NCBI RefSeq assembly: GCF_016804325.1
Contig: NZ_CP043627.1
Coordinates: forward strand, 354,001 to 418,000
Length of the DNA stretch: 64,000 nt
Origin: Methylobacterium aquaticum
GTDB taxonomy: Bacteria > Pseudomonadota > Alphaproteobacteria > Rhizobiales > Beijerinckiaceae
Direction: 5' to 3'
Shown here: positions 1 through 64,000 of the stretch, in pieces
How the letters are laid out: each line of letters starts with the position of its first letter
Numbering within the stretch: the first letter of the stretch is position 1
Translations under genes and position numbers: made by a program
The notes under the pieces: generated by a model
Told to the model about the DNA's origin: nothing
Databases searched by the model: none
What the model saw: only the letters and a program-made list of their open reading frames with translations

Positions 1-1124
<1,124 letters not shown>

Positions 1125-1131
1125 TCGCGAC

Positions 1132-1163
1132 GCCGGGGCCTCACGCCGGGCCCCGGCTCTTTA
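1132..1163 (+). terminator. Rho-independent terminator after acs
   Basis: Perfect 9-bp stem GCCGGGGCC (1132-1140) / GGCCCCGGC (1149-1157) followed by TCTTTA, starting 7 bases after the acs stop. It probably separates acs from the downstream DUF485-actP pair. Confidence 0.7.
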
Positions 1164-1419
1164 GTCCCGCGGGAGACGGTCGCATGTCTCAGACCTTCGT
1201 CGCATCGCGGGCATTTTCTCTCCCTTTGCGCTGGCATTCGCCAGAGAATCGCGTCATCGGGATTTTTGCGCCGCAGCAACCACGCCCGGCGCAAGCTGAA
1301 GCCTGACAAGACCAGGCATCCAGACAGATCGAAGCACCGGTTTCATCGTCCCGTGCCGCGTCCGGCGCGCCGCGGAACCGTGCCCGATCACAGAACAGAA
1401 ACATAAGGGAGGCCCGCCG
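1164..1419. other. Intergenic region before the DUF485-actP pair
   Basis: No convincing gene is seen. Short open frames here lack a ribosome binding site and recognisable protein character. It presumably holds the promoter of the acetate permease pair; AAGGGAGG just upstream of 1420 is the ribosome binding site of the next gene. Confidence 0.5.
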
Positions 1420-1728
1420 ATGGCAGAGGCAGATACCGCACGGGTTCAGGCGAGCCCGACATTCCGCCGATTGGTGCAGGAACGCACCCGCTTCGCCTGG
1501 ATCCTGTCCGGTGCGATGCTGGCGATCTACCTCGTCTTCATCCTGCTCGTCGCCTTCGCGCATGGATTGATGGCGACGAAGGTCGGCTCCGGCGTGACCT
1601 CGCTGGGCATCGTGCTGGGCCTCGTCGTCATCGTCTCGGCCTTCGTGCTGACCGGCATCTACGTCGCGCGGGCCAATGGCCGCTTCGACGACCTGACCCG
1701 CGACCTGAACCGGGAGCTCGGCCGATGA
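1420..1728 (+). CDS. DUF485 small inner-membrane protein (YjcH family)
   Basis: 102-residue membrane protein of the DUF485/YjcH family, almost always encoded just before the acetate permease ActP. Two hydrophobic segments are visible (about residues 29-51 and 62-84) flanked by charged ends, with the family-type N-terminal stretch [17 protein letters not shown] strong ribosome binding site (AAGGGAGG) precedes the ATG. The stop overlaps the actP start by 4 bases (ATGA), so the two are translationally coupled. Its molecular role is not established in the family; an accessory role in acetate transport is inferred from the linkage. Confidence 0.92.
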
Positions 1729-3413
1729 ACGCGCGCCGCATCGCCATCGTGGCGCTTCTCACCCTCGTCGGAGCCGGCGCGGCCTTGGCCGCCGGGCCGG
1801 ATCTCGGCGCCGTGCAGAAGCAGGCGACGAACTGGACCGCCGTCGTCATGTTCCTGCTCTTCGTGCTCGCCACGCTGGGCATCACCTACAAGGCCGCGTC
1901 GGGCTCGAAGTCGGCGGCGGACTTCTACGCCGCCGGCGGTGGCATCTCGGCCGGCCAGAATGCGCTGGCGATCGCCGGCGACTACATGTCGGCGGCCTCG
2001 TTCCTCGGCATCTCGGGCCTGGTGTTCTCGTCGGGCTTCGACGGGCTGATCTACTCGATCGGGTTCCTGGTCGGCTGGCCGATCGTGCTGTTCCTGATCG
2101 CCGAGCGCCTGCGCAACCTCGGCAAGTTCACCTTCGCCGACGTGGCGAGCTTCCGCCTCGACCAGACCCGGATCCGCATCCTGTCGGCGACCGGCACCCT
2201 CGTGGTGGTGGCGTTCTACCTGATCGCCCAGATGGTCGGCGCCGGGAAGCTGATCCAGCTCCTGTTCGGCCTCGACTACCTCACCGCCATCATCGCGGTC
2301 GGCATCCTGATGATCGTCTACGTCGCCTTCGGCGGCATGAAGGCGACGACCTGGGTGCAGATCATCAAGGCCTGCCTGCTGCTGGCCGGCGCGTCCTTCA
2401 TGGCCCTCGCCGTGCTGTGGCGCTACGGCTTCAACCCGGAGGCCCTGTTCGCCGCGGCGGTCGCCGAGCACCCCAAGCACGAGGCGATCATGGCGCCGGG
2501 CGGCCTCGTCGCCGATCCGATCTCGTCGCTCTCGCTCGGCATCGGCCTGATGTTCGGCACCGCCGGCCTGCCCCACATCCTGATGCGGTTCTTCACCGTG
2601 TCGGACGCGCAAGCCGCCCGCAAGTCGGTGTTCTACGCCACCGGGCTCATCGCCTACTTCTACATCCTGACCTTCATCATCGGCTTCGGCGCCATCACCT
2701 TCCTGATGAGCGACCCGAGCTACTTCAAGGCCGGGGCGAATGGCGGCTACGACCGGATCGCCGGGCTCATCGGCGGCAGCAACATGGCGGCGGTGCATCT
2801 GGCCAACGCCACCGGCGGCTCGCTCTTCCTCGGCTTCATCTCGGCGGTGGCCTTCGCGACCATCCTCGCCGTGGTGGCCGGCCTGACGCTCGCCGGCGCC
2901 TCGGCGGTCAGCCACGACCTCTACGCCCAGGTCTTCGCCCGCGGGCGCACGACCGAGGCCGGCGAGGTGCGGCTGTCGAAGATCGCGGCCGTCGTGATCG
3001 GCATCGTGGCGATCTATCTCGGCTACGTGTTCGAGAACCAGAACGTCGCCTTCATGGTCGGCCTCGCCTTCGCGGTGGCGGCGAGCTGCAACTTCCCGGT
3101 TCTCGCCATGTCGATCCTGTGGAAGGGCACGACCACGCTCGGCGCCCTCGTCGGCGGCCTGATCGGCCTCGTCAGCGCCGTCGTGATGGTGGTGCTGTCG
3201 AAGGCGGTGTGGGTCACGACCTTCGGTCATCCGGCGGCGCTCTTCCCCTACGACAACCCGGCCCTGTTCTCGATGCCCCTGGCGTTCCTCGGCATCTGGG
3301 CGGTGTCGAAGATCGACAACTCCGCCCGGGCAAAGCGCGAGCGGGCGGCGTTCGAGGCGCAGTACGTGCGTTCCGAGACCGGCATCGGGGCGTCGGGCGC
3401 GCACGCGCATTGA
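1725..3413 (+). CDS. actP: Cation/acetate symporter ActP
   Basis: 562-residue sodium:solute symporter family protein, length typical of ActP (about 550). It begins with a cleavable-looking hydrophobic leader (residues 5-24, ending ALAAGP) and then about 13 hydrophobic segments. Family stretches visible include [14 protein letters not shown] near residue 85 and [15 protein letters not shown] near residue 280. It imports acetate and other short carboxylates across the inner membrane. Start overlaps the DUF485 stop; acs lies immediately upstream, so the trio forms an acetate utilisation locus. Confidence 0.93.
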
Positions 3414-3421
3414 GGTGAGGT

Positions 3422-3451
3422 GGGCGGCGGCCGTCGAGGCCGCCGCCCTTT
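3422..3451 (+). terminator. Rho-independent terminator after actP
   Basis: Perfect 11-bp stem GGGCGGCGGCC (3422-3432) / GGCCGCCGCCC (3438-3448) with loop GTCGA, followed by TTT. It lies 8 bases after the actP stop, between convergent genes. Confidence 0.75.
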
Positions 3452-3580
3452 CCTGCAGACGGGGACGCTCCTTCGTTTCCTCGACCCGTCCGACAACCAC
3501 CGCGTCATGGCGGGCCCGTGCAGGCGGAGCCCGGAACGACGCGAGGGGTGCCGGGACCGTTCGGCCAGCGGGGCGGGTTC

Positions 3581-4180
3581 TCAGTCCTTCAGATCCTTCT
3601 CGATCTCGGCCAGCAGCGCCAAGTGCTCGCGGATCTGGCCGCGGGCGAGCTTGGCGACACCGAGGTTCTCCCGGTCCTTGCCGGTGGCGAGATAGGCCTC
3701 CTGGATCTTCAGGAGCGCCTGGTGGCCCTCGATCTGGCCCCGGACATACTCGATGTCGAAGGCCTTGCCGGACTTGGCCTGTTCGAGCTTGTCGAGCATC
3801 GCCTTGCCCTTCGGATCGAGCTGGCCGGTGACCTCGGGCTCGGCCGGCGGCTTCACCTGGCCGCTCGCGGCCTGGGACGGGTCGCGCATCGCCTTGAGCA
3901 CGTCGGCGACGGTCTCCTGCTCGGCGACCTCGAAGCGCGCGAACTGCTTCACGTCGTCGTCAGAGGCCTTCTGCAGCGCGACGCGGCTCGCGGCCAGGGA
4001 GGCCGAGCCGGCCGCCAGGGTGTCGGCGGCATGCTTGGCCTCGGCCTCGCCCATCCGGGCGCCGGTATTGCCCGTCGCCGCCGCGGTCGGGCCTCCCTGC
4101 GGCTGGGCGACCGCCACCGAGACGAGGGAGGGAATGACCACCGCCGAGGCGATGGCGGTCAGTGCGAGACGACGATGCAT
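3581..4180 (-). CDS. DUF4142 domain exported protein
   Basis: 199-residue protein of the DUF4142 family (ferritin-like helical bundle, periplasmic, function unproven). The chosen ATG at 4180 starts MHRRLALTAIASAVVIPSL, a good signal peptide ending near VAVAQ; the frame extends 22 codons further upstream without signal character. Residues about 40-195 are almost purely helical and charged, matching the domain, ending LAEIEKDLKD. AGGTG lies upstream as a weak ribosome binding site. It is convergent with actP and stands alone. Members are often seen with envelope-stress genes, which would fit the Spy/CpxP-like protein encoded next. Confidence 0.8.
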   Translation of the reverse strand: MHRRLALTAIASAVVIPSLVSVAVAQPQGGPTAAATGNTGARMGEAEAKHAADTLAAGSASLAASRVALQKASDDDVKQFARFEVAEQETVADVLKAMRDPSQAASGQVKPPAEPEVTGQLDPKGKAMLDKLEQAKSGKAFDIEYVRGQIEGHQALLKIQEAYLATGKDRENLGVAKLARGQIREHLALLAEIEKDLKD

Positions 4181-4733
4181 GGGACACCTGACTCTTCGTG
4201 CGGGACTCCCGGTCGCGGGATCCCGGACCGGGCCCCTCGGGAGCAAGCACTAACAAACCGGCGAAAGAGAGGGTTTCAGCGTCGCCTTCCGGAAATCGCA
4301 CGAGGCTCGTGATCGCGCCCGCAAAGGCTGCGGCCCCGCTCCGTTCGCGCCCGCGGACTACGACCATCGGTGAGGTTCCGCCGCCTGCCGCCAGGGTGTC
4401 GTCTGGTGGCGACGAGGCCCGCGACCGGCGGGACGATCGCGAGAGACGGAGGTTGAGGGTGACCACGATCTTCTTCGGACCGCCCGGCGCGGCGCAGGCG
4501 GCTCCGGGCGTCGGGCAAGGCGGCGTCGGGCAAGGCGGCCTCGGGAAAGGCAGCCTCGGCAAGGGCAGCGCCAGGCCGGTCGCATCCGTCTGCTGCTCGG
4601 CGGTCGTGATCTGCCACCTCGTCGACCGGCGCCGGGTGACGAAACCGTAACCTTCCGGCGAGGTCGGGGCCACAAGGCCGTGCTTAGTCTCTTCCTCGGC
4701 GGCCCGATGGGCGGCCGCGCGAGGATCCGTGTC
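4181..4733. other. Divergent intergenic region with a short tandem repeat
   Basis: About 550 bases between two divergent exported-protein genes. Long open frames exist on both strands, but their translations are Arg/Pro/Gly-rich and differ in every frame, as expected from GC-rich non-coding DNA. The only structured feature seen is the tandem repeat at 4510-4569. Promoters for both flanking genes must lie here. Confidence 0.5.
4510..4569. repeat. 15-bp tandem repeat, four copies
   Basis: Four head-to-tail 15-base units: GTCGGGCAAGGCGGC twice, then CTCGGGAAAGGCAGC and CTCGGCAAGGGCAGC. The first two are identical and the others differ at 3-4 positions. It lies in the non-coding gap; 15 is a multiple of 3 so it leaves open frames on both strands, but no supported gene uses it. 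Confidence 0.8.
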
Positions 4734-5252
4734 ATGCGACGCACGCTCACCACCGGAATTCTGGCCGGGATCTTCGGCGCGGGGATGCTCGGTACCGCGC
4801 TGGCGCAGGCGACGGACACGCCCCGGCCGATGCAGGTCGCTCATGCCGGCGACGGGGCGGGCCGGCCTCGCCTCAGCGCCGAGGATGCCCAGGCCTTCAC
4901 CGATGCGCGGGTCGCGGCCCTGCATGCCGGCCTGAAGCTCGCGCCCGACCAGGAGAAGCTGTGGCCGCCGGTCGAGGACGCGATGCGCAACCTCGCCAAG
5001 GTCCGGCGCGACCAGCGCGAGGCCCGGCGGGAGCGCGACCGCGATCCCGTGGCCGAGACGGCGCCGGACGCGCTCCGGGCCCGGGCCGACGCGCTCGCGG
5101 CGCGCGCCGACGCCCTGCGCAAGCTCGCCGACGCCTCCCAGCCGCTCTACGCCACCCTCGACCCGGCGCAGAAGCAGCGCGCCGCGAGCTTGAGCCGCCC
5201 GATGAGGGCAGGCCACCACCCGGGCAGGCACCGGCACCACCGCGACGATTGA
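4734..5252 (+). CDS. Spy/CpxP (LTXXQ motif)-like periplasmic protein
   Basis: 172-residue exported protein. The ATG at 4734 gives MRRTLTTGILAGIFGAGMLG...LAQA, a clear signal peptide; an earlier in-frame ATG at 4680 would bury it. The mature part is helical and very Arg/Ala-rich with LSAEDAQAFTDARVAALHAGLKLAPDQEKLWPPVEDAMRN, resembling LTXXQ-family chaperone-like proteins, and it ends in a His-rich tail (HHPGRHRHHRDD), which could bind metal. The TGA stop is the first triplet of a dispersed hairpin repeat. Role inferred: envelope protein quality control or metal buffering. Confidence 0.75.
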   Translation: MRRTLTTGILAGIFGAGMLGTALAQATDTPRPMQVAHAGDGAGRPRLSAEDAQAFTDARVAALHAGLKLAPDQEKLWPPVEDAMRNLAKVRRDQREARRERDRDPVAETAPDALRARADALAARADALRKLADASQPLYATLDPAQKQRAASLSRPMRAGHHPGRHRHHRDD

Positions 5253-5386
5253 TGCGACATCCGGACGATCCCTTCCGGATCTCGCATCACCAGCCCGCGC
5301 GGCGAAGCCTTAGGCTTCACACGCTTGAGCGAAGCCGCTTTCCGCATCGCGAATCGATCGATCGGAAAGCGTCTGACGGCCTCCGG
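5250..5386 (+). repeat. Dispersed intergenic repeat, family 2, copy a
   Basis: Starts on the stop codon of the upstream gene with an imperfect inverted repeat (TGATGCGACATCCGGA / TCCGGATCTCGCATCA), then a GCCCGCGCGGCG block, CGCTTGAGCGAAG and TCCGCATCGCGAATCGATCGATCGG. The same order of blocks is found, inverted, at 58929-59035, and in shortened form at 50077-50145. Non-coding, probably a transcribed structured element. Confidence 0.8.
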
Positions 5387-5533
5387 GCAAGCGCCCGCAT
5401 CACCGCCTCTCCCCGTCGCACCGCCCCGGCTCCCGCCGCGGGCGGCGCTGCCGTATGCCCGCACGCAACAATCCGCGTAATCCGCACGCAATCCTGCGAT
5501 GACAGACTGAGCGGCAATCAGCGGGAGAGGCAG
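5387..5533. other. Intergenic region with probable promoter
   Basis: Follows the repeat. The last 60 bases are less GC-rich (ACAATCCGCGTAATCCGCAC and similar) and lead to GGGAGAGG, the ribosome binding site of the next gene. No RNA gene recognised. Confidence 0.4.
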
Positions 5534-5917
5534 ATGGACAACGTCATCCGTCCGGATTTCCAGCGCACCTCCAAAGCCCATTCGTCCAAAACCCACTCTT
5601 CCAAGGCCCCCTCTTCCAAGGCGCATGTGAAGGCCCCGGCCGACGAAGCGAGGACGGCCCGCGCCGACGGTCCCGTGCAAGTCGTCAAGACCTACGGCGA
5701 GGTCGGCCGGCACGCCGTGTCGCTGGTGCGTGCCCGCTCGGGGCCGCAGAGCGGCGTGTACCAGGTCGTGATCGACACGCCCCAGGGCCAGATCGGCCCG
5801 GTCGGCGTCGAGCCGGCGACCGCGGACGGCAAGTTCGACGCCGACCGCGTCGGCATGGCGGTGATGCGCACCCTCGAATTGCTGGCCGGATGCCCGGGCG
5901 ATTTCGACGTCGCCTGA
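5534..5917 (+). CDS. Hypothetical protein with Ser/Lys/His repeat N-terminus
   Basis: 127 residues, no family recognised. The ATG at 5534 has a good ribosome binding site (GGGAGAGG, 5 bases away); the same frame is open upstream but without protein character. Residues 10-40 contain a low-complexity repeat (SSKAHSSKTHSSKAPSSK type) likely to be disordered and basic. Residues 47-127 look folded: VVKTYGEVGRHAVSLVRARSG, then VYQVVIDTPQGQIGPV and a helical end AVMRTLELLAGCPGDFDVA. No signal peptide, so cytoplasmic. Base composition matches its neighbours. Confidence 0.7.
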   Translation: MDNVIRPDFQRTSKAHSSKTHSSKAPSSKAHVKAPADEARTARADGPVQVVKTYGEVGRHAVSLVRARSGPQSGVYQVVIDTPQGQIGPVGVEPATADGKFDADRVGMAVMRTLELLAGCPGDFDVA

Positions 5918-6052
5918 CGCCTGTCCTCTCTTCTGCCCTGCCTCTCCCCCCTCGCCCCGCAACCCTCTCCCCCGTCTCGTGCGGGCCGCCCCGCATGGAC
6001 AGCCGGCGCCGGGCCGCGCCATCATGCGGGCCTGGACGAGCGGGAGCGGGCG

Positions 6053-6922
6053 ATGGCCGCGACGGACGAGATGACGGAAGACACCTGGACCTATTTCGAG
6101 GGCGCCTGGCACCCGGGCAACGTGCGGATGATGGGGCCGCGCACCCATGCCGCCTGGCTCGCCTCGTCGGTGTTCGACGGCGCCCGGGCCTTCGAGGGCG
6201 TGACCCCGGATCTCGACCTGCATCTCGCCCGGATCAACCGCTCGGCCGCCGCCTTCGGCCTCGAACCGGTAGTGGCGGAGGGCACCTGGGCCGAACTGGT
6301 GCGGGACGGGCTGACCCGGTTCGCGGCCGACGCCGCGCTCTACATCCGGCCGATGTACTGGGCGGAAGGGGGCTTGGGCGGCGCGGTGCGGCTCGATCCC
6401 GCCTCGACCGCCTGGTGCCTGTGCCTCTACGAGGCGCCGATGCCGCCGCCGACCGGCTTCACCGCCACCCTGTCGCCGTTCCGGCGCCCGACGCCGGACA
6501 TGGCCCCCCTCGACGCCAAGGCCGGCTGCCTCTACCCGAACAGCTCGCGGGCGATCGCCGAGGCCGCCTCGCGCGGCTTCGGCAACGCCCTGATGCGCGA
6601 CGCGCTCGGCAACGTCGCCGAGTTCGCCACCGCCAACGTGCTGATGGCCCGCGACGGCGTGGTCTATACGCCCGTGCCGAACGGCACGTTCCTCGCCGGC
6701 ATCACCCGCGGCCGGGTGATCGCGCTCCTGCGCGAGGCCGGGGTCACGGTGGTGGAGAAGACCCTCACGGTCGACGACCTGATGGGCGCCGACGAGGTGT
6801 TTTCCGTCGGCAACTACGCCAAGGTCGTGCCGGTGACCGCCCTCGACGAGCGGACCTTTGCGCCCGGCCCGCTGTTCCGCAAGGCCCGCGAGCTGTACTG
6901 GACCTTCGCCCACCGGGGCTGA
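6053..6922 (+). CDS. Branched-chain aminotransferase-like class IV PLP enzyme
   Basis: 289-residue fold-type IV PLP aminotransferase, related to IlvE. It starts MAATDEMTEDTWTYFEGAWHPG, and VFDGARAFEG near residue 45 is the family signature. The PLP-binding lysine is Lys156 in PLDAKAGCLYPNSS, and the C-terminal substrate/cofactor segment reads NGTFLAGITRGRVI. These enzymes move amino groups between branched-chain amino acids and 2-oxoglutarate; D-amino acid transaminase or aminodeoxychorismate lyase activity within the same fold cannot be excluded by eye. It stands alone, downstream of an unrelated hypothetical gene. Confidence 0.88.
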   Translation: MAATDEMTEDTWTYFEGAWHPGNVRMMGPRTHAAWLASSVFDGARAFEGVTPDLDLHLARINRSAAAFGLEPVVAEGTWAELVRDGLTRFAADAALYIRPMYWAEGGLGGAVRLDPASTAWCLCLYEAPMPPPTGFTATLSPFRRPTPDMAPLDAKAGCLYPNSSRAIAEAASRGFGNALMRDALGNVAEFATANVLMARDGVVYTPVPNGTFLAGITRGRVIALLREAGVTVVEKTLTVDDLMGADEVFSVGNYAKVVPVTALDERTFAPGPLFRKARELYWTFAHRG

Positions 6923-6981
6923 TTCGCCTTTACGACCCCGCATCCTGCGTTACGGTTGCGGCAACGCAACAAGGGAGTGGC

Positions 6982-8088
6982 GTGGGTCAGATGATGGTCG
7001 TGCGGTTGGCGGTGGCGTGGGCGACGGTGGCGGCCTTCGCGGTGTTCGGCGGAGGCTGGCTCGGGGGGCTCGATGCGCCGCTGGTGGCGGCGGGCCTGTT
7101 CGCCTGGCTGTTCTTGGTCATCCTGTGGTCGGCCTTCGGGGTGGTGCACGAGGCCGAGGAACTGGCCGACCGCCTCGGCGAGCCCTACGGCACCCTGATC
7201 CTGACCCTGTCGATCGTCATCATCGAGGTGGCGCTCGTCGCCGCCGTGATGCTCGGGGCCAAGGCCGCCCCGACCCTCGGACGCGACACGATGTTCGCCG
7301 TCATCATGATCGTGATGAACGGTCTCGTCGGGCTCGGGCTGATCCTCGGCGGCCTGCGCCACCACCGCCAGAACTACAACCTCGACGGCGCCGGCGCCTA
7401 TCTGGCGGCGATCATCCCGCTCACCACCATCGCGCTCATCATCCCGAACTTTACCACCTCGACCCCGGACGGCTCGCTGACGGCGTTCCAGGCGGTGGCG
7501 TTCTCGGTGCTGACGGTGGTGCTCTACGGCATCTTCCTGCTGCTCCAGACCGGCCGGCACAGCGACTTCTTCACCGATTTCGTCCAGCCGGGCACGGTGG
7601 TGGAGAAGAAGGCGCCCCACCCGGATGCGGGACGGGGGGCGATCCTGCGCCATGCCGGGCTGCTCCTCGTCAGCCTCCTGCCGATCGTGCTCCTGTCGAA
7701 GAGCCTCGCGGCGATCCTCGACCACGGCATCAAGGCGCTCGGCGCCCCCTCGGCGCTCGGCGGCGTCATCATCGCGGCCATCGTGTTCACCCCGGAGGGC
7801 ATCAGCGCCGTCAAGGCGATCCGGCGCGACCAGCTCCAGCGGGCGATCAACCTCTGCCTCGGCGCCGTGACCTCGACGGTCGGCCTCACCGTGCCGGCGG
7901 TGCTGGTCATCGGCCTCGTCTCGGGCCAGCGGGTGGTGCTCGGCCTGGCGCCGGCCGAGATGGCGGTGCTCGCCATGACGCTTCTGCTCAGCGTCATCAC
8001 CTTCTCGCGCCAGGGCACGACGGTGCTGGAGGGCGCCGTCCACCTGGTGGTGTTCCTGACCTACCTCACGCTAATCTTCAGCCCCTGA
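6982..8088 (+). CDS. CaCA-family cation/proton antiporter (ChaA-like)
   Basis: About 368-residue inner-membrane antiporter of the calcium/cation antiporter superfamily, resembling ChaA/Y4hA. Two alpha-repeat regions are visible: HEAEELADRLGEPYGTLILT followed by SIVIIEVALVAAVMLG (about residues 55-95), and TPEGISAVKAIRRDQLQRA followed by LGAVTSTVGLTVPAVLV (about 270-315), each with the buried acidic residue expected for ion exchange. About 10-11 hydrophobic segments. Start uncertain: GTG 6982 is 4 bases after AAGGGAG, while ATG 6991 is 13 bases after it. Expected to export Ca2+ or Na+/K+ in exchange for H+. A GC hairpin follows. Confidence 0.88.
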   Translation: MGQMMVVRLAVAWATVAAFAVFGGGWLGGLDAPLVAAGLFAWLFLVILWSAFGVVHEAEELADRLGEPYGTLILTLSIVIIEVALVAAVMLGAKAAPTLGRDTMFAVIMIVMNGLVGLGLILGGLRHHRQNYNLDGAGAYLAAIIPLTTIALIIPNFTTSTPDGSLTAFQAVAFSVLTVVLYGIFLLLQTGRHSDFFTDFVQPGTVVEKKAPHPDAGRGAILRHAGLLLVSLLPIVLLSKSLAAILDHGIKALGAPSALGGVIIAAIVFTPEGISAVKAIRRDQLQRAINLCLGAVTSTVGLTVPAVLVIGLVSGQRVVLGLAPAEMAVLAMTLLLSVITFSRQGTTVLEGAVHLVVFLTYLTLIFSP

Positions 8089-8097
8089 GACGAGGGG

Positions 8098-8119
8098 CGC
8101 CGGGGGCATACCCCCGGCG
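8098..8119 (+). terminator. GC hairpin after antiporter gene
   Basis: Stem CGCCGGGGG (8098-8106) / CCCCCGGCG (8111-8119), loop CATA, 9 bases after the stop. No clear T tract, so terminator activity is less certain. Confidence 0.5.
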
Positions 8120-8168
8120 GTCTCATCACGGCCCGTTTGGGTCGCTCGACAGTTCCGACCCTCTCCGC

Positions 8169-8220
8169 GTCATTCCGAGGCCGCGAGAGCGGAGCCCGGA
8201 ATCCGGAACCGCCGAACCCT
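8169..8220. repeat. Dispersed repeat, family 4, half copy
   Basis: TCATTCCGAGGCCGCGAGAG and CGGAGCCCGGAATCCGGAAC match one arm of the composite inverted repeats at 12598-12742 and 47884-48022. Here only one arm is seen. It lies in the 8120-8315 gap, which otherwise shows nothing recognisable. Confidence 0.6.
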
Positions 8221-8315
8221 TGCGATGACCGAAGCATCGCAAGGATCGGGTCTGCGATGATCGAGCGGTTCGAGAAGTCTGCACGGCGAGCCTGATGCCC
8301 TGAAGGGCACGTCTC

Positions 8316-8840
8316 TTACGACGCAGCCGTCCCGGCCTGCATCTCCTTGACCTTCTTGCTCAGCCAGAACGAGTAGCCGACGCTGGCATTCTCGATCAGG
8401 GCGGCCGTCCTGGTCGCGTAGACCGTCATCAGGTCGCCGTACTGGCCGACGAGGTTGAGATCCTGCTCCATGATCTTCGACACGGTGTTAGCCTTGCGCA
8501 GAGCCAGCGCGCCCTCGGCGATGCGCATCAGCCCGGTGCGCCACTCCAGGTCGATGCTCCAGATCTGGCGCATGAAGGCCGCCTGCATCGCGACGATGTC
8601 GTCGAGGACGTCCGGGGTCGGGCGCACCGACAGGAGTTCCGCCGTGCCGACCGCGTTGGTGGCGCAGAGCGTCGCGATCTCGGTGACGGCCGCGCTGCGC
8701 CGCAGCGGCACGTCCGCGCCGGCCGGCGCCGCGGCGGCGGCCTTTGCCGGCAGGCACTCGGCCGCGCTGAACGCCGTCCGCACGAAGGCGGTGAGGGGCA
8801 GGGCGGCGATGGTTTCGGGAGGCGTGGCCTGACGCGTCAT
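8316..8840 (-). CDS. Phasin family protein
   Basis: 174-residue phasin-like protein, expected to coat polyhydroxyalkanoate granules in the cytoplasm. The N-terminal third is Ala/Pro-rich; residues about 60-160 are a long amphipathic helical region (QIWSIDLEWRTGLMRIAEG, then KIMEQDLNLVGQYGDLM and ALIENASVGYSFWLSKKVKE) typical of the phasin_2 domain. The start lies 13 bases after the stop of the PHA depolymerase on the same strand, so the two are probably one operon. That pairing strengthens an otherwise modest similarity. No signal peptide. Confidence 0.8.
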   Translation of the reverse strand: MTRQATPPETIAALPLTAFVRTAFSAAECLPAKAAAAAPAGADVPLRRSAAVTEIATLCATNAVGTAELLSVRPTPDVLDDIVAMQAAFMRQIWSIDLEWRTGLMRIAEGALALRKANTVSKIMEQDLNLVGQYGDLMTVYATRTAALIENASVGYSFWLSKKVKEMQAGTAAS

Positions 8841-8853
8841 CGCGGAAAAATCC

Positions 8854-9930
8854 TCAACTGTCCTGGCCGGTGAGGCGATCGAGCATGCGGTCGATGGCCC
8901 TGATCTGGATCGCGTTCTTCGAATAATAGTCGGGCGCGTGCGGGTCGTCCGCGCTGTAGCCCCACCAGTCCCAGCACCCGTCCGGGTTCTGCATCACGCC
9001 GCCGTCGCTGCCCTCGGCCTGCGGGTAGAGGACGATGAGGTCGTTGCTCTCGGCGATCGGGTTGTAGCCCGTGGTGGTGATGTAGCGGTTGCCGTAGGGC
9101 GGCTGGTTGGCGATGTCGGGCAGGCCGCGGATGTAGTTGACGTAGTTGTAGCCCTGCTTGCAGCCGTGCAGCGCGATATGGACCCCGGCCGCCGTCCCGC
9201 CCGCGAGGACCCTGGAAGGCACGTAGGCGTAGCCGAAGGCGCTCATGCTCGCGCGAGGCTCGCGTTCGAAGAATTCGCCCTGGTCGAAGCGGATCAGCCG
9301 CCCGGTCGCCTGCTCCGCCGGCGGCTTCAGGTCGCCGTAGATCTGCCGGAGGATCCGGTGCGACTGCATGAACCGGCCGTTGTTGATGTAGGGCGGGCGG
9401 TTCACCGGCAGCGGCGAGTCCTCGAGGTTGTCGGTGATGATCGCGTGGCCGGCATCGACGCTGCCGTCGTACCGGATGTCCCGCGGATCGACGCCGATCG
9501 CCTCGTAGAAGTCGCGGGTGCGCCGGACGACGTCGGGATAGACGACGCAGTCGGACTGGCCGCTGAAGATGTAGAGCCGCTGGCCCGCCAGGTTCTCGAG
9601 CCGGTCGATGCCGCCGGCGCTCTCGGTGCTCCGGGTCAGCGCGACGAGGTCGTCCACGTCCGGCGCCATGGCGGGGATGAGCGGGTTCATCCCGATGGCG
9701 AGCGCCCCCAGCGTGTAGGCGTCGGCCGCCACGACCGCCCCGCCCCGGAACGACTCGGCGCAGCGATAGGGTCCGCCCGCGATGATGCCGGCGCCGACGA
9801 ACTTGCGCGAATGGGCGAGATGCAGCTGCACCGTCATGAAGGCGCCGGAGGACAGGCCGGAGATCGAGTTCCGGCGTTCCTCGACCTTGTATCCCGACAG
9901 CCGCTCGGCCTGCTGGCTCGCGTCGCCCAT
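8854..9930 (-). CDS. PHA/PHB depolymerase family esterase
   Basis: 358-residue alpha/beta hydrolase of the short-chain-length polyhydroxyalkanoate depolymerase family (type 2 catalytic domain). The lipase box G-L-S-S-G is at residues 25-29 with Ser27 as nucleophile, very near the N-terminus. Further family blocks are YIFSGQSDCVVYPDVV, the DAGHAI segment (candidate catalytic His), LHGCKQGYNYVNY and CWDWWGYS. ATG 9930 has GAGGGGCGGGG upstream; the frame stays open to 10197 but that extension has no signal peptide or domain character. Lack of a signal peptide plus the downstream phasin gene suggest action on intracellular granules, unlike classic secreted type 2 depolymerases. Confidence 0.85.
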   Translation of the reverse strand: MGDASQQAERLSGYKVEERRNSISGLSSGAFMTVQLHLAHSRKFVGAGIIAGGPYRCAESFRGGAVVAADAYTLGALAIGMNPLIPAMAPDVDDLVALTRSTESAGGIDRLENLAGQRLYIFSGQSDCVVYPDVVRRTRDFYEAIGVDPRDIRYDGSVDAGHAIITDNLEDSPLPVNRPPYINNGRFMQSHRILRQIYGDLKPPAEQATGRLIRFDQGEFFEREPRASMSAFGYAYVPSRVLAGGTAAGVHIALHGCKQGYNYVNYIRGLPDIANQPPYGNRYITTTGYNPIAESNDLIVLYPQAEGSDGGVMQNPDGCWDWWGYSADDPHAPDYYSKNAIQIRAIDRMLDRLTGQDS

Positions 9931-10387
9931 GTCCCCGCCCCTCGATCGGCCTTGTCGTACCGGAACATCGAACCATCCCGGAACGCGATGAACCAAATCA
10001 CGGCGGGCATCATCTCGCAAGTGCGAAAAAAATCGGCGAAATATATTTTGCATCGCCGAAAATTCTCGTAGACTCTGGAAGAGACGCGAATCGTCTCGCC
10101 ACCGCCCTTCGCCCTCTCGTTTCGGGACAGGGGGGATGCATGGCGATAATCTCTGAAGGACGACCGTCTGGACTATTTTCGACTCGCCTCTGAGCATCGG
10201 CTCAGGGGCTCGTCACGATGGCTGTACACGCACACGGGATCGTGAAGCCGGGCCGATTTTCGCCACGGTTGAGGCTTAACCCTGCCACCCATCCTGTCGC
10301 GGGGACCCGGTAACCGTTTGTTGACGGTTTTCGGCAACCCTGCGTTCACCATGGCGCCCACGCGGCCCGAGCGAGGATGAGGGGATC
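9931..10387. other. Divergent promoter region, partly AT-rich
   Basis: About 460 bases between the depolymerase and the peptidase. Bases 9985-10080 are unusually AT-rich for this genome (GCGAAAAAAATCGGCGAA, TATATTTTGCATCGCCG), marking the most likely promoter or regulator-binding stretch. A second less GC-rich patch at 10265-10335 (GGTAACCGTTTGTTGACGG) precedes the peptidase. No RNA gene recognised. Confidence 0.5.
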
Positions 10388-11893
10388 GTGCGAGCGCTCA
10401 AGCGTGCCGGCCGCAGGGCGGCCGACCCGGCCCAGGACTCTCCCTCCATCCCGTCACGCTCCTGCCGGCGCGGCGTGCTGGCGCTGATCGCCTGCGTGGC
10501 GGCGGTGTTCGGCTCGACCAGCGGCACCCAGGACGCGGTCGCCAACGGCGACACCCGCACGATCTCGATCTTCCACGAGCACACCAAGGAGAGCGCCGCG
10601 ATCACGTTCAAGCGTGACGGGCGCTACGACCGGGCCGCCCTCGAGCAGTTGAACTGGCTGCTGCGCGACTGGCGCCTCGACGAACCGACCAAGATGGATC
10701 CCCGCCTGTTCGACGTGGTGTGGGAGGCCCACCGCGCCGTCGGCTCGCAGGACGCGATCCACGTCGTCTCGGCCTATCGCTCGCCCAAGACCAACGCCGC
10801 CTTGCGCCGTCGCTCCCGCGCGGTGGCCGAGCACAGCCAGCACATGCTCGGCAAGGCGATGGATTTCTATCTCGCCGATGTCTCGATCGACCAGATCCGG
10901 TCGATCGGCATGCGGATGCAGCGCGGCGGCGTCGGCTGGTACCCGCAGGCCAACAGCCCCTTCGTCCATCTCGACGTCGGCTCGGTCCGGTCCTGGCCGC
11001 GGATGAGCCACGACCAGCTCGCCCGGCTGTTTCCCGACGGGCGCACCGTCCACCTGCCCGCCGACGGCCGGCCGCTGGCGGGCTACGAGAGCGCCCGGGC
11101 CGAGATCCTGGCCCGCGGCGGCAGCGTGATGGGCGTGAGCCAGGCGATCGCGGCCGCGGACGAGGAGGACAGCCCGAACGTCGTCGGCCAGTTCTTCGCC
11201 ATGCTGTTCGGCGGGTCGAAGCCCGCCGCCGCCCCGCCGCCCGCCCCCGTGGTGCTGTCGGGCCGCGCGGGCCGCGTCCGCCCGGTGGCGCTGGCGAGCG
11301 CCCAGCCGGAGGATGCACGCGACGCCCTCGCCTACGCGGCACCCGCCGCCCCGGTCGCGCCCGCCGCCCTCCTGCCGCAGGCCGCCTCCCGTCAGGCCGC
11401 CCTGCCGGAGCCGGCGGAGGCCGCGCCCGTCGCGCCCCCCGAGCCGGAGGCCGGCGCGGCCGAGCCGGCCCCGGACGTGCCGGGCAAGCCCGCCCTGTCC
11501 GCCGCTCCGCTGCCGCCGCGGCGCCCGTCGGAATTCGCCGCCCTGGCGGAGGCGCTGGTCGCGAGCCCGCCGCCGGTCGCCGTGCCGCTTCCGCCCGCCC
11601 GCCCGGCCTCGATCCAGATCGCCACGGCGGATCCGGCAGCCCTGGGCGCCATCCTCCCCCTGCGCGCGCGGACGGCTCCCGTGCCGGCCCCCACCCCGCA
11701 GAAGGCGCAGCTGAATGCCCTGTTCAGCGCGGCGGCCGCTCCGGCGGTCGAGGCCGCGGCCACCCGCCTGATCCAGCGGCCCAAGCTCGGCACCCCGACC
11801 GCCGGCGCACCCGGGACCCGGTTGCGGGCCGGCGGCGCCGAGGAAGCGCCCGGGTCCGGCCGCGTCGGCGGATCGGCAGCCGGGCGGCGCTGA
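10388..11893 (+). CDS. DUF882 / YcbK-type M15 peptidase with Pro/Ala-rich tail
   Basis: 501 residues, GTG start. A hydrophobic anchor or signal lies at residues 28-50. Residues about 55-215 are the DUF882 (peptidase M15) domain, with zinc-ligand motifs HSQHMLGKAMDFYL near residue 150 and PFVHLDVGSVRSW near residue 195, preceded by VVSAYRSPKTN. Family members such as YcbK/MepK act on peptidoglycan cross-links, so a periplasmic cell-wall hydrolase is likely. Residues about 275-501 are low-complexity Pro/Ala/Arg, probably a disordered wall- or membrane-spanning tail. The next gene starts 9 bases downstream. Confidence 0.87.
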   Translation: MRALKRAGRRAADPAQDSPSIPSRSCRRGVLALIACVAAVFGSTSGTQDAVANGDTRTISIFHEHTKESAAITFKRDGRYDRAALEQLNWLLRDWRLDEPTKMDPRLFDVVWEAHRAVGSQDAIHVVSAYRSPKTNAALRRRSRAVAEHSQHMLGKAMDFYLADVSIDQIRSIGMRMQRGGVGWYPQANSPFVHLDVGSVRSWPRMSHDQLARLFPDGRTVHLPADGRPLAGYESARAEILARGGSVMGVSQAIAAADEEDSPNVVGQFFAMLFGGSKPAAAPPPAPVVLSGRAGRVRPVALASAQPEDARDALAYAAPAAPVAPAALLPQAASRQAALPEPAEAAPVAPPEPEAGAAEPAPDVPGKPALSAAPLPPRRPSEFAALAEALVASPPPVAVPLPPARPASIQIATADPAALGAILPLRARTAPVPAPTPQKAQLNALFSAAAAPAVEAAATRLIQRPKLGTPTAGAPGTRLRAGGAEEAPGSGRVGGSAAGRR

Positions 11894-11902
11894 GCGCCGG
11901 CC

Positions 11903-12664
11903 TTGGACTGGGTCGCGGCGAACTGGGTCGAGGCGATCGGCTATCTCGGGACGGCGCTCACCATCGCGTCGACCGCCATGAGCACGATGATCCCGCTGCG
12001 GGTCGTGTCGATCCTCGCCAGCATGGCGGTGATCACCTACGGGCTCCTCACCGGCAGCATGCCGGTGGTGCTCACCGAGGCGATCCAGATCCCGTTCAAC
12101 CTCTGGCGGCTCTACCAGATGGTCCGGCTGGTCCGCGACGTCGAGCGCGCGGCCGAGGGCGACCTTTCCCTCGACTGGCTCCGGCCCTTCGGCGAATCCC
12201 GGCGCGTCGCCGCCGGCGAGGTGCTGTTTCGCAAGGGCGACCCGGCCGACGAGATGTTCCTGATCGAGGGCGGCCGCTTCCGCATCGAGGAACTCGGCCT
12301 GGAGATCCGGCCCGGCGCCATCGTGGGCGAACTCGGCATGCTCTCGCCCGGGAACCTGCGCACCGGCACCCTGGTCTGCACCGAACCCGGCATCGTGCTC
12401 GGGGTCGCCTACACGGACGTGAAGCAGCTCTACTACCAGAACCCGGAATTCGGGTTCTATTTCCTGAAGCTGACGAGCGAGCGCCTGTTCCAGGCGGCGC
12501 AGGGCGCCCCGGCTCGTGGAGCGGTGGGCACGGACGCGATCGGAACGCCTGTTCGCGCGGGTCCCTCGAACGACCTGACGGTGATGCTGACGTCTCCCGA
12601 CGTCATCCCGGCGCTCCTCGAAGACGAGAATCCGGGATCCATCATCGCTCACCGTCCAGGATGA
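11903..12664 (+). CDS. Membrane protein with cyclic nucleotide-binding domain
   Basis: 253 residues, TTG start (MDWVAANWVEAIGYLGTAL) 9 bases after the previous stop; no ATG or GTG fits. Two to three membrane segments lie in residues 8-65. A cyclic-nucleotide-binding fold follows at about 90-195, with EVLFRKGDPADEMFLIEGGR and GAIVGELGMLSPGNLRTGT; the Arg and Glu expected to contact the nucleotide phosphate and ribose are present as GELGMLSPGNLRT. Resembles Popeye-like/Crp-fold membrane proteins; no output domain is seen. The last 20-25 residues are read from a dispersed repeat (family 4), so the natural C-terminus may be near residue 228. Confidence 0.78.
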   Translation: MDWVAANWVEAIGYLGTALTIASTAMSTMIPLRVVSILASMAVITYGLLTGSMPVVLTEAIQIPFNLWRLYQMVRLVRDVERAAEGDLSLDWLRPFGESRRVAAGEVLFRKGDPADEMFLIEGGRFRIEELGLEIRPGAIVGELGMLSPGNLRTGTLVCTEPGIVLGVAYTDVKQLYYQNPEFGFYFLKLTSERLFQAAQGAPARGAVGTDAIGTPVRAGPSNDLTVMLTSPDVIPALLEDENPGSIIAHRPG

Positions 12665-12742
12665 AGCGGAAGCGGTCCGCTTCGGTCTGCACCGCCAGCG
12701 GTCATGCATCCCGGATTCCGCTGCGCGGCCCGGGATGTCGTC
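12598..12742. repeat. Composite inverted repeat, family 4
   Basis: Arms GTCATCCCGGCGC...GAATCCGGGATCCA on the left and GCATCCCGGATTCCGCTGCG with CGGCCCGGGATG on the right, around a middle containing GGATGAAGCGGAAGCGGTCC. The arrangement matches 47884-48022. The left arm overlaps the 3' end of the cyclic-nucleotide-domain gene. The remaining gap to 12807 shows nothing else. Confidence 0.7.
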
Positions 12743-12807
12743 GAGGGTTTCAAGTCGGTCGCATCACGCCGACAGGCTCCGCGACCGGTTCAGGGCAGAC
12801 ACGCCGC

Positions 12808-13943
12808 CTACCCCCGCGGGAACACCCGCGCCGCGCCCACCACCAGGGCGACCCGGTCGCCCGGCTCGTAGACATCCGTCACCTTCACCTCGACCGGGGC
12901 CTCGGCGCCGTCGAGCAGGATCTCCGCCACGGTGCCCCGGCCGGTCCGGCGCCATTCGCGCACGGTGCCCGGCAGCGTGCCGGGCCCCTGCCCGACCGTG
13001 AGGTCCCAGGGACGCAGGCAGAGATCGACCGGCCCTTGCGGCCAGCCGGCCTCCGCGGCGATCACGGTGCGGCCGGCGACCCGGACCTCGCGGCCCACGA
13101 CCTCCGCGGCCAGGCGGGCGGTCTCGCCGACGAAGGACATCACGAAGCGCGAGGCCGGATGGTCCTGAACCTCGTGCGGCGCACCGACCTGCTCGATGCG
13201 GCCCTTGTTGAGGATCGCGATCCGGTCGGCGAGTTCCAGCGCCTCGTCCTGGTCGTGGGTGACGAAGATCGTGGTCTGGCCGGTCTCGCGGTGGATCTCC
13301 CGCAGCCAGCGGCGCAGGTCCTTGCGGACCTGGGCGTCCAGCGCCCCGAACGGCTCGTCGAGGAGCAGCACCGAGGGCTCGACCGCGAGCGCCCGGGCGA
13401 GCGCCACCCGCTGACGCTGGCCGCCGGAGAGCTGGCCCGGATAGCGCCTGGCGAGGTCGGGCAGTTGCACGAGTTCGAGCAGGCGCTCGACCCGGCGGCG
13501 GATCTCGTCCTCCTTCGGACGGTGGGCCCGGGGCGCGAGCGCAGCCCGTAGGCGATGTTCTCGAACACCGTGAGATGCCGGAACAGGGCGTAGTGCTGGA
13601 ACACGAAGCCGACGCCGCGGCTCTGGACCGGGATGTCGGTGGTGTCCTGCGAACCGAAGAACACCCGGCCGCCATCCGGGATCTCGAGCCCGGCGATGAC
13701 GCGCAGCAGCGTCGTCTTGCCGGAGCCCGAGGGGCCGAGCAGGGCCAGAAGCTCGCCCGGCTCGATCGCCAGGCTGACGCCTTCGAGCGCCGCGGGGCCC
13801 GGGCCGCCATAGCGCTTGACGATGCCGTCGACCCGGACCGACGTGCCGGCCTGGCGCAGGCGCTCGGCGGAGGCCGTCTCGACCGGGCGGGCGGACGCCT
13901 CGCGGCGCAGGGATAGGGCGGTGGGAGCGAATCCTGCCGTCAT
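12808..13943 (-). pseudogene. cysA: Sulfate ABC transporter ATP-binding protein, frameshifted
   Basis: Cytoplasmic ATPase of the CysTWA sulfate/thiosulfate importer. The 5' part (start ATG 13943, [15 protein letters not shown]) carries Walker A GPSGSGKT and runs to [11 protein letters not shown]. The 3' part, in another frame, carries [15 protein letters not shown], Walker [12 protein letters not shown], the H-loop VTHD and a TOBE-like C-terminus. The break is at about 13526-13534 in a GGGCCCGGGG run: adding one G restores [20 protein letters not shown]. Everything else is intact and the operon is complete, so a sequencing or assembly error is more likely than true loss. The start overlaps the cysW stop region. 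Restored length is about 379 residues, slightly long for CysA because of an N-terminal extension. Confidence 0.88.
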
Positions 13944-13944
13944 C

Positions 13945-14829
13945 TCAGTGGCCTCCGCGTCCGGCCAGCGCATCGGCGTGGCGCCATTCCAGGAAAGATT
14001 TACCCGCCAGGGTGACGAGCGCGAGGAGCGCCAACAGCGAGGCGATGCCGAACGCCGCCACGTAGTTGTACTCGTTGTACAGGATCTCGACGTGGAGCGG
14101 CATGGTGTTGGTGAGCCCCCGGATGCGGCCCGACACGACCGAGACGGCACCGAACTCGCCCATCGCCCGGGCGTTGCAGAGCAGCACGCCGTAGAGCAAG
14201 GCCCAGCGCACGTTCGGCAGGGTCACGGTGCGAAACACCCGCCACGGGCTGGCGCCGAGGGTCAACGCGGCTTCCTCGTCGGTGGTGCCCTGGTCCTGCA
14301 TCAAGGGGATCAGTTCGCGGGCGACGAACGGGAAGGTGACGAACACCGTGGCGAGCACGATGCCCGGCACCGCGAAGACGATCTCGATCCCGTGGCGTTG
14401 CAGGAACGGCCCGAACAGCCCCTGCGCCCCGAAGATCAGCACGTAGATCAGGCCGGCGACCACCGGCGAGACCGAGAACGGCAGGTCGATGAGGGTGATG
14501 AGCAGGTTACGGCCGCGGAAGTCGAACTTGGCGATGGCCCAGGAAGCGCACAGGCCGAACACGACGTTGAGCGGCACGGCGATCACCGCGACGAGGAGCG
14601 TCAGGCGGACCGCCGCGAGGGCGTCGGGCTCGGCGAAGCTGGCGAGATAGGGCCCCAGTCCCTTGCTCAGCGCCTCGACGAACACCACCGCGAGCGGCAG
14701 CAGCAGGAACAGCGCGAGGAACGCCACTGCCAGCACGGTGAGCGCGATGCGGACCGGGCGGGGCTCGGTCAAAGCCGCATGTGGGCCGCGTGCAGCGGGG
14801 CGAATGGAGGGAACGGTGGTCTCAGACAT
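13945..14829 (-). CDS. cysW: Sulfate ABC transporter permease CysW
   Basis: 294-residue inner-membrane permease subunit, normal length for CysW. Six or so membrane segments are visible, and the EAA-type coupling loop that contacts CysA is [21 protein letters not shown] (residues about 195-215); [11 protein letters not shown] follows, as is typical of molybdate/sulfate permeases. The first codons ([11 protein letters not shown]) overlap the end of cysT by 8 bases and the stop lies 1 base from the cysA start, so cysT-cysW-cysA are translationally coupled. Confidence 0.93.
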
Positions 14830-15691
14830 GACCGAACCTGCGGCGGCTGAAATCCTGCAAGAGGTTGATGGCGAGAAGCGCGGTGAAGGACATCAGCAGC
14901 ATCACGGCGGCGATGGCCGTGGCGCCCGCATAGTTGAACTCCTCGAGCTTGATCACGATCAGCAGGGGCGCGATCTCGGAGACGTAAGGCAGGTTGCCGG
15001 CGACGAAGATCACCGAGCCGTATTCCCCGACGGCGCGTGCGAAGGCGAGCGCGAAGCCGGTGAGCATCGCGGGGATCAGGGGCGGCAGGATCACGGTGAC
15101 CAGCGCTCGGAAGCGCGAGGCGCCGAGGATGGCGGCCGCCTCCTCGCTCGACTTGTCGATCTCGGCGACCAGCGGCTGCACCGTGCGGACGCAGAACGGC
15201 AGGCCGACGAAGACGAGCGCCACCAGGATACCGAGCGGCGTGTAGGCGACCTTGATGCCGAGAGCCATCAAGGGCTCGCCGAGCCAGCCGTTCGGCGCGT
15301 AGAGGCTGGCGAGCGCGATGCCGGCGACAGCCGTCGGCAGCGCGAAGGGCAGATCCACCAGCGCGTCGATGATCCGCCGGCCGGGAAACCGGTAGCGGGT
15401 CAGCACCCAGGCGATCAGGAGCCCGAACACCGCGTCGATCGCGGCGGCGGCCAGCGACAGGCCGAACGAGGTCTTGAGCGCCGCGAGGTTGCGGGAATCG
15501 GTGATCAGCGCCCACAGGCCGGCGGGGCCGACGCTGGCGGCGCGCAGGAGCAGCACCGCGAGCGGCAGGAGGACGAGCAGGGTCAGGTAGGTGAGCGTGA
15601 TCCCGAAGGTCAGGCGGAAACCCGGCAGCGCGCTCGGTCGCCGGAAGCGGGCCGCTCCCCGCCCCGCGGGCAGGACCGCGGCGCCGCTCAT
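14822..15691 (-). CDS. cysT: Sulfate ABC transporter permease CysT
   Basis: 289-residue inner-membrane permease partner of CysW. Membrane segments are visible throughout; the coupling loop is [21 protein letters not shown] and is followed by [19 protein letters not shown], the family signature. The start overlaps the stop of the cysN-sbp frame by 4 bases (ATGA), continuing the chain of overlapping genes from cysH to cysA. Imports sulfate or thiosulfate delivered by the periplasmic binding protein. Confidence 0.93.
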
Positions 15692-16716
15692 TGGCGGGAC
15701 TTCAGGATGGCGTCGAACACGCCGCCATCGTCGAAATGGGTCTTCTGGGCCTTGGGCCAGCCGCCGAAGGTGTCGTCGATGGTGACGAGCTTCAGCTTGG
15801 GGAAGCGGGCCAGGTCCTCCTTCGCCGCCGCCGACTCGTCGCGCGGGCGGTAGAAGTTCTTGGCGATGATCGCTTGCGCTTCAGGCGTGTAGAGGAATTG
15901 CAGGTAGGCCTCGGCCTGCTTGCGGGTGCCCTTCTGGTCGACGTTGGCGTCGATCAAGGCCACCGGAGGCTCGGCCAGGATCGACAGGGAGGGCACGACG
16001 ATGTCGAACTTGCCCTTGCCGAATTCCTCGTCGGCGAGGAACGCCTCGTTCTCCCAGGCGATCAGCACGTCGCCGAGGCCCCGCTGCACGAAGGTGGTGG
16101 TGGCGCCCCGCGCCCCGGTGTCGAGCACCGGCACGTTCTTGAACAGGGCGGTGACGAAGTCCTTCGCCTTGGCGTCGTCGTTGTTGTTCTTTGACAGCGC
16201 GTAGGCGTAGGCCGCCAGATAGTTCCAGCGCGCCCCGCCCGAGGTCTTCGGATTCGGGGTGATGACCTGGATTCCCGGCTTCACCAGGTCGTTCCAGTCC
16301 TTGATCCCCTTCGGGTTGCCCTTGCGGACCAGGAACACGATGGTCGAGGTGTAGGGCGTCGAGTTGTTCGGCAGCCGCTTCTGCCAGTCGGCCGGCAGCT
16401 TCTTCGAGCGGGCGGCGATGGCGTCGATATCGCTGGCGAGCGCCAGCGTCACCACGTCGGCCGGCAGCCCGTCGATCACCGAGCGGGCCTGGGCGCCGGA
16501 GCCGCCATGCGAGGCGCGCACCGTCACGGTCTCGCCGGTCTTGGCCTTCCACTCCTTGGCGAAGGCCGCGTCGATCGCCCGGTACAGTTCCCGGGTCGGA
16601 TCGTAGGAGACGTTGAGCAGGGTCTGGGCGCGGACGGGAGCCGGAGCTCCCGCCAGGGCCAGGAGCGAGGCTCCGGCGGCGAGCGCTAGGGACGAACCGC
16701 GGAACAGCCGCTTCAA
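15688..16716 (-). other. sbp: Sulfate-binding protein module with possible internal TTG start
   Basis: Within the cysN frame a TTG at 16716 would start [20 protein letters not shown], a complete signal peptide with basic n-region, hydrophobic core and PVRAQ cleavage region, giving a 342-residue protein, the usual Sbp length. No good ribosome binding site is seen before it (only GGCGGCGGC). If used, CysN alone would still lack a stop codon. Separate expression of Sbp is inferred from localisation logic, not shown. Confidence 0.55.
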
Positions 16717-18108
16717 CGAGCCGAGGAGGCCGCCGCCGGCGGGAGCCGCCTCGGTCTTCGCTTCCGTTTTCGGAGCCTCGACCTTGGTCCCGCCCTGCGA
16801 AGCGACGGGCAGGGCCTGGACGAGGCCGAGTGCCGCGGTGTCGGTGGTCGCCCGGTCGATCAGGATCAGGCTGCCGGTGTCGCGGTTCTGCCGGTAGGCA
16901 TCGACCGCGACCTTGCGGTCGAGGCTGAGCGTCACGTCGCCGATGTCGTTCGCGCTCAAGGACCCGGCCGGCACGCCCTGCCCGGTCTCGGTGTCGATGC
17001 GTGCCCGCACCGCCTCGACCACGGCATTCGCCGTGACGGTGCCGATCTTGGCGAGGTAGGTCGCGCCGGGGGTCAGCTCGGTCTCGTTGGCCCAGAACAG
17101 CCGCACCTCGAGCCGATCGCCGACGATCGGGGCCTGCGCGGCCGCCGTGATCACGCTGCCGCGGGAGGCATCGACCTCGTCGGCCAGCACCAGGGTCACA
17201 GACTGGCCCGCGATGGCCCGCGGCAGGTCGCCGTCATAGGTGTAGATCCGGGCGATCGTCGACGGCGTGCCGGCGGGCGCCACCACCACTTGGTCGCCGA
17301 CCGCGACCGCACCCGACGCGATCAGGCCCGAGAAGCCGCGGAAGTCGGAATTTGGCCGGTTGACCCACTGCACCGCCATGCGGAAGGGAGCGGCCTCCTC
17401 CTCGACATGCGCGGGCACCTCCTCGAGGTATTGCAGCAGCGGCGCGCCGGTGTACCAGGGCGCGGCGGTGCCCGGCAGCACGACGTTGTCGCCGTTCGCC
17501 GCCGAGAGCGGGATGCCGGTGACGTCGGAGAAGCGCAGGCCTTTCGCAAAGGCCTGGAACTCGGCGACGATGGCGTCGAACCGACTCTCGGACCAGCCGA
17601 TCAGGTCCATCTTGTTGACCGCCAGCACGACGCGGCGGATGCCGAGCATCGAGACCAGGAGCGCGTGGCGCCTTGTCTGCGGGCTGAGGCCCTTCCTCGC
17701 ATCCACCAGCAGCACCGCGACCTCGGCGGTCGAGGCGCCGGTCGCCATGTTGCGGGTGTACTGGACGTGGCCGGGGGTGTCGGCGACGATGAACGAGCGC
17801 CGCTCGGTCGAGAAGAACCGGTAGGCGACGTCGATGGTGATGCCCTGCTCGCGCTCGGCCTGGAGGCCGTCGACGAGGAGGGCGAGGTCGATCTCGCCGC
17901 CCCGCGTGCCGTGGCGGCGCGAATCGCGCTCCAGCGCGCTGACCTGGTCGTCGAAGATCTGCTTGGTGTCGTGCAGCAGGCGCCCGATCAGGGTCGACTT
18001 GCCGTCATCGACCGAGCCGCAGGTGATGAACCGCAGCACTTCCTTCCGCTGATGGGCGGCGAGAAAGGCCTCGTAGCCGAAAGCGCGGGTGGATTGATGC
18101 ACGGTCAT
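15688..18108 (-). CDS. cysN: Fused CysN GTPase - sulfate-binding protein (806 residues)
   Basis: One uninterrupted frame holding two full-length proteins. Residues 1-about 440 are CysN, the GTPase subunit of ATP sulfurylase: [14 protein letters not shown] (G1), [11 protein letters not shown] (G3), NKMD (G4), then EF-Tu-like beta-barrel domains to [17 protein letters not shown]. Residues about 441-464 are a linker ([19 protein letters not shown]). From about 465 to 806 is a periplasmic sulfate-binding protein (Sbp/CysP type) beginning with its own signal peptide, [20 protein letters not shown] ending PVRAQ, and containing [16 protein letters not shown] and [20 protein letters not shown]. CysN must act in the cytosol and Sbp in the periplasm, so a single fused product is hard to explain. 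The start overlaps cysD (ATGA), the stop overlaps cysT. See the internal start entry and findings. Confidence 0.9.
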
Positions 18109-19043
18109 CAGAAGTAGCCTTCCTGCTTCTTGCGCTCCATGGCGCCGGCGCCATCCTTGTCGATCACCCGGCCCTGCCGCTCGGAGGTGCGGGCGGCCAG
18201 CGTCTCGCCGATGATCTCCGGCAGGGTCGCGGCGTCGCTCTCCACCGCGCCGGTCAGCGGGTAGCAGCCGAGCGTCCGGAACCGCACGAGACGCATCTCG
18301 GGCGTCTCGCCAGGGTTCAGCGGCAGCCGCTCGTCGTCCACCATGATCAACTGCCCGTCGCGCTGCACGACGGGGCGCTCGGCCGCGTAATAGAGCGGCA
18401 CGATCGGGATGTTCTCCTGCTCGATGTAGAGCCAGATATCGAGCTCGGTCCAGTTCGACAGCGGGAAGACGCGCAACGACTCACCGCGCTGCTTCCTCAT
18501 GTTGTAGAGGTGCCAGGGCTCGGCGCGCTGGCGCTTCGGGTCCCAGCGGTGCTGCGCGGTGCGCAACGACACGATGCGCTCCTTGGCCCGCGAGGCCTCC
18601 TCGTCGCGGCGCGCCCCGCCGAAGGCCGCGTCGAACTTGTGCTTGTCGAGTGCCTGGCGCAGGGCCTGGGTCTTCATCACGTCGGTATGGACCTCGGAGC
18701 CGTGGCTCACCGGCCCGATGCCGCGGGCGAGCCCGTCCGGGTTGGTGTGGACCAGGAGATCGAGGCCGAGTTCCTTGGCGCGCCGGTCGCGGAAGGCGAT
18801 CATCTCGCGGAACTTCCAGGTCGTGTCGACGTGGAGCAGCGGGAACGGCAGCCGGCCCGGCGCGAAGGCCTTGAGCGCCAGGTGCAGCAGGACCGAGGAA
18901 TCCTTGCCGATCGAGTACAGCATCACCGGATTCTCGGTCTCGGCGACCGTCTCCCGCATGATGTGGATGCTCTCGGCCTCCAGGCGCTGGAGGTGGGTCA
19001 GACGGTCGAGCCCGTCGGTACGGGCCTTGAGGGCGGCGCTCAT
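18108..19043 (-). CDS. cysD: Sulfate adenylyltransferase subunit 2 CysD
   Basis: 311-residue catalytic subunit of ATP sulfurylase, normal length (about 300). It makes adenosine 5'-phosphosulfate from sulfate and ATP, driven by the CysN GTPase. The PP-loop nucleotide motif reads [19 protein letters not shown] near residue 45. Other family blocks: [33 protein letters not shown] and [15 protein letters not shown]; it ends [10 protein letters not shown] as in family members. ATG 19043 overlaps the cysH stop by 4 bases and the TGA overlaps the cysN ATG, so the subunits are translationally coupled. Confidence 0.96.
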
Positions 19044-19873
19044 GCGACCAGCTCCGGATTGGATGATTGCGACGATGTGGCGGGCTCGAAGGCGCCGGGC
19101 TCCTGCCCGGGCCTGATCTCGCTGCCGGGGGCACCGGCCGAGGCTCCGGGAACATGCAGGCCGCATTCCTGCTTGCCCGCCTGCTCCCACCACCAGCGGC
19201 CGGCGCGCTCGGGCTCGCCGAGCTTCACGGCGCGGGTACAGGGCGCGCAGCCGATCGACGGGAAGCCCCGGTCGTGCAGCACGTTGTAGGGGACGTAGTT
19301 CCCGTGGATCAGCTCGGCCAACGCCTCGCGGGTCCAGTCGGCGATCGGGTTGAGCTTGATCAGCCCGCGGGCGTGGTCGGCCTCGGCGAGCGGCGTCTCG
19401 GCGCGGTTCGCCGACTGGCCGGCCCGGAGACCGGTGAGCCAGCCGGCGGCGCCGGCAAGAGCGCGGCCGAGGGGCTCGACCTTGCGGAAGCCGCAGCAGG
19501 CCTGGCGCGCCGCCACCGAATGGCGAAAGCCGTTGATGCCCTCCTGCGCGACGAAGCGTTCCTCGGCCTCGCGCTCCGGCGCGTAGGCGCGGATGCGGAA
19601 GCCGTAGGCGGCTTCCGTCTCGGCCCAGGTGTCGTAGGTCTCGGGGAAGAGCCGGCCGGTATCGAGGGTCACGATCTCGGCGCGCGACTTCGCCATGCGC
19701 AACGCGTGGGTGAGGGCCTGGTCCTCCAGGCCGAAGCTCGTGGTGAAGACCAGCCGGCCGTCCACCGTCGCGTCGATCAGCGCGAGACGCGCCTGTAGGG
19801 CGAGGGGACGCAGACGCGTCGCCAGTTCTTCCGCAAGGGCGTCCAGCGCCGCGCGGTCGAGGGGAAGGGTCAT
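19040..19873 (-). CDS. cysH: Phosphoadenylyl/adenylyl-sulfate reductase CysH, iron-sulfur type
   Basis: 277-residue thiol-dependent reductase that converts activated sulfate to sulfite. It has the PP-loop-like [15 protein letters not shown] and ETYDTWAE blocks, the catalytic cysteine motif KQECGLH near the C-terminus, and two further cysteine pairs, RQACCGFRK and IGCAPCTRA. Those CC/CxxC pairs bind a [4Fe-4S] cluster in APS reductases and are missing in E. coli-type PAPS reductases. With no cysC kinase in this block, direct APS reduction is inferred. Start chosen at ATG 19873 ([10 protein letters not shown]); a GTG at 19936 is in frame but falls in the operator/promoter sequence. Confidence 0.92.
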
Positions 19874-19912
19874 GGAGAGCCCGGGATTGGCTGCTTGTGT
19901 GGGGAGGTAACT

Positions 19913-19928
19913 GTTCGCTATACCGAAC
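19913..19928. promoter_or_regulatory. Candidate operator GTTC-N8-GAAC upstream of cysH
   Basis: Perfect dyad GTTCGCTATACCGAAC, extended one base each side to TGTTCG-N6-CGAACA. On the minus strand it begins two bases downstream of a consensus-like -35 hexamer TTGACA (complement of 19931-19936) and about 40 bases before the cysH ATG, a position suited to repression. A dyad of the same form lies before cysJ. Confidence 0.6.
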
Positions 19929-20086
19929 ACTGTCAAGGCATGGCTGGGCTGCGGTCCCGGAGTTTTTCATTCTCCTCGCAGCCGCATCTCGCCCTATTCG
20001 GGATCCGGCCAACCCTCGCATAGGAAATCCGTTCCCTTCCCGAGGGTCAGTCTTGAAAGAATCTTCTCCAAAACCGGAGCCGCGCA

Positions 20087-20578
20087 GTGGATGCCATCGA
20101 CCTGAAGATCCTCGCCCTGCTCCAGAACGACGCGACCCTGTCGATCGCCCAGATCGGGGAGCGCGTCGGCCTGTCGCAGACTCCCTGCTGGAAACGCATC
20201 CAGCGCCTCGAGGCCGACGGGGTCATCGACCGCCGGGTGGCGGTGCTCGACCCGGTCAAGTTGGGGCTAGGGTTAACGGTTTTCGTCTCGATCGAGACCA
20301 GCGACCATTCCCGCGAATGGCTGGAACGCTTCGCCGCCACCGTCTCGGCCATGCCCGAGGTGCTGGAATTCTACCGCATGGCCGGGGACGTGGATTACAT
20401 GCTCCGCGTCGTGGTGGCCGACATGCAGGCCTACGACGCCTTCTACAAGCGCCTCATCGCGGTGCTGCCGCTGAAGAACGTCACCTCGCGCTTCGCCATG
20501 GAGAAGGTGAAGAGCACCACCGCCCTGCCGCTTCCGACGGCCCCCTTCGTCCAGCCCGTCGTCGCCAGCGGGAAATAA
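20087..20578 (+). CDS. Lrp/AsnC family transcriptional regulator
   Basis: 163-residue DNA-binding regulator of the leucine-responsive type. Residues 1-60 form the winged helix-turn-helix ([19 protein letters not shown] then [18 protein letters not shown]), and residues 65-150 the RAM ligand-binding/oligomer domain ([21 protein letters not shown]). GTG start at 20087 after a weak GGAG. It sits between the divergent cysH operon and the cysJ-cysI genes, with matching palindromes on each side, so control of sulfur assimilation is a reasonable inference. Lrp members usually sense amino acids; cysteine or methionine would fit here but is not shown. Confidence 0.9.
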
Positions 20579-20627
20579 TCTTCTCTTCCGACGCCATCGG
20601 ACGATAACGATGATCTCCCGTTAGCGC

Positions 20628-20643
20628 GTTCTTCAAAAAGAAC
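20628..20643. promoter_or_regulatory. Candidate operator GTTC-N8-GAAC upstream of cysJ
   Basis: Perfect dyad GTTCTTCAAAAAGAAC, the same GTTC/GAAC half-sites and spacing as the site before cysH. It lies 44 bases before the cysJ ATG, just upstream of TTGACT (20651-20656), and 50 bases after the regulator gene. Confidence 0.6.
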
Positions 20644-20686
20644 ATTTCGGTTGACTCCGGCGCGGCGCGGGCACATCTGTGCGGGC

Positions 20687-22462
20687 ATGTCTCGCCCCGC
20701 GCTTCTCCCCCGCACGGCTCCCTTCGGCGACGCCGAGCGGGCCCATCTCGATGCCGCCCTCGGCTCCACCACCGCGCTTCAGCGCGCGTGGCTGGCCGGC
20801 TTCCTCGCCGGCCTCGACGCCGCGGGCGGTGCCGCCGCCGCCGAGGCCCCCGCCCCGGCCGCCCCGCCCCGCGCCGCCGAACCGCTGACGATCCTGTTCG
20901 CCAGCGAATCCGGCAACTCGGAGAAGCTCGCCGGCGACGTCTCCAAGCTCGCCCGCAAGAACGGCTTCAAGCCGAAGGTCGTCGATTTCGCCGATCTCGA
21001 CGTGGCCGCCCTGGGGAAGGAGAAGCGCGTCGTCGTCATCGCCGCCACCTGGGGCGAGGGCGAGCCGCCGGCCCGGGCCGTGCGCGCCTATGGCGAGATC
21101 ATGGGCGAGGGCGCGCCGCGCCTCGACGGGGTCGAGTTCGGCGTCCTGGCGCTCGGCGACACCTCGTATGCCGAGTTCTGCGCCATCGGAAAGCGCCTCG
21201 ACGACCGGTTCGAGGCTTTGGGCGCCAAGCGCGTGCTCCCGCGGATCGATTGCGACCTCGACTTCGACAAGCCGGCCGCCGCCTGGATCAAGGACGCCCT
21301 CAAGGCGCTCGCCCCGGCCGAGGCCGCGGGCAACGTCGTGGCGGTGGACTTCGCCCGCACGGCCGGCGCCGACGAAGAGGCCGAGGTCAGCCGCGATCCG
21401 GTCACCGTCGAGGTCATCGAGCACGTCAACCTCAACTCGTCGCGCTCCGACAAGGAGACGATCCACCTCGCGCTCGCCTTCGAGGACGGTGCCCCTGCTT
21501 ACGAACCCGGCGATTCCCTCGAACTCTACCCTGAGAACGACCCGGCCCTGGTCGAGCAGATCCTGAAGGCCGCCGGTCTCGAGGGCGACTCGGTCCTGCG
21601 CCAGGCGCTGCTGGCCGAGCGCGACATCACCACCCTGTCGGCCGCGACGGTCGAGCGCTTCGTCAAGGCCACCGGCCACGAGGAGGCCCGCCGCCTGATG
21701 GAATCGAACGAGGTCCGGGCCTGGATCGAGGGCCGGCACCTCATCGACCTGATCGAGACCTACCCGGCCAAGCTGTCGGCGCAACACCTCACCGACATCA
21801 CCCGGCCGCTGCCGCCGCGGGCCTACTCGATCGCCTCCTCGCGGGCCGAGGTCGGCGACGAGGCCCACCTGACCATCGCGGCGGTGCGCTACACCACCCA
21901 CGACCGGGCGCGCACGGGCGTCGCCTCGGTCCACGTCGCGGACCGGATCCGCAACGGCGCCAAGCTCAAGGTGCGGGTGAAGCCGAACAAGCATTTCCGC
22001 CTGCCGAAGGACCCCGCCACCGACGTGATCATGGTCGGCCCCGGCACCGGCGTGGCGCCGTTCCGCGCCTTCGTGCAGGAGCGCCGCGCCACCGAGGCGC
22101 CGGGCCGCAACTGGCTGTTCTTCGGCGACCGCCACTTCACCCACGACTTCCTGTACCAGCTCGAATGGCAGGAAGCCCTGGAGGACGGCTCGCTCGCCCG
22201 CATCGACGTCGCCTTCTCCCGCGACCAGCCGGAAAAGATCTACGTCCAGGACCGGATCTGGGAGCAGCGGCGCGAGCTGGTGTCCTGGCTCGATGGCGGT
22301 GCCCATTTCTACGTCTGCGGCGACGCCAAGGCGATGGCCAAGGACGTGCGGGCGGCTTTGGTGAGGGCCTTCGCCGACGTGAAGGGCCTCGATGCCGCGG
22401 CTGCGGAAGCGGCGGTGGCCGGCCTGGAGCGCAGCCACCGCTACCAGCAGGACGTGTACTAG
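20687..22462 (+). CDS. cysJ: Sulfite reductase (NADPH) flavoprotein-type subunit CysJ
   Basis: 591-residue diflavin reductase that passes electrons from NADPH through FAD and FMN to the sulfite reductase hemoprotein. The flavodoxin-like domain at about 65-215 opens with TILFASESGNSEKLAGDV; the FAD-binding block is RAYSIASSRAE with GVASVHVADR; the NADP block is VGPGTGVAPFRAFVQERR with FFGDRH; and it ends RYQQDVY as in CysJ and cytochrome P450 reductases. ATG 20687 chosen; an upstream in-frame ATG at 20651 would overlap the promoter region. cysI follows after a 398-base repeat-rich gap on the same strand. Confidence 0.93.
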   Translation: MSRPALLPRTAPFGDAERAHLDAALGSTTALQRAWLAGFLAGLDAAGGAAAAEAPAPAAPPRAAEPLTILFASESGNSEKLAGDVSKLARKNGFKPKVVDFADLDVAALGKEKRVVVIAATWGEGEPPARAVRAYGEIMGEGAPRLDGVEFGVLALGDTSYAEFCAIGKRLDDRFEALGAKRVLPRIDCDLDFDKPAAAWIKDALKALAPAEAAGNVVAVDFARTAGADEEAEVSRDPVTVEVIEHVNLNSSRSDKETIHLALAFEDGAPAYEPGDSLELYPENDPALVEQILKAAGLEGDSVLRQALLAERDITTLSAATVERFVKATGHEEARRLMESNEVRAWIEGRHLIDLIETYPAKLSAQHLTDITRPLPPRAYSIASSRAEVGDEAHLTIAAVRYTTHDRARTGVASVHVADRIRNGAKLKVRVKPNKHFRLPKDPATDVIMVGPGTGVAPFRAFVQERRATEAPGRNWLFFGDRHFTHDFLYQLEWQEALEDGSLARIDVAFSRDQPEKIYVQDRIWEQRRELVSWLDGGAHFYVCGDAKAMAKDVRAALVRAFADVKGLDAAAAEAAVAGLERSHRYQQDVY

Positions 22463-22860
22463 GGACCCGCCACCGCCGGGTGCGTGTTTCCCCTCTCCCC
22501 GCGGGCGGGGAGAGGGCCGCGACGACCTTGTCGTCGGCGCGGCGAGGCGGCAGCCGAGGGTGAGGGGGTCTCGACGAGTGAGCCTCCTCCGGAGATACCC
22601 CCTCACCCTCGCCCTTCGGGCTACCTTCGCACCCGACGAGGGGTGCGAAGGCCTCTCCCCGCCCGCGGGGAGAGGAGAAGGGAGACAGATCCGGCAACGG
22701 TTCGGCTCTTCCGCCTGCAACCAGTTCCGAGGCGTCATACCCTCAACCCTCGCCCCTCCTCCCACCCGATGAGGGGTTCCCGCGTCTCATTCAGTGCTGT
22801 CAGGCGCCTGGGACGCTGGTAGATGATGCGCCGTACCCGGCGCCCGAACGGACACACCCC
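22463..22860. repeat. REP-like inverted repeat region between cysJ and cysI
   Basis: Bases 22486-22681 form a large inverted repeat: each end carries a palindromic CCTCTCCCCGC...GCGGGGAGAGG block, and inside are CCGAGGGTGAGGGGG and its complement CCCCCTCACCCTCG. A similar GC-rich element is at 59838-60000. The remainder to 22860 shows nothing coding. The element could separate expression of cysJ from cysI, or stabilise the cysJ message. Confidence 0.75.
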
Positions 22861-24675
22861 ATGGCCGACCACAAGACCGCCGACACCCCCACCGCCGAGC
22901 GCGTCTACGAGACGCCGCCGACCGAGCGCCCGATCACCGAGGCGGAAGCGGCGCGAGCCGCCAAGCTGTCGGCCAACGAGCACATCAAGATCGCCAGCGG
23001 CTACCTGCGCGGCACCCTCGCCGAGGGGCTCCTGAAGAACGCCACCGGCGCGATCTCGGACGATGACGGGCAGCTCGTGAAGTTCCACGGGATGTACCTG
23101 CAGGACGACCGCGACCTGCGGGCCGAGCGGACGAAGAAGAAGCTCGACAAGGCCTATTCCTTCATGATCCGCCTGCGCATCGCCGGCGGCGTCGTGACGC
23201 CGAAGCAGTGGCTGATCCTCGACGAGATCGCCCGCACCTACGCCAACGGCACCCTGCGGGCGACGACGCGCCAGACGTTCCAGTATCACGGCGTCATCAA
23301 GTCGAACCTCAAGCGCACGATGGCGGCGATCGATGCGGCCCTGCTCGACACGATCGCGGCCTGCGGCGACGTCAACCGCAACGTGATGGCGGCGACGAAC
23401 CCGGCCCAGAAGGGCGCCCACGAGGCTGCCTACAAGCTCGCCAAGGACATCTCCGACAGCCTGCTGCCGAAGACCAATGCCTGGCGCGAGATCTGGCTCG
23501 ACGGCGAGCGCGTGGTCGGCGGCGAGGATGCGAGCGAGGTCGAGCCGGTCTACGGCAAGACCTACCTGCCGCGGAAGTTCAAGACCATCGTGGCGGTGCC
23601 GCCCTCCAACGAGGTCGACGTCTACGCCCACGATCTCGGCTTCATCGCGATCCTCGACAAGAAGGGCAAGGTGACGGGCTGGAACGTCACCGTCGGCGGC
23701 GGTATGGGCATGACCCATGGCGAGACCGACACCTTCCCGCGCACCGCCGACGTGATGCTGTTTGCGGAACCGGAATACGCCCTCAAGGTCGCCGAGGCGG
23801 TGATGACCGTCCAGCGCGACTGGGGCAACCGCAACGTCCGCAAGAACGCCCGCCTCAAGTACACGATCGAGCGCTACGGCCTGAAGGCCTTCCGCGCCGA
23901 GGTCGAGAAGCGGGTCGGCCGCGCCTTCCAGGACCCCAAGCCCTTCACCTTCTCGGGCAACGGCGACCGCTACGGCTGGGTCGCGGGCGACGACGGCAAG
24001 CACCACCTGACGCTGTACGTACCGTCGGGCCGGATCAAGGACGTCGAGGGCGGGCCGCAATTCCTGGCGGGCCTGCGCCGCATCGCCGAGATCCATGAGG
24101 GCGATTTCCGCCTCACCGGCAACCAGAACGTCATCATCGCCAACGTCCCGGCGGACAAGAAGGCGGAGATCGACGCGCTGGTCCAGGAATACGGCCTGAC
24201 CACCGGCGCCGGTGCTCTGCGCCGCAACAGCCTCGCCTGCGTGGCGCTGCCGACCTGCGGCCTGGCTCTCGCCGAGAGCGAGCGCTACCTGCCAAGTCTG
24301 ATCGACGAGCTCGAGGAGAGCCTGGCCTCGCACGGCCTGTCCGACGACGACATCACCATCCGGATGACCGGCTGCCCCAACGGCTGCGCCCGGCCGTTCA
24401 TCGCCGAGATCGGCCTCGTCGGCCGCGGCCCCGAGCGCTACAACCTCTATCTCGGGGCCGCCTTCGATGGCTCGCGGCTGAGCAAGCTCTACGCCGAGGA
24501 CGTCACCGCCGCCGACATCCGTCCGAAGCTCGATCCGCTCTTCGCGGCCTATGCGAAGGACCGTCAGACGGGCGAGCGCTTCGGCGACTTCGTGATCCGG
24601 GCCGGCTACGTGGCGAAGACCGGCAACGGGCCGGACTTCCACGTGCAGACGGGGGCGCAGAAGGCGGTGGCCTGA
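22861..24675 (+). CDS. cysI: Sulfite reductase hemoprotein CysI
   Basis: 604-residue nitrite/sulfite reductase family protein catalysing six-electron reduction of sulfite to sulfide. The siroheme/[4Fe-4S] cysteines are in LACVALPTCGLALAE (C-x5-C) and MTGCPNGCARPF (C-x3-C). Ferredoxin-like half-domain blocks include LRATTRQTFQYHGVIK and LTGNQNVIIANV. Neighbouring cysJ argues for the NADPH-dependent type. Upstream sequence is a repeat region with no strong ribosome binding site; the ATG at 22861 begins MADHKTADTPTAERVYE, a normal N-terminus. Confidence 0.95.
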   Translation: MADHKTADTPTAERVYETPPTERPITEAEAARAAKLSANEHIKIASGYLRGTLAEGLLKNATGAISDDDGQLVKFHGMYLQDDRDLRAERTKKKLDKAYSFMIRLRIAGGVVTPKQWLILDEIARTYANGTLRATTRQTFQYHGVIKSNLKRTMAAIDAALLDTIAACGDVNRNVMAATNPAQKGAHEAAYKLAKDISDSLLPKTNAWREIWLDGERVVGGEDASEVEPVYGKTYLPRKFKTIVAVPPSNEVDVYAHDLGFIAILDKKGKVTGWNVTVGGGMGMTHGETDTFPRTADVMLFAEPEYALKVAEAVMTVQRDWGNRNVRKNARLKYTIERYGLKAFRAEVEKRVGRAFQDPKPFTFSGNGDRYGWVAGDDGKHHLTLYVPSGRIKDVEGGPQFLAGLRRIAEIHEGDFRLTGNQNVIIANVPADKKAEIDALVQEYGLTTGAGALRRNSLACVALPTCGLALAESERYLPSLIDELEESLASHGLSDDDITIRMTGCPNGCARPFIAEIGLVGRGPERYNLYLGAAFDGSRLSKLYAEDVTAADIRPKLDPLFAAYAKDRQTGERFGDFVIRAGYVAKTGNGPDFHVQTGAQKAVA

Positions 24676-24737
24676 TCGGTTCGGCGTGGGCTTGCGCGCA
24701 CCTCAGGCGATCGAGCCCACGCCCGTCCCACCCTCTC

Positions 24738-24867
24738 ACCTCATCCTGAGGTGTCAGTCCATCGGAGATGGACTGACCTCGAAGGAGGGCTCCAGTTAGC
24801 TCGAGACTTCTGGAGCCCTCCTTCGAGGTTAGCCGATTGTTAATCGGCTAACACCTCAGGATGAGGT
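24738..24867. repeat. Large cruciform-forming inverted repeat
   Basis: Outer arms ACCTCATCCTGAGGTGT and ACACCTCAGGATGAGGT; middle arms CCTCGAAGGAGGGCTCCAG and its complement; and two small hairpins in the arms (AGTCCATCGGAGATGGACT and TTAGCCGATTGTTAATCGGC with TAA). Non-coding, between convergent cysI and glutathione peroxidase genes, where it may terminate both transcripts. Confidence 0.85.
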
Positions 24868-24921
24868 CGTGTGTGGGATAGAGGAGAGACGTTCCGGGCT
24901 TCCACTCTCGCGAAGCGCCCC

Positions 24922-25488
24922 CTACCCCACCGCCTCCAGCTCCTTGGCGATCGCCGCGATCACCCGCGGATCGGTCGGCTCGACCTGGGTCGCGAAGGCC
25001 GCCGCGACGTGGCCGTCGCGGCCGACCAGGTATTTGTGAAAGTTCCAGCGCGGGGTCTCGGCCGGCTTCTCGGACGCGGCCCAGCGGTAGAACGGATGCG
25101 CCTGCGGTCCCGTCACCCCGGTCTTGGCCATCACCGGGAAGGTGACCCCGAAATTCTTGCGCGCGGCCTCGGCGATCGCCATCCCGTCGAGCGGTTCCTG
25201 GCGCCCGAAATCGGCGGACGGCACCGCGATCACCGTCAGCCCGCGCGGGCCGAACCGGGTCCAGAGATGCTGCAGGCCGGAGAATTGCGGGGCGTAGCCG
25301 CAGGCGGTCGCGGTGTTGACGACGAGGATCGGCTTGGGTGCCAGATCGGCCAGGGCCAGGCTGCCGCCTTCGGGCCGCGCGAAGCTGAAGGCGGAGGCCG
25401 TCATGCCGTTCTGCAGCGATGCGGCCCGGGCCGGCAGGCTGACGGCGCCGGCGATCAGGAACAGGGCCTCGCGGCGGGCGATCGGCAT
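24922..25488 (-). CDS. Glutathione peroxidase family protein with signal peptide
   Basis: 188-residue thioredoxin-fold peroxidase. ATG 25488 gives MPIARREALFLIAGAVSLPA, a twin-arginine-like signal ending near ARAASL, so it is probably periplasmic. The active-site block is NTATACGYAPQF with cysteine in place of selenocysteine, the conserved Gln is near PSADFGRQEP, and the Trp-Asn motif is WNFHKYLV. It reduces peroxides with glutathione or thioredoxin-like donors. The frame remains open upstream to 25596 but without signal or domain character. Isolated gene. Confidence 0.88.
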   Translation of the reverse strand: MPIARREALFLIAGAVSLPARAASLQNGMTASAFSFARPEGGSLALADLAPKPILVVNTATACGYAPQFSGLQHLWTRFGPRGLTVIAVPSADFGRQEPLDGMAIAEAARKNFGVTFPVMAKTGVTGPQAHPFYRWAASEKPAETPRWNFHKYLVGRDGHVAAAFATQVEPTDPRVIAAIAKELEAVG

Positions 25489-25657
25489 CGGGATGCGTCC
25501 TCGGACATGAACGGTCCGATTGTCTCCCCGCCCGGGCGTCGGCGCAAGCGGTTCGCCATGCTCGAGCTTGCCCGAAGGTCGGGTGATCGGCTGCAACTTT
25601 CCGTGAACTTCCGTCGGGGTGTCGCGTTATTCGCCGGAATTGGTCCGGAGGCCGGAT

Positions 25658-25855
25658 ATGGGCGGGCACGAGATCCTGAACTACTTCGAGCATCGCCGCG
25701 ACGGGGCCTGGGTCTGTACCCGGCCGGTCACCCTGACCACCCCCCGCGAGAGCGTGGCGATCCGTCCGGGCATGCGGTTCGATTACGGCAAGAAGGTCGG
25801 CGGCATCGATCTCGCCGAGTATCTGGAGCGTCTGGGCTCGCAATTCGGCTCGTGA
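25658..25855 (+). CDS. Small conserved-looking hypothetical protein
   Basis: 65 residues from ATG 25658, supported by GGAGG (25647-25651) 6 bases upstream. The sequence (MGGHEILNYFEHRRDGAWVC, then RPVTLTTPRESVAIRPGMRF and DLAEYLERLGSQFGS) reads like a compact folded cytoplasmic protein; family not recognised. An in-frame GTG at 25619 would add 13 residues. It is divergent from the glutathione peroxidase and followed by a TetR gene. Confidence 0.6.
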   Translation: MGGHEILNYFEHRRDGAWVCTRPVTLTTPRESVAIRPGMRFDYGKKVGGIDLAEYLERLGSQFGS

Positions 25856-25961
25856 CGCGTCAAGCCCGGTACGGCGCCGCGGGTGACGCAGATGTCACAC
25901 ACCGCGCCGAGCCGGCCGATGCCTTTTGACCAGCCGGCGATCGGCACGATAGGTTGCGCGG

Positions 25962-26591
25962 ATGATCCCTGCCCTGTCCGCTCCCCCTCCGGTCGAGGAA
26001 CCGTCGTCCGATACCCGGTTCCGCATCCTGGCGACCGCGGAGCGCTTCTTCCGTGAGATCGGCTATCAGAAGACCACGGTCGCCGACATCGCCAAGACCC
26101 TGCGGATGAGCCCGGCCAACGTGTATCGGTTCTTCGATTCGAAGAAGGCGATCAACGAGGCCGTGGTGGCGCGCATCATCGGCGAGGTCGAGGCGCGGAT
26201 CGCGGCCCTCGCCGACCGGCCGAGCGTCACCGCCGAGGCTCGCCTGCGCGAGATCATCGTCTTCCTGCACCGCGATGCCGTCGAACGGTTCACCGGCCAT
26301 CCGCGCATGCACGAGATGGTCGAGGCAGCGATGTCCGAGAGCTGGGACGTCTGCCGCCATCACGTCGACCGGATCACCGCGGTGCTGGAGCGCGTCGTCG
26401 CCGACGGTGTGGCGCGGGGCGAGTTCGCCGTCGAGGATCCGGCGGTGGCGGCGCGCTGCGTCCACACCGCCATCGTCCGGTTCTGCCATCCGGTGCTGGT
26501 GGTGCAATGCCCGGAGGATTTCGTGCCGGCGCTGGATGCGATGATCGCGTTCCTGATCGGCGCGCTGCGGGCGGGGTCGCGCGCGGCGTGA
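25962..26591 (+). CDS. TetR family transcriptional regulator
   Basis: 209 residues. The N-terminal TetR helix-turn-helix spans about 20-65: RILATAERFFREIGYQKTTV followed by ADIAKTLRMSPANVYRFF and DSKKAINEAV. The rest is the helical ligand/dimer domain, resembling AefR/TetR_C members. The target is unknown: no adjacent transporter is co-oriented. It faces fixJ, and as sequenced the fixJ reading frame runs 232 bases into this gene on the opposite strand, which is probably an artefact of a fixJ frameshift. Confidence 0.88.
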   Translation: MIPALSAPPPVEEPSSDTRFRILATAERFFREIGYQKTTVADIAKTLRMSPANVYRFFDSKKAINEAVVARIIGEVEARIAALADRPSVTAEARLREIIVFLHRDAVERFTGHPRMHEMVEAAMSESWDVCRHHVDRITAVLERVVADGVARGEFAVEDPAVAARCVHTAIVRFCHPVLVVQCPEDFVPALDAMIAFLIGALRAGSRAA

Positions 26592-27325
26592 CGCCGTCCC
26601 GAAGCCGACGAGCCGACGGTGGCGGAAGGCGCGACCCTCATGGTGGCCGCGCGCCCTTCCGGAAGACATGCGCGATGAGGCAGGTCGCCCGGCGGCGACG
26701 ACCCGTGACGCCGCTCACGCCCCCGCCCCACCGCCAAGGCGGCGCGGACCAGTTCGGCCAGGCTCCCGGCCTGCATCTTCGCCATCACGTTGGCCCGGTA
26801 GATCTCGACCGTCCGCGGGCTGATGCCGAGATCCCGGGCGATGATCTTGTTGGGCTTGCCGGCCACCAGTTCGTCGAGCACCTGCACCTCCCGGTCCGAG
26901 AGCGAGGCGACGCGCTGGCGGATCCCGGCCGCGGCGGCATCCCGCTCGGCGCTCCGGCGACCGGTTTCGAGGGCGGCGCGCACCGCGGCGAGGAAGACCT
27001 CGTCGTCGAACGGCTTCTCGATGAAGTCGGCGGCGCCCTCCCGCATCGCCGCGACGGCGAGCGGCACGTCGGCGTGACCGGTCATCACGATCACCGGTGC
27101 CGTCTCGCCGCGGGCCTTCAGACGCCGCAGGAGCTCGATCCCGTCGAGGCCCGGCATCCGCACGTCGGTGACGATGCAGCCCGAGACCCGCGCGACCGCC
27201 TCCAGGAAGGCGACGGCCGATTCGTGCAGGCGCACCGGGATCCCGTCCGAGGCGAGCAGGAAGGCGAGCGCCTGCCGGACGGCCCGGTCGTCGTCGACCA
27301 CGTGCACCAGCGGCTCATCGGGCAT
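26360..27325 (-). CDS. fixJ: FixJ-type response regulator (3' end probably frameshifted)
   Basis: Two-component regulator. The receiver domain (residues 1-120) has acidic DDD near residue 11, phosphoacceptor Asp in [13 protein letters not shown], and the conserved Lys in IEKPFDD. The LuxR-type HTH (about 135-200) reads [20 protein letters not shown] with [20 protein letters not shown] 27325 follows GGGAGGAG and overlaps the fixL stop. As written the frame continues about 120 codons into the opposing TetR gene. Adding one G in the GGGGCGGGGG stretch (minus strand, about 26718-26728) would end it at 26715 as ...LAVGAGA, the normal FixJ length of about 203. Partner of the FixL encoded directly upstream. 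Confidence 0.88.
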
Positions 27326-28868
27326 CGTCCAGCTCCTCCCTGTCCACCGCCCGCAGGCTGAAGCGGAAATCGGTCCCTCGCCCTTGCCCGTGCCCTTGCC
27401 CTTGCCGGGATTCGGCGCGGATCTTGCCGCCATGCGCCTCCACGATGGTGCGGCAGATCGAGAGCCCGACTCCCATTCCCTGCGGCTTGGTGGTCACGAA
27501 GGGCTCGAACAGGCGCGACGCCACCTCCGGGGCGAGGCCCGGGCCGGTATCCGTGACGCCGACCTCGACGAGGCCTTCCCCGGGCAGCGCCGTCGTGGTC
27601 ACCCGCAGCTCGCGCCTCTCCGAATCCTGCATCGCCTCGATGGCGTTGCGAATCAGGTTGAGCAGGACCTGCTGTACCTGGATCCGGTCGGCCAGCACCA
27701 GCGGCGCCGCCGGGTCGAAGGCGAAGGTGACGTGAACGCCGCGCTCCTTGGCGCCGACCAGCGCGAGGGCACTCGCCTCCTCGATGAGCTTGGGCAGGTC
27801 CTCGATGCGGCGCTCGCCCTCGCCGCGGGTGACGAATTCGCGCAGGTGGCGGATCACCTGGCCCGCCCGCAAGGCCTGCTCGGCGGCCTGGTCGACCGCG
27901 CCGGCGAGCATCGGGATCTCGGGCATCGTCGTGCCGTCGCCCTGCATCCGGTCGAGCACGCGGCGGCAGCCCTTGAGGTAGCTGGCGATGGCGGTGAGCG
28001 GCTGGTTGATCTCGTGGGCGAGCGTCGAGGCCATCTCGCCGAGGGCGGTGAAGCGCGACATGTGGATGAGCTCGGATTGCAGTTCCTGCAGCCGGGTCTC
28101 GGTGCGCTGGCGCTCGGTGAGGTCGCGGATGAAGCCCGTGAAGTAGCGCGCCCCCGAGGAGCGCATCTCGCCGACGGCGAGCTCCATCGGGAAGGTCGAG
28201 CCGTCCCGGCGCTGGCCGACCACGACGCGGCCGATGCCGATGATGCGCCGCTCGCCGGTGGCGAGGTAGCGGGCCATGTAGGCGTCGTGCCGGCTGCGAT
28301 AGGGCTCGGGCATCAGCAGGCTGACGTTGCGGCCCACCACCTCCTCGGGGGAGTAGCCGAACTGACGCACCGCGGCGGCGCTGAAGGACTGGATGCGGGC
28401 GGCCTCGTCGATCACCACCATGGCGTCCGGCACGGTCTCGAGGATCGAGCGCAGATGCGCCTCGCGGGCGCGCAGCTCGGTCTCGGCCTGGCGCTGCGCC
28501 CGGATGCTGAACACCACCCCGCGGTGGCGCAGGGGCCCGCCCTCCGGGTCGATCTCGACGGTCCCGCGCGAGCGCAGCCAGTCGGTCTCGCCGTCGGGCC
28601 GCACGACCCGGTAATCGATCTCGTAGCTGCCGCCCCGGTCGAGGGCCCGCCGGATGACGCGCGACCGTGCCTCGCGGTCGTCGGGATGGACCAGCTCTTG
28701 CGTCGCCTCGAAGGTCGCGAGGCGCTCGGGGGGCACGCCGAACAGCCGGGCGCCGCTCGGCGAGACGGTGATGCGGCCGGTGGCGGGATCGAGCGACCAG
28801 AAGCAGATGCCGACCTCGTCGAGCGTCTGCCGCAGCTCCTCGGCGTTCGGGGTGCCGGGGGCGGTCAT
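27315..28868 (-). CDS. fixL: FixL-type heme PAS sensor histidine kinase
   Basis: 517 residues, soluble, with two PAS domains (about 10-125 and 135-255) and a kinase core. The second PAS is the oxygen-sensing heme type: [11 protein letters not shown] holds the proximal histidine, followed by [20 protein letters not shown] with the conserved Arg. Kinase boxes: [15 protein letters not shown] (phospho-His), [10 protein letters not shown] (N), DTGPGL (G1), GMGVGLSI (G2). Expected to autophosphorylate when oxygen is low and phosphorylate FixJ. A Gln/Gly/His insert near the C-terminus ([11 protein letters not shown]) comes from a short CCCTTG-type DNA repeat. Stop overlaps the fixJ start. Confidence 0.93.
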
Positions 28869-29305
28869 GCCGGCCGCGGGGCGGCCGGGACCCGTCCGGA
28901 TCGAGATCCGCCGTCAACCCCGCCCGTCACGCCCCTGCGGTTCACGTCCACTGCCCCCATCGCTCGTCACGTCCGGATGCGGGCGCGCCCGGCACGGCAC
29001 AAGGTGCCCGAGGCCAACCGGGAATGCCAGTCCGCGCGGACATCGCCGTTAGTCCTTGATGCCGGCCCCGTCACGCACAAGCCCGCGGAGCGGCCTGGCC
29101 GAGACCATTCACGGAAATCCGCGCCCCGACCGGTCACGGGCGCCTGCGCGAAGAGCCCCGCCGGCATCCGGAGCCCGCCCGGCGATCATTCCGGAATCCG
29201 GAACGATGAACTGCCGAAGGCGGGCATTCTCGATGCCGGGCGAAACCCGCATTCTTCATGGGCGGTTCGGGGACGGCCCGGCCACGGCGACGAGGACCCG
29301 CGATC
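28869..29305. other. Intergenic region between fixL and GST
   Basis: About 440 bases between divergent genes. No supported gene: open frames are GC-bias products. No strong hairpin, tandem repeat or FixK/Anr-type box was spotted by eye. Confidence 0.4.
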
Positions 29306-29920
29306 ATGATGAAGCTCTATCACCACCCGCTCTCGGGCCACGCCCACCGGCCCCGCCTGTTCCTCTCGCTGCTCGGCGTGCCGCACGAAGCGATCGAGGT
29401 CGACCTGAAGGCGGGAGCGCACAAGCGGCCCGAATTCCTGGCTCTCAACCCGTTCGGCCAAGTGCCGGTGCTCGACGACGACGGCACGGTCATCGCCGAT
29501 TCGAATGCGATCCTGGTCTACATCGCGAAGAAGCTCGGCCGGACCGACTGGCTGCCGGAGGGGGCCGGGAGTGCGGCCTCGGTCCAGCGCTGGCTGTCGG
29601 TCGCGGCCGGCGAGCTGGCCTACGGCCCCGCGGCGGCCCGGCTCGTCACGGTGTTCGGCGCCGATTTCCGCCCCGAGGAGGTGATCGGCCGGGCGCATAC
29701 CCTGCTGCGGCGCCTCGAGGCGCACCTGACCGGGCGCGACTGGCTGGTGGGCGGGCATGCCACGATCGCCGATGTCGCGCTCTACAGCTATCTGGCGCGG
29801 GCCCCCGAGGGCCATGTCGACCTCTCGGGCTACGAGACCGTCGTCGCCTACCTGCGCCGGATCGAGGCCCTGCCGGGCTTCCTGCCCTTCGCCGAGACGC
29901 CGGCCGGCCTCACCGCCTGA
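29306..29920 (+). CDS. Glutathione S-transferase
   Basis: 204 residues. The N-terminal thioredoxin-like domain begins [20 protein letters not shown] with the Ser after the second loop as likely catalytic residue; the conserved cis-Pro is in FGQVPVLDD and the Ser of DSNAIL binds the glutathione glutamyl group. The C-terminal helical domain has [18 protein letters not shown], the N-capping box. GAGGA precedes the ATG. It is followed after 60 bases by an oxidoreductase with PNPOx-like, flavin and 2Fe-2S domains, so the two may be co-expressed for detoxification. Confidence 0.9.
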
Positions 29921-29980
29921 CCTCGCCTGTCCGGGCGCGCCTTCCGGCTGCGCCCGACCGAACCGGACGGGAGACGCACC

Positions 29981-32031
29981 ATGAACGATGGTTCGACGAT
30001 GACGGCGGCCTCACCCTGGCACCCGGGGGAGATCGCCATCCAGGAACAGGTCGGCGTCGCCGCGCGGATGGCGGAGGTCGGTCGGCGCGTGGTGCGGGAC
30101 TTCCTGCCCGAGCAGCACCGCGCCTTCTTCGCGCAACTCCCCGTCCTCGTCGCCGGCAGCGTCGACGGGCAGGGTGACGCATGGGCGACGCTGATCGCCG
30201 GTGCGCCGGGCTTCGTCGCCTCGCCGAGCCCGACGGTGCTCGACCTGGCCGTGCGGCCCGATCCCGGCGACCCGGCGAGCGCGGGCCTGCGCGACGGCGA
30301 CGCCGTCGGGCTCCTCGGAATCGAGCTGCAGACCCGCCGCCGCAACCGGGTGAACGGCGTCATCCGCGGGGCGGCGGACGGCGTGCTGCGGGTCGAGGTC
30401 GAACAGAGCTTCGGCAATTGCCCGCAATACATCCAGTTGCGCGACCTCGCCGCCCTCCCCGACCCACGGCAGACGGTCGCCGGGGCCATCGAGGAGAGCG
30501 GCGAGCTCGACGCGGCGGCCCGCGCCGCGATCGCCTCCGCCGACACGTTCTTCGTCGCGTCCTACGCCGAGCCCGCCGGGCGTCGTCAGGTCGATGTCTC
30601 GCATCGCGGCGGCAAGGCCGGCTTCGTGCGGATCGCCGCCGACGGCACGCTGACGATCCCGGATTTCGCCGGCAACCTCTTCTTCGCGACCCTGGGCAAC
30701 ATCCTCCTGAACGGCAAGGCCGGCCTGGTCTTTCCCGATTTCGCGACCGGCGACCTGCTGCAACTGACCGGCGACGCCGAAATCGTCCTGTCCTCGCCCG
30801 AGATCGCCGCCTTCCAGGGCGCCGAGCGGCTCTGGGTGGTCCGGCCGCGCCGGGTCGTGCGGCGGCGCGGTGCGCTGCCCCTGCGCTGGAGCGTCCGGCC
30901 GGACGGCCGGTCGCCCAATTCCCTGATGACCGGCGACTGGGGCGAGGCCGCCGACCGGAGGCGGGCGGCCGACCTCGCCGCGCGATGGCGCCCGTTCAAG
31001 GTCACCCGGATCGTCGACGAGAGCCGGACGATCCGCTCATTCCACCTCCGGCCGGCGGACGGGGCCGGGCTCGTCCCGCACCGTGCCGGCCAGCATCTGC
31101 CGATCCGCGTGACGCTGCCCGGAGACGACACGCCGGTCATCCGCACCTACACGCTCTCGGTCGCGCCCTCGGACGCGGTCTACCGGATCAGCGTGAAGCG
31201 CGACGGCACGGTGTCCCGACATCTCCACGCGAGCGTGACGGTCGGCGACGTGATCGAGGCCCGCGCCCCGGCCGGCGGCTTCACCATCGACGCGGGAGGC
31301 CGGCGCCCGGCCGTGTTGCTCGCCGGCGGCGTCGGCATCACGCCGCTGCTGGCGATGCTGCGCCACGTCGTCTACGAGGGATTGCGGACCCGGCGCGTCC
31401 GGCCGACCGTTCTGGTCCAGGCCGCCCGGTCGCGGGAGGACCGCGCTTTCGCCCGCGAACTGGCCGACCTCGTCGAGCAGGCGCAGGGCGCGGTGCGGCT
31501 CGTGCGGGTGCTCAGCGAGCCGGACGATGCCGTCGCGGGCCTCGATTACGACGTCGCCGGCCGGATCGACATGGCGCTGCTCGCCCGCATCCTCCCGTTC
31601 GGGGATTACGACTTCTTTCTCTGCGGCCCGCCCGCCTTCACGCAAGGACTCCATGACGGACTGCGTGGCCTGAACGTCGCGGACGACCGCATCCATGCCG
31701 AGGCGTTCGGTCCCTCCTCGCTCGTGCGCGGCGGCCCGGCGGCGGAGCGCCCGCCCGCCTCGGCGGAGCCGGTCGCGGTCGCCTTCCTGGATTCGGGAAG
31801 GAGGCGCGCTGGACGCCGGAATCCGGGACGCTGCTCGAGCTCGCCGAGACCCGGGGCCTCAGCCCCGAATTCAGCTGCCGGACGGGCTCCTGCGGGTCCT
31901 GCCGGACAAGGCTGCTCGCCGGCGCCGTCACCTATGCCGGGGAACCCACGGCGGCGGTCGCGGCGGACGAGGTGCTGATCTGCTCGGCCGTCCCGGCCAT
32001 GGGCGGCGGGCCCGTCCATCTCGCCCTGTGA
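29981..32031 (+). pseudogene. PNPOx-like / FAD-NAD / 2Fe-2S fusion oxidoreductase, frameshifted
   Basis: Multidomain electron-transfer protein. Residues about 20-300 resemble the pyridoxamine-phosphate-oxidase-like split barrel (QSFGNCPQYIQLRDL, VSHRGGKAGFVRI, GNILLNGKAGLVFPDF). Then a ferredoxin-reductase FAD domain (IRTYTLSVAPS) and NAD domain (LLAGGVGITPLLAMLRH, DFFLCGPPAFT). The C-terminal plant-type 2Fe-2S domain with FSCRTGSCGSCRTRLL and the fourth Cys in LICSAVP is in another frame. One missing A at about 31797 (TCGGGAAGG for TCGGGAAAGG) explains this and would give an end at 32031; as written the frame runs to 31978. A sequencing error is likely. Substrate unknown. Confidence 0.82.
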
Positions 32032-32140
32032 GTCGCGGTCCGGCGGCCATCGACCGCGCCGCCATCCTCCGTCACCTTCCCCTCGCCACTTTGCCTCCGC
32101 CACCCTGCTCCGATCCCGGAACCCCCATCAGGAGAGCCCG

Positions 32141-32605
32141 ATGTCCCGTCCCCCGCTGCCCCCCTTCACCGAGGCGAGCGCGATCGAGAAGGTCCGCCTC
32201 GCCGAGGACGGCTGGAACGGCCGCGATCCGGCCAAGGTCGCCCTCGCCTACACCCCGGATACCCGCTGGCGGAACCGCGCCGAGTTCCTCGCCGGCCGCC
32301 AGGAGGTCGAGGCCTTCCTGACCCGCAAGTGGAACCGCGAACTCGACTACCGTCTGATCAAGGAGATCTGGGCGTTCGCCGGCAACCGCATCGCCGTGCG
32401 TTACGCCTACGAGTATCACGACGACAGCGGCCAGTGGTTCCGCGCCTACGGCAACGAGAACTGGGAATTCGCCGAGGACGGCCTGATGCGCACCCGGCAT
32501 TCGAGCATCAACGAGCATCCGATCCGGGAGGAGGACCGCCGGTTCCGCTGGCCCCTCGGCCGCCGGCCGGACGACCATCCGGGACTCAGCCATTTCGGGT
32601 TCTGA
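32141..32605 (+). CDS. DUF1348 / nuclear transport factor 2-like protein
   Basis: 154-residue protein matching the DUF1348 family (NTF2-like cone fold, often annotated as SnoaL-like). Typical blocks: [73 protein letters not shown] and AYGNENWEF. It has no signal peptide. Function in the family is unproven. It is co-directional with the GST and flavin/2Fe-2S genes and precedes a LysR gene, so may belong to the same stress or detoxification unit. Confidence 0.88.
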
Positions 32606-32614
32606 ATAAGAAAA

Positions 32615-32652
32615 TCGCGATCCAGGGCGATAGTCGCCGCCATGGATCGCGA
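32615..32652. promoter_or_regulatory. Inverted repeat between DUF1348 gene and lysR
   Basis: Perfect 10-bp arms TCGCGATCCA (32615-32624) and TGGATCGCGA (32643-32652) enclosing a second small hairpin GGCGATAGTCGCC. It could be an operator for the LysR-type gene that starts 90 bases downstream or a transcript-ending structure for the gene before; no T tract. Confidence 0.4.
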
Positions 32653-32742
32653 AGGGGTTCTGTTCGCGAGGGACGGCCGAGAGCCGGTGCCGGGCCTTAC
32701 GACCGGCGGCAGGTCGCGGTCCGGAGGGCCAGGGGGAGCACC

Positions 32743-33632
32743 ATGGATCGCCTGCAGGCCATGCGCATCGTCGCGACGGTCGCGGAGACGGCGAGCTTCG
32801 CCGAGGCCGCGCGGCGGCTGCACATGAGCCCGCCGGCGGTGACGCGAGCGGTGGCGGCGCTCGAGGAGGCGATCGGCGCCCGCTGTTCGTGCGCACCACC
32901 CGGTCGGTGAAGCTCACCGAGGCGGGACGGCGCTATGACGAGGATTGCCGGCGGATCCTCGCCGACATCGCCGAGGCGGAGGCCGCCGCCGCCGGCTCCT
33001 ACGCCACGCCCTCCGGCGCGCTCGCCGTCACCGCCTCGGTCCTGTTCGGCCGGCTGCACGCGCTGCCGATCGTGACCGAGTATCTCGACCTCTACCCGAC
33101 CATGACCGCCCGGACCCTGTTCGTCGACCGGCAGGTCAACATCGTCGAGGAAGGCATCGACGTGGCGATCCGCATCGGCCACCTGCCGGATTCCGGCCTC
33201 AAGGCGGTACGGGTCGGCGCGGTCCGCCGCGTGATCTGCGGCGCGCCATCCTACTTCGCGAAGCACGGGATGCCGGCGACGCCCCAGGACCTGAAGCACC
33301 ACCGCATCGCCATGTCGACCGGGGCCTGGGCCTCGCCGGAATGGCGCTTCGGACACGACCAGCGCGTGACGGTCCAGCCCGCCCTCCTGAGCAACACCAA
33401 CGAGGCCGCCATCGCCGCGGCGCTCGCCGGCTGGGGGCTGACGCGGGCGCTCTCCTACCAGGTGGGCCCCGCCCTGCTCGATGGCCGGTTGCAGGTCGCT
33501 CTCGCCGGGTACGAGGAGGCGCCGCTTCCGATCCACGTCGTCCATCCCGACGGGCGGCAGGCGCCGGCCAAGGTGCGGACCTTCGTCGATCTCGCCGTGG
33601 CGCGGCTGCGCGCGAACCGCTTCCTCGACTGA
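32743..33632 (+). pseudogene. LysR family transcriptional regulator, frameshifted
   Basis: LysR-type regulator of about 296 residues once repaired. The N-terminal HTH (MDRLQAMRIVATVAETASFA, then EAARRLHMSPPAVTRAVAAL) is in one frame. The wing and effector domain (VRTTRSVKLTEAGRRY onward, ending VARLRANRFLD) are in another. The break is at about 32882: CGCTGTTCGTGCGC should be CGCCTGTTCGTGCGC, giving the standard ARLFVRTTRSVKLTE. One lost C explains everything, and there are no other defects. ATG 32743 has GGGGGAG upstream. Target genes unknown, possibly the preceding oxidoreductase/DUF1348 genes. Confidence 0.87.
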
Positions 33633-34012
33633 CGATTCAGGGGGCCGCCCGGGTGGTCCGGCGGGAAAGGCGCGGCCGGAGCGCGCCGCCGATCGCGAGC
33701 CAATCGTAGCCCGTCGAGAGCGCCGCGATCATCCGGTTGCAGCACTCCCCTCGGCCGTGAGGCCGATCGCCATGGCAAAGCCGTGCCGCAGGCGGGACAC
33801 CGACGCCATCGTCCTGCGCGAAATCGAGAAAACACCCCGTCCCGGCGATCACCCCACCGCCTGCCTTCGCGAGCCGGCACGGCATCGCGTTCGACGGCGG
33901 CGCCGTCGAGACAGGCGCCGGGTGATCCGGCCGGCTGCGTCGGAGGATCGAGGGGACGACAGCGAGCACGGGAGGCGGAAGGCCCGTGACGGGCCCCCCT
34001 GCCGGACAATTC
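33633..34012. other. Intergenic region, no gene recognised
   Basis: About 380 bases between lysR and a convergent Lys/Ala-rich gene. Open frames cross it on both strands but none has a ribosome binding site and family character together. No hairpin or repeat stands out. Confidence 0.4.
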
Positions 34013-34327
34013 TCAGATCTTCTTCGCCCGCGCCTTGGGCGCCGCCTTCGCGGCGGCGGTCTTCGTGCCCGTCTTGGACACTGCCTTGGAGCCTGCCTTG
34101 GAAACCGTCTTGGGGGCGGCCTTCGCGGCGGCCTTGGAGGCTGCCTCGGCATCGGCCTCGGCCTCGCGGGCGAGGCGCAGGGCCCTGAGGCGGGCGGTGT
34201 TGTCGTCGCGGCTGCGCTCCGCATTGGCAAGGTCGGACCAGGCCTGCGCCGCCATCTCGGCCTGCATCTGGGCCCGCGCCGCGCGGGTCTCGGCCTGTCC
34301 GCGCGCGGTGCTGTCTTGGGTCGCCAT
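34013..34327 (-). CDS. Histone H1-like Lys/Ala-rich small protein
   Basis: 104 residues from ATG 34327 (AAGAGGGA upstream). Residues 1-60 are helical and charged (QMQAEMAAQAWSDLANAERS and so on). Residues 63-104 are a low-complexity tail of Lys/Ala/Ser/Thr repeats (KAAPKTVSKAGSKAVSKTG, ending KARAKKI), like eukaryotic H1 tails and bacterial H1-like proteins, so nucleic-acid binding is inferred. No signal peptide. A longer in-frame start (34453) would add 42 Arg-rich residues and is less likely. Confidence 0.7.
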   Translation of the reverse strand: MATQDSTARGQAETRAARAQMQAEMAAQAWSDLANAERSRDDNTARLRALRLAREAEADAEAASKAAAKAAPKTVSKAGSKAVSKTGTKTAAAKAAPKARAKKI

Positions 34328-34498
34328 GACGTCATCCCTCTTGCGAGGCGCGGGCGAGCCACGGCCTCGGAGGGCGCCGGGCCGAACGGGCCGCCGAGTG
34401 CGGCCCGCCCCCGGCGCCCTCTCCTCATGTAGGGCGCGGCAGCGGATTGTCATGCACTGACGGCCAGCGGACGGAAGCGGTCCGGTGTCGCGACGGCC

Positions 34499-34771
34499 TC
34501 AATGGGCGGTCGGCGTCCCGTGATGCGGCTCCGCGGGCACGTCCCCCGCCAGGGCCTCGGCGAAGGGGAATTCCAGCACCACCTCGCCGGCCTCGTCGGT
34601 CACCACCAGGCTCGCGGCGAGCAGCCGACCCTGGTTTTTCGGATCCTCCATCATCGCGCGGATGATCGCGCGCGAGGCCTCCCAGGCATGATCGGGATCA
34701 CGCAACTCTTCACCGTTCAGATCTGTGATCACGTCCTCGCCGATGTGAGTGTTGAAGAAGTATCGGGGCAT
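34499..34771 (-). CDS. DUF6894 family protein
   Basis: 90 residues starting MPRYFFNTHIGEDVITDLNG, which matches the small DUF6894 family common in Methylobacterium and Bradyrhizobium (MPRYFF...D..G.E..D...A). Middle and end: DPDHAWEASRAIIRAMMEDP and ASLVVTDEAGEVVLEFPFAEAL. Function unknown. ATG 34771 follows AAGGATTG on the minus strand. A second member is encoded at 63209-63427. Confidence 0.85.
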   Translation of the reverse strand: MPRYFFNTHIGEDVITDLNGEELRDPDHAWEASRAIIRAMMEDPKNQGRLLAASLVVTDEAGEVVLEFPFAEALAGDVPAEPHHGTPTAH

Positions 34772-35123
34772 GGGCAATCCTTCCGGCCGAGCATCGGCTC
34801 TACCTGCCCTGTTCGTCCCTCCGCGACCAGTCCCCTGATCGGCGGATGCGATGCCGATCGCGCGGCGTTCGCCCGATCGGGGATCGCCCCGCCATCGGCT
34901 CCCGGACGACGCTCCCCGAGGCCCTGTCCCAGCGGGACCGCCGCACGGCGGGAGACGAGGCCCCGCGCCGCGGACGGGGGCGCCGCAAACGTTAAAGAGT
35001 CGGCTAACGTCCACTTGCGCGGGGACCTGGATTGGGCTTTGCTGACGTTGGGCCACCGATGGAACGCCAGGTCATAGAAACCGGCGCCGCTCGGCCTCGC
35101 CCCAGGGAGCCTCGAGACGTCCG
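34772..35123. other. Divergent intergenic region
   Basis: About 350 bases with no supported gene. A less GC-rich patch CGTTAAAGAGTCGGCTAACG at 34990-35009 is the best promoter or binding-site candidate. Confidence 0.4.
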
Positions 35124-35443
35124 ATGCTGTGGCGCATCACCCCATGGAGCCGCAAGGCCGCCGCCCCGCCCTCATCGGCGGGTTCGATCCGATCTATTAT
35201 CTCGGCAAGAATCCGGACGTCGCGGCGGAAGGCTGCGACCCCCTGGAGCATTACCTGCATTTCGGCTGGCGCGAGGGGCGCGATCCCTCCGCCGAGTTCA
35301 GCACCAGGGGCTATCTCACGGCCAATCCCGACGTGGAGCGGGCGGGGGTGAACCCGCTGCTCCATTATCGCGAGCACGGCCTGTCCGAACGCCGGCGCGG
35401 CTGGCAGAAGCCGGGCACCGGTAGCCCTCAGCTGCCGCGATAG
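35124..35443 (+). pseudogene. Short repeat protein (FDPxYYLxxNPDV type), probably frameshifted
   Basis: Two copies of a motif known from bacterial surface and glycosyltransferase-associated proteins are visible: FDPIYYLGKNPDV...DPLEHYLHFGWREGRDPS and FSTRGYLTANPDVERAGVNPLLHYREHG. As written they are read from GTG 35129 or ATG 35144. A better start, ATG 35124 (MLWRITPWSRKAAAP), is in another frame; one extra C in the CCCC run at 35164-35167 joins it to ALIGGFDPIYYL. The 3' end overlaps the convergent HIU hydrolase by 16 bases. Function unknown. Confidence 0.55.
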
Positions 35444-35793
35444 GTGCTGTAGGAATAGGGCGCGATCAGCAGCGGCACATGGTAGTGGTTCAGCCCGGGC
35501 CGGACCACGAAGCGCACCGGTACGTCGTCGAGGAAGTCGCCGGCCCCGTCATCGCCCGCGCTCGCGAAATAGGCCCCGACCGCGAAGACCAGCTCGTAGA
35601 TGCCCGGCACCAGCGCCGCGCCCGACAGCAGCGGCGCGTCGCAGCGTCCATCCGCATTGGTGAGGGTCCGGGCGACCTCTTCCCGCGCGCCGCCGGTCAG
35701 GCGCCAGAGCTGCACGGCCACCCCGGCGGCCGGACGGCCATGAGCGGTATCGAGCACGTGGGTCGTCAGGCGCGGCGTCTGTTGGCTCGACAT
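35428..35793 (-). CDS. uraH: 5-hydroxyisourate hydrolase (transthyretin-like)
   Basis: 121-residue HIU hydrolase, which opens 5-hydroxyisourate to OHCU in urate catabolism. Signature residues: TTHVLDTAHGRPA near the N-terminus (catalytic His), the Arg-containing core, HYHVPLLIAPYSYSTYRGS at the end with the family-defining YRGS tetrapeptide. Length is exactly typical. No signal peptide, so cytoplasmic. It is divergent from a guanine/8-oxoguanine-deaminase-like gene, which supports a purine degradation locus. Confidence 0.95.
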   Translation of the reverse strand: MSSQQTPRLTTHVLDTAHGRPAAGVAVQLWRLTGGAREEVARTLTNADGRCDAPLLSGAALVPGIYELVFAVGAYFASAGDDGAGDFLDDVPVRFVVRPGLNHYHVPLLIAPYSYSTYRGS

Positions 35794-35913
35794 GGCGAAT
35801 CTCCGGTCTCGACCGCGTCGGGGTGCCCGAGGCCTGCCGCCCGGTCAAGCGGCGCTTGACCCGTGACCGCCCGGGCGCCCAGCATGGCGGCTCCGATCCG
35901 CCGGAGCACCCGC

Positions 35914-37268
35914 ATGGCCACGCTTCTCCTGCGCAATGCCGACCGCGTCGTCACCATGGACGAAGGCCGGCGCGAGATCGAAGGCGGCTTCGTGCTGGTC
36001 GAGGACAACCGGATCGTCGCGGTCGGCGGAGCCGAGGCGGCGCCCGACACCGCCGATACGGTGATCGATCTCGCCGGCCACGTGCTGCTGCCCGGCCTCG
36101 TCAACACCCATCACCACATGTACCAGTCGCTCACCCGCGCCGTGCCGGCGGCGCAGGATGCCGACCTGTTCGGCTGGCTGAAGGCCCTCTACCCGATCTG
36201 GTCCCGGCTGACGCCCGAGATGGTGCGGGTCTCGACGCAGACCGCGATGGCCGAGCTGATCCTGTCGGGCTGCACCACCTCGAGCGACCATCTCTACCTC
36301 TATCCCAATGGCTGCCGCCTCGACGACAGCATCGAGGCGGCCGACGCGATCGGCCTGCGCTTCCACGCCGCCCGCGGGGCGATGAGCGTCGGCGAGAGCG
36401 CCGGCGGCCTGCCGCCCGATTCGCTGGTCGAGAACGAGGCCGCCATCCTCGCCGACACCCGCCGCGTGATCGAGACCTGGCACGACCCGTCCCGTTACGC
36501 GATGCGCCGGATCGTGGTGGCGCCGTGCTCGCCCTTCTCGGTCAGCGAGGGGCTGATGCGCGATGCGGCCCGGCTCGCCCGATCCTACGGGGTCTCGCTC
36601 CACACCCACCTCGCCGAGAACCAGGACGACGTCGCCTATAGCCGCGAGACATTCGGGAAGACGCCGGCGGACTACGCCGCCGATCTCGGCTGGGTCGGGC
36701 CGGACGTCTGGCACGCCCACTGCGTCAAGCTCGACGAGGACGGCATCCGGTTGTTTGCCCGCACCGGCACCGGGGTGGCGCATTGCCCGTGCTCGAACAT
36801 GCGGCTGGCCTCCGGCATCGCCCCGGTGCCGCGGATGCGCTGCGAGGGCGTGCCGGTCGGCCTCGGCGTCGACGGCTCGGCCTCGAACGATGCCGGCCAC
36901 CTGCTGGGCGAGGCCCGCCAGGCGATGCTGCTGGCCCGGGTCGGCCACGGCCCCGCCGCGATGAATGCCCGGCAGGCCCTGGAGATCGCGACCCTGGGCG
37001 GGGCGAAGGTGCTCGGGCGCGACGATATCGGGGTGCTCGCCCCGGCATGGCCGCCGATTGCGTCGCCTTCGACCTGCGGGGTCTCGGCGTCGCGGGCGCC
37101 CTGCACGACCCGGTCGCGGCTCTGGTGTTCTGCGCGCCGCAGGGCGTGCGCCTGAGCGTCATCAACGGCAGGATCGTGGTGCGGGACGGCCGGTTGCTCA
37201 CGCTGGAGACGGAGCGGCTGGCGGAGCGGCACAATGCGCTCAGCCGGCGACTGGTGAACGGCGATTAG
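35914..37268 (+). pseudogene. 8-oxoguanine deaminase-like amidohydrolase, frameshifted
   Basis: Metal-dependent amidohydrolase of the 8-oxoguanine deaminase / hydroxyatrazine hydrolase group, about 450 residues. Metal and substrate motifs: GLVNTHHHMYQSLTRAVP, HTHLAENQDDV, WHAHCVKLDEDGI and GLGVDGSASNDAGH. ATG 35914 (MATLLLRNADRVVTMDE) has CCGGAG upstream. At about 37053 one G is missing (CCCCGGCATGG for CCCCGGGCATGG). Restoring it gives LAPGMAADCVAFDLRGLGVA and the normal end RLVNGD at 37268; as written the frame ends at 37155. A sequencing error is likely. Together with uraH it suggests purine salvage or degradation. Confidence 0.87.
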
Positions 37269-37368
37269 AGCATCTTCCGACGAAGTGGATGCCAGTCCGT
37301 CGTAGAAAGTGCAGCCAATTCAAAGACCTGGAGAGATTCGCGATTGCAGCGCGATCGTGAAGCGCTCT
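37267..37368 (+). repeat. Dispersed repeat, family 3, copy a
   Basis: Begins on the stop codon of the deaminase with AGAGCATCTTCCGACGAAGT GGATGCC, then GTCCGTCG, AGAAAGTGC, a CAAAGACC block and a GCGATTGCAGCGCGATCG hairpin. The same order occurs inverted at 58320-58432. The rest of the gap to 37620 shows nothing coding. Confidence 0.75.
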
Positions 37369-37620
37369 CGGTGCATGATCCCGGAACGACCAGGAGGGTG
37401 TCGCCACGGCTGGGCCAGTCGACCGGGCTCGGAAACGGCCGGGGTCTTTGGTCCAGGCCCGGCACGAAGGCCGGCACATGCGCCCTTTAGCGGAACCGTG
37501 GTCCTGGGTGACTTCGGCGCATCCGTCGTCGCGGTCCGCTCGCGCCATGTCGCGACCGCTCCCGGGTTCAGGCCGTCGGGGCGGCGACGTCGCGAACGAC
37601 GGTGTGCCGACGGCCGGTGG
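37369..37620. other. Intergenic remainder between deaminase and efeB
   Basis: Convergent gap. No gene, hairpin or repeat recognised beyond the family 3 element immediately before it. Confidence 0.35.
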
Positions 37621-38892
37621 TTATGCCCCGACCAGCAGCCCCTGCCCCAGGAATCCACCCGTCTCCGGCAGGCCCGGCAGGGCATAGAAATACCCGCCGC
37701 CGACGGGCTTGATGTATTCCTCCAGCGGCTCGCCGTTGAGCCGGTTCTGCACCGCCACGAAGCCGGCATCGAGGTCGGCCTGGTAGCAGACGAAGATCAG
37801 GCCCATGTCGAGCTGGCCCGACGGGGTGATCCCGGCCGAGTAGTTGTAGCCGCGGCGCAGGATCAGGCTGGAGGCGGTCTCCGGTGTGCGCGGGTTGGCG
37901 AGCCGGATATGGGCGTCCATCGGCGTGCGGGTGCCGGCGGGGTCGGCGGCGTAGTCCGGCAGGGCGTGCTCGTCGCTCGCGCCCAGGGGCGCGCCGCTGT
38001 CCTTGTGGCGGCCGAAGATCCGCTCCTGCTCGCGCAGGGGCGTGCGGTCCCAGCGCTCGACGAAGTTCCGGATGATCCGCACCACCTGGTAGGAGCCGCC
38101 CGCCGCCCAGCTCGGTTCCCCGCTGCCCGGCTGCACCCAGACCTGGCGGCGCATGAGGGCGTCGTCGCGGGCGTCGAGGTTGGCGGTGCCGTCCTTGAAG
38201 CCGAGGAAGTTGCGCACCGTGTCCTGCCCCTGGCGCTTGACGACGTGGGGCGGCAGCATGCCCTCCAGCTTCCAGCGCAGGGAGACCAGACCCGGCGTGT
38301 GGCGGATCACGTCGCGCAGGGCGTGCAGGGTGGTCTCTGCGGTATTGGCGCAGAATTGCAGCAGCAGGTCGCCGTGGCAGAGCTTGCCGTCGAGGGAATC
38401 GTTGGGGAAGCGATCCATCGGCCGCAGGTGCCGGGGCGCCGCGCCCGCGAGGCCGTAGCGGTCGTCGAACAGGCTGGCGCCGACGGCGAGCGTGGCGGTG
38501 AGGTTGTCGGGCAGCACCCGCGGCCCGAGGATGCCGGAATCGGCCGGCGGCAGGCGCGGGTCGAGGACCGGCACCGGCCCGCCCTCGGTCAGGAAGGCGA
38601 AGCGCTCGGTCAGGATCCGGAACAGCTTGGCGAGTTCGCCGCGATCCTCGGCCAGCACGTCGAGGGCGACGAACAGCGCGGCGGCCGGCTGGGCCGTGAC
38701 GATGCCGGCCTGATGGGCCCCAAGGAACGGCTGGCGGTCGAGGGTGCCGTCGCTGGCGGCCGAGGGCGTCGCGTCGGCGGCGTGGACCGGCGTCGGCGCC
38801 ACGGCCAAGGCGCCGCCGGCGGCCGCACCGGTGCCGGCGGCGAGCCCGCGCAGCAGGGCGCGGCGGGAGGTCGAGAACGGGCAGGAGGCCAT
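37621..38892 (-). CDS. efeB: Dye-decolorising-type peroxidase EfeB, Tat-exported
   Basis: 423-residue DyP-type heme peroxidase. The twin-arginine signal is [20 protein letters not shown]. The DyP signature GFKDGTANL (GxxDG) with the distal Asp is near residue 220, and the distal Arg/proximal His region follows in the C-terminal half ([19 protein letters not shown]). It acts in the periplasm in the EfeUOB iron uptake system, where it is thought to oxidise ferrous iron or release heme iron. Last gene of efeU-efeO-efeB, with 10 bases between efeO and efeB. Confidence 0.94.
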
Positions 38893-38902
38893 GGGGCTCG
38901 CC

Positions 38903-40015
38903 TCAATCCAGGCCGAGCTTGCCGCGCAGGGTCGAGAGGTCCTCGGCCAGCACGGTGATCGGTCGCTTGAGGGCGTTGCGGTCGCGGTCGCTCAGGGAGT
39001 CGTAGGGTGCAAAGCCCCCGTCTCCGGTCCGGTACTTCGCCAGCAGCGTCTCGACGCGCGAAAAGTTCGTCTCGGTGCGGGCGACGAGGTCGGGATCGCG
39101 GGTCGCCACCAGCGGACGCAGGAGGTCGAAGATCTTGCGCGAGCCCTCGACATTGGCGTGGAAGTCCCACAGGTCGGTGCGGCTGTAGCGGTCCTCCTCG
39201 CCGGAGATCTTGGTCGCCGCGACCTCCTCGATCAAGCCGGCGGCGCCGCCCACCATCTTGGCTGGCGGGATGGTGAGGTCCGCGATGCGACGCTTCAGCT
39301 CGGTGGCGTCGGCCAGGAGCCGGTCGGCATGGGCGCCCAGGCCCTCGGTGCTGTTGTCGGCCCACAATCCCTTCTCGAGGCGGTGGAAGCCGATGAAGCC
39401 CGGATCGGCGTCCTTCCTCTCGAAGTCGTCGGCCCGCACGTCCATGCTCTTGTCGAGGTCGTTGAAGAGGGACGCCACCGGCTCGATCCGCTCGTAATGG
39501 CGGCGGGCTTGCGGGTAGAGGGCCTTGGCCTCGGCGATCCGGTCGGCCTTCACCGCCGCGACGAAGGCGGCGGTCTGTCCGTGGAAGGCCTCGACCTCGG
39601 CCATCACGTAGAGCTTGTAGGCGGCGAGCGGGCCGACGAGGGCCATCGGGTCGGGGGCGCCGGGTGCGGCGGCCGTCGCCGCGGTCACCGTCAGGGTGCC
39701 CTTCGGGTTGCTGAGCAGCCCGCAGGTCATCTCGTAGGAACCGGGCTGGAGCGTCGCCGAGAGCGACTGCACGAAGCCCGGGATGATGTTCTCCCGCTCC
39801 TCGACGATCATCGTGCCCTGGAGGATCTCCCATTCCAGGACGCGGCGGCTCTTGTTGCTGATCTTGAACACCGACTTGCCGGCCGGGACCGTGAGGGCGG
39901 CGGGCTCGCAGCCCTTGTCGGTCACCGTCACGGCGACGGGGTCGGGCGCTTGCGCCGAGGCGGACCCGGCGGAGAGCAGGAATGCGGCGGCGAGGGCGGG
40001 CCAGCGGGCGGTCAT
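38903..40015 (-). CDS. efeO: Iron uptake protein EfeO (cupredoxin + M75 domain)
   Basis: 370-residue periplasmic protein. Signal peptide [20 protein letters not shown] ends AQA. A cupredoxin-like domain at about 25-120 contains [20 protein letters not shown] and [13 protein letters not shown]. The M75 peptidase/imelysin-like helical domain fills about 135-365 with the metal motif FHRLEKGLW (HxxE). It binds ferrous/ferric iron for delivery to EfeU. Sits between efeU (21 bases) and efeB (10 bases) in one operon. Confidence 0.94.
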
Positions 40016-40036
40016 CGGAACTGTCCTCGGCGCCGA

Positions 40037-40870
40037 TCAGGCGTGGCGCGGCTGGGGAGCGGAGGCCGGCCGGGCGCCCGCCAGGAAGGCCCACAGGGCC
40101 GGGACCAGGAAGCCGAGATAGACCAGCACCTCGCCCCAGGCCGGCGCCTCCTGGTAGCCGAAGAGGCCGGTGAGCAGGGTGCCCAGCACCGTATCGGCCG
40201 GCAGGATGGGACCGAGGTCGAAGGCGGTGGCCTGGAGGTGGTTCCAGAGGCCGGCCTCGTGGAAGGCCTTGAGCGCGCCGGCGAGCAGGCCCGCGGCGAC
40301 GAACAGGATAAACACCCCGGTCCAGCGGAAGAAGCGGCGCAGGTCGATGCGCACCGCCCCCTTGGCCAGCGCGATGCCGATGACGACCGACAGGGCGATG
40401 CCGAGCACCGCGCCGACCGGCACGCCCCAGCCGACATCCTGCTGCACGGTCGCGAGGAGGAAGAACACCGATTCGAGGCCCTCGCGGCCGACCGCCAGGA
40501 AGGCCATCACGGCCAGCGCGAACCCGCTCCTGCCCTTGCGTTCGAACGCGTGGTCGACGGCGCCGTGCAGCTCGGCCCGCACCGAGCGGGCGGCCTTGCG
40601 CATCCAGAACACCATCGTGCACAGCATGCCGGCGGCGAGCAGCGCGATCACACCCTCCGCCAGTTCCTGCTGCTTCTGCGGGAACTCGGCGCCGATCGCC
40701 TGCAACCCGAGGCCGAGCGCCAGGCAGAGCGCGGCGGCGAGCACGACGCCGCCCCACACGGCCGGCATCCAGGCCCGCCGCCCGGTCTGGGCGAGGTAGC
40801 CGGCGATGATGCCGACGATCAGGGCCGCCTCGATCCCCTCGCGCAGCATGATCAGGAACGCAATCAGCAC
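40037..40870 (-). CDS. efeU: Iron permease EfeU (FTR1 family)
   Basis: 277-residue inner-membrane iron permease with about seven membrane segments. The two REGxE iron-binding motifs are MLREGIEAALIVG at the N-terminus and GREGLESVFFLLA near residue 140. GTG 40870 is chosen because it starts VLIAFLIMLREGIEAA as in family members and has GGAAAG upstream; the frame also opens at ATG 40933, which would add a 21-residue Arg/Lys-rich leader. First gene of the efeUOB operon. Iron-responsive control is expected but no clear Fur, Irr or RirA box was identified. Confidence 0.9.
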   Translation of the reverse strand: MLIAFLIMLREGIEAALIVGIIAGYLAQTGRRAWMPAVWGGVVLAAALCLALGLGLQAIGAEFPQKQQELAEGVIALLAAGMLCTMVFWMRKAARSVRAELHGAVDHAFERKGRSGFALAVMAFLAVGREGLESVFFLLATVQQDVGWGVPVGAVLGIALSVVIGIALAKGAVRIDLRRFFRWTGVFILFVAAGLLAGALKAFHEAGLWNHLQATAFDLGPILPADTVLGTLLTGLFGYQEAPAWGEVLVYLGFLVPALWAFLAGARPASAPQPRHA

Positions 40871-41195
40871 GGGCGTCTTTCCGGAAGCTTTACGAACGAA
40901 GCCGCGGTTTAATCCAAAAACTGCCGGCGTCATAGCGCTGCCTCGCGCTTCTTCTTTATAATAACTTGAAACTGGCGCGCTTTCATCGGCGTGCGCGAAG
41001 GAGCGATGACCGGTCCGCCGAGGGCGGCCTTTCTCAGATTCGCCGCTTTTTCCGCTTAGGTCCGAGCCTGCCGGCCGCGACGGTCGGTCTCGTTAACCGT
41101 GCGGATGCCGGCTCGGCGCATGATCGGACAGGCCTCGGCCCGCCCGCCGCATGTCCCGGGGCGGCCGCACCCCTCTCGAGCGTGCTGCCCCGACG
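40871..41195. other. Divergent promoter region of efeU and kpsT
   Basis: About 325 bases. Bases 40945-40975 (GCGCTTCTTCTTTATAATAA and CTTGAAACTGGCGC) are strikingly AT-rich for this genome and the likeliest promoter. GTTAACCGTGCGGATGCC at 41092-41109 lies nearer to kpsT. No RNA structure recognised. Confidence 0.5.
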
Positions 41196-41848
41196 ATGAT
41201 CCGCCTCGACAACGTCACCAAGATCTACAAGACGGACGGATACCGCCGCACCATCCTCGACCAGGCGTCGATGACCCTGAAGCCCGGGTGAGCTACGGCA
41301 TCCTGGGCATCAACGGCGCCGGCAAGTCGACCACCCTGCGGCTGCTCGCCGGCTGCGAGCTGCCGACCAAGGGCCGGGTGATCCGCACCACGCGCATCTC
41401 CTGGCCGCTCGGCTTCGGCGGCGGCTTCCACCCGTTCATGACCGGGCGCGAGAACGTGATCTTCGTCGCCCGCATCCACGGCGAGGACCCGCGCCGGGTG
41501 CTGGCCTTCGTGGAGGATTTCGCCGAGCTCGGCGACTACATGAACGTGCCGATCCGCAACTACTCCTCGGGCATGGGCGCGCGGCTGGCCTTCGGCATGA
41601 GCATGGCGATCCCGTTCGACTGCTACATCGTCGACGAGATCACCGGCGTCGGCGACGCGCGCTTCGCCAAGCGCTGCGAGGAGGTCTGGAGCCAGCGGCG
41701 CGCCAACGCCGACATCATCATGTGCTCCCACTCGATGGACACGATCCGGGACTACGCCCAGCAGGGGATCGTGCTGGCGAACGGCCGCGCCGTGATCTAT
41801 TCCGACATCAACGACGCGATCGAGGTCTATCAGCGACTCAACCAGTGA
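41196..41848 (+). pseudogene. KpsT-like polysaccharide export ABC ATPase, frameshifted
   Basis: ATP-binding subunit of a capsule/polysaccharide exporter, about 217 residues when repaired. The first part (MIRLDNVTKIYKTDGYRRTI, to LKPG) starts at ATG 41196; the rest (VSYGILGINGAGKSTTLRLL with Walker A, YSSGMGARLAFG signature, CYIVDEITGVGD Walker B, CSHSMDTIRD H-loop) is in another frame. CCCGGGTGAGC at 41283-41291 needs one more G (CCCGGGGTGAGC). This is a single-base defect, likely a sequencing error. A KpsE-like gene follows; no KpsM permease is in the window. Confidence 0.88.
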
Positions 41849-41939
41849 GCGCCGCGCCCTCCCGCCCTCCCCACTCCGACATCCCTGCCGGCCGGCGCGT
41901 CCCGCGCCCCGGCTCCGCCCGCAGCCGGAACCTCCCGTC

Positions 41940-43181
41940 ATGACGATCGATGCCCGCAACCCGGAAGGCAAGGCTCTCAGCCCCGCCGACCGCTCCCGGC
42001 TGATCGGCGAGGCCCTGCGGCAGGCGGCCCGGGTGTCGCGGTTCTCGAACCCGAACAAGTCGAGCATCCGGACGATCCGGGCGCAAAGGCGCCGGGACAT
42101 CGTCACCCCGCTGCTGTTCCTGTTCCTGTTCGTGATCCCGTCGGTGAGCAGCGCCGTGTTCTTCGGCCTCTACCTGTCGGACCGCTACGTGACCGAGGCG
42201 CGCTTCGCCCTGCGGCCGGCGATCGGCGGCGCGGAGAAGGCGACGCCGGACTCGGTCGGCACCACCTCGAGCCTTCCGGCCCAGATGATCGCCCAGGACT
42301 CGATGATCATCGGCGAGTACATCAAGAGCCGGACGATGGTCGAGACGCTCCAGCGCACCCTGCCGCTGCGGCAGATGTTCTCCCGCGACGACATCGACCG
42401 TTACTCCCGCTTCGATCCCGAGAAGCCGATCGAGAAGCTCGTCCGCTACTGGGGCGAGCGGGTGAAGGTGAACGTCGAGACGTCCGGACTGATCGAGGTC
42501 ACGGTCAACGCCTTCGATCCGGACGATTCCATGACGCTGAACCGGGCCGTGCTGGCCGAGAGCGAGCGGCTGGTGAACCAGCTCACGGAGCGGGCCCGCA
42601 CCGACGCCCTGGCGGAGAGCGAGCGCGAGATGAAGCGGGCCGAGGCGCGCCTGACCAAGGTGATGCTCGCCGTGCGCGACCTGCGCAACCGCGACGGCGT
42701 GCTCGACGCCCAGAAGTCCAACGACACCAACCTGAAGATGATCGCCGAGATCCGCACCCAGCGGATCAACCTGGCGGTCAAGCTCAGCCTGCTCCAGCGC
42801 GACCTGCGCGACGACAGCCGCAGCATCCAGGATCTCAAGGCGCAGATCGCCCAGCTCGACGAGACCATCGCCCGCATTGAGCGCGAGGCGGCCAACCAGG
42901 ATCCGGAGCAGCGCCGGGTGCTCTCGGCCACGCTGACCAAGTTCGAGGAGCTCGAGGCCGAGCGCAAGAGCGCCGAGAAATACTACTCCGCGACGATCGC
43001 GGCGCGGGAGCGCTCGCGGATGATCGCCGACCGGCAGATCGAGTTCTTCAGCATGATCGTCGAGCCGGTGCGGGCGGAATCGTCCCAGCAGCCGCGGCGC
43101 CTGCTCTACATCACCATCGCGATCGCCGTCTCGGCCCTGGCCTTCGGCCTCTCGGTGCTGATGCGCAAGGTCCTCGCCTGA
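41940..43181 (+). CDS. KpsE-like capsule polysaccharide export inner-membrane protein
   Basis: 413-residue polysaccharide co-polymerase-type protein. A cytoplasmic basic N-terminus (RTIRAQRRRDIVTPLLF) leads into membrane segment 1 (about residues 58-80). A long periplasmic region with coiled-coil (residues about 225-330: MKRAEARLTKVMLAVRDLRN, LKAQIAQLDETIARIEREA) follows, then FFSMIVEPVRAESSQQPRRL and a C-terminal membrane segment (about 388-408). It bridges the KpsMT exporter to the outer-membrane channel in group 2 capsule systems. It directly follows the kpsT-like gene. Confidence 0.9.
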   Translation: MTIDARNPEGKALSPADRSRLIGEALRQAARVSRFSNPNKSSIRTIRAQRRRDIVTPLLFLFLFVIPSVSSAVFFGLYLSDRYVTEARFALRPAIGGAEKATPDSVGTTSSLPAQMIAQDSMIIGEYIKSRTMVETLQRTLPLRQMFSRDDIDRYSRFDPEKPIEKLVRYWGERVKVNVETSGLIEVTVNAFDPDDSMTLNRAVLAESERLVNQLTERARTDALAESEREMKRAEARLTKVMLAVRDLRNRDGVLDAQKSNDTNLKMIAEIRTQRINLAVKLSLLQRDLRDDSRSIQDLKAQIAQLDETIARIEREAANQDPEQRRVLSATLTKFEELEAERKSAEKYYSATIAARERSRMIADRQIEFFSMIVEPVRAESSQQPRRLLYITIAIAVSALAFGLSVLMRKVLA

Positions 43182-43251
43182 TCCCGTCGGCCTGATTCCT
43201 CGCCGGACTCCCCTCGAAGGCGCGCGCCGCGGGCGGGCGCACGGAACCACC

Positions 43252-44478
43252 ATGCTCTCCCCCGCGCCGTCCGGCTGGACGCTCTTCCGCAACCGCGACT
43301 TCCGGCTCTTCGGCGGCGCCCGCTTCCTCACCGGGCTGGCCTACCAGATGCAGGCGGTGGCGGTGGGCTGGTTCGTCTACGACCTCACCCGCAGCGCCCT
43401 GGCGCTCGGCTTCGTCGGGCTGGCGAGCTTCGCCCCGGCGATGCTGGGCGCGCTCGTCACCGGCCACGTCGCCGACACCTACGACCGGCGCCGGATCGCC
43501 GCCCTCTCCTACGGATTGCTGGCGCTGGCGGGCCTGGGCCTGACGGCGCTGGCGGCCTCCCGTGCCACGCCGGTCTGGCCGGTCTACGCCCTGATGGTGC
43601 TGGTGGGCATCGCCCGCGCCTTCGCCAACCCGGCGAGCCAGGCGCTCCTGCCGACCCTGGTGCCGCGCGAGCTTTTCGGCAGCGCCATCGCGCTCAATTC
43701 CTCGCTCTGGCAGAGCGCGTCGGTCACCGGCCCGGCCTTCGGCGGCCTGCTCTACGCGCTGGGACCGGCCGTCGTGTTCGGTCTCGCCGCCGCCTGCTTC
43801 GCGCTGGCGGCGATCAGCATCGTCCGCATCCGGCCGCGGCCGTCGGCCGTCACCACCCGGCCGGCGGTGACCTGGAGCACCCTGCTCGCGGGCCTGACCT
43901 ATATCCGCTCGCAGCCGGTGGTGCTCGGGGCCATCACCCTCGACCTCGTGGCGGTGCTGCTCGGCGGCGCCACCGCGTTGCTGCCGATCTTCGCCCAGGA
44001 GGTGCTGTTCGTCGGCCCCCTCGGCCTCGGGCTCCTGCGCAGCATGCCGGCGCTCGGCTCGGTCCTGATGGCGATCTTCCTCGCCCACCGGCCGCTGACC
44101 CGCGGCGTCGGCCCGCGGCTCCTCATCGCCGTCGGGGTGTTCGGCCTCGCCACGATCGGCTTCGGCCTCTCGACCTCCCTGCCGCTCTCGATGGCCTGCC
44201 TGTTCGTCACGGGGGCGGCCGACATGGTCAGCGTCTACGTCCGCCAGAGCCTCGTGCAGGGCGAGACGCCGGACGCGATGCGCGGCCGGGTCGCGGCGGT
44301 CAACACCGTGTTCATCGGCGCCTCGAACGAGCTCGGCGAGTTCGAATCCGGCACGCTCGCCGCCTTCATCGGGGCGGTGCCGGCGGTGGTGGTGGGCGGC
44401 GTCGCGACGCTGGCCGTGGCGGCCTTGTGGGGCCGGCTGTTCCCGGCGCTCCGGCGGCGCGACCATCTGATCACGTGA
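43252..44478 (+). CDS. MFS transporter (EntS-like)
   Basis: 408-residue major facilitator with about 12 hydrophobic segments, no signal peptide. It starts LFRNRDFRLFGGARFLTGLA as in EntS/MFS_3 exporters, and the conserved intracellular loop between helices 2 and 3 is GHVADTYDRRRIAAL. Closest by eye to exporters of siderophores or drugs; substrate unknown. It lies 70 bases after kpsE on the same strand, possibly cotranscribed. Confidence 0.9.
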   Translation: MLSPAPSGWTLFRNRDFRLFGGARFLTGLAYQMQAVAVGWFVYDLTRSALALGFVGLASFAPAMLGALVTGHVADTYDRRRIAALSYGLLALAGLGLTALAASRATPVWPVYALMVLVGIARAFANPASQALLPTLVPRELFGSAIALNSSLWQSASVTGPAFGGLLYALGPAVVFGLAAACFALAAISIVRIRPRPSAVTTRPAVTWSTLLAGLTYIRSQPVVLGAITLDLVAVLLGGATALLPIFAQEVLFVGPLGLGLLRSMPALGSVLMAIFLAHRPLTRGVGPRLLIAVGVFGLATIGFGLSTSLPLSMACLFVTGAADMVSVYVRQSLVQGETPDAMRGRVAAVNTVFIGASNELGEFESGTLAAFIGAVPAVVVGGVATLAVAALWGRLFPALRRRDHLIT

Positions 44479-44580
44479 GGCCTGTGCCGGGTCCAGGGTC
44501 GCGATCTACTTCAGCTCGGGGCATGCGATGGGCCGCTTGCGACCCTGTCACGACCGATCGCGAGCGTTCAGCCGCTCGCC

Positions 44581-45174
44581 CTAACGGTCACTCGCTGAGG
44601 GCACGATGTCGCGCCAGCCATGCTCCAGCACCCATGCCGAGCCGTCGAAGGCGAAGAAACAGCCGCCCCCGGCGACCGGCTGATCCCGGTCCCGCGAGAT
44701 GGGCGCGCCCAGCAGGTCGCACAGAAGCAGCGTGCCGACCCCGCCATGCGAAACGATGCACACGTCGCCGACCCGGTCGCCATGGGCGGCGATGCAATCC
44801 CGCACCGCCGCCTTGATCCGCGCCTGCGCATCCACCGCCCGCTCCCAGCCAAGAACGCTCGTCTCCGGCTCGGCGAAGAAGCGATCCACGATCTCCCAAA
44901 AGCGCGGCGGCGCGACGTAGCCGGTCGCGGAGCGGTCGTTCTCTCCCAGCCGCGGGTCGATCGTGACGGGGCACCCGTGTCGCTCGTGCAGCATATCGGC
45001 TCCGTCTCGCGCCTTGCGCTCGCTGCTGACGAAGACATGGCCGATGCTCGCCGCCTCGGGTCGGGCGCAGAAAGCCGCCATGCGCTCGCGGCCTCGTGCC
45101 GACAGGCCCCAGTCGGGCACCGGGACAGCCGGGTCGATCGTGACCTCGGGATGGGTGACGAGAAGAACTCTCAT
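44581..45174 (-). CDS. Histidine phosphatase superfamily protein, altered RHG motif
   Basis: About 197 residues. The fold signature is present but the usual N-terminal RHG is replaced: MRVLLVTHPEVTIDPAVPVP keeps the catalytic His but has Thr for Arg and Pro for Gly. Other motifs are VFVSSERKARDGADML (second Arg), DPRLGENDRS, and the second histidine in IVSHGGVGTLLL. Phosphatase or mutase activity is plausible but may be altered. Start uncertain between ATG 45174 and ATG 45186; AGGAG lies 13 or 1 bases away respectively. Isolated gene. Confidence 0.82.
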   Translation of the reverse strand: MRVLLVTHPEVTIDPAVPVPDWGLSARGRERMAAFCARPEAASIGHVFVSSERKARDGADMLHERHGCPVTIDPRLGENDRSATGYVAPPRFWEIVDRFFAEPETSVLGWERAVDAQARIKAAVRDCIAAHGDRVGDVCIVSHGGVGTLLLCDLLGAPISRDRDQPVAGGGCFFAFDGSAWVLEHGWRDIVPSASDR

Positions 45175-45305
45175 GCCGGGTGCCATGCTCCTGAAAGACC
45201 GGCGACGTCCGGCATGCTCACATCCTGCCTTGAAAGCCGAAAGGCGGAAAAACCCCCTCGGCAGCCCTCCATCCGGTCAGGCTGCTCGGCTTCAGCGCAT
45301 GGTTC

Positions 45306-46730
45306 TCAGGCTCCGCTTGCCGGATGCCACGACAGCACCCGCCCCGCCCGTTCCCGCACCGGCGCCCCGTCCCGCCGGCAATCCGCCACCGCGGCGCGAG
45401 CGGCATCCACCGCCAGGATCAGCGCGCTCATCGTGCGCGCGTCGGTGTCGTTGGCGCGCGCATGGCGCACCACGTCGATGACGAGGCCGTCGATCTCGAC
45501 CGCCAGGGCCTCCAGGGCGGCCGGATCCTGCGTCGCCCGCGCCTCGATCAGGATGGCGAGCAGCCGGTCGAGGACGGCGTCGATGCGGGCGCGCTGCTCG
45601 CGGGCGAAGCGCTGGCCGAGCCAGGCCACTGCCGAGCCGAGGCCGCCGCCGAAGAACGCCACCAGGTAGACCCAGTCCTCGTAGCGTTGCAGGAACGTCT
45701 GCTGCTCGCGCTCGTAATAGTCGACCGCGCCGGGATGGATCGGCAGGCGGGCGCTGGTCGCCTCGGCGGCGCTGTCAAAATCCGGTGCCTTCATCAGGTT
45801 GGCGGTCGGTACCATCGCGGCGAGCCGCGAGCGCAGCTCGAACAGGTGCTGGGTCACGCTGGCGGCGGTATCCCGGCTCAAGGACGCGCGGGCCATCAGG
45901 CGGTAGGAGGCGCCGACGGTCTTCACCTCGTCGTCCGGCCGCTTCGGGCGGCCCCCGAAGGTGCCGGCCGCGATGGTCACGGCCTGCAATTCCGGCAGGC
46001 GCTGCACGATCGCCTCGCCGTCGGGAATCGCCACGATCGTCGCGCCGTGACTGGCCGAGGCCGCCTCCACCGCCTGCACCACCCGGCCGGCGGGCTTGGA
46101 GGACGGGGCCGCGATCACCGCGGCGGCGTCGATCCGGTGCTCGGCGAGCGCGGCGGCCACCTCGGAGGCCCGCATCGGCACCACCGCGACGCTGCCGGCG
46201 GCGGCCGGAAGCGCACCTGCCGGATCGGCCGGAGCCGGCGCCGAACCGGCGGGGGCCGGCGTCAGGGCGTAATAGGCGAGCAGGCTCGTGACCAGAGGCT
46301 GGTCGGCGCCGTGATGGGCGACGAGGCCGAGCCGCTTGCCGGCGAGATCGGAAAACGTCTGGATGCCGGAATCCGGCGGGGCGGCCACGATCAGCGCCTC
46401 GTCGTGCAGAACCGCCAGCGTCAGGCCGTTCTCCGGCAGGCGCACGTCGGGCCGCACCACCGCGAGGTCGGCCCGGCCGCTCTGGAGCGCCGCGGCGCTG
46501 TCGCGCACGTCGTCGTACGAAACGACCTCGAGGCGTATATCCTCGCGGGCGCGGGCAAGCGCGTCGGCATAGGCCTGGATCAGGTGGGTCTCGACCCGGT
46601 CGCGGGGGCCGACCGCGACCCGCAGGGTGGTCGGCCGCGACAGGTAGAGCACCACGCCGGCCACCGCCCCCAGGGCGAGGGCGACCAGGAGGAAGAAGGA
46701 TTCACGCTTGTGCAGAAACGCCGGCATCAC
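45306..46730 (-). CDS. TAXI-type solute-binding protein with C-terminal membrane segment
   Basis: 474 residues. N-terminal membrane anchor (FFLLVALALGAVAGVVLYLS). Residues about 35-315 form a TAXI/TRAP-type periplasmic binding domain (LRVAVGPRDRVETHLIQAYA, DLAGKRLGLVAHHGADQPLV, DDEVKTVGASYRLMARASLS, IHPGAVDYYERE). A second membrane segment follows near 350-370 (WVYLVAFFGGGLGSAVAWLG), and a helical cytoplasmic tail. No TRAP permease genes are adjacent, so a sensing or anchoring role rather than transport is possible. Divergent from recX. Confidence 0.87.
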   Translation of the reverse strand: MMPAFLHKRESFFLLVALALGAVAGVVLYLSRPTTLRVAVGPRDRVETHLIQAYADALARAREDIRLEVVSYDDVRDSAAALQSGRADLAVVRPDVRLPENGLTLAVLHDEALIVAAPPDSGIQTFSDLAGKRLGLVAHHGADQPLVTSLLAYYALTPAPAGSAPAPADPAGALPAAAGSVAVVPMRASEVAAALAEHRIDAAAVIAAPSSKPAGRVVQAVEAASASHGATIVAIPDGEAIVQRLPELQAVTIAAGTFGGRPKRPDDEVKTVGASYRLMARASLSRDTAASVTQHLFELRSRLAAMVPTANLMKAPDFDSAAEATSARLPIHPGAVDYYEREQQTFLQRYEDWVYLVAFFGGGLGSAVAWLGQRFAREQRARIDAVLDRLLAILIEARATQDPAALEALAVEIDGLVIDVVRHARANDTDARTMSALILAVDAARAAVADCRRDGAPVRERAGRVLSWHPASGA

Positions 46731-46814
46731 CCCTCGCGCGGGCCCGGGACGGAGGCCCCCGCCGGGACGGAGGCGATCCGGGCCGGGGCCGATGAACCCG
46801 GCCGCGATGGCGGA

Positions 46815-47348
46815 TTGAGGGCGGCGCGGCCGATCACCCCGGCCTACCTCGAACGGGCGGCGCTCTACTACCTGGAGCGCTACGGCGCCTCGGCGGAGAT
46901 GCTGCGCCGGGTGCTCAGGCGCCGGGTCGAGACGCGCTGCCGCCTGCGCGGCGAGGCGCCGGACGATTTTTCCGAGATGGTCGAGGCGGTGGTGGCCCGG
47001 GCTCTGGGCGCCGGCCTCGTCGACGATGCCGCCTTCGCGGCCGCCAAGGTGCGTTCCTTGCGCCGCCGCGGCGGCTCGGCCCGGGCGATCGGCGCCAAGC
47101 TCGCCGCCAAGGGGGTCGACCGCGAGACGGTGGGGGCGGTGCTCGCCGAGCAGGAGGACGGCAGCGAGGACGAGGCCGCCTTCGCCTATGCCAGGCGGCG
47201 GCGCCTCGGGCCGTTCCGGCAGCCCTCCGCCCGGGCCGCCGCCCGCGAGCGCGACCTCGCCGCGATGGCGCGGGCGGGATTCGCCCTTTCCCTGGCCCGG
47301 CGGGTGGTCGATGCGGATCCCGAAGAGGATGACCTCGCGGCCCGGTGA
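46815..47348 (+). CDS. recX: RecX family regulatory protein
   Basis: About 177 residues, helical, matching RecX, the RecA modulator: PAYLERAALYYLERYGASAE with MLRRVLRRRV, then LGAGLVDDAAFAAAKVRSLR with RRGGSARAIGAKLAAKGVDR, the three-helix repeats of the family, and a C-terminal repeat (ALSLARRVVDADPEED). No in-frame ATG fits; TTG 46815 (giving MRAARPITPAYLER) is the best start, though its ribosome binding site is weak, so the N-terminus is uncertain. It acts in the cytoplasm on RecA filaments. recA is not in the window. Confidence 0.85.
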   Translation: MRAARPITPAYLERAALYYLERYGASAEMLRRVLRRRVETRCRLRGEAPDDFSEMVEAVVARALGAGLVDDAAFAAAKVRSLRRRGGSARAIGAKLAAKGVDRETVGAVLAEQEDGSEDEAAFAYARRRRLGPFRQPSARAAARERDLAAMARAGFALSLARRVVDADPEEDDLAAR

Positions 47349-47413
47349 CCTACCTGTGGGCGTGAGCGGGCGCCGGAACGGCTCCGCCGCGTTTCAATCC
47401 ACGGGAGACGAGC

Positions 47414-47839
47414 ATGAACCGCAAGGCGAGCGCCGTTTGGCAGGGCAGCGGCAAGGACGGCAAGGGCCAGCTGACCACCCAGTCGGGTGTGCTGTCGGAG
47501 AACCCCTACGGCTTCAACACCCGCTTCGAGAACGAGCCGGGCACCAACCCGGAGGAGCTGATCGCCGCCGCGCATGCCGGCTGCTTCACCATGGCGCTGG
47601 CCTTCCAGCTCCAGGGCGCGGGCTTCACCGCCGACGAGCTGCGCACCGAATCGGTCGTGACCCTGGAGAAGGACGGCGACGGCTTCACCATCACGGCCTC
47701 GGCCCTGACCCTGACCGCGAAGATCCCGGGCATCGACCAGCAGAAGTTCGACGAGCTCGCCGGCATCGCCGAGAAGAACTGCCCGGTCTCGAAGGTGCTC
47801 AACGCCAAGATCAGCCTGAAGGCGACGCTGCAGGGATAA
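47414..47839 (+). CDS. OsmC/Ohr family peroxiredoxin-like protein (OsmC type)
   Basis: 141 residues with the two reactive cysteines of the family: AAHAGCFTMALAFQLQ (peroxidatic Cys) and EKNCPVSKVLNAKI (resolving Cys). N-terminal ASAVWQGSGKDGKGQLTTQS and NPEELIAAAHAGCF are typical OsmC rather than Ohr. Reduces organic hydroperoxides in the cytoplasm. GGGAGACGAGC upstream of the ATG is a good ribosome binding site. Follows recX by 65 bases. Confidence 0.94.
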   Translation: MNRKASAVWQGSGKDGKGQLTTQSGVLSENPYGFNTRFENEPGTNPEELIAAAHAGCFTMALAFQLQGAGFTADELRTESVVTLEKDGDGFTITASALTLTAKIPGIDQQKFDELAGIAEKNCPVSKVLNAKISLKATLQG

Positions 47840-47883
47840 GGCACCAGGGCATCGGCCGGGCGCCTCCGGCAATCATACCCTCC

Positions 47884-48022
47884 GCGTCATCCCGGGGCCG
47901 CGCAGCGGAACCCGGGATCCAGAACCGCTGATGGACCAGGAAGAAGCGGACGGTGTTCCGCTCCATTCTCACCCGCCTGCGGTTCTGGATTCCGGGCTCC
48001 GCTGCGCGGCCTCGGAGCGACG
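47884..48022. repeat. Composite inverted repeat, family 4
   Basis: Left arm CGTCATCCCGGGGCCGCGCA with GCGGAACCCGGGATCCAGAA; right arm is nearly its complement (TTCTGGATTCCGGGCTCCGC, TGCGCGGCCTCGGAGCGAC); the middle contains GGAAGAAGCGGACGGTGTTC. Same architecture as 12598-12742. It lies between convergent osmC and dehydrogenase genes and may end both transcripts. Confidence 0.8.
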
Positions 48023-48069
48023 ATGGAGGGCGTCGGGACCGGGGAGCGACCGGCAGTCCCGACCACCCC

Positions 48070-49071
48070 TCACAGCATGCTGGGCAGGATGCGGTCCGGC
48101 GGCCGGTGGCCGTCGAGGAAGGTCTTGATGTTGATGATGACCTTCTCGCCCATGTCGACGCGGCTCTCGTGGGTGGCCGAGCCCATATGGGGCAGCAGCA
48201 CCACCTTGCCGGCACGCGCGAGCTTGACGAGGCGCGGGCTCACCGCCGGCTCCTGCTCGAACACGTCGAGCCCGGCGCCCGCGATGTCGCCGACCTCGAT
48301 CAGGCGGGCGAGCGCGGTCTCGTCGATCACCTCGCCGCGGGCGGTGTTGACCACCACCGCCTCGGGCTTGAGCAGCTTCAGGCGCCGAGCCGAGAGCAGG
48401 TGGTAGGTGGCCGGCGTGTGCGGGCAATTGACCGACACGATGTCGACCCGCGCCAGCATCTGGTCGAGGGATTCCCAGTATGTCGCCTCGAGGTCGCTCT
48501 CGATCCGGGCGCCGACCCGGCGGCGGTTGTGGTAGTGGATCGACAGGCCGAAGGCCTTGGCGCGGCGGGCCAGCGCCTGGCCGATGCGCCCCATGCCGAC
48601 GATGCCGAGGCGCTTGCCGGTGATGCGCCGGCCGAGCATCCAGGTCGGCGACCAGCCGCCGGACCAGGCGTCGTCCGGGATGATCCGGGCGCCCTCGGTG
48701 ACCCGGCGCGCCACCGAGAGGATCAGCGCCATGGTCATGTCGGCGGTGTCCTCGGTCAGCACGCCCGGCGTGTTGGTGACCGTGATGCCGCGCTGGAGCG
48801 CCACGCCGACGTCGATATGGTCGACGCCGTTGCCGAAATTGGCGATCAGGCGCAGGTTCGGCCCGGCCTGGGCGAGGAGCGAGGCGTCGATCTCGTCCGT
48901 CACCGTCGGCACCAGCACGTCGGCCTCCTGGAGGGCCTGTGCCAGGGCGGCGCCCGTCAGCGGCGTATCCTCGTGGTTGAGACGCGCGTCGAACAACTCG
49001 CGCATCCGCGTCTCCACGACGTCCGGCAGGCGCCGGGTGACCACCACGAGCGGCTTGCGCTTCAACGACAT
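48070..49071 (-). CDS. D-2-hydroxyacid dehydrogenase (glyoxylate/hydroxypyruvate reductase type)
   Basis: 333-residue NAD(P)-dependent D-isomer dehydrogenase. Nucleotide fold: RLGIVGMGRIGQALARRAKA. Catalytic residues are in NTARGEVIDETAL (Arg), GLDVFEQEP (Glu) and LLPHMGSATHESR (His). FGNGVDHIDVGVALQRGITV is a family block. Likely substrates are glyoxylate or hydroxypyruvate, which would suit a serine-cycle or C2 metabolism; substrate cannot be fixed by eye. ATG 49071 is preceded by GGGGAGGGATC; the frame extends upstream to 49125 without support. Confidence 0.93.
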   Translation of the reverse strand: MSLKRKPLVVVTRRLPDVVETRMRELFDARLNHEDTPLTGAALAQALQEADVLVPTVTDEIDASLLAQAGPNLRLIANFGNGVDHIDVGVALQRGITVTNTPGVLTEDTADMTMALILSVARRVTEGARIIPDDAWSGGWSPTWMLGRRITGKRLGIVGMGRIGQALARRAKAFGLSIHYHNRRRVGARIESDLEATYWESLDQMLARVDIVSVNCPHTPATYHLLSARRLKLLKPEAVVVNTARGEVIDETALARLIEVGDIAGAGLDVFEQEPAVSPRLVKLARAGKVVLLPHMGSATHESRVDMGEKVIINIKTFLDGHRPPDRILPSML

Positions 49072-49330
49072 GATCCCTCCCCTGCCCCGGGCCGGCCTCC
49101 CGGCCCGCCCGCGCGGCCCCGACACGCGATGTGGGCGCGTGCCTCATACGATATGCGACACGTTTGCCCGGCGAAAAGCCCCGCCTTGGTGCGGGCCACA
49201 GGCGTCGTTACGCCCCGTTAACCACGCTCCGGCGATAGGGGCGTTTGCGCCCCTCGATCCGGCCGGGGCTCGACGCCCGGGGCCTCTCTAGCAGAGGTGA
49301 CCCGGAAGACAATCCGCGCCGCTTCCCCAA

Positions 49331-49375
49331 GGGAGACCAACCCGAGGGAGACCGACCGATGGGAGACCGACCGCC
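49331..49375 (+). repeat. Three 15-bp direct repeats carrying ribosome binding sites
   Basis: GGGAGACCAACCCGA, GGGAGACCGACCGAT and GGGAGACCGACCGCC in direct tandem. Copies 2 and 3 each supply a GGGAG ribosome binding site for the two in-frame ATGs at 49359 and 49377 of the next gene. Confidence 0.75.
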
Positions 49376-49952
49376 GATGCTCCACCTGCGCCTCCTCGCC
49401 GCCCTGCTCTTCGGCGCCTTCGGCATGCCCGCCGCCGCGGCCCCGCCGACGCCGGCCGCCAATCCCGCTCCCGGCGAGATCGGCGTCACCATCGGCCCGG
49501 CGACGAAGCTCCCTCTGCCGCGCTACGTCAGCCTGAAGACCGACCGGGTGAACCTGCGCGAGGGGCCCTCCAAGGACCACCGCACCCTGTGGGTGTTCCA
49601 GCGCGCGGGCCTGCCGGTGGAGATCATCGCGGAATTCGAGACCTGGCGCCGCATCCGCGATTCCGAGGGCACCGAGGGCTGGGTGCTGCACTCGCTTCTG
49701 TCGGGCCGGCGCACCGCCGTGGTGCTGAGCCGCGGCGCCGACAAGGGCGCGCCGGTGCCGCTCTACGACCGGGCCGATGCGACGAGCGGCGTGGTGGCTC
49801 AGTTGCAGGCCGGGGTGATCGGCAGCGTCAAGACCTGCGACAAGACCTGGTGCCGCCTCGTCGTGGCCCTGCCGCAGAAGCGCGGCGACGTCGACGGCTA
49901 CATGCGCCAGGACCGGCTCTGGGGCGTCTATCCGGACGAAAAGGTCGAGTGA
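49359..49952 (+). CDS. SH3 domain exported protein
   Basis: 197 residues. A signal peptide (MLHLRLLAALLFGAFGMPAA) begins at the second ATG (49377); ATG 49359 adds MGDRPP before it. Mature part has two bacterial SH3-like halves: VSLKTDRVNLREGPSKDHRT with TWRRIRDSEGTEGWVLHSLL, and VPLYDRADATSGVVAQLQAG with CDKTWCRLVV and DGYMRQDRLWGVYP. Such proteins bind cell wall or protein partners in the periplasm; exact role unknown. The TGA stop is the start of a family 1 repeat. Confidence 0.85.
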   Translation: MGDRPPMLHLRLLAALLFGAFGMPAAAAPPTPAANPAPGEIGVTIGPATKLPLPRYVSLKTDRVNLREGPSKDHRTLWVFQRAGLPVEIIAEFETWRRIRDSEGTEGWVLHSLLSGRRTAVVLSRGADKGAPVPLYDRADATSGVVAQLQAGVIGSVKTCDKTWCRLVVALPQKRGDVDGYMRQDRLWGVYPDEKVE

Positions 49953-50077
49953 TACCAACGGTCGTCGGAAACGACCTTTGGTTCCGTTCTCGAATCTTCG
50001 TCAAGCCTCTGGCATGGCATAAGCAATTCGAGATGGCTCGATGGCCCGATGCGTCCAGCATCTTGAGCCATTGGCAT
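49952..50077 (+). repeat. 126-bp intergenic element, family 1, copy a
   Basis: Starts ATACCAACGG overlapping the upstream stop (TGATACC) and ends CCATTGGCAT. Nearly the same sequence lies at 55166-55290. Internal stems include GGTCGTCGGAAACGACC and a TGGCCCGATGC / GCATCTTGAGCCA pair. No coding potential. Confidence 0.9.
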
Positions 50078-50145
50078 GATACCGGTGCCGGACGCGATCG
50101 TCCGGACCCCGTATCACGAAGCGATCGATCGAAGACCGGATGACG
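50077..50145 (+). repeat. Dispersed repeat, family 2, short copy b
   Basis: Hairpin TGATACCGGTGCCGGAC / GTCCGGACCCCGTATCA followed directly by CGAAGCGATCGATCGA, i.e. the two ends of the family 2 repeat without its middle. Abuts the family 1 element. The rest of the gap to 50264 shows nothing. Confidence 0.6.
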
Positions 50146-50264
50146 CAAGGGGCCTTTCCTCGCGAAGGCCTGCCGGCTTTCTCCGGTCCACCCCCTCGCC
50201 CCGACATGCCGGGGATGAGACGGAGATCGGGTTCCTCGATCGAGGCCGCTCCGGGAGACGCCCG

Positions 50265-52976
50265 TCACGCCTGCATGAGGAACTGCGCCAGCTCCTCCCG
50301 CGCCAGCACCCGCGCGAGGGAATCCTCCGCCGGGCCGTCCAGAGCCATCAGCAGGCCGCCGCAGACCATGCCGCGGCCGGTCACCGCGTAGCGCAGGGCG
50401 CAGGCGGGTTCGAGCACGCCGGGCCGGACGACGAAGCCCTGCATGGTGCCGGGCCGGTCGCTGCGGCCGATCACGGTCTCGAGACCCGCCACCCGGCCGG
50501 CGACCGCGAACGGCACCAGGCCGAGGCGCCGGCCGCCCTGGCGGGCCTGGACCCGGCGCGGCCCCTCGACGGCGACCAGCGTGTCGGGCGCGAGCTGCGC
50601 GGAGGCCCGGAAGGTCAGGGGGGCGCCGTCCCGCGCGACGAAGCGGTCGATCACGGCGAGGCCCGACAGGTCGTGCGGCAGCACGAAGATCCGCAGGTGG
50701 CGAAAGCCCGGCCCGTGCACGTCGGTCTCGATCGCGTGGGCGACCGCACCCGGCAGCGCCAGGCTGCCGCGATGGAGGCCGCGCCCGGCCACCGGCTCGG
50801 TGCCCTCGATCACCGCGACGTTGTGGGCGCGGGCCGAGAGCAGGTAGTGGCGCGCCGCCCCGATCTCGGTCTGCTCCGAGCCGCCGGCCTCGACGATCCA
50901 GCGCGTCGCGCCGGCCGCGTAGACGAAGGACGTGCAATCGGCGTGGCCCTGCGGCGCGGTGTCGGCGAAGGTGCAGGCGAAGTGGCTCCAGCCGCGCCCG
51001 GCGGTCTCGTGGCGGGCAGACAGCCCGTCGGGCAGGAGCGTCGAGGACGAGGCCGCGGCGGGCTGCGCGGCCGGCCGCTGCGCCACCAGCCCGGCCGTGC
51101 CGCGCAGCCGGGCGATCCAGCCGGCATCGTCGATGCCCGGGACCACCTCGCCGAAGGGCGGCAGCCGCCCGCCCGGATCGACGAGGCCGGAGAGCTCCAA
51201 CAGGGCCGCCTCCGTCCGGGCGGCGACGAGGGGGCCGGGCGCCGCCGCGCCGAGGGGTTCGCGCAGGGCCCGCCCGAGGGTGACGAGGTCGAGGCGGCGG
51301 TGGAGCGAGGAATCCGGAAAATGCCCGTCCGCCGGCAGGAGGGCCGGCACACCGTCGCGCAAGGACTCGCGGGCGAGCCCGTCCCAGTAGCCTGAGAACG
51401 GCAGGCGCGGCAGGGCGCGGGCAAGCGCCAGCAGGGCGGCGGCGGCCTGGAGCTGGTGCAGGCTGCGCCCGAAGGTGTTCTGCCCGACGATCTCCGCCAG
51501 AGCGAAGCCGTGCCGCACGGCCTCCCCGGTCAGGACCGGCGCCGCCGCCCCGGCGCCCGGAAGCGCGAGGAGCCCGATCCACACCTCGGCCCGGGCCGGG
51601 AGCGCGCCGGGATGCAGGCTCAACGGATCGGCCGGCTGGCCCCAGGGGTTGGCCCGCGACCAGGCGAGCGCGAGCGCGAGCGCCCGGGCCGGGGCCGCCT
51701 CGGCGAGAGCCGGCAGCCAGGTCAGCGACTGGTAGGCGAGGCGCCAGGGGACCGCCCGGGAGGGCACGGCGCGGAACGGATCCTCGCGGAAGTCCGGGAG
51801 ATCCGGCAGGGTCCAGTCCGGGCAGCCGGCAAGCCGCAGGGACAGGCCGCCATCGGGCCGCAGGGCCACCGGGCGCTCGGCCTCGGACCGCAGGGCCCGG
51901 GCGCGGGCGAGCGGCAGGGCGGCGGCGCCCGCCTCGCCGGGGCCCGGGATCCAGGCGGCCTCGGCGCCGGGATCGCGCCCGAGCCGGGACGAGAGGCGGG
52001 CGAGGAAGCCGGGCGCGTCGAGAAGGTCGTCGCCGCACAGGCTCTCGAGCCGGAACCTGTCCTCGAGCGCCACTTCCGGCGGCCCGAGCAGGTCCACGGC
52101 GGGCAGCCGCTCGCCCTCCTCCTCCCAGGTGCAGAAGCCGAGATCGAGGGAGACGGCGCCCGGCGGCGGCTCCAGGCCGAGGGTGAAGCGGCGCGCCTGC
52201 GGCCGGGCCGGCAGGTTGATCGCCGCACCCAGTCCCGTCTCCTCCTCGCCCGGCTTTGCGCCCAGGCCCGGCACCGCGACGGTGCCCGGATAGGGCGGCG
52301 GGATCTCCGCCCCGTCGCGGTCGCGGTAGACGAGGCTCACCCGCGCGGCGTGCTCGGTCGAGCGGGCGGCATGGATCTGCCCGCGCACCACGAGGCCGAG
52401 GCCCGGCACGAGGCCGTGGCGCAGGGGCTCCGGCTGCGGCCCGAGGCGGCGGCGCCGGAACGCGCCCGCCCGCAACGGTCCGCCGGGGCGCAGGCGCGGC
52501 TCGGCGATCGTCATCGTTTCGGTGTTGCGCCAGGAGCGGAGCGTGAGGGCGAGGCCGCGGGCCTGGGGCGGCACCCCGAAGGCCACCCGGACGGGCGCGG
52601 CCCGCATCAGCTCGCTGCCGGCGGGCTGGCAGGCGGGCCCGGCGATCCAGGCGCTGTGCGGATCGAGCAGGGTGCGGACGAGGCCGGGCACCTGCTCGAC
52701 GTCGAGGCTCGACCCGTCGGCGGCCAGGAAGTCGAAGCCCGCGAGGAGGAAGTCGAGGACCTGCCCGCCCTCCTCCGCGTCCGTCCAGGCGAGCGTCGCC
52801 TCCAGGCAGCACCAGGCCTCCGCCGGCAGGTGGCGGAAGGTCAGCTGCACCCGGGACCAGCGGTTGTTGGCGGTGATCGCGTGCTCGCCCTCGCGCGTGC
52901 CCGGTCCCGCCCCGCCCGCGTAGCGGGCCTGGACCGGGAGGAAGACCGGCTCGGTGGGCAGCAGGGCCGGAAGCAT
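50265..52976 (-). CDS. Heparinase II/III family protein
   Basis: 903 residues. The C-terminal third (about 600-880) matches the heparinase II/III-like beta domain: HETAGRGWSHFACTFADTAP, QGHADCTSFVYAAGATRWIV, EAGGSEQTEIGAARHYLLSA and RAHNVAVIEGTEPVAGRG. The middle is helical like the alpha/alpha barrel of polysaccharide lyases (LAYQSLTWLPALAEAAP, NTFGRSLHQLQAAAALLALA). The N-terminal 250 residues look like a beta-rich carbohydrate-binding extension. No signal peptide is visible, so it may act on intracellular or exported polysaccharide precursors. Divergent from the flagellar operon; composition matches its neighbours. Confidence 0.85.
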   Translation of the reverse strand: MLPALLPTEPVFLPVQARYAGGAGPGTREGEHAITANNRWSRVQLTFRHLPAEAWCCLEATLAWTDAEEGGQVLDFLLAGFDFLAADGSSLDVEQVPGLVRTLLDPHSAWIAGPACQPAGSELMRAAPVRVAFGVPPQARGLALTLRSWRNTETMTIAEPRLRPGGPLRAGAFRRRRLGPQPEPLRHGLVPGLGLVVRGQIHAARSTEHAARVSLVYRDRDGAEIPPPYPGTVAVPGLGAKPGEEETGLGAAINLPARPQARRFTLGLEPPPGAVSLDLGFCTWEEEGERLPAVDLLGPPEVALEDRFRLESLCGDDLLDAPGFLARLSSRLGRDPGAEAAWIPGPGEAGAAALPLARARALRSEAERPVALRPDGGLSLRLAGCPDWTLPDLPDFREDPFRAVPSRAVPWRLAYQSLTWLPALAEAAPARALALALAWSRANPWGQPADPLSLHPGALPARAEVWIGLLALPGAGAAAPVLTGEAVRHGFALAEIVGQNTFGRSLHQLQAAAALLALARALPRLPFSGYWDGLARESLRDGVPALLPADGHFPDSSLHRRLDLVTLGRALREPLGAAAPGPLVAARTEAALLELSGLVDPGGRLPPFGEVVPGIDDAGWIARLRGTAGLVAQRPAAQPAAASSSTLLPDGLSARHETAGRGWSHFACTFADTAPQGHADCTSFVYAAGATRWIVEAGGSEQTEIGAARHYLLSARAHNVAVIEGTEPVAGRGLHRGSLALPGAVAHAIETDVHGPGFRHLRIFVLPHDLSGLAVIDRFVARDGAPLTFRASAQLAPDTLVAVEGPRRVQARQGGRRLGLVPFAVAGRVAGLETVIGRSDRPGTMQGFVVRPGVLEPACALRYAVTGRGMVCGGLLMALDGPAEDSLARVLAREELAQFLMQA

Positions 52977-53195
52977 GTGCGGAAGAGGGGAACGCGTGCG
53001 GGCGGAGTGCCCCGCGGCAGTGACGGGGAGCGGCCGCCCCTGTCAAGGCGCGGCAGCGCCCCGGGGCGCAGATCCTCGACCGGCCGCCCCGCAAGCTTGC
53101 GCCAGCCTCGGGCAAGGTAGCGCTTCTAAACCCTCCGTTACGCGGCAGGGCCCGGGCGTAGGGTCGTTTCGGCACAGGGCGAAGGAGTGACGGAC

Positions 53196-53213
53196 ATGGG
53201 GGCGTTCGCGTGA
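53196..53213 (+). CDS. Five-codon leader ORF overlapping flgB start
   Basis: ATG at 53196 encodes MGAFA and stops at TGA 53211-53213, overlapping the flgB GTG (53210-53212) as GTGA. The only good ribosome binding site in the region, AAGGAG (53182-53187), is 8 bases from this ATG and 22 from the flgB start. FlgB may therefore depend on translational coupling. Alternatively the arrangement hides an N-terminal indel. Confidence 0.45.
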
Positions 53214-53590
53214 CGGGGATCTACCTGTTCGAACTCGCCTCGCTGCACGGCACCTACCTGTCGGTGCGCCAGGCGGCGATCGCCGGCAACGTGGCGAATG
53301 CCAACACCCAGGGCTACCAGGCCCGGGACACCGTGCCCTTCGCCCAGGTGCTGGCCCGCACCGGCGCCGACATGGCCGCCACCGCGCAGGCGCATCTGAG
53401 CGCCCCGGGCCTCGGCGTGCCGACGCGCAAGGACAAGGCCGGCTGGGACGTGCTCGAGACCTCGAGTTCGGTCAGCCTGGAGCAGGAGATGCTGAAGGCG
53501 GCCGACGTGTCGCGCCAGCACAACCTCGATATCGGCGTGGTCCGCAGCTTCGACCGCATGCTGAAGCTGGCCGTGAGGGGCGCATCGTGA
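53210..53590 (+). CDS. flgB: Flagellar basal-body rod protein FlgB
   Basis: 126-residue proximal rod subunit. [20 protein letters not shown] is the rod-protein N-terminal signature; the C-terminal helix is [23 protein letters not shown] start. Exported by the flagellar type III apparatus without a cleavable signal. First structural gene of a run flgB-flgC-fliE-flgG-flgA-flgI-motE-flgH-fliL-fliP; it overlaps flgC by 4 bases. Confidence 0.93.
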
Positions 53591-54003
53591 TCGACCCCCT
53601 GCTGGCCGCCTCCCGCCTCGCGAGCGCGGGCCTGGAAGCCCAGTCCCTGCGCATGCGCGTGGTGTCGGAGAACCTCGCCAACGCCCAGTCGACGGGCGAC
53701 GCGCCGGGCGCCGATCCCTATTCGCGCAAGACCGTCACCTTCAAGGCCGAGCTCGACCGGGCGGTCGGCGCCGCCTCGGTGCGCGTGCGCGACATCGACA
53801 CCGACCGGGCCCCGTTCCGGGTCGAGCACGACCCGAGCAACCCGGCGGCGGACCAGAACGGCAACGTCAAGCTGCCGAACGTCAACGCCCTGATCGAGAT
53901 GGCCGACATGCGCGAGGCCAACCGCTCCTACGAAGCCAATCTGCAGGTGATCAAGCAGGCCCGCGCGATGGTGGCCAGCGTGATCGACCTCCTGAGGACA
54001 TGA
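53587..54003 (+). CDS. flgC: Flagellar basal-body rod protein FlgC
   Basis: 138-residue proximal rod subunit. N-terminus [20 protein letters not shown] is the flagellar rod signature; C-terminus [20 protein letters not shown] with [19 protein letters not shown] is typical FlgC. The GTG start overlaps the flgB stop (GTGA); fliE starts 7 bases after the stop. Confidence 0.95.
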
Positions 54004-54010
54004 GCATCCG

Positions 54011-54364
54011 ATGATCGAGGCCCTCACCCTCTCGGCCTTCGACCGGGCCGCGGCATCCGCCCGCCCCGAGGCGGCGGCTTCCGTCCAGCGCGCCGCGCTG
54101 CCCCCGATGACCGGCGCCGCGATGCCGGGCATCGAGGGCGCCGCGCCGGCCGATTTCGGGCAGATCATGGCGAGCTTCGCCAGCGGCGTGCGCAACGACC
54201 TGCGCACCGGCGAGGCCGCGTCGATCGCCGGCATCCAGGGCAAGCTCTCGACCCAGCAGGTCGTCGAGGCGGTGATGTCCGCCGAGCAGAGCCTGCAGAC
54301 CGCGGTCGCCATCCGCGACAAGGTCGTGTCCGCCTATCTCGAACTGAGCCGCATGGCGATCTGA
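54011..54364 (+). CDS. fliE: Flagellar hook-basal body protein FliE
   Basis: 117-residue MS ring-rod junction protein. The C-terminal half carries the family pattern [20 protein letters not shown] with [20 protein letters not shown] and YLELSRMAI. The N-terminal half is Ala/Pro-rich and variable. Required early for rod export. Between flgC (7 bases) and flgG (13 bases). Confidence 0.93.
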
Positions 54365-54377
54365 GGACGTTACGCAG

Positions 54378-55166
54378 ATGAGAGCGCTCGCCGTCGCCGC
54401 CACGGGCATGTCCGCCCAGCAGCTCAACCTCGAGGTCATCGCCAACAACATCGCCAACCTGAACACCACCGGGTTCAAGGGGGCGCGCGCCGAGTTCACC
54501 GACCTGCTCTACCAGGCCGAGCGGCAGCAGGGCGTGCCCAACCAGTCCGGCCAGGAGGCGATCCCCGAGGGCGCGATGCTCGGTCTCGGCGTGCGCGCCG
54601 CGGCGATCCGCAACCTGCACCGCCAGGGCCAGCTGACGAACACCGCCAACCAGCTCGATCTCGCCATCAACGGCCGCGGCTACTTCCAGATCACGAGCCC
54701 GAGCGGCGAGATCAACTATACCCGCGCCGGCGCCTTCAACAAGAACGCCACCGGCCAGCTCGTCACGCTCGAAGGCTACACCGTCGATCCGGCGATCCTG
54801 ATCCCGCCGACCGCGACCGAGATCACCATCAACCAGTCGGGCCAGGTCTTCGCCAAGATCGACGGCCAGGTGGCGCAGCAGAACATCGGCACGATCACCA
54901 TCGCCAACTTCGCCAACGAGTCGGGCCTCGAGCCCCTCGGCAACGGCCTCTACCGCGAGACGCCGGCCTCGGGCGCGGCGGTGATCGGCAATCCGGGCGA
55001 TGCCAGCTACGGCAAGCTGCAGCAGGGCTACCTCGAAGGCTCGAACGTCGACCCGGTCAAGGAGATCACCAGCCTGATCACCGCCCAGCGCTCGTTCGAG
55101 ATGAACTCCAAGGTGATCCAGGCCGTCGACGAGATGGCGGGCACGATCTCCAAGGGCATCCGGTAA
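54378..55166 (+). CDS. flgG: Flagellar distal rod protein FlgG
   Basis: 262-residue distal rod protein, exact family length. N-terminal [20 protein letters not shown] with [16 protein letters not shown]; central [13 protein letters not shown] and [18 protein letters not shown]-terminal [20 protein letters not shown] with [15 protein letters not shown]. The TAA stop overlaps the start of a family 1 repeat, which separates it from flgA. Confidence 0.97.
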
Positions 55167-55290
55167 TACCAACGGTCGTTGGAAACGACCTTTGGTTCCG
55201 TTCTCGAATTTTCATCAAGCCTCTGGCTTGGCATGGAAAATTCGAGATGGCTCAATGGCCCGATGCGTCAGCATCTTGGGCCATTGGTAT
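55166..55290 (+). repeat. 125-bp intergenic element, family 1, copy b
   Basis: Starts ATACCAACGG overlapping the flgG stop (TAATACC) and ends CCATTGGTAT. About 90 per cent like the copy at 49952-50077 by eye. Terminal ATACCAA/TTGGTAT are inverted. Internal stems include GGTCGTTGGAAACGACC, GAATTTTC/GAAAATTC and TGGCCCGATGC/GCATCTTGGGCCA. Confidence 0.9.
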
Positions 55291-55361
55291 AAGCCGATCT
55301 TTCGGTGAGACTGCCACGCCGCCGGACCCGGCGGCGCCCCTCCTCCCGGCGCGACACCCCC

Positions 55362-55889
55362 ATGCGTTCCCTTCCCCGGTACTCCCGTCTGCTCCTGGCG
55401 CTGGTCCTCCCGGCCCTGGTCGGCCTGTGCCTTCCGGCCGCCTTCGGCGTGGCGGCGCCCGTCCCGTCGTCGCCCGCCGACACGTCCTCGGCCCTCACCG
55501 AGATGATGCTGCCGGTGCCGACGGTGACGATCTACCCGGGCGACACGATCAAGGAGACGATGCTGCGGCTCCAGGCCTACCCGACGACCTACCGGGCCCG
55601 GGCCGCGGTGATCGACGCGCCTTTGGCCATCGTCGGGCGCACCGCCCGCCGGATGCTGCTGCCGGGCGAGCCGGTGCCGGTCAACGCCGTCGACGATCCC
55701 CGCCTCGTCAGCCGCGGCACGCCGACCCAGATGATCTTCGAGGAGAACGGCCTCGTCATCACGGCGGTCGGGTCGCCGTTGCAGAATGGCGGGCTGGGCG
55801 AAACCATCCGGGTGCGCAACACCGACACCAACCGCATCGTGCTCGGCACGGTGATGGCCGACGGCCGCATCAAGATCGGCGGGTTCTGA
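55362..55889 (+). CDS. flgA: Flagella basal body P-ring formation protein FlgA
   Basis: 175-residue periplasmic chaperone for the P ring. ATG 55362 starts MRSLPRYSRLLLALVLPALV, a signal peptide; an in-frame start at 55305 would add 19 Arg-rich residues. The SAF-like domain is visible: VTIYPGDTIKETMLRL, APLAIVGRTARRMLLPGEPV, then EENGLVITAVGSPLQNGGLG and ETIRVRNTDTNRIVLGTVM. The stop overlaps the flgI ATG (TGATG). Confidence 0.9.
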   Translation: MRSLPRYSRLLLALVLPALVGLCLPAAFGVAAPVPSSPADTSSALTEMMLPVPTVTIYPGDTIKETMLRLQAYPTTYRARAAVIDAPLAIVGRTARRMLLPGEPVPVNAVDDPRLVSRGTPTQMIFEENGLVITAVGSPLQNGGLGETIRVRNTDTNRIVLGTVMADGRIKIGGF

Positions 55890-57025
55890 TGCGGGCCCCG
55901 CTCCGCGTCGCCCTCGCGCTCGCCGTCGCCCTGGTCCCGGCGGTTCCGACGCGCGCCGCCGCACCGGTCATCGCCACCGGCGGCTACGCCCGGATCAAGG
56001 ACGTCGCCAGCCTCAAGGGCGTGCGCGACAACCAGATCGTCGGCTACGGCCTCGTCACCGGCCTCCAGGGCACCGGCGACACCCTGCGCAACGCCCAGTT
56101 CACCGAGCAGTCGCTGCAATCGATGCTCGACCGGATGGGCATCAACGTGCGCGACGCGCGGCTGCGTACCCGCAACGTCGCCGCCGTGATGGTGACGGCC
56201 GACCTGCCTCCCTATGTCGGCGCCGGCTCGCGCATCGACGTCACGGTGACCTCGCTCGGCGACGCGACCTCCTTGCGCGGCGGCACCCTGCTGATGACGC
56301 CCCTGTCCGGCGGCGACGGCAACGTCTACGCCGCAGCCCAGGGGCCGCTCGCCGTCTCGGGCTTCTCGGCGCAGGGCCAAGCCGAGCAGCTGACGCAGGG
56401 CGTGCCAACCGCCGGCCGCATCCCGAACGGCGCGCTCATCGAGCGCGAGGTGCCGGGCGCGTTCCGCGACCTGCCCGAGCTGATCTTCGAGCTGAAGAAC
56501 CCCGACTTCAAAACCGCCACGATGGTCGCCGACGCCATCAACGCCTACGCGATCGGCCGCTTCCGCCGCCGCATCGCGAGCCCGCGCGACCAGCGCTCGG
56601 TGGTGCTCCAGCGCCCCCGCGACATGGTCCTGCCGCGCCTCGTCGCCGAGATCGGCGACCTGACGATCCAGCCCGACGTGCCCGCCCGGGTCGTGGTCGA
56701 CCAGCGCACCGGCACGGTGGTGATCGGCCGCAACGTCCAGATCTCCACGGTGGCGGTCACCCACGGCAACCTCACGGTGCGGGTCACCGAGACGCCGGAG
56801 GTGTCGCAGCCCGCACCCTTCTCCAACGGCCAGACCACGGTGGTGCCGCGGACCGAGGTGGCGGCCCGCGAGGAGCAGGGCCGGCTCGCGGTGCTCGGCG
56901 GCTCCGACCTCCAGACCCTGGTGCGCGGCCTCAACCAGGTCGGCCTCAAGCCCACCGACATCATCGCGATCCTCCAGGCGGTGAAGACCGCCGGCGCCCT
57001 CCAGGCGGAGCTCGTCGTCCAATGA
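55889..57025 (+). CDS. flgI: Flagellar P-ring protein FlgI
   Basis: 378-residue P-ring subunit. Signal peptide MRAPLRVALALAVALVPAVP ends near TRAAAP. Signature blocks: ARIKDVASLKGVRDNQIVGY with GLVTGLQGTGDTL; FTEQSLQSMLDRMGINV; NVAAVMVTADLPPYVGAGSR; RVVVDQRTGTVVIGRNVQIS; and the C-terminal GLNQVGLKPTDIIAILQAVK. Forms the periplasmic bushing around the rod. Overlaps flgA and motE by 1 and 4 bases. Confidence 0.97.
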   Translation: MRAPLRVALALAVALVPAVPTRAAAPVIATGGYARIKDVASLKGVRDNQIVGYGLVTGLQGTGDTLRNAQFTEQSLQSMLDRMGINVRDARLRTRNVAAVMVTADLPPYVGAGSRIDVTVTSLGDATSLRGGTLLMTPLSGGDGNVYAAAQGPLAVSGFSAQGQAEQLTQGVPTAGRIPNGALIEREVPGAFRDLPELIFELKNPDFKTATMVADAINAYAIGRFRRRIASPRDQRSVVLQRPRDMVLPRLVAEIGDLTIQPDVPARVVVDQRTGTVVIGRNVQISTVAVTHGNLTVRVTETPEVSQPAPFSNGQTTVVPRTEVAAREEQGRLAVLGGSDLQTLVRGLNQVGLKPTDIIAILQAVKTAGALQAELVVQ

Positions 57026-57606
57026 CCCGGATCCTCCTCGCGGCCCTCCTGCTGGCGCTGGCTGGCCCCGCTCTGGCCGCCGGCGACGGCCATGGCGGGC
57101 CGGCGCCCGACCCGGCCAAGGACGCGGCGATGCGGGCCATCGCCGCCCGCGACGCCCCCAAGGAGCCGACGGCGCAGGACTTCGCCGCCGGTGCGGCGGG
57201 CAAGGACCCTTCCAAGACCGGCTACTGCGCCACCATCGCGGATGCTGCGGCCGATGCCCGCTTCGCCTGGCAGAAGGAGCAGCTCGCCGCGCTCGAGAAG
57301 CAGGTCGAGGAGCGCATCCGCCGCCTTGAGGAGAAGCGTGCCGAGTACGAGGCCGTGGTCCAGCGCCGCAAGGAGTTCCTGGCCAAGGCCGACGAGAGCG
57401 TGGTGGCGGTCTACGCCAAGATGCGGGCCGACGCGGCGGCGCTCCAGCTCACCAACATGCCGGAGGACAACGCCGCGGCGATCCTGGTGAAGCTCAACGC
57501 CCGCACGGCGAGCGCGGTGCTCGCCGAAATGGAGGCCTCCCGCGCCGCGTCGCTGGCCCGCAAGATGGCCGAGGCCGGCCGCCGCAAGGACAACGCGAAA
57601 TCGTGA
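57022..57606 (+). CDS. motE: MotE-like flagellar periplasmic coiled-coil protein
   Basis: 194 residues. Signal peptide MTRILLAALLLALAGPALAA. Residues about 85-140 are a charged coiled coil (ALEKQVEERIRRLEEKRAEY). The C-terminal MgtE-N-like part, YAKMRADAAALQLTNMPEDN with AAAILVKLNARTASAVLAEM, matches MotE, a chaperone for MotC in rhizobial motility. Gene identity is inferred from this pattern and from its place between flgI and flgH, as in other Rhizobiales. Overlaps both neighbours. Confidence 0.87.
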   Translation: MTRILLAALLLALAGPALAAGDGHGGPAPDPAKDAAMRAIAARDAPKEPTAQDFAAGAAGKDPSKTGYCATIADAAADARFAWQKEQLAALEKQVEERIRRLEEKRAEYEAVVQRRKEFLAKADESVVAVYAKMRADAAALQLTNMPEDNAAAILVKLNARTASAVLAEMEASRAASLARKMAEAGRRKDNAKS

Positions 57607-58313
57607 TGACGACCCGCCTCCTGATCCTCGCCCTCGCCGGCCTCTCCCTCGCCGGCTGCCAGAGCAAGCTCGACGAATTCGGCCGCCCGCCGGTCCTGAC
57701 CCCGATCGGCACCGGGCTGTCCGCCCCGCGCGAGGCCCTGCCCTCGACCTTCGGCTCGTTCCAGAGCCGGCACAGCTACCACTCGACCTGGACGCCGGCG
57801 AGCGCCGACCTGTTCCAGGATCCCCGCGCCCGCAACATCGGCGACGTGCTGACGGTCAGCATCCTGATCAACGACAAGGCGCAGTTCGACAATGCCAGCG
57901 ACCGCTCGCGCAGCCAGAAATCGAGCCTCGGCTTCGATTTCGGCTACGGCGTCTCGGGGCTGAAGGACTCGGCCACCGCCGATACCGGCATCCGGTCGGG
58001 CACCGAGACCAAGGGCCAGGGCACCATCGACCGCAAGGAGAACCTGAGCCTGTCGGTGGCCGCCGTGATCACCGAGGTGCTGCCGAACGGCAACCTCCTG
58101 ATCAGCGGCTCGCAGGAGATCCGGGTCAACAACGAGGTGCGGGTGCTCAACGTCGCCGGCATCGTGCGGCCGCGCGACATCTCGCGCAGGAACACCATCG
58201 ACTACGACAAGATCGCCGAGGCCCGGGTCTCCTATGGCGGCCGCGGCCGGCTGACCGACGTGCAGGGGCCGACCCTCGGCCAGCAGATCTTCGAGACTGT
58301 CGCGCCGTTCTGA
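57606..58313 (+). CDS. flgH: Flagellar L-ring lipoprotein FlgH
   Basis: 235 residues from ATG 57606 (TGATG overlap with motE; a GTG at 57603 is also in frame). Lipoprotein signal MTTRLLILALAGLSLAGCQS with lipobox LAGC. Family blocks: LFQDPRARNIGDVLTVSILI; NGNLLISGSQEIRVNNEVRV; LNVAGIVRPRDISRRNTI; YGGRGRLTDVQGP. Forms the outer-membrane ring. A strong hairpin begins 10 bases after its stop. Confidence 0.96.
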   Translation: MTTRLLILALAGLSLAGCQSKLDEFGRPPVLTPIGTGLSAPREALPSTFGSFQSRHSYHSTWTPASADLFQDPRARNIGDVLTVSILINDKAQFDNASDRSRSQKSSLGFDFGYGVSGLKDSATADTGIRSGTETKGQGTIDRKENLSLSVAAVITEVLPNGNLLISGSQEIRVNNEVRVLNVAGIVRPRDISRRNTIDYDKIAEARVSYGGRGRLTDVQGPTLGQQIFETVAPF

Positions 58314-58319
58314 CGGCCC

Positions 58320-58432
58320 GATCCAGAAGCACCATCCGATCGCAGCGCGATCGGATGGTGCTTCTGGTCTTTGGATTTTGCCGCATTTTCTTCGACGAAC
58401 CGGCGTCCACTTCGTCGGAAAATGCTCTGGGA
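58320..58432 (-). repeat. Dispersed repeat, family 3, copy b, with perfect 21-bp hairpin
   Basis: CCAGAAGCACCATCCGATCG C (58323-58343) pairs perfectly with 58347-58367 across loop AGC and is followed by TCTTTGGATTTT. Downstream comes AAAATGCTCT with TTCGTCGGAA and GGCGTCCACTTCG, the inverse of the element at 37267-37368. It fills the flgH-fliL gap and could act as an attenuator or processing site inside the operon. Confidence 0.85.
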
Positions 58433-58439
58433 GCGCGCG

Positions 58440-58931
58440 ATGGCGGACAAGACGGACGAGAAGAAGGGCGGGGGCAAGGCCTGGATCGGCGCGCTCGCCC
58501 TCTGCACCCTGGTGGCGGTCGGCACCGGCGCGGGTCTCGGCCTGTACCTGATGACCAGCGTCGAGAAGGCGGTCGACCAGAAGACCCGCGAGGCGAAGGA
58601 GCACGAGAAGGCCGCCAAGGTCCTGAACTATTCCGGCGAGCTGACCCTGCGCAGCGTCGGCTCGGTGGTGACGAACCTCGCCGAGCCGGCCGATTCCTGG
58701 ATCCGGCTCGAATCCTCGGTGGTGTTCAAGACCGGCAGCCTGCCGACCCCCGACATCACCGTGGCGGAGATCAAGGCCGACATCATCGCCTACCTGCGCA
58801 CGCTCTCGACGGCGCAGATCGAGGGGGCGAGCGGCCTCCAGCACCTGCGCGAGGACCTCAACGAGCGGGTCGCCCTGCGCACCAAGGGGGCGATCCGCGA
58901 GCTGATCGTCGAAGCTCTGGTGGTCCAGTGA
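58440..58931 (+). CDS. fliL: Flagellar basal body-associated protein FliL
   Basis: 163-residue single-pass inner-membrane protein: ATG 58440 gives MADKTDEKKGGGKAWIGALA, with a membrane segment at about 15-37 and a periplasmic stomatin-like domain (GELTLRSVGSVVTNLAEPAD, SWIRLESSVVFKTG, ITVAEIKADIIAYLRTLSTA). Modulates stator function and torque. GGGAG is 6-7 bases upstream. An in-frame start at 58371 lies in repeat DNA and is rejected. Its TGA is the first triplet of a family 2 repeat. Confidence 0.92.
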   Translation: MADKTDEKKGGGKAWIGALALCTLVAVGTGAGLGLYLMTSVEKAVDQKTREAKEHEKAAKVLNYSGELTLRSVGSVVTNLAEPADSWIRLESSVVFKTGSLPTPDITVAEIKADIIAYLRTLSTAQIEGASGLQHLREDLNERVALRTKGAIRELIVEALVVQ

Positions 58932-59035
58932 TACGAAATCCGATCGATCGCTTCGCGATGCGGATTTCGCCTTCGCTCAAGCGCCGCGCAGGCTCGCTCA
59001 TACGATTTCCGGACGGATCGTCCGGAAATCGTATG
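58929..59035 (-). repeat. Dispersed repeat, family 2, copy c, spanning the fliL-fliP gap
   Basis: Begins with the fliL stop (TGATACG), contains CGATCGATCGCTTCGCGATG and CTTCGCTCAAGCGC, and ends with the perfect hairpin CATACGATTTCCGGAC (58999-59014) / GTCCGGAAATCGTATG (59020-59035). It is the inverse of the element at 5250-5386. The last ATG of the hairpin is the fliP start codon. Confidence 0.88.
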
Positions 59036-59815
59036 AGCCGGCGTACCGCCCTCGTTCTCGGGACGCTCGTCCTTCTGCTCCTGCCCGCCGGCGCCGCCCT
59101 GGCGCAGGGCGCGGGCGGGGCTGCGGGCAGCGTCACCGGCATCCCGGGCCTCGACGCGCTGCTGCCGCCGGGCAACGGCGCGGCGAGCGGGCGCATCATC
59201 CAGATGGTGGCGCTCCTCACGGTGCTGTCGCTGGCGCCGGGGCTGCTCGTGATGATGACGAGCTTCACGCGCTTCGCCATCGCGTTCTCGTTCCTGCGCT
59301 CGGGCCTCGGCCTCCAGAGCACGCCGGCCAACCTCTTCCTCGTCAGCCTGTCGCTGTTCATGACCTTCTACGTCATGGCGCCGACCTTCGACCGGGCCTG
59401 GAGCGAGGGCGTGCGCCCGCTCCAGGAGAACCGGATCACCGAGGAGGAGGCCTTCACCCGCATCACCGACCCGTTCCGCGAGTTCATGTCGACCCAGGTG
59501 CGGCCGAAGGACCTGCAGACCTTCCAGGATCTCGCCACCCGCACCTTCCCGAAGGCCCAGGAAGGCGAGAAGATCGACCTGCGCATCCTGATCCCGGCCT
59601 TCATGATCTCCGAGCTGCGCCGCGGCTTCGAGATCGGCTTCCTGATCGCCCTGCCCTTCCTCGTCATCGACATGATCGTCTCCACGATCGTGATGTCGAT
59701 GGGCATGATGATGCTGCCGCCGACGGTGATCTCGCTGCCGTTCAAGGTGCTGTTCTTCATCCTGATCGACGGATGGAACCTTTTGGTGAGCGGGCTGGTG
59801 CGGTCGTTCTTCTAG
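59033..59815 (+). CDS. fliP: Flagellar biosynthesis protein FliP
   Basis: 260-residue export-gate subunit. Signal-like N-terminus MSRRTALVLGTLVLLLLPAG ends LAQGAG. Family blocks: VALLTVLSLAPGLLVMMTSF with TRFAIAFSFLRSGLG; PFREFMSTQVRPKDLQTF; LIPAFMISELRRGFEIGFLI and ALPFLVIDMIVSTIVMSMGM; it ends LIDGWNLLVSGLVRSFF. ATG 59033 is the last three bases of a perfect 16-bp hairpin; no better start is in frame downstream, so initiation may be structure-controlled. fliQ and fliR are not adjacent; the next gene is convergent. Confidence 0.95.
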   Translation: MSRRTALVLGTLVLLLLPAGAALAQGAGGAAGSVTGIPGLDALLPPGNGAASGRIIQMVALLTVLSLAPGLLVMMTSFTRFAIAFSFLRSGLGLQSTPANLFLVSLSLFMTFYVMAPTFDRAWSEGVRPLQENRITEEEAFTRITDPFREFMSTQVRPKDLQTFQDLATRTFPKAQEGEKIDLRILIPAFMISELRRGFEIGFLIALPFLVIDMIVSTIVMSMGMMMLPPTVISLPFKVLFFILIDGWNLLVSGLVRSFF

Positions 59816-60783
59816 AATCGTCTCACGATAGCGCGCCCTTGAACCCTCCCCCCTCTGCGGGGGAAGGGGGCCGGGAAAGGGGCAGCGCGACGCTGACCCA
59901 GCGGTGCGCTCCAGAACGGTTCCGCCTCATCCGGAAGCGTGGTTCCCCTCTCCCGCCCCGCTCCGCGGGGCACCCTCCCCCGCAGCGGGGGAGGGTTCAG
60001 GCGCGCGCCGCCGATCGGGTTCTCCCCGGGCCCCGCCAGCAGCCGGTCGCTCTCGTCCTTCAGCGCCACGCCCGTCAACCTCCGGCTCAGGGCCTGGTCG
60101 ATCAGCCAGTGCAGCTTGAACGCCGCCAGATCGGCTTTCAGCCCCGCCACCCGCACGTTCGACAGGCAATTGCGCTCCGCATCCGTGCGGCCGGGCCGTG
60201 GGTCGAAGGTGAGGTAGATTCCGAGGCTGTCGGGCGAGGACAGGCCGGGCCGCTCGCCGATCAGCACCGCGACGGCGCGGGCCTTGAGCAGAGCCCCGAC
60301 CGCGTCGCCGAGCGCCACCCGGCCTTGCGTCGCCACCACCACCGGCGCGAGGCGCCAGCCGGATCCGGTGAGCGCCGGCTTCAAGGCCGCGAGAAGCGGC
60401 ACCGCGCCCTCGTGGACGGCGCGGGCCGAGAGACCGTCCGCCACCACGAGCGCGAGGTCGACCGGATCGCCGGCCGCCGCCGCCAGCGCCGCCGTGGAGG
60501 CCTCGTCGAGCCGGCGTCCGAGATCGGGCCGGCGCAGGTAGGTCGCCCGGTCGGGTGCCGCCGAGGCCGCCGCCAGGGTCTCGAAGCCGAGGGCCTGGAT
60601 GCCGGCTCGCACGGCGTCCGCGTCGAGGGGCGTATGCACCGCGTCGCGGGCCTGGGCATGGGCGAGGCCGAAGCGCAGCACTTCCCGGGTCGGCAGGCCG
60701 GATCCGGCACGGCCGAGCGCGATGCGGGCCGGGGTCAGGCCGGCGAGGCGTCGCCAGACCGCGGCCGGATCGTCGGCGCTCAT
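59812..60783 (-). CDS. eutC: Ethanolamine ammonia-lyase small subunit EutC
   Basis: 323 residues, about 30 more than usual. Residues 1-about 265 match EutC: LTPARIALGRAGSGLPTREV, LRFGLAHAQARDAVHTPLD, DLALVVADGLSARAVHEGAV, VLIGERPGLSSPDSLGIYLT, and RNCLSNVRVAGLKADLAAFK. The last 50 residues (Pro/Arg/Gly-rich) are translated from the GC-rich inverted repeat at 59838-60000, and the stop overlaps the fliP stop. With EutB it forms the B12-dependent enzyme that splits ethanolamine to acetaldehyde and ammonia. The start overlaps eutB by 4 bases. Confidence 0.93.
   Translation of the reverse strand: MSADDPAAVWRRLAGLTPARIALGRAGSGLPTREVLRFGLAHAQARDAVHTPLDADAVRAGIQALGFETLAAASAAPDRATYLRRPDLGRRLDEASTAALAAAAGDPVDLALVVADGLSARAVHEGAVPLLAALKPALTGSGWRLAPVVVATQGRVALGDAVGALLKARAVAVLIGERPGLSSPDSLGIYLTFDPRPGRTDAERNCLSNVRVAGLKADLAAFKLHWLIDQALSRRLTGVALKDESDRLLAGPGENPIGGARLNPPPLRGRVPRGAGRERGTTLPDEAEPFWSAPLGQRRAAPFPAPFPRRGGRVQGRAIVRRF
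59838..60000. repeat. GC-rich REP-like inverted repeat inside the eutC 3' end
   Basis: GAACCCTCCCCCCTCTGCGG at one end and CCCTCCCCCGCAGCGGGGGA with GGGTTC at the other, with a CCGCCCCGCTCCGCGGGGC hairpin inside. Similar in type to 22486-22681. It lies between the convergent fliP and eutC genes and is read as the C-terminal tail of EutC. Confidence 0.7.
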
Positions 60784-62150
60784 GCGGCGAGCCCTGCGAG
60801 GAGCGGCGCTCCCCCGCCCGCCCGCAAGGCCCCGTCGGCATCGGTCAGCCCCATCCGGGCGAGCCACCCGGCGAATTCCGGCGCCCGCCGCAAGCCCATC
60901 ACCTCGCGCAGGTAGAGCTGGTCGTGGAACGAGGTCGATTGATAGTTCAGCATCACGTCGTCGGCGCCGGGAACGCCCATGACGTAGGTCACGCCGGCCG
61001 CTCCCAGCAGCGTCAGCAGCGTGTCCATGTCGTCCTGATCGGCCTCGGCGTGGTTGGTGTAGCAGATGTCGACCCCGAGCGGCACGCCCATCAGCTTGCC
61101 GCAGAAATGATCCTCCAGCCCGGCCCGGATGATCTCCTTGCCGTCGTAGAGGTATTCCGGGCCGATGAATCCCACCACCGTGTTGACGAGGAGCGGCCGG
61201 AAGGCGCGGGCCACCGCGTAGGCCCGGGCCTCGAGGGTCTGCTGGTCGATGCCGTGATGGGCGTTTGCCGAGAGGGCCGAGCCCTGCCCGGTCTCGAAAT
61301 ACATCACGTTGTCGCCCAAGCTCCCGCGCTTCTGCGCCAGGGCCGCCTCGTGCGCCTCCTTCAGCAGCGCGAGCGTGACGCCGAACGAGGCGTTGGCGGC
61401 TTGCGTGCCGGCGATCGACTGGAAGACGAGGTCGACCGGCACGCCGCGGTTCATCGCCTCCAGGGTCGTGGTGACGTGGGTGAGGACGCAGCCTTGCGTC
61501 GGGATGTCGAAGCGGTCGATCGTCTCGGCCAGCAGGTGCAGAAGGCCTGTCAGCCTCTGCACCGAATCCGAGACCGGGTTGATGCCGATGCAGGCGTCGC
61601 CGCAGCCATAGGCGAGCCCGTCGAGGATCGAGGCGGTGATGCCGGCCGGATCGTCGCTCGGGTGGTTCGGCTGGAGCCGCACCGCCAGCGTGCCGGGCAG
61701 CCCGATCGTGTTGCGCAGCCGCGTGACCACCCGGGCCTTGCGGGCGACCAGGATCAGGTCCTGGTTGCGCATGATCTTCGACACCGCCGCGGCCATCTCC
61801 GGCGTCACCCCGGGGGCGATCGCCGCCAGGGTCCCGGAGGAGGCGGTGAGCAGGAACTCGCGAAAGTCGCCGACGGTCAGATGACCGACCCGCCCGAAGG
61901 CCGCCGCATCGTGGGCGTCGAGGATCAGCCGGGTGACGTCGTCGGCTTCGTACGGGATGAGCGGCCGGGCCAGGATCTCGGACAGCGGCACCTCGGCGAG
62001 GCACCAGCGCGCCGCCACGCCTTCCTCGGCGCTCTCCGCCGCCAGGCCGGCGAGCCGGTCGCCGGAACGCGGCGGGCTCGCCTTCGCCATCAGCTCGGCG
62101 AGGTCGGAGAAGACGAAGGTCCGGGGTCCGACGACGTGACGGTAGCTCAT
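60780..62150 (-). CDS. eutB: Ethanolamine ammonia-lyase large subunit EutB
   Basis: 456-residue catalytic subunit, normal length. Family blocks: RNTIGLPGTLAVRLQPNHPS, ILDGLAYGCGDACIGINPVS, GCVLTHVTTTLEAMNRGVPV, DLVFQSIAGTQAANASFGVT, MYFETGQGSALSANAHHGID and GVDICYTNHAEADQDDMDTL. Ribosome binding site GGAGG lies 6 bases before ATG 62150. No microcompartment, eutA or eutR genes are visible, so ethanolamine is probably used as a nitrogen/carbon source without a shell. Confidence 0.96.
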   Translation of the reverse strand: MSYRHVVGPRTFVFSDLAELMAKASPPRSGDRLAGLAAESAEEGVAARWCLAEVPLSEILARPLIPYEADDVTRLILDAHDAAAFGRVGHLTVGDFREFLLTASSGTLAAIAPGVTPEMAAAVSKIMRNQDLILVARKARVVTRLRNTIGLPGTLAVRLQPNHPSDDPAGITASILDGLAYGCGDACIGINPVSDSVQRLTGLLHLLAETIDRFDIPTQGCVLTHVTTTLEAMNRGVPVDLVFQSIAGTQAANASFGVTLALLKEAHEAALAQKRGSLGDNVMYFETGQGSALSANAHHGIDQQTLEARAYAVARAFRPLLVNTVVGFIGPEYLYDGKEIIRAGLEDHFCGKLMGVPLGVDICYTNHAEADQDDMDTLLTLLGAAGVTYVMGVPGADDVMLNYQSTSFHDQLYLREVMGLRRAPEFAGWLARMGLTDADGALRAGGGAPLLAGLAA

Positions 62151-62171
62151 GCGAGGCCTCCGCAGGAAAAC

Positions 62172-63038
62172 CTAGCGCAGGCCGGCCCCCGCGTCAGGGC
62201 CATCGTCCGCAGTCGCGATCGCCGCGACGGTGCGCTCGCCCGCTTCCGGCGCGCCGTCGGCCCGGTCGATGCGGATCTCCATGCCGGTCGGGTTCATCTC
62301 GCCGAAAGGGGTCGAGAACGCGATCTCGGCCGCGTCGCGCCCGACCCCGATCCGCACCAGCCCGTCGAGATTGGCCTGCCGCGTCGCGTCGAACAGCCAC
62401 CAGCGGCCGTCGAGATAGGCCTCGAACACGGCGTGGAAGTCGGGCGGGACCAGGCCGTAGGCGTAGCAGCTGACGAAGCGGGCCGGGATGCCGAGCGCCC
62501 GGCAGAACGCGGCGCCGAGATGCGCGAAATCGCGGCACACCCCCGCCCGTTTCAGGAGCGTCTCGTCGGCGGTGGTCTCCTCGTCGCTGGCGCCGCGGAC
62601 ATAGGCGATGTGGTCGTGGATCCAGTTGCAGATCCGGCTCACCCGCTCGAAGCCGGGGGGCGCATCGCCGAACTCGGCCTGCGCGAAGGGCGTGAGACGG
62701 TCGGAGGAGACGAAGCGGCTCGGCAGCAGGTAGGGCAGGATGTCGAGGGGCAGGTCCTTCACCGGCGTCTCGCCGATATCGTCCGGATCGGCCCGGTGGG
62801 GCGCGAGGGTCACCTCCGCCGCGTAATCGAGGCTGAACGGCCCGGGCGGCACCGTGACGGCGACGTAGCGGTTGCCGGTCTCCGGCGCCTCGTGCCGGCG
62901 CACGGGCAGGTCGGGCGTCAGGCGGAACGTCTCGCGCAGGTCGCGGTGGCGTTCGAGCCGGGCGACCTCCAGGTTGAAGATGAACACCGTCTCGGTCTCG
63001 ACCTCGTAGGCGAGATGGCAACCTAAAGTGTAGCGCAC
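62172..63038 (-). CDS. Transglutaminase-like domain protein
   Basis: 288 residues, GTG start with GGAAGGGG upstream. N-terminal beta region (MRYTLGCHLAYEVETETVFI and so on, about 1-150), then a transglutaminase-like core: catalytic Cys in RAGVCRDFAHLGAAFCRALG, His in PPDFHAVFEAYLDGRWWLFD with the Asp at the end of that block. Such proteins are cysteine proteases or isopeptidases of unknown target in alphaproteobacteria. Lies 21 bases upstream of eutB on the same strand, so possibly cotranscribed. Confidence 0.9.
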   Translation of the reverse strand: MRYTLGCHLAYEVETETVFIFNLEVARLERHRDLRETFRLTPDLPVRRHEAPETGNRYVAVTVPPGPFSLDYAAEVTLAPHRADPDDIGETPVKDLPLDILPYLLPSRFVSSDRLTPFAQAEFGDAPPGFERVSRICNWIHDHIAYVRGASDEETTADETLLKRAGVCRDFAHLGAAFCRALGIPARFVSCYAYGLVPPDFHAVFEAYLDGRWWLFDATRQANLDGLVRIGVGRDAAEIAFSTPFGEMNPTGMEIRIDRADGAPEAGERTVAAIATADDGPDAGAGLR

Positions 63039-63208
63039 GGCTTGAGACCCCTTCCGTCGGCGGGCTAGGGTGACGCAAGAGCCGCGCCGATTCGGCGTAC
63101 GGGACGACTCGTGCGGAAGCGGCCCGATCTTTGCGTATAAGGTTTAGCTTGCGTTAAGGCGCAGGTCGTCGGGCCCGGCGAGACCGGGGTGAGCAGGGAG
63201 GATGTGCC
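63039..63208. other. Divergent promoter region
   Basis: 170 bases between the transglutaminase and DUF6894 genes. TTTGCGTATAAGGTTTAGCT at 63130-63149, relatively AT-rich, is the likeliest promoter for the small gene. Confidence 0.4.
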
Positions 63209-63427
63209 ATGCACCGCTACTTCTTCGATCTCGATGCCGGAACCTGGGATGCCCGCGACACGATCGGGGTGGTGCTCACCGATGCCGGCGCCGCCCATGC
63301 CGAGGCCGTGCAGGCCCTGCGCTCCTGCGCCCTCGATCCGGCCCGGTCGGCGGGCGCGATCCTCGCCATGAACGTCCGCGACGAGACCGGGCGGACGGTG
63401 TTCCGGGTGTCGCTGGCGGCGCAGTAA
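63209..63427 (+). CDS. DUF6894 family protein
   Basis: 72 residues starting MHRYFFDLDAGTWDARDTIG, the typical M.RYFFD...G..D..G pattern, ending MNVRDETGRTVFRVSLAAQ. It resembles the 90-residue protein at 34499-34771 (about 25-30 per cent by eye). Strong ribosome binding site GGGAGGATG. Function unknown. Confidence 0.85.
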   Translation: MHRYFFDLDAGTWDARDTIGVVLTDAGAAHAEAVQALRSCALDPARSAGAILAMNVRDETGRTVFRVSLAAQ

Positions 63428-63457
63428 CAGGGTGACGATGGGGTAATGGCCAACCCG

Positions 63458-63829
63458 TCACCCCTGATCTCGGCCGGTCAGGTTCTGGATATCGGCAATC
63501 ATCCTGTCGATGACGGGTGCCAGGATCGGGAGATGCACCGTCAGGATATTCCACAGAACGAGGGGATCAACAGCGTAATAGTCGTGCCGCAGGATGTTGC
63601 CGATGCCGCGAATGTCAGCCCAGGGCGGCCCCGGATGACGATCCGTCAACTCGATCGGAACGGACTTGACGGCTTCGGAGATGATCAGAACCGCGTGTTC
63701 GGTGGTGCGTCGCAAAACATAGGATTCCAGGAAAGACTCACGGCTGACACCGGCTGTTGCCGTGGTGAGCGCGCGAATTTCATCCCGAACATGCTCCAGT
63801 CGAAGCAGCGGGTTTCGGCTCGCTGCCAT
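63458..63829 (-). CDS. HepT-like ribonuclease toxin (DUF86)
   Basis: 123 residues, helical, matching the HepT/DUF86 family. The C-terminal motif reads IRGIGNILRHDYYAVD, a variant of the R-x4-6-H-x-Y active site: His and Tyr are present, the preceding Arg is 8 residues before the His. An N-terminal ATG (MAASRNPLLRLEHVRDEIRA) overlaps the stop of a nucleotidyltransferase-like gene (TGATGG). In known pairs, MntA AMPylates the HepT tyrosine to silence it. Confidence 0.85.
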   Translation of the reverse strand: MAASRNPLLRLEHVRDEIRALTTATAGVSRESFLESYVLRRTTEHAVLIISEAVKSVPIELTDRHPGPPWADIRGIGNILRHDYYAVDPLVLWNILTVHLPILAPVIDRMIADIQNLTGRDQG

Positions 63830-64000
63830 CAGAACACCCGCACCGCTTCGCGGTCCACCCGCGCGCGGAGATGTGCCGAGAGCCCGGCACGCGTCGAGTA
63901 GCCGATCGCGAGGCCCGGAAAGGCCGCCGCCAGCCGCTCATAGGCGCCCATGTAGTTGCGCAGGTCGTAGAACGTGTCGCTGCCGGGCTCGACAAGGATG
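63829..64000 (-). CDS. MntA-type nucleotidyltransferase antitoxin, C-terminal part
   Basis: The last 56 codons of a gene that enters from the right edge, reading ILVEPGSDTFYDLRNYMGAY and so on, ending REAVRVF. The end, with a Tyr-X-Leu-X-Tyr block and final EAVRVF, is what MntA/MNT-domain antitoxins show before HepT. The active-site GSx10DxD region would lie outside the window. Stop overlaps the toxin ATG, so the two are coupled. Confidence 0.65.
   Translation of the reverse strand, partial: ILVEPGSDTFYDLRNYMGAYERLAAAFPGLAIGYSTRAGLSAHLRARVDREAVRVF

Follow-up and report, generated by a model that had tools for sequence, protein, structure and literature searches.

A joint frame for CysN and Sbp

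The window, i.e. the whole stretch of 64,000 nucleotides from Methylobacterium aquaticum that was analysed, carries the gene order cysH, cysD, cysN::sbp, cysT, cysW and cysA, see Table 1. Upstream of this run are divergent sulfite-reductase-like (cysI/J-like) genes, labelled by sequence resemblance. The initial annotation described an 806-codon frame holding a complete CysN and a complete Sbp, and this is borne out, as the curated models for both proteins score above their cut-offs over nearly the whole profile. Residues 25-430 match positions 1-406 of the 406 in TIGR02034 (584.6 bits, cut-off 336.1), and residues 493-801 match positions 9-315 of the 315 in TIGR00971 (485.3 bits, cut-off 155.5). 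The scores against PRK05124 (608.1, cut-off 590) and PRK10752 (507.5, cut-off 288) also exceed the thresholds. Residues 13-430 align with 1ZUN_B and residues 497-803 with 1SBP_A, the latter starting at query 497 and chain residue 5. All seven sulfate ligand residues of 1SBP, which we take to be D11, S45, S130, G131, G132, A173 and W192, are retained in the fused Sbp according to this alignment. The window fusion protein has no match to PF01583 (APS kinase) or PF09834 (DUF2061), and its PRK05506 score of 630.8 is below the cut-off of 715. The AlphaFold model, built with 39 sequences, contains two folded domains (pTM 0.50).

Table 1. Features of the cysN::sbp locus, in positions of the window.
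Feature	Position	Strand	Basis or remark
cysH-like ORF, upstream	19040..19936	minus	name from sequence resemblance; same order in relatives
cysD, start codon not settled	18108..19115	minus	TIGR02039, 499.6 bits over residues 42-335 of the stretch; 1-base overlap with the fusion
cysN::sbp fusion gene	15688..18108	minus	ATG start, 806 codons and stop
CysN domain, residues 1-430	16819..18108	minus	whole TIGR02034 model and 1ZUN_B alignment
Native CysN C-terminal tail, residues 431-470 (variable Ala/Pro/Lys/Glu and end motif)	16699..16818	minus	same kind of tail in 54/54 distinct unfused Methylobacterium tails
TTG codon 465, possible internal start of the initial annotation, not conserved	16714..16716	minus	TTG in 2/20; SD-like motif in 0/20
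Hydrophobic signal and c-region, residues 471-494, ending VRA before Q; proposed internal signal/membrane segment and signal peptidase site	16627..16698	minus	(A/V)-x-A before Q in 20/20
Mature sulfate-binding protein, residues 495-806	15691..16626	minus	TIGR00971 and 1SBP_A alignment
cysT permease	14822..15691	minus	TIGR02139, 388.6 bits, cut-off 246.1; 4-base overlap with the fusion
cysW permease	13945..14829	minus	TIGR02140, 405.2 bits, cut-off 329.1
cysA ATPase, two frames in this assembly	12808..13838	minus	gap of one base relative to all 5 of the closest relatives compared

The fused gene has the neighbours of both its halves: cysD lies directly upstream, as for a CysN, and cysT, cysW and cysA follow in the same operon, as for an Sbp, though cysA is frameshifted in this assembly. 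Overlaps of four bases had been reported at both ends of the frame. The one with cysT holds (15688-15691, with a 4-base sbp/cysT overlap in 19 of the 20 genomes that carry the fusion), but cysD shares only a single base with the fusion (TGATG), the end of the former and the start of the latter both being at 18108.

Spread, copy number and origin

Among 111 Methylobacterium genomes, 20 contain an unbroken single-frame match to query residues 1-806, with no stop codon and no frame-breaking indel between the domains; a search of relatives for the same fusion, as proposed in the initial annotation, thus finds it. In the remaining 91 genomes the CysN match is separate and extends no further than residue 569, counted with stops read through. 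Each of these genomes has two or three matches, with a separate sbp row for part of them among the matches listed. The 19 other fused frames are 84-96% identical to the window frame. All 20 differ in their DNA and encode 798-821 amino acids, so the length differences are whole codons. Eight of them are found with identical DNA in named public records (M. tarhaniae, terricola, nonmethylotrophicum, variabile, oryzihabitans, platani, ajmalii and sp. DB0501). The fused branch fits Methylobacterium group C of PMC9364378, a paper in which DB0501 is not named.

Outside the genus the fusion was found in none of the genomes in overlapping samples of the order (397), phylum (398) and class (337), and in a public-record search it was absent outside Methylobacterium among the matches listed (78 loci). 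None of 584 plasmid records covers 80% of the query. The Betaproteobacteria record L037 looked fused but is not, its cysN stop being immediately followed by an in-frame sbp ATG. In L103 and L105 cysH-D-N is followed by an unfused sbp-T-W-A.

In each of the 20 fused genomes the Sbp family model has exactly one match, the fusion, and the CysN family model has one match above the cut-off, again the fusion. The other CysN-profile matches in these genomes fall below the cut-off and are of EF-Tu/EF-G type by position and score. None of the 20 therefore has a further sbp or cysN at the family level, and both jobs must come from the fusion, if these families do them. The three fused and the two unfused genomes tested all have matches to SulP-type transporters, and sulfate may therefore also be taken up without the fused Sbp.

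The two halves have different relatives. The CysN tree has 91 rows, and a few of its branches outside the genus are long. It places the 20 fused rows together (94/88), next to 60 further Methylobacterium rows (99/96), and CysN is therefore native. The Sbp tree, with 78 rows, likewise unites the fused rows (100/99), while the 15 unfused Methylobacterium rows sampled have their own branch (100/100, length 0.51), which the fused rows do not join; this tree is rooted by midpoint and does not give the direction of exchange. A foreign sbp-cysTWA block may therefore have landed behind a native cysN. Either the fused branch acquired a different block, or the other Methylobacterium replaced theirs.

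The gene contexts that we compared are consistent with a move of the block. It lies right behind cysN in all five fused stretches compared, is absent within about 5 kb of cysN in all eight unfused cysN stretches, and in all seven unfused sbp stretches cysTWA is carried elsewhere in the genome. The order expected before a fusion exists in nature, as L037, L103 and L105 have cysDN followed by sbp-cysTWA as separate genes, with only a stop codon between them in L037. A tblastx comparison of the region downstream of cysA in fused genomes with that downstream of cysN in unfused genomes gave no match, and the block borders were not found.

Anatomy of the junction

Unfused Methylobacterium CysN proteins end with a variable Ala/Pro/Lys/Glu stretch and an end motif such as GGLLSGIKRLFGG, GFLAGLRRLFGGA or GGLLARLGRLFGR, after which comes the stop codon. 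A like end motif is found in all 54 distinct tails (69 loci, all Methylobacterium, entered only where the row matched DTAA(L/M)GL(V/I)), by a pattern that was composed after the tails had been looked at. The hydrophobic moment of the unfused tails is above that of shuffled sequences, at a mean percentile of 0.89. The Lys/Glu/Ala/Pro stretch had been taken for a fusion linker, but it is CysN's own C-terminal tail, as seen in unfused CysNs. In the fused proteins the tail motif runs without a gap into a hydrophobic segment, an (A/V)-x-A site before Q, and LLNVSYDP; the fusion point is therefore the very end of CysN. The basic residues K/R-R-L-F that precede the hydrophobic core are the last residues of CysN, which would now act as the n-region of a signal peptide.

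The export signal at the junction had been noted as intact, with a possible signal peptidase site (PVRAQ), and a signal of this kind is found throughout the fused branch. By inspection and a Kyte-Doolittle window, a basic flank, a hydrophobic core and small residues at -3 and -1 are present in 20/20. Position -1 is always A and -3 is A or V, while -2 varies (R, K, E, T, D, S). The window site is between A494 and Q495, within the PVRAQ motif, and the predicted cut is at most 2 residues from the start of the 1SBP chain numbering. The Sbp half has no N-terminal signal peptide; the signal is internal, at about residues 465-494. The best 17-residue Kyte-Doolittle mean of the core is 1.36-1.92 in the 20 fused sequences. 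Such a core is short and only moderately hydrophobic, which makes a lasting membrane tether doubtful. In the AlphaFold model residues 435-491 contain no helix and have a pLDDT of about 30, which speaks neither for nor against a membrane helix.

The mean dN/dS is 0.59 for the tail, 0.37 for the RLF motif, 0.36 for the signal, 0.21 for CysN and 0.14 for Sbp, rough figures since they are Nei-Gojobori means over pairs of 20 related sequences (190, 190, 186, 189, 190 and 190 of the 190 pairs used). The junction thus evolves fast but in frame, as coding sequence.

Proposed processing and known systems

Translation of the gene into one polypeptide through the junction is well supported. What may follow is a precursor with two destinations. 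The CysN part would fold in the cytosol and pair with CysD, and the hydrophobic stretch behind its basic tail would be read by the Sec machinery as an internal signal, with the N-terminal side remaining cytosolic and Sbp carried into the periplasm. Signal peptidase I would cut after residue 494, between VRA and Q, freeing an Sbp for the adjacent CysTWA, and CysN would keep a membrane segment at its C-terminus, if only temporarily. Leftover membrane segments may be removed by intramembrane proteases. The computed masses are 86 kDa for the full chain and, if it is cut after residue 494, 52 kDa for the CysN piece and 34 kDa for the Sbp piece. The fusion would go back to a single event in the ancestor of its Methylobacterium branch, when the sbp-cysTWA block came to lie directly behind cysN and the cysN stop and the sbp start were lost. 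We consider this course of events, from the single chain to the single origin, to be probable.

Several other explanations have to be weighed. Long chance frames do occur in GC-rich DNA, and the neighbouring cysA has a one-base frameshift in the same assembly, so that one might suspect a sequencing or assembly artefact, or a frame left open by a missing stop in one strain. The initial annotation had allowed for an error of this kind. It is excluded because 20 genomes carry the same frame in 20 distinct sequences, eight of them also under named records, and because whole codons in the junction have changed many times independently; we give it practically no weight. Four unfused sbp genes provide a contrast: their upstream frame is open by chance, but it is a low-complexity read-through, and the genes have an ATG and a signal peptide at the normal place. 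The fused frame is more than such a chance opening because it is unbroken in 20 of the 111 genomes of the genus; the fusion gene is real, old within its Methylobacterium branch, and unexplained by error. A second suggestion of the initial annotation was a separate start for Sbp at the TTG at 16716, in which case the fused frame would be read by some ribosomes only, as CysN with a dispensable extension. The codon exists, would yield a good signal peptide in the window, and codon 465 is TTG or GTG in three fused frames (TTG 2, GTG 1); seven frames have some ATG, GTG or TTG within the stretch. However, codon 465 is CTG in 16 and CTC in one of the 20 frames, and 13 frames lack any ATG, GTG or TTG able to start an exported Sbp in the stretch that runs from the end of the CysN core to 15 residues ahead of the cut. 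None of the 20 has GGAG, GAGG or AGGA within 16 nt upstream of codon 465, and the cysN stop is absent from all of them. The anti-SD duplex energy is about -5.0 at the codon before the RLF motif, in a Gly-rich stretch, compared with values of -6.5 to -7.2 for the true ATG, and 24% of the in-frame CysN windows reach -5.0. A start at a CTG near the junction appears unlikely on these grounds. As a general mechanism the TTG start is not tenable and was rejected, and we regard any equivalent internal start as quite improbable.

The remaining two alternatives accept the single chain and differ in the fate of its Sbp half. An uncut protein of 86 kDa could span the membrane with CysN inside and Sbp outside, as a direct bridge. 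The evidence for its topology would be the same as for a precursor that is cut, the sulfate-binding lipoprotein 6DDN is among the structure matches of the fusion protein, and membrane-anchored binding proteins occur in other bacteria. The residues at -3 and -1, however, fit signal peptidase I in 20/20 while -2 varies freely, which is the pattern expected if cutting is selected and counts against the bridge; we judge it unlikely, with only a small chance of being right. The Sbp half might instead no longer be exported and serve CysN as a cytosolic sulfate-binding module. This would remove the problem of two compartments, and the signal of the fused Sbp is indeed not N-terminal. But the hydrophobic core, the basic flank and the AxA-type site are retained, the sbp/cysT overlap is kept in nearly all fused genomes (19/20), and the fused Sbp is the only one for the neighbouring permeases, so that a cytosolic role seems very improbable.

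If the precursor is cut as proposed, the fusion could be a polyprotein of primary metabolism, in which a single chain, cut at the internal signal, supplies all Sbp and all CysN of the branch in a 1:1 ratio, and the remnant of the signal holds CysN, together with CysD, at the membrane next to CysTWA. We put this further step forward tentatively only; if it is true, incoming sulfate would be activated where it enters. Transport-coupled sulfate activation is an old idea, and it becomes directly testable here because the fusion ties the synthesis and membrane targeting of CysN to the binding protein of the importer. With two essential-looking proteins of different compartments on one chain, and a signal sequence 470 residues inside the protein behind a folded GTPase, the gene is also a naturally occurring test case for the handling of a deep internal signal by bacteria. 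For annotation it is a warning: labelling the gene simply as cysN or simply as sbp would be wrong, and genomes of the branch will appear to be without one or the other.

No description of a CysN fusion to a binding protein was found in the literature searched, and to that extent the statement of the initial annotation that none is known stands. The arrangement is undescribed as far as this literature goes; CysN fusions and internally cut precursors are already known. The CysN-CysC fusions (NodQ / CysNC type) likewise carry a partner of the same pathway at the C-terminus of CysN. Their partner, however, is a cytosolic APS kinase, and here it is a binding protein of the periplasm that follows an export signal. 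The second CysN of one genome compared (L154 of G344) has an APS_kinase match. Compared with the free-standing Sbp (TIGR00971; 1SBP), the fused domain is likewise complete and has the same ligand residues, but its signal is internal, with 470 residues of a cytosolic enzyme ahead of it.

CysN with a C-terminal membrane segment is also found in the CysN-DUF2061 (PF09834) proteins of other Hyphomicrobiales, which have a two-helix domain instead of a signal sequence and no binding protein. The PF09834 match is significant in two of the five CysN proteins scanned (L152, L153), and the CysN proteins of L156 and L103 have hydrophobic ends with no PF09834 match. Matches that reach residue 513 or beyond, into the DUF2061 domain, were found in at least 5 of 297 genomes of the order, one of them the query's own. 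Together with the amphipathic, basic CysN tails of unfused Methylobacterium, the DUF2061 relatives suggest repeated recruitment of CysN to the membrane, a wider tendency with which the reading of the fusion as a polyprotein with an anchored CysN fits.

For the processing itself, where cleavage of the fusion is a prediction, there are two parallels. The cytochrome b/c1 precursor FbcH of Bradyrhizobium is an internally cut membrane precursor, with a cytosolic or membrane N-terminal part, an internal signal-like segment with a signal peptidase site after it, and an extracytoplasmic C-terminal part. The same layout applies to the anti-sigma factor RsiP, which is cut by signal peptidase at an internal site (PMC8844934). 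Neither of these two proteins joins a cytosolic metabolic enzyme to the binding protein of a transporter, as the Methylobacterium fusion does.

Borders of the fusion gene and the cysA frame

The cysN::sbp fusion joins CysN, the sulfate-activating GTPase, to Sbp, the sulfate-binding protein. Reading the codons at its border with the transporter gene cysT, we found a 4-base overlap in 19 of the 20 Methylobacterium genomes with the fusion. The codon is ATG in 15 of these and GTG in the other 4; the exception to the overlap is L118. Further downstream, cysA is split in the window assembly. When it is aligned with the five closest relatives compared, the best alignment shows one single-base gap in every case, and the position is a single open frame in seven out of seven relatives. 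The split is either a sequencing error or a real loss of the transporter ATPase.

Locations of the features (L-numbers, DNA stretches from the genomes compared)
Feature	Location	Strand	Remark
Fusion/cysT 4-base overlap	L119-L122, L006 and others
Residue 115 of the fusion, after the switch-II His	window about 17764-17766		DTPGHxQYTRN
cysA	window 12808-13838	-	two frames; alignment to relatives
Unfused CysN C-termini, basic amphipathic motif	L007-L030, L039-L066, L123-L131
CysN-DUF2061	L152:3659-5296
CysN-DUF2061	L153:3857-5473
cysN then sbp, unfused	L037:886-3126		Betaproteobacteria MAG

Sequence features of CysN

The residue following the switch-II histidine is valine in 15 of the 20 fused CysNs, including that of the window, and glutamate in the remaining five and in all 71 unfused rows; the substitution is a possible retuning of the GTPase. 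The unfused Methylobacterium CysNs seen have 54 distinct tails, and each of these closes with a basic amphipathic motif, which may bind the membrane. Separately, two relatives carry CysN joined to a DUF2061 membrane domain.

Unfused neighbours

In the Betaproteobacteria MAG the sbp ATG directly follows the cysN stop codon in-frame, an arrangement that likely pictures the stage preceding fusion.
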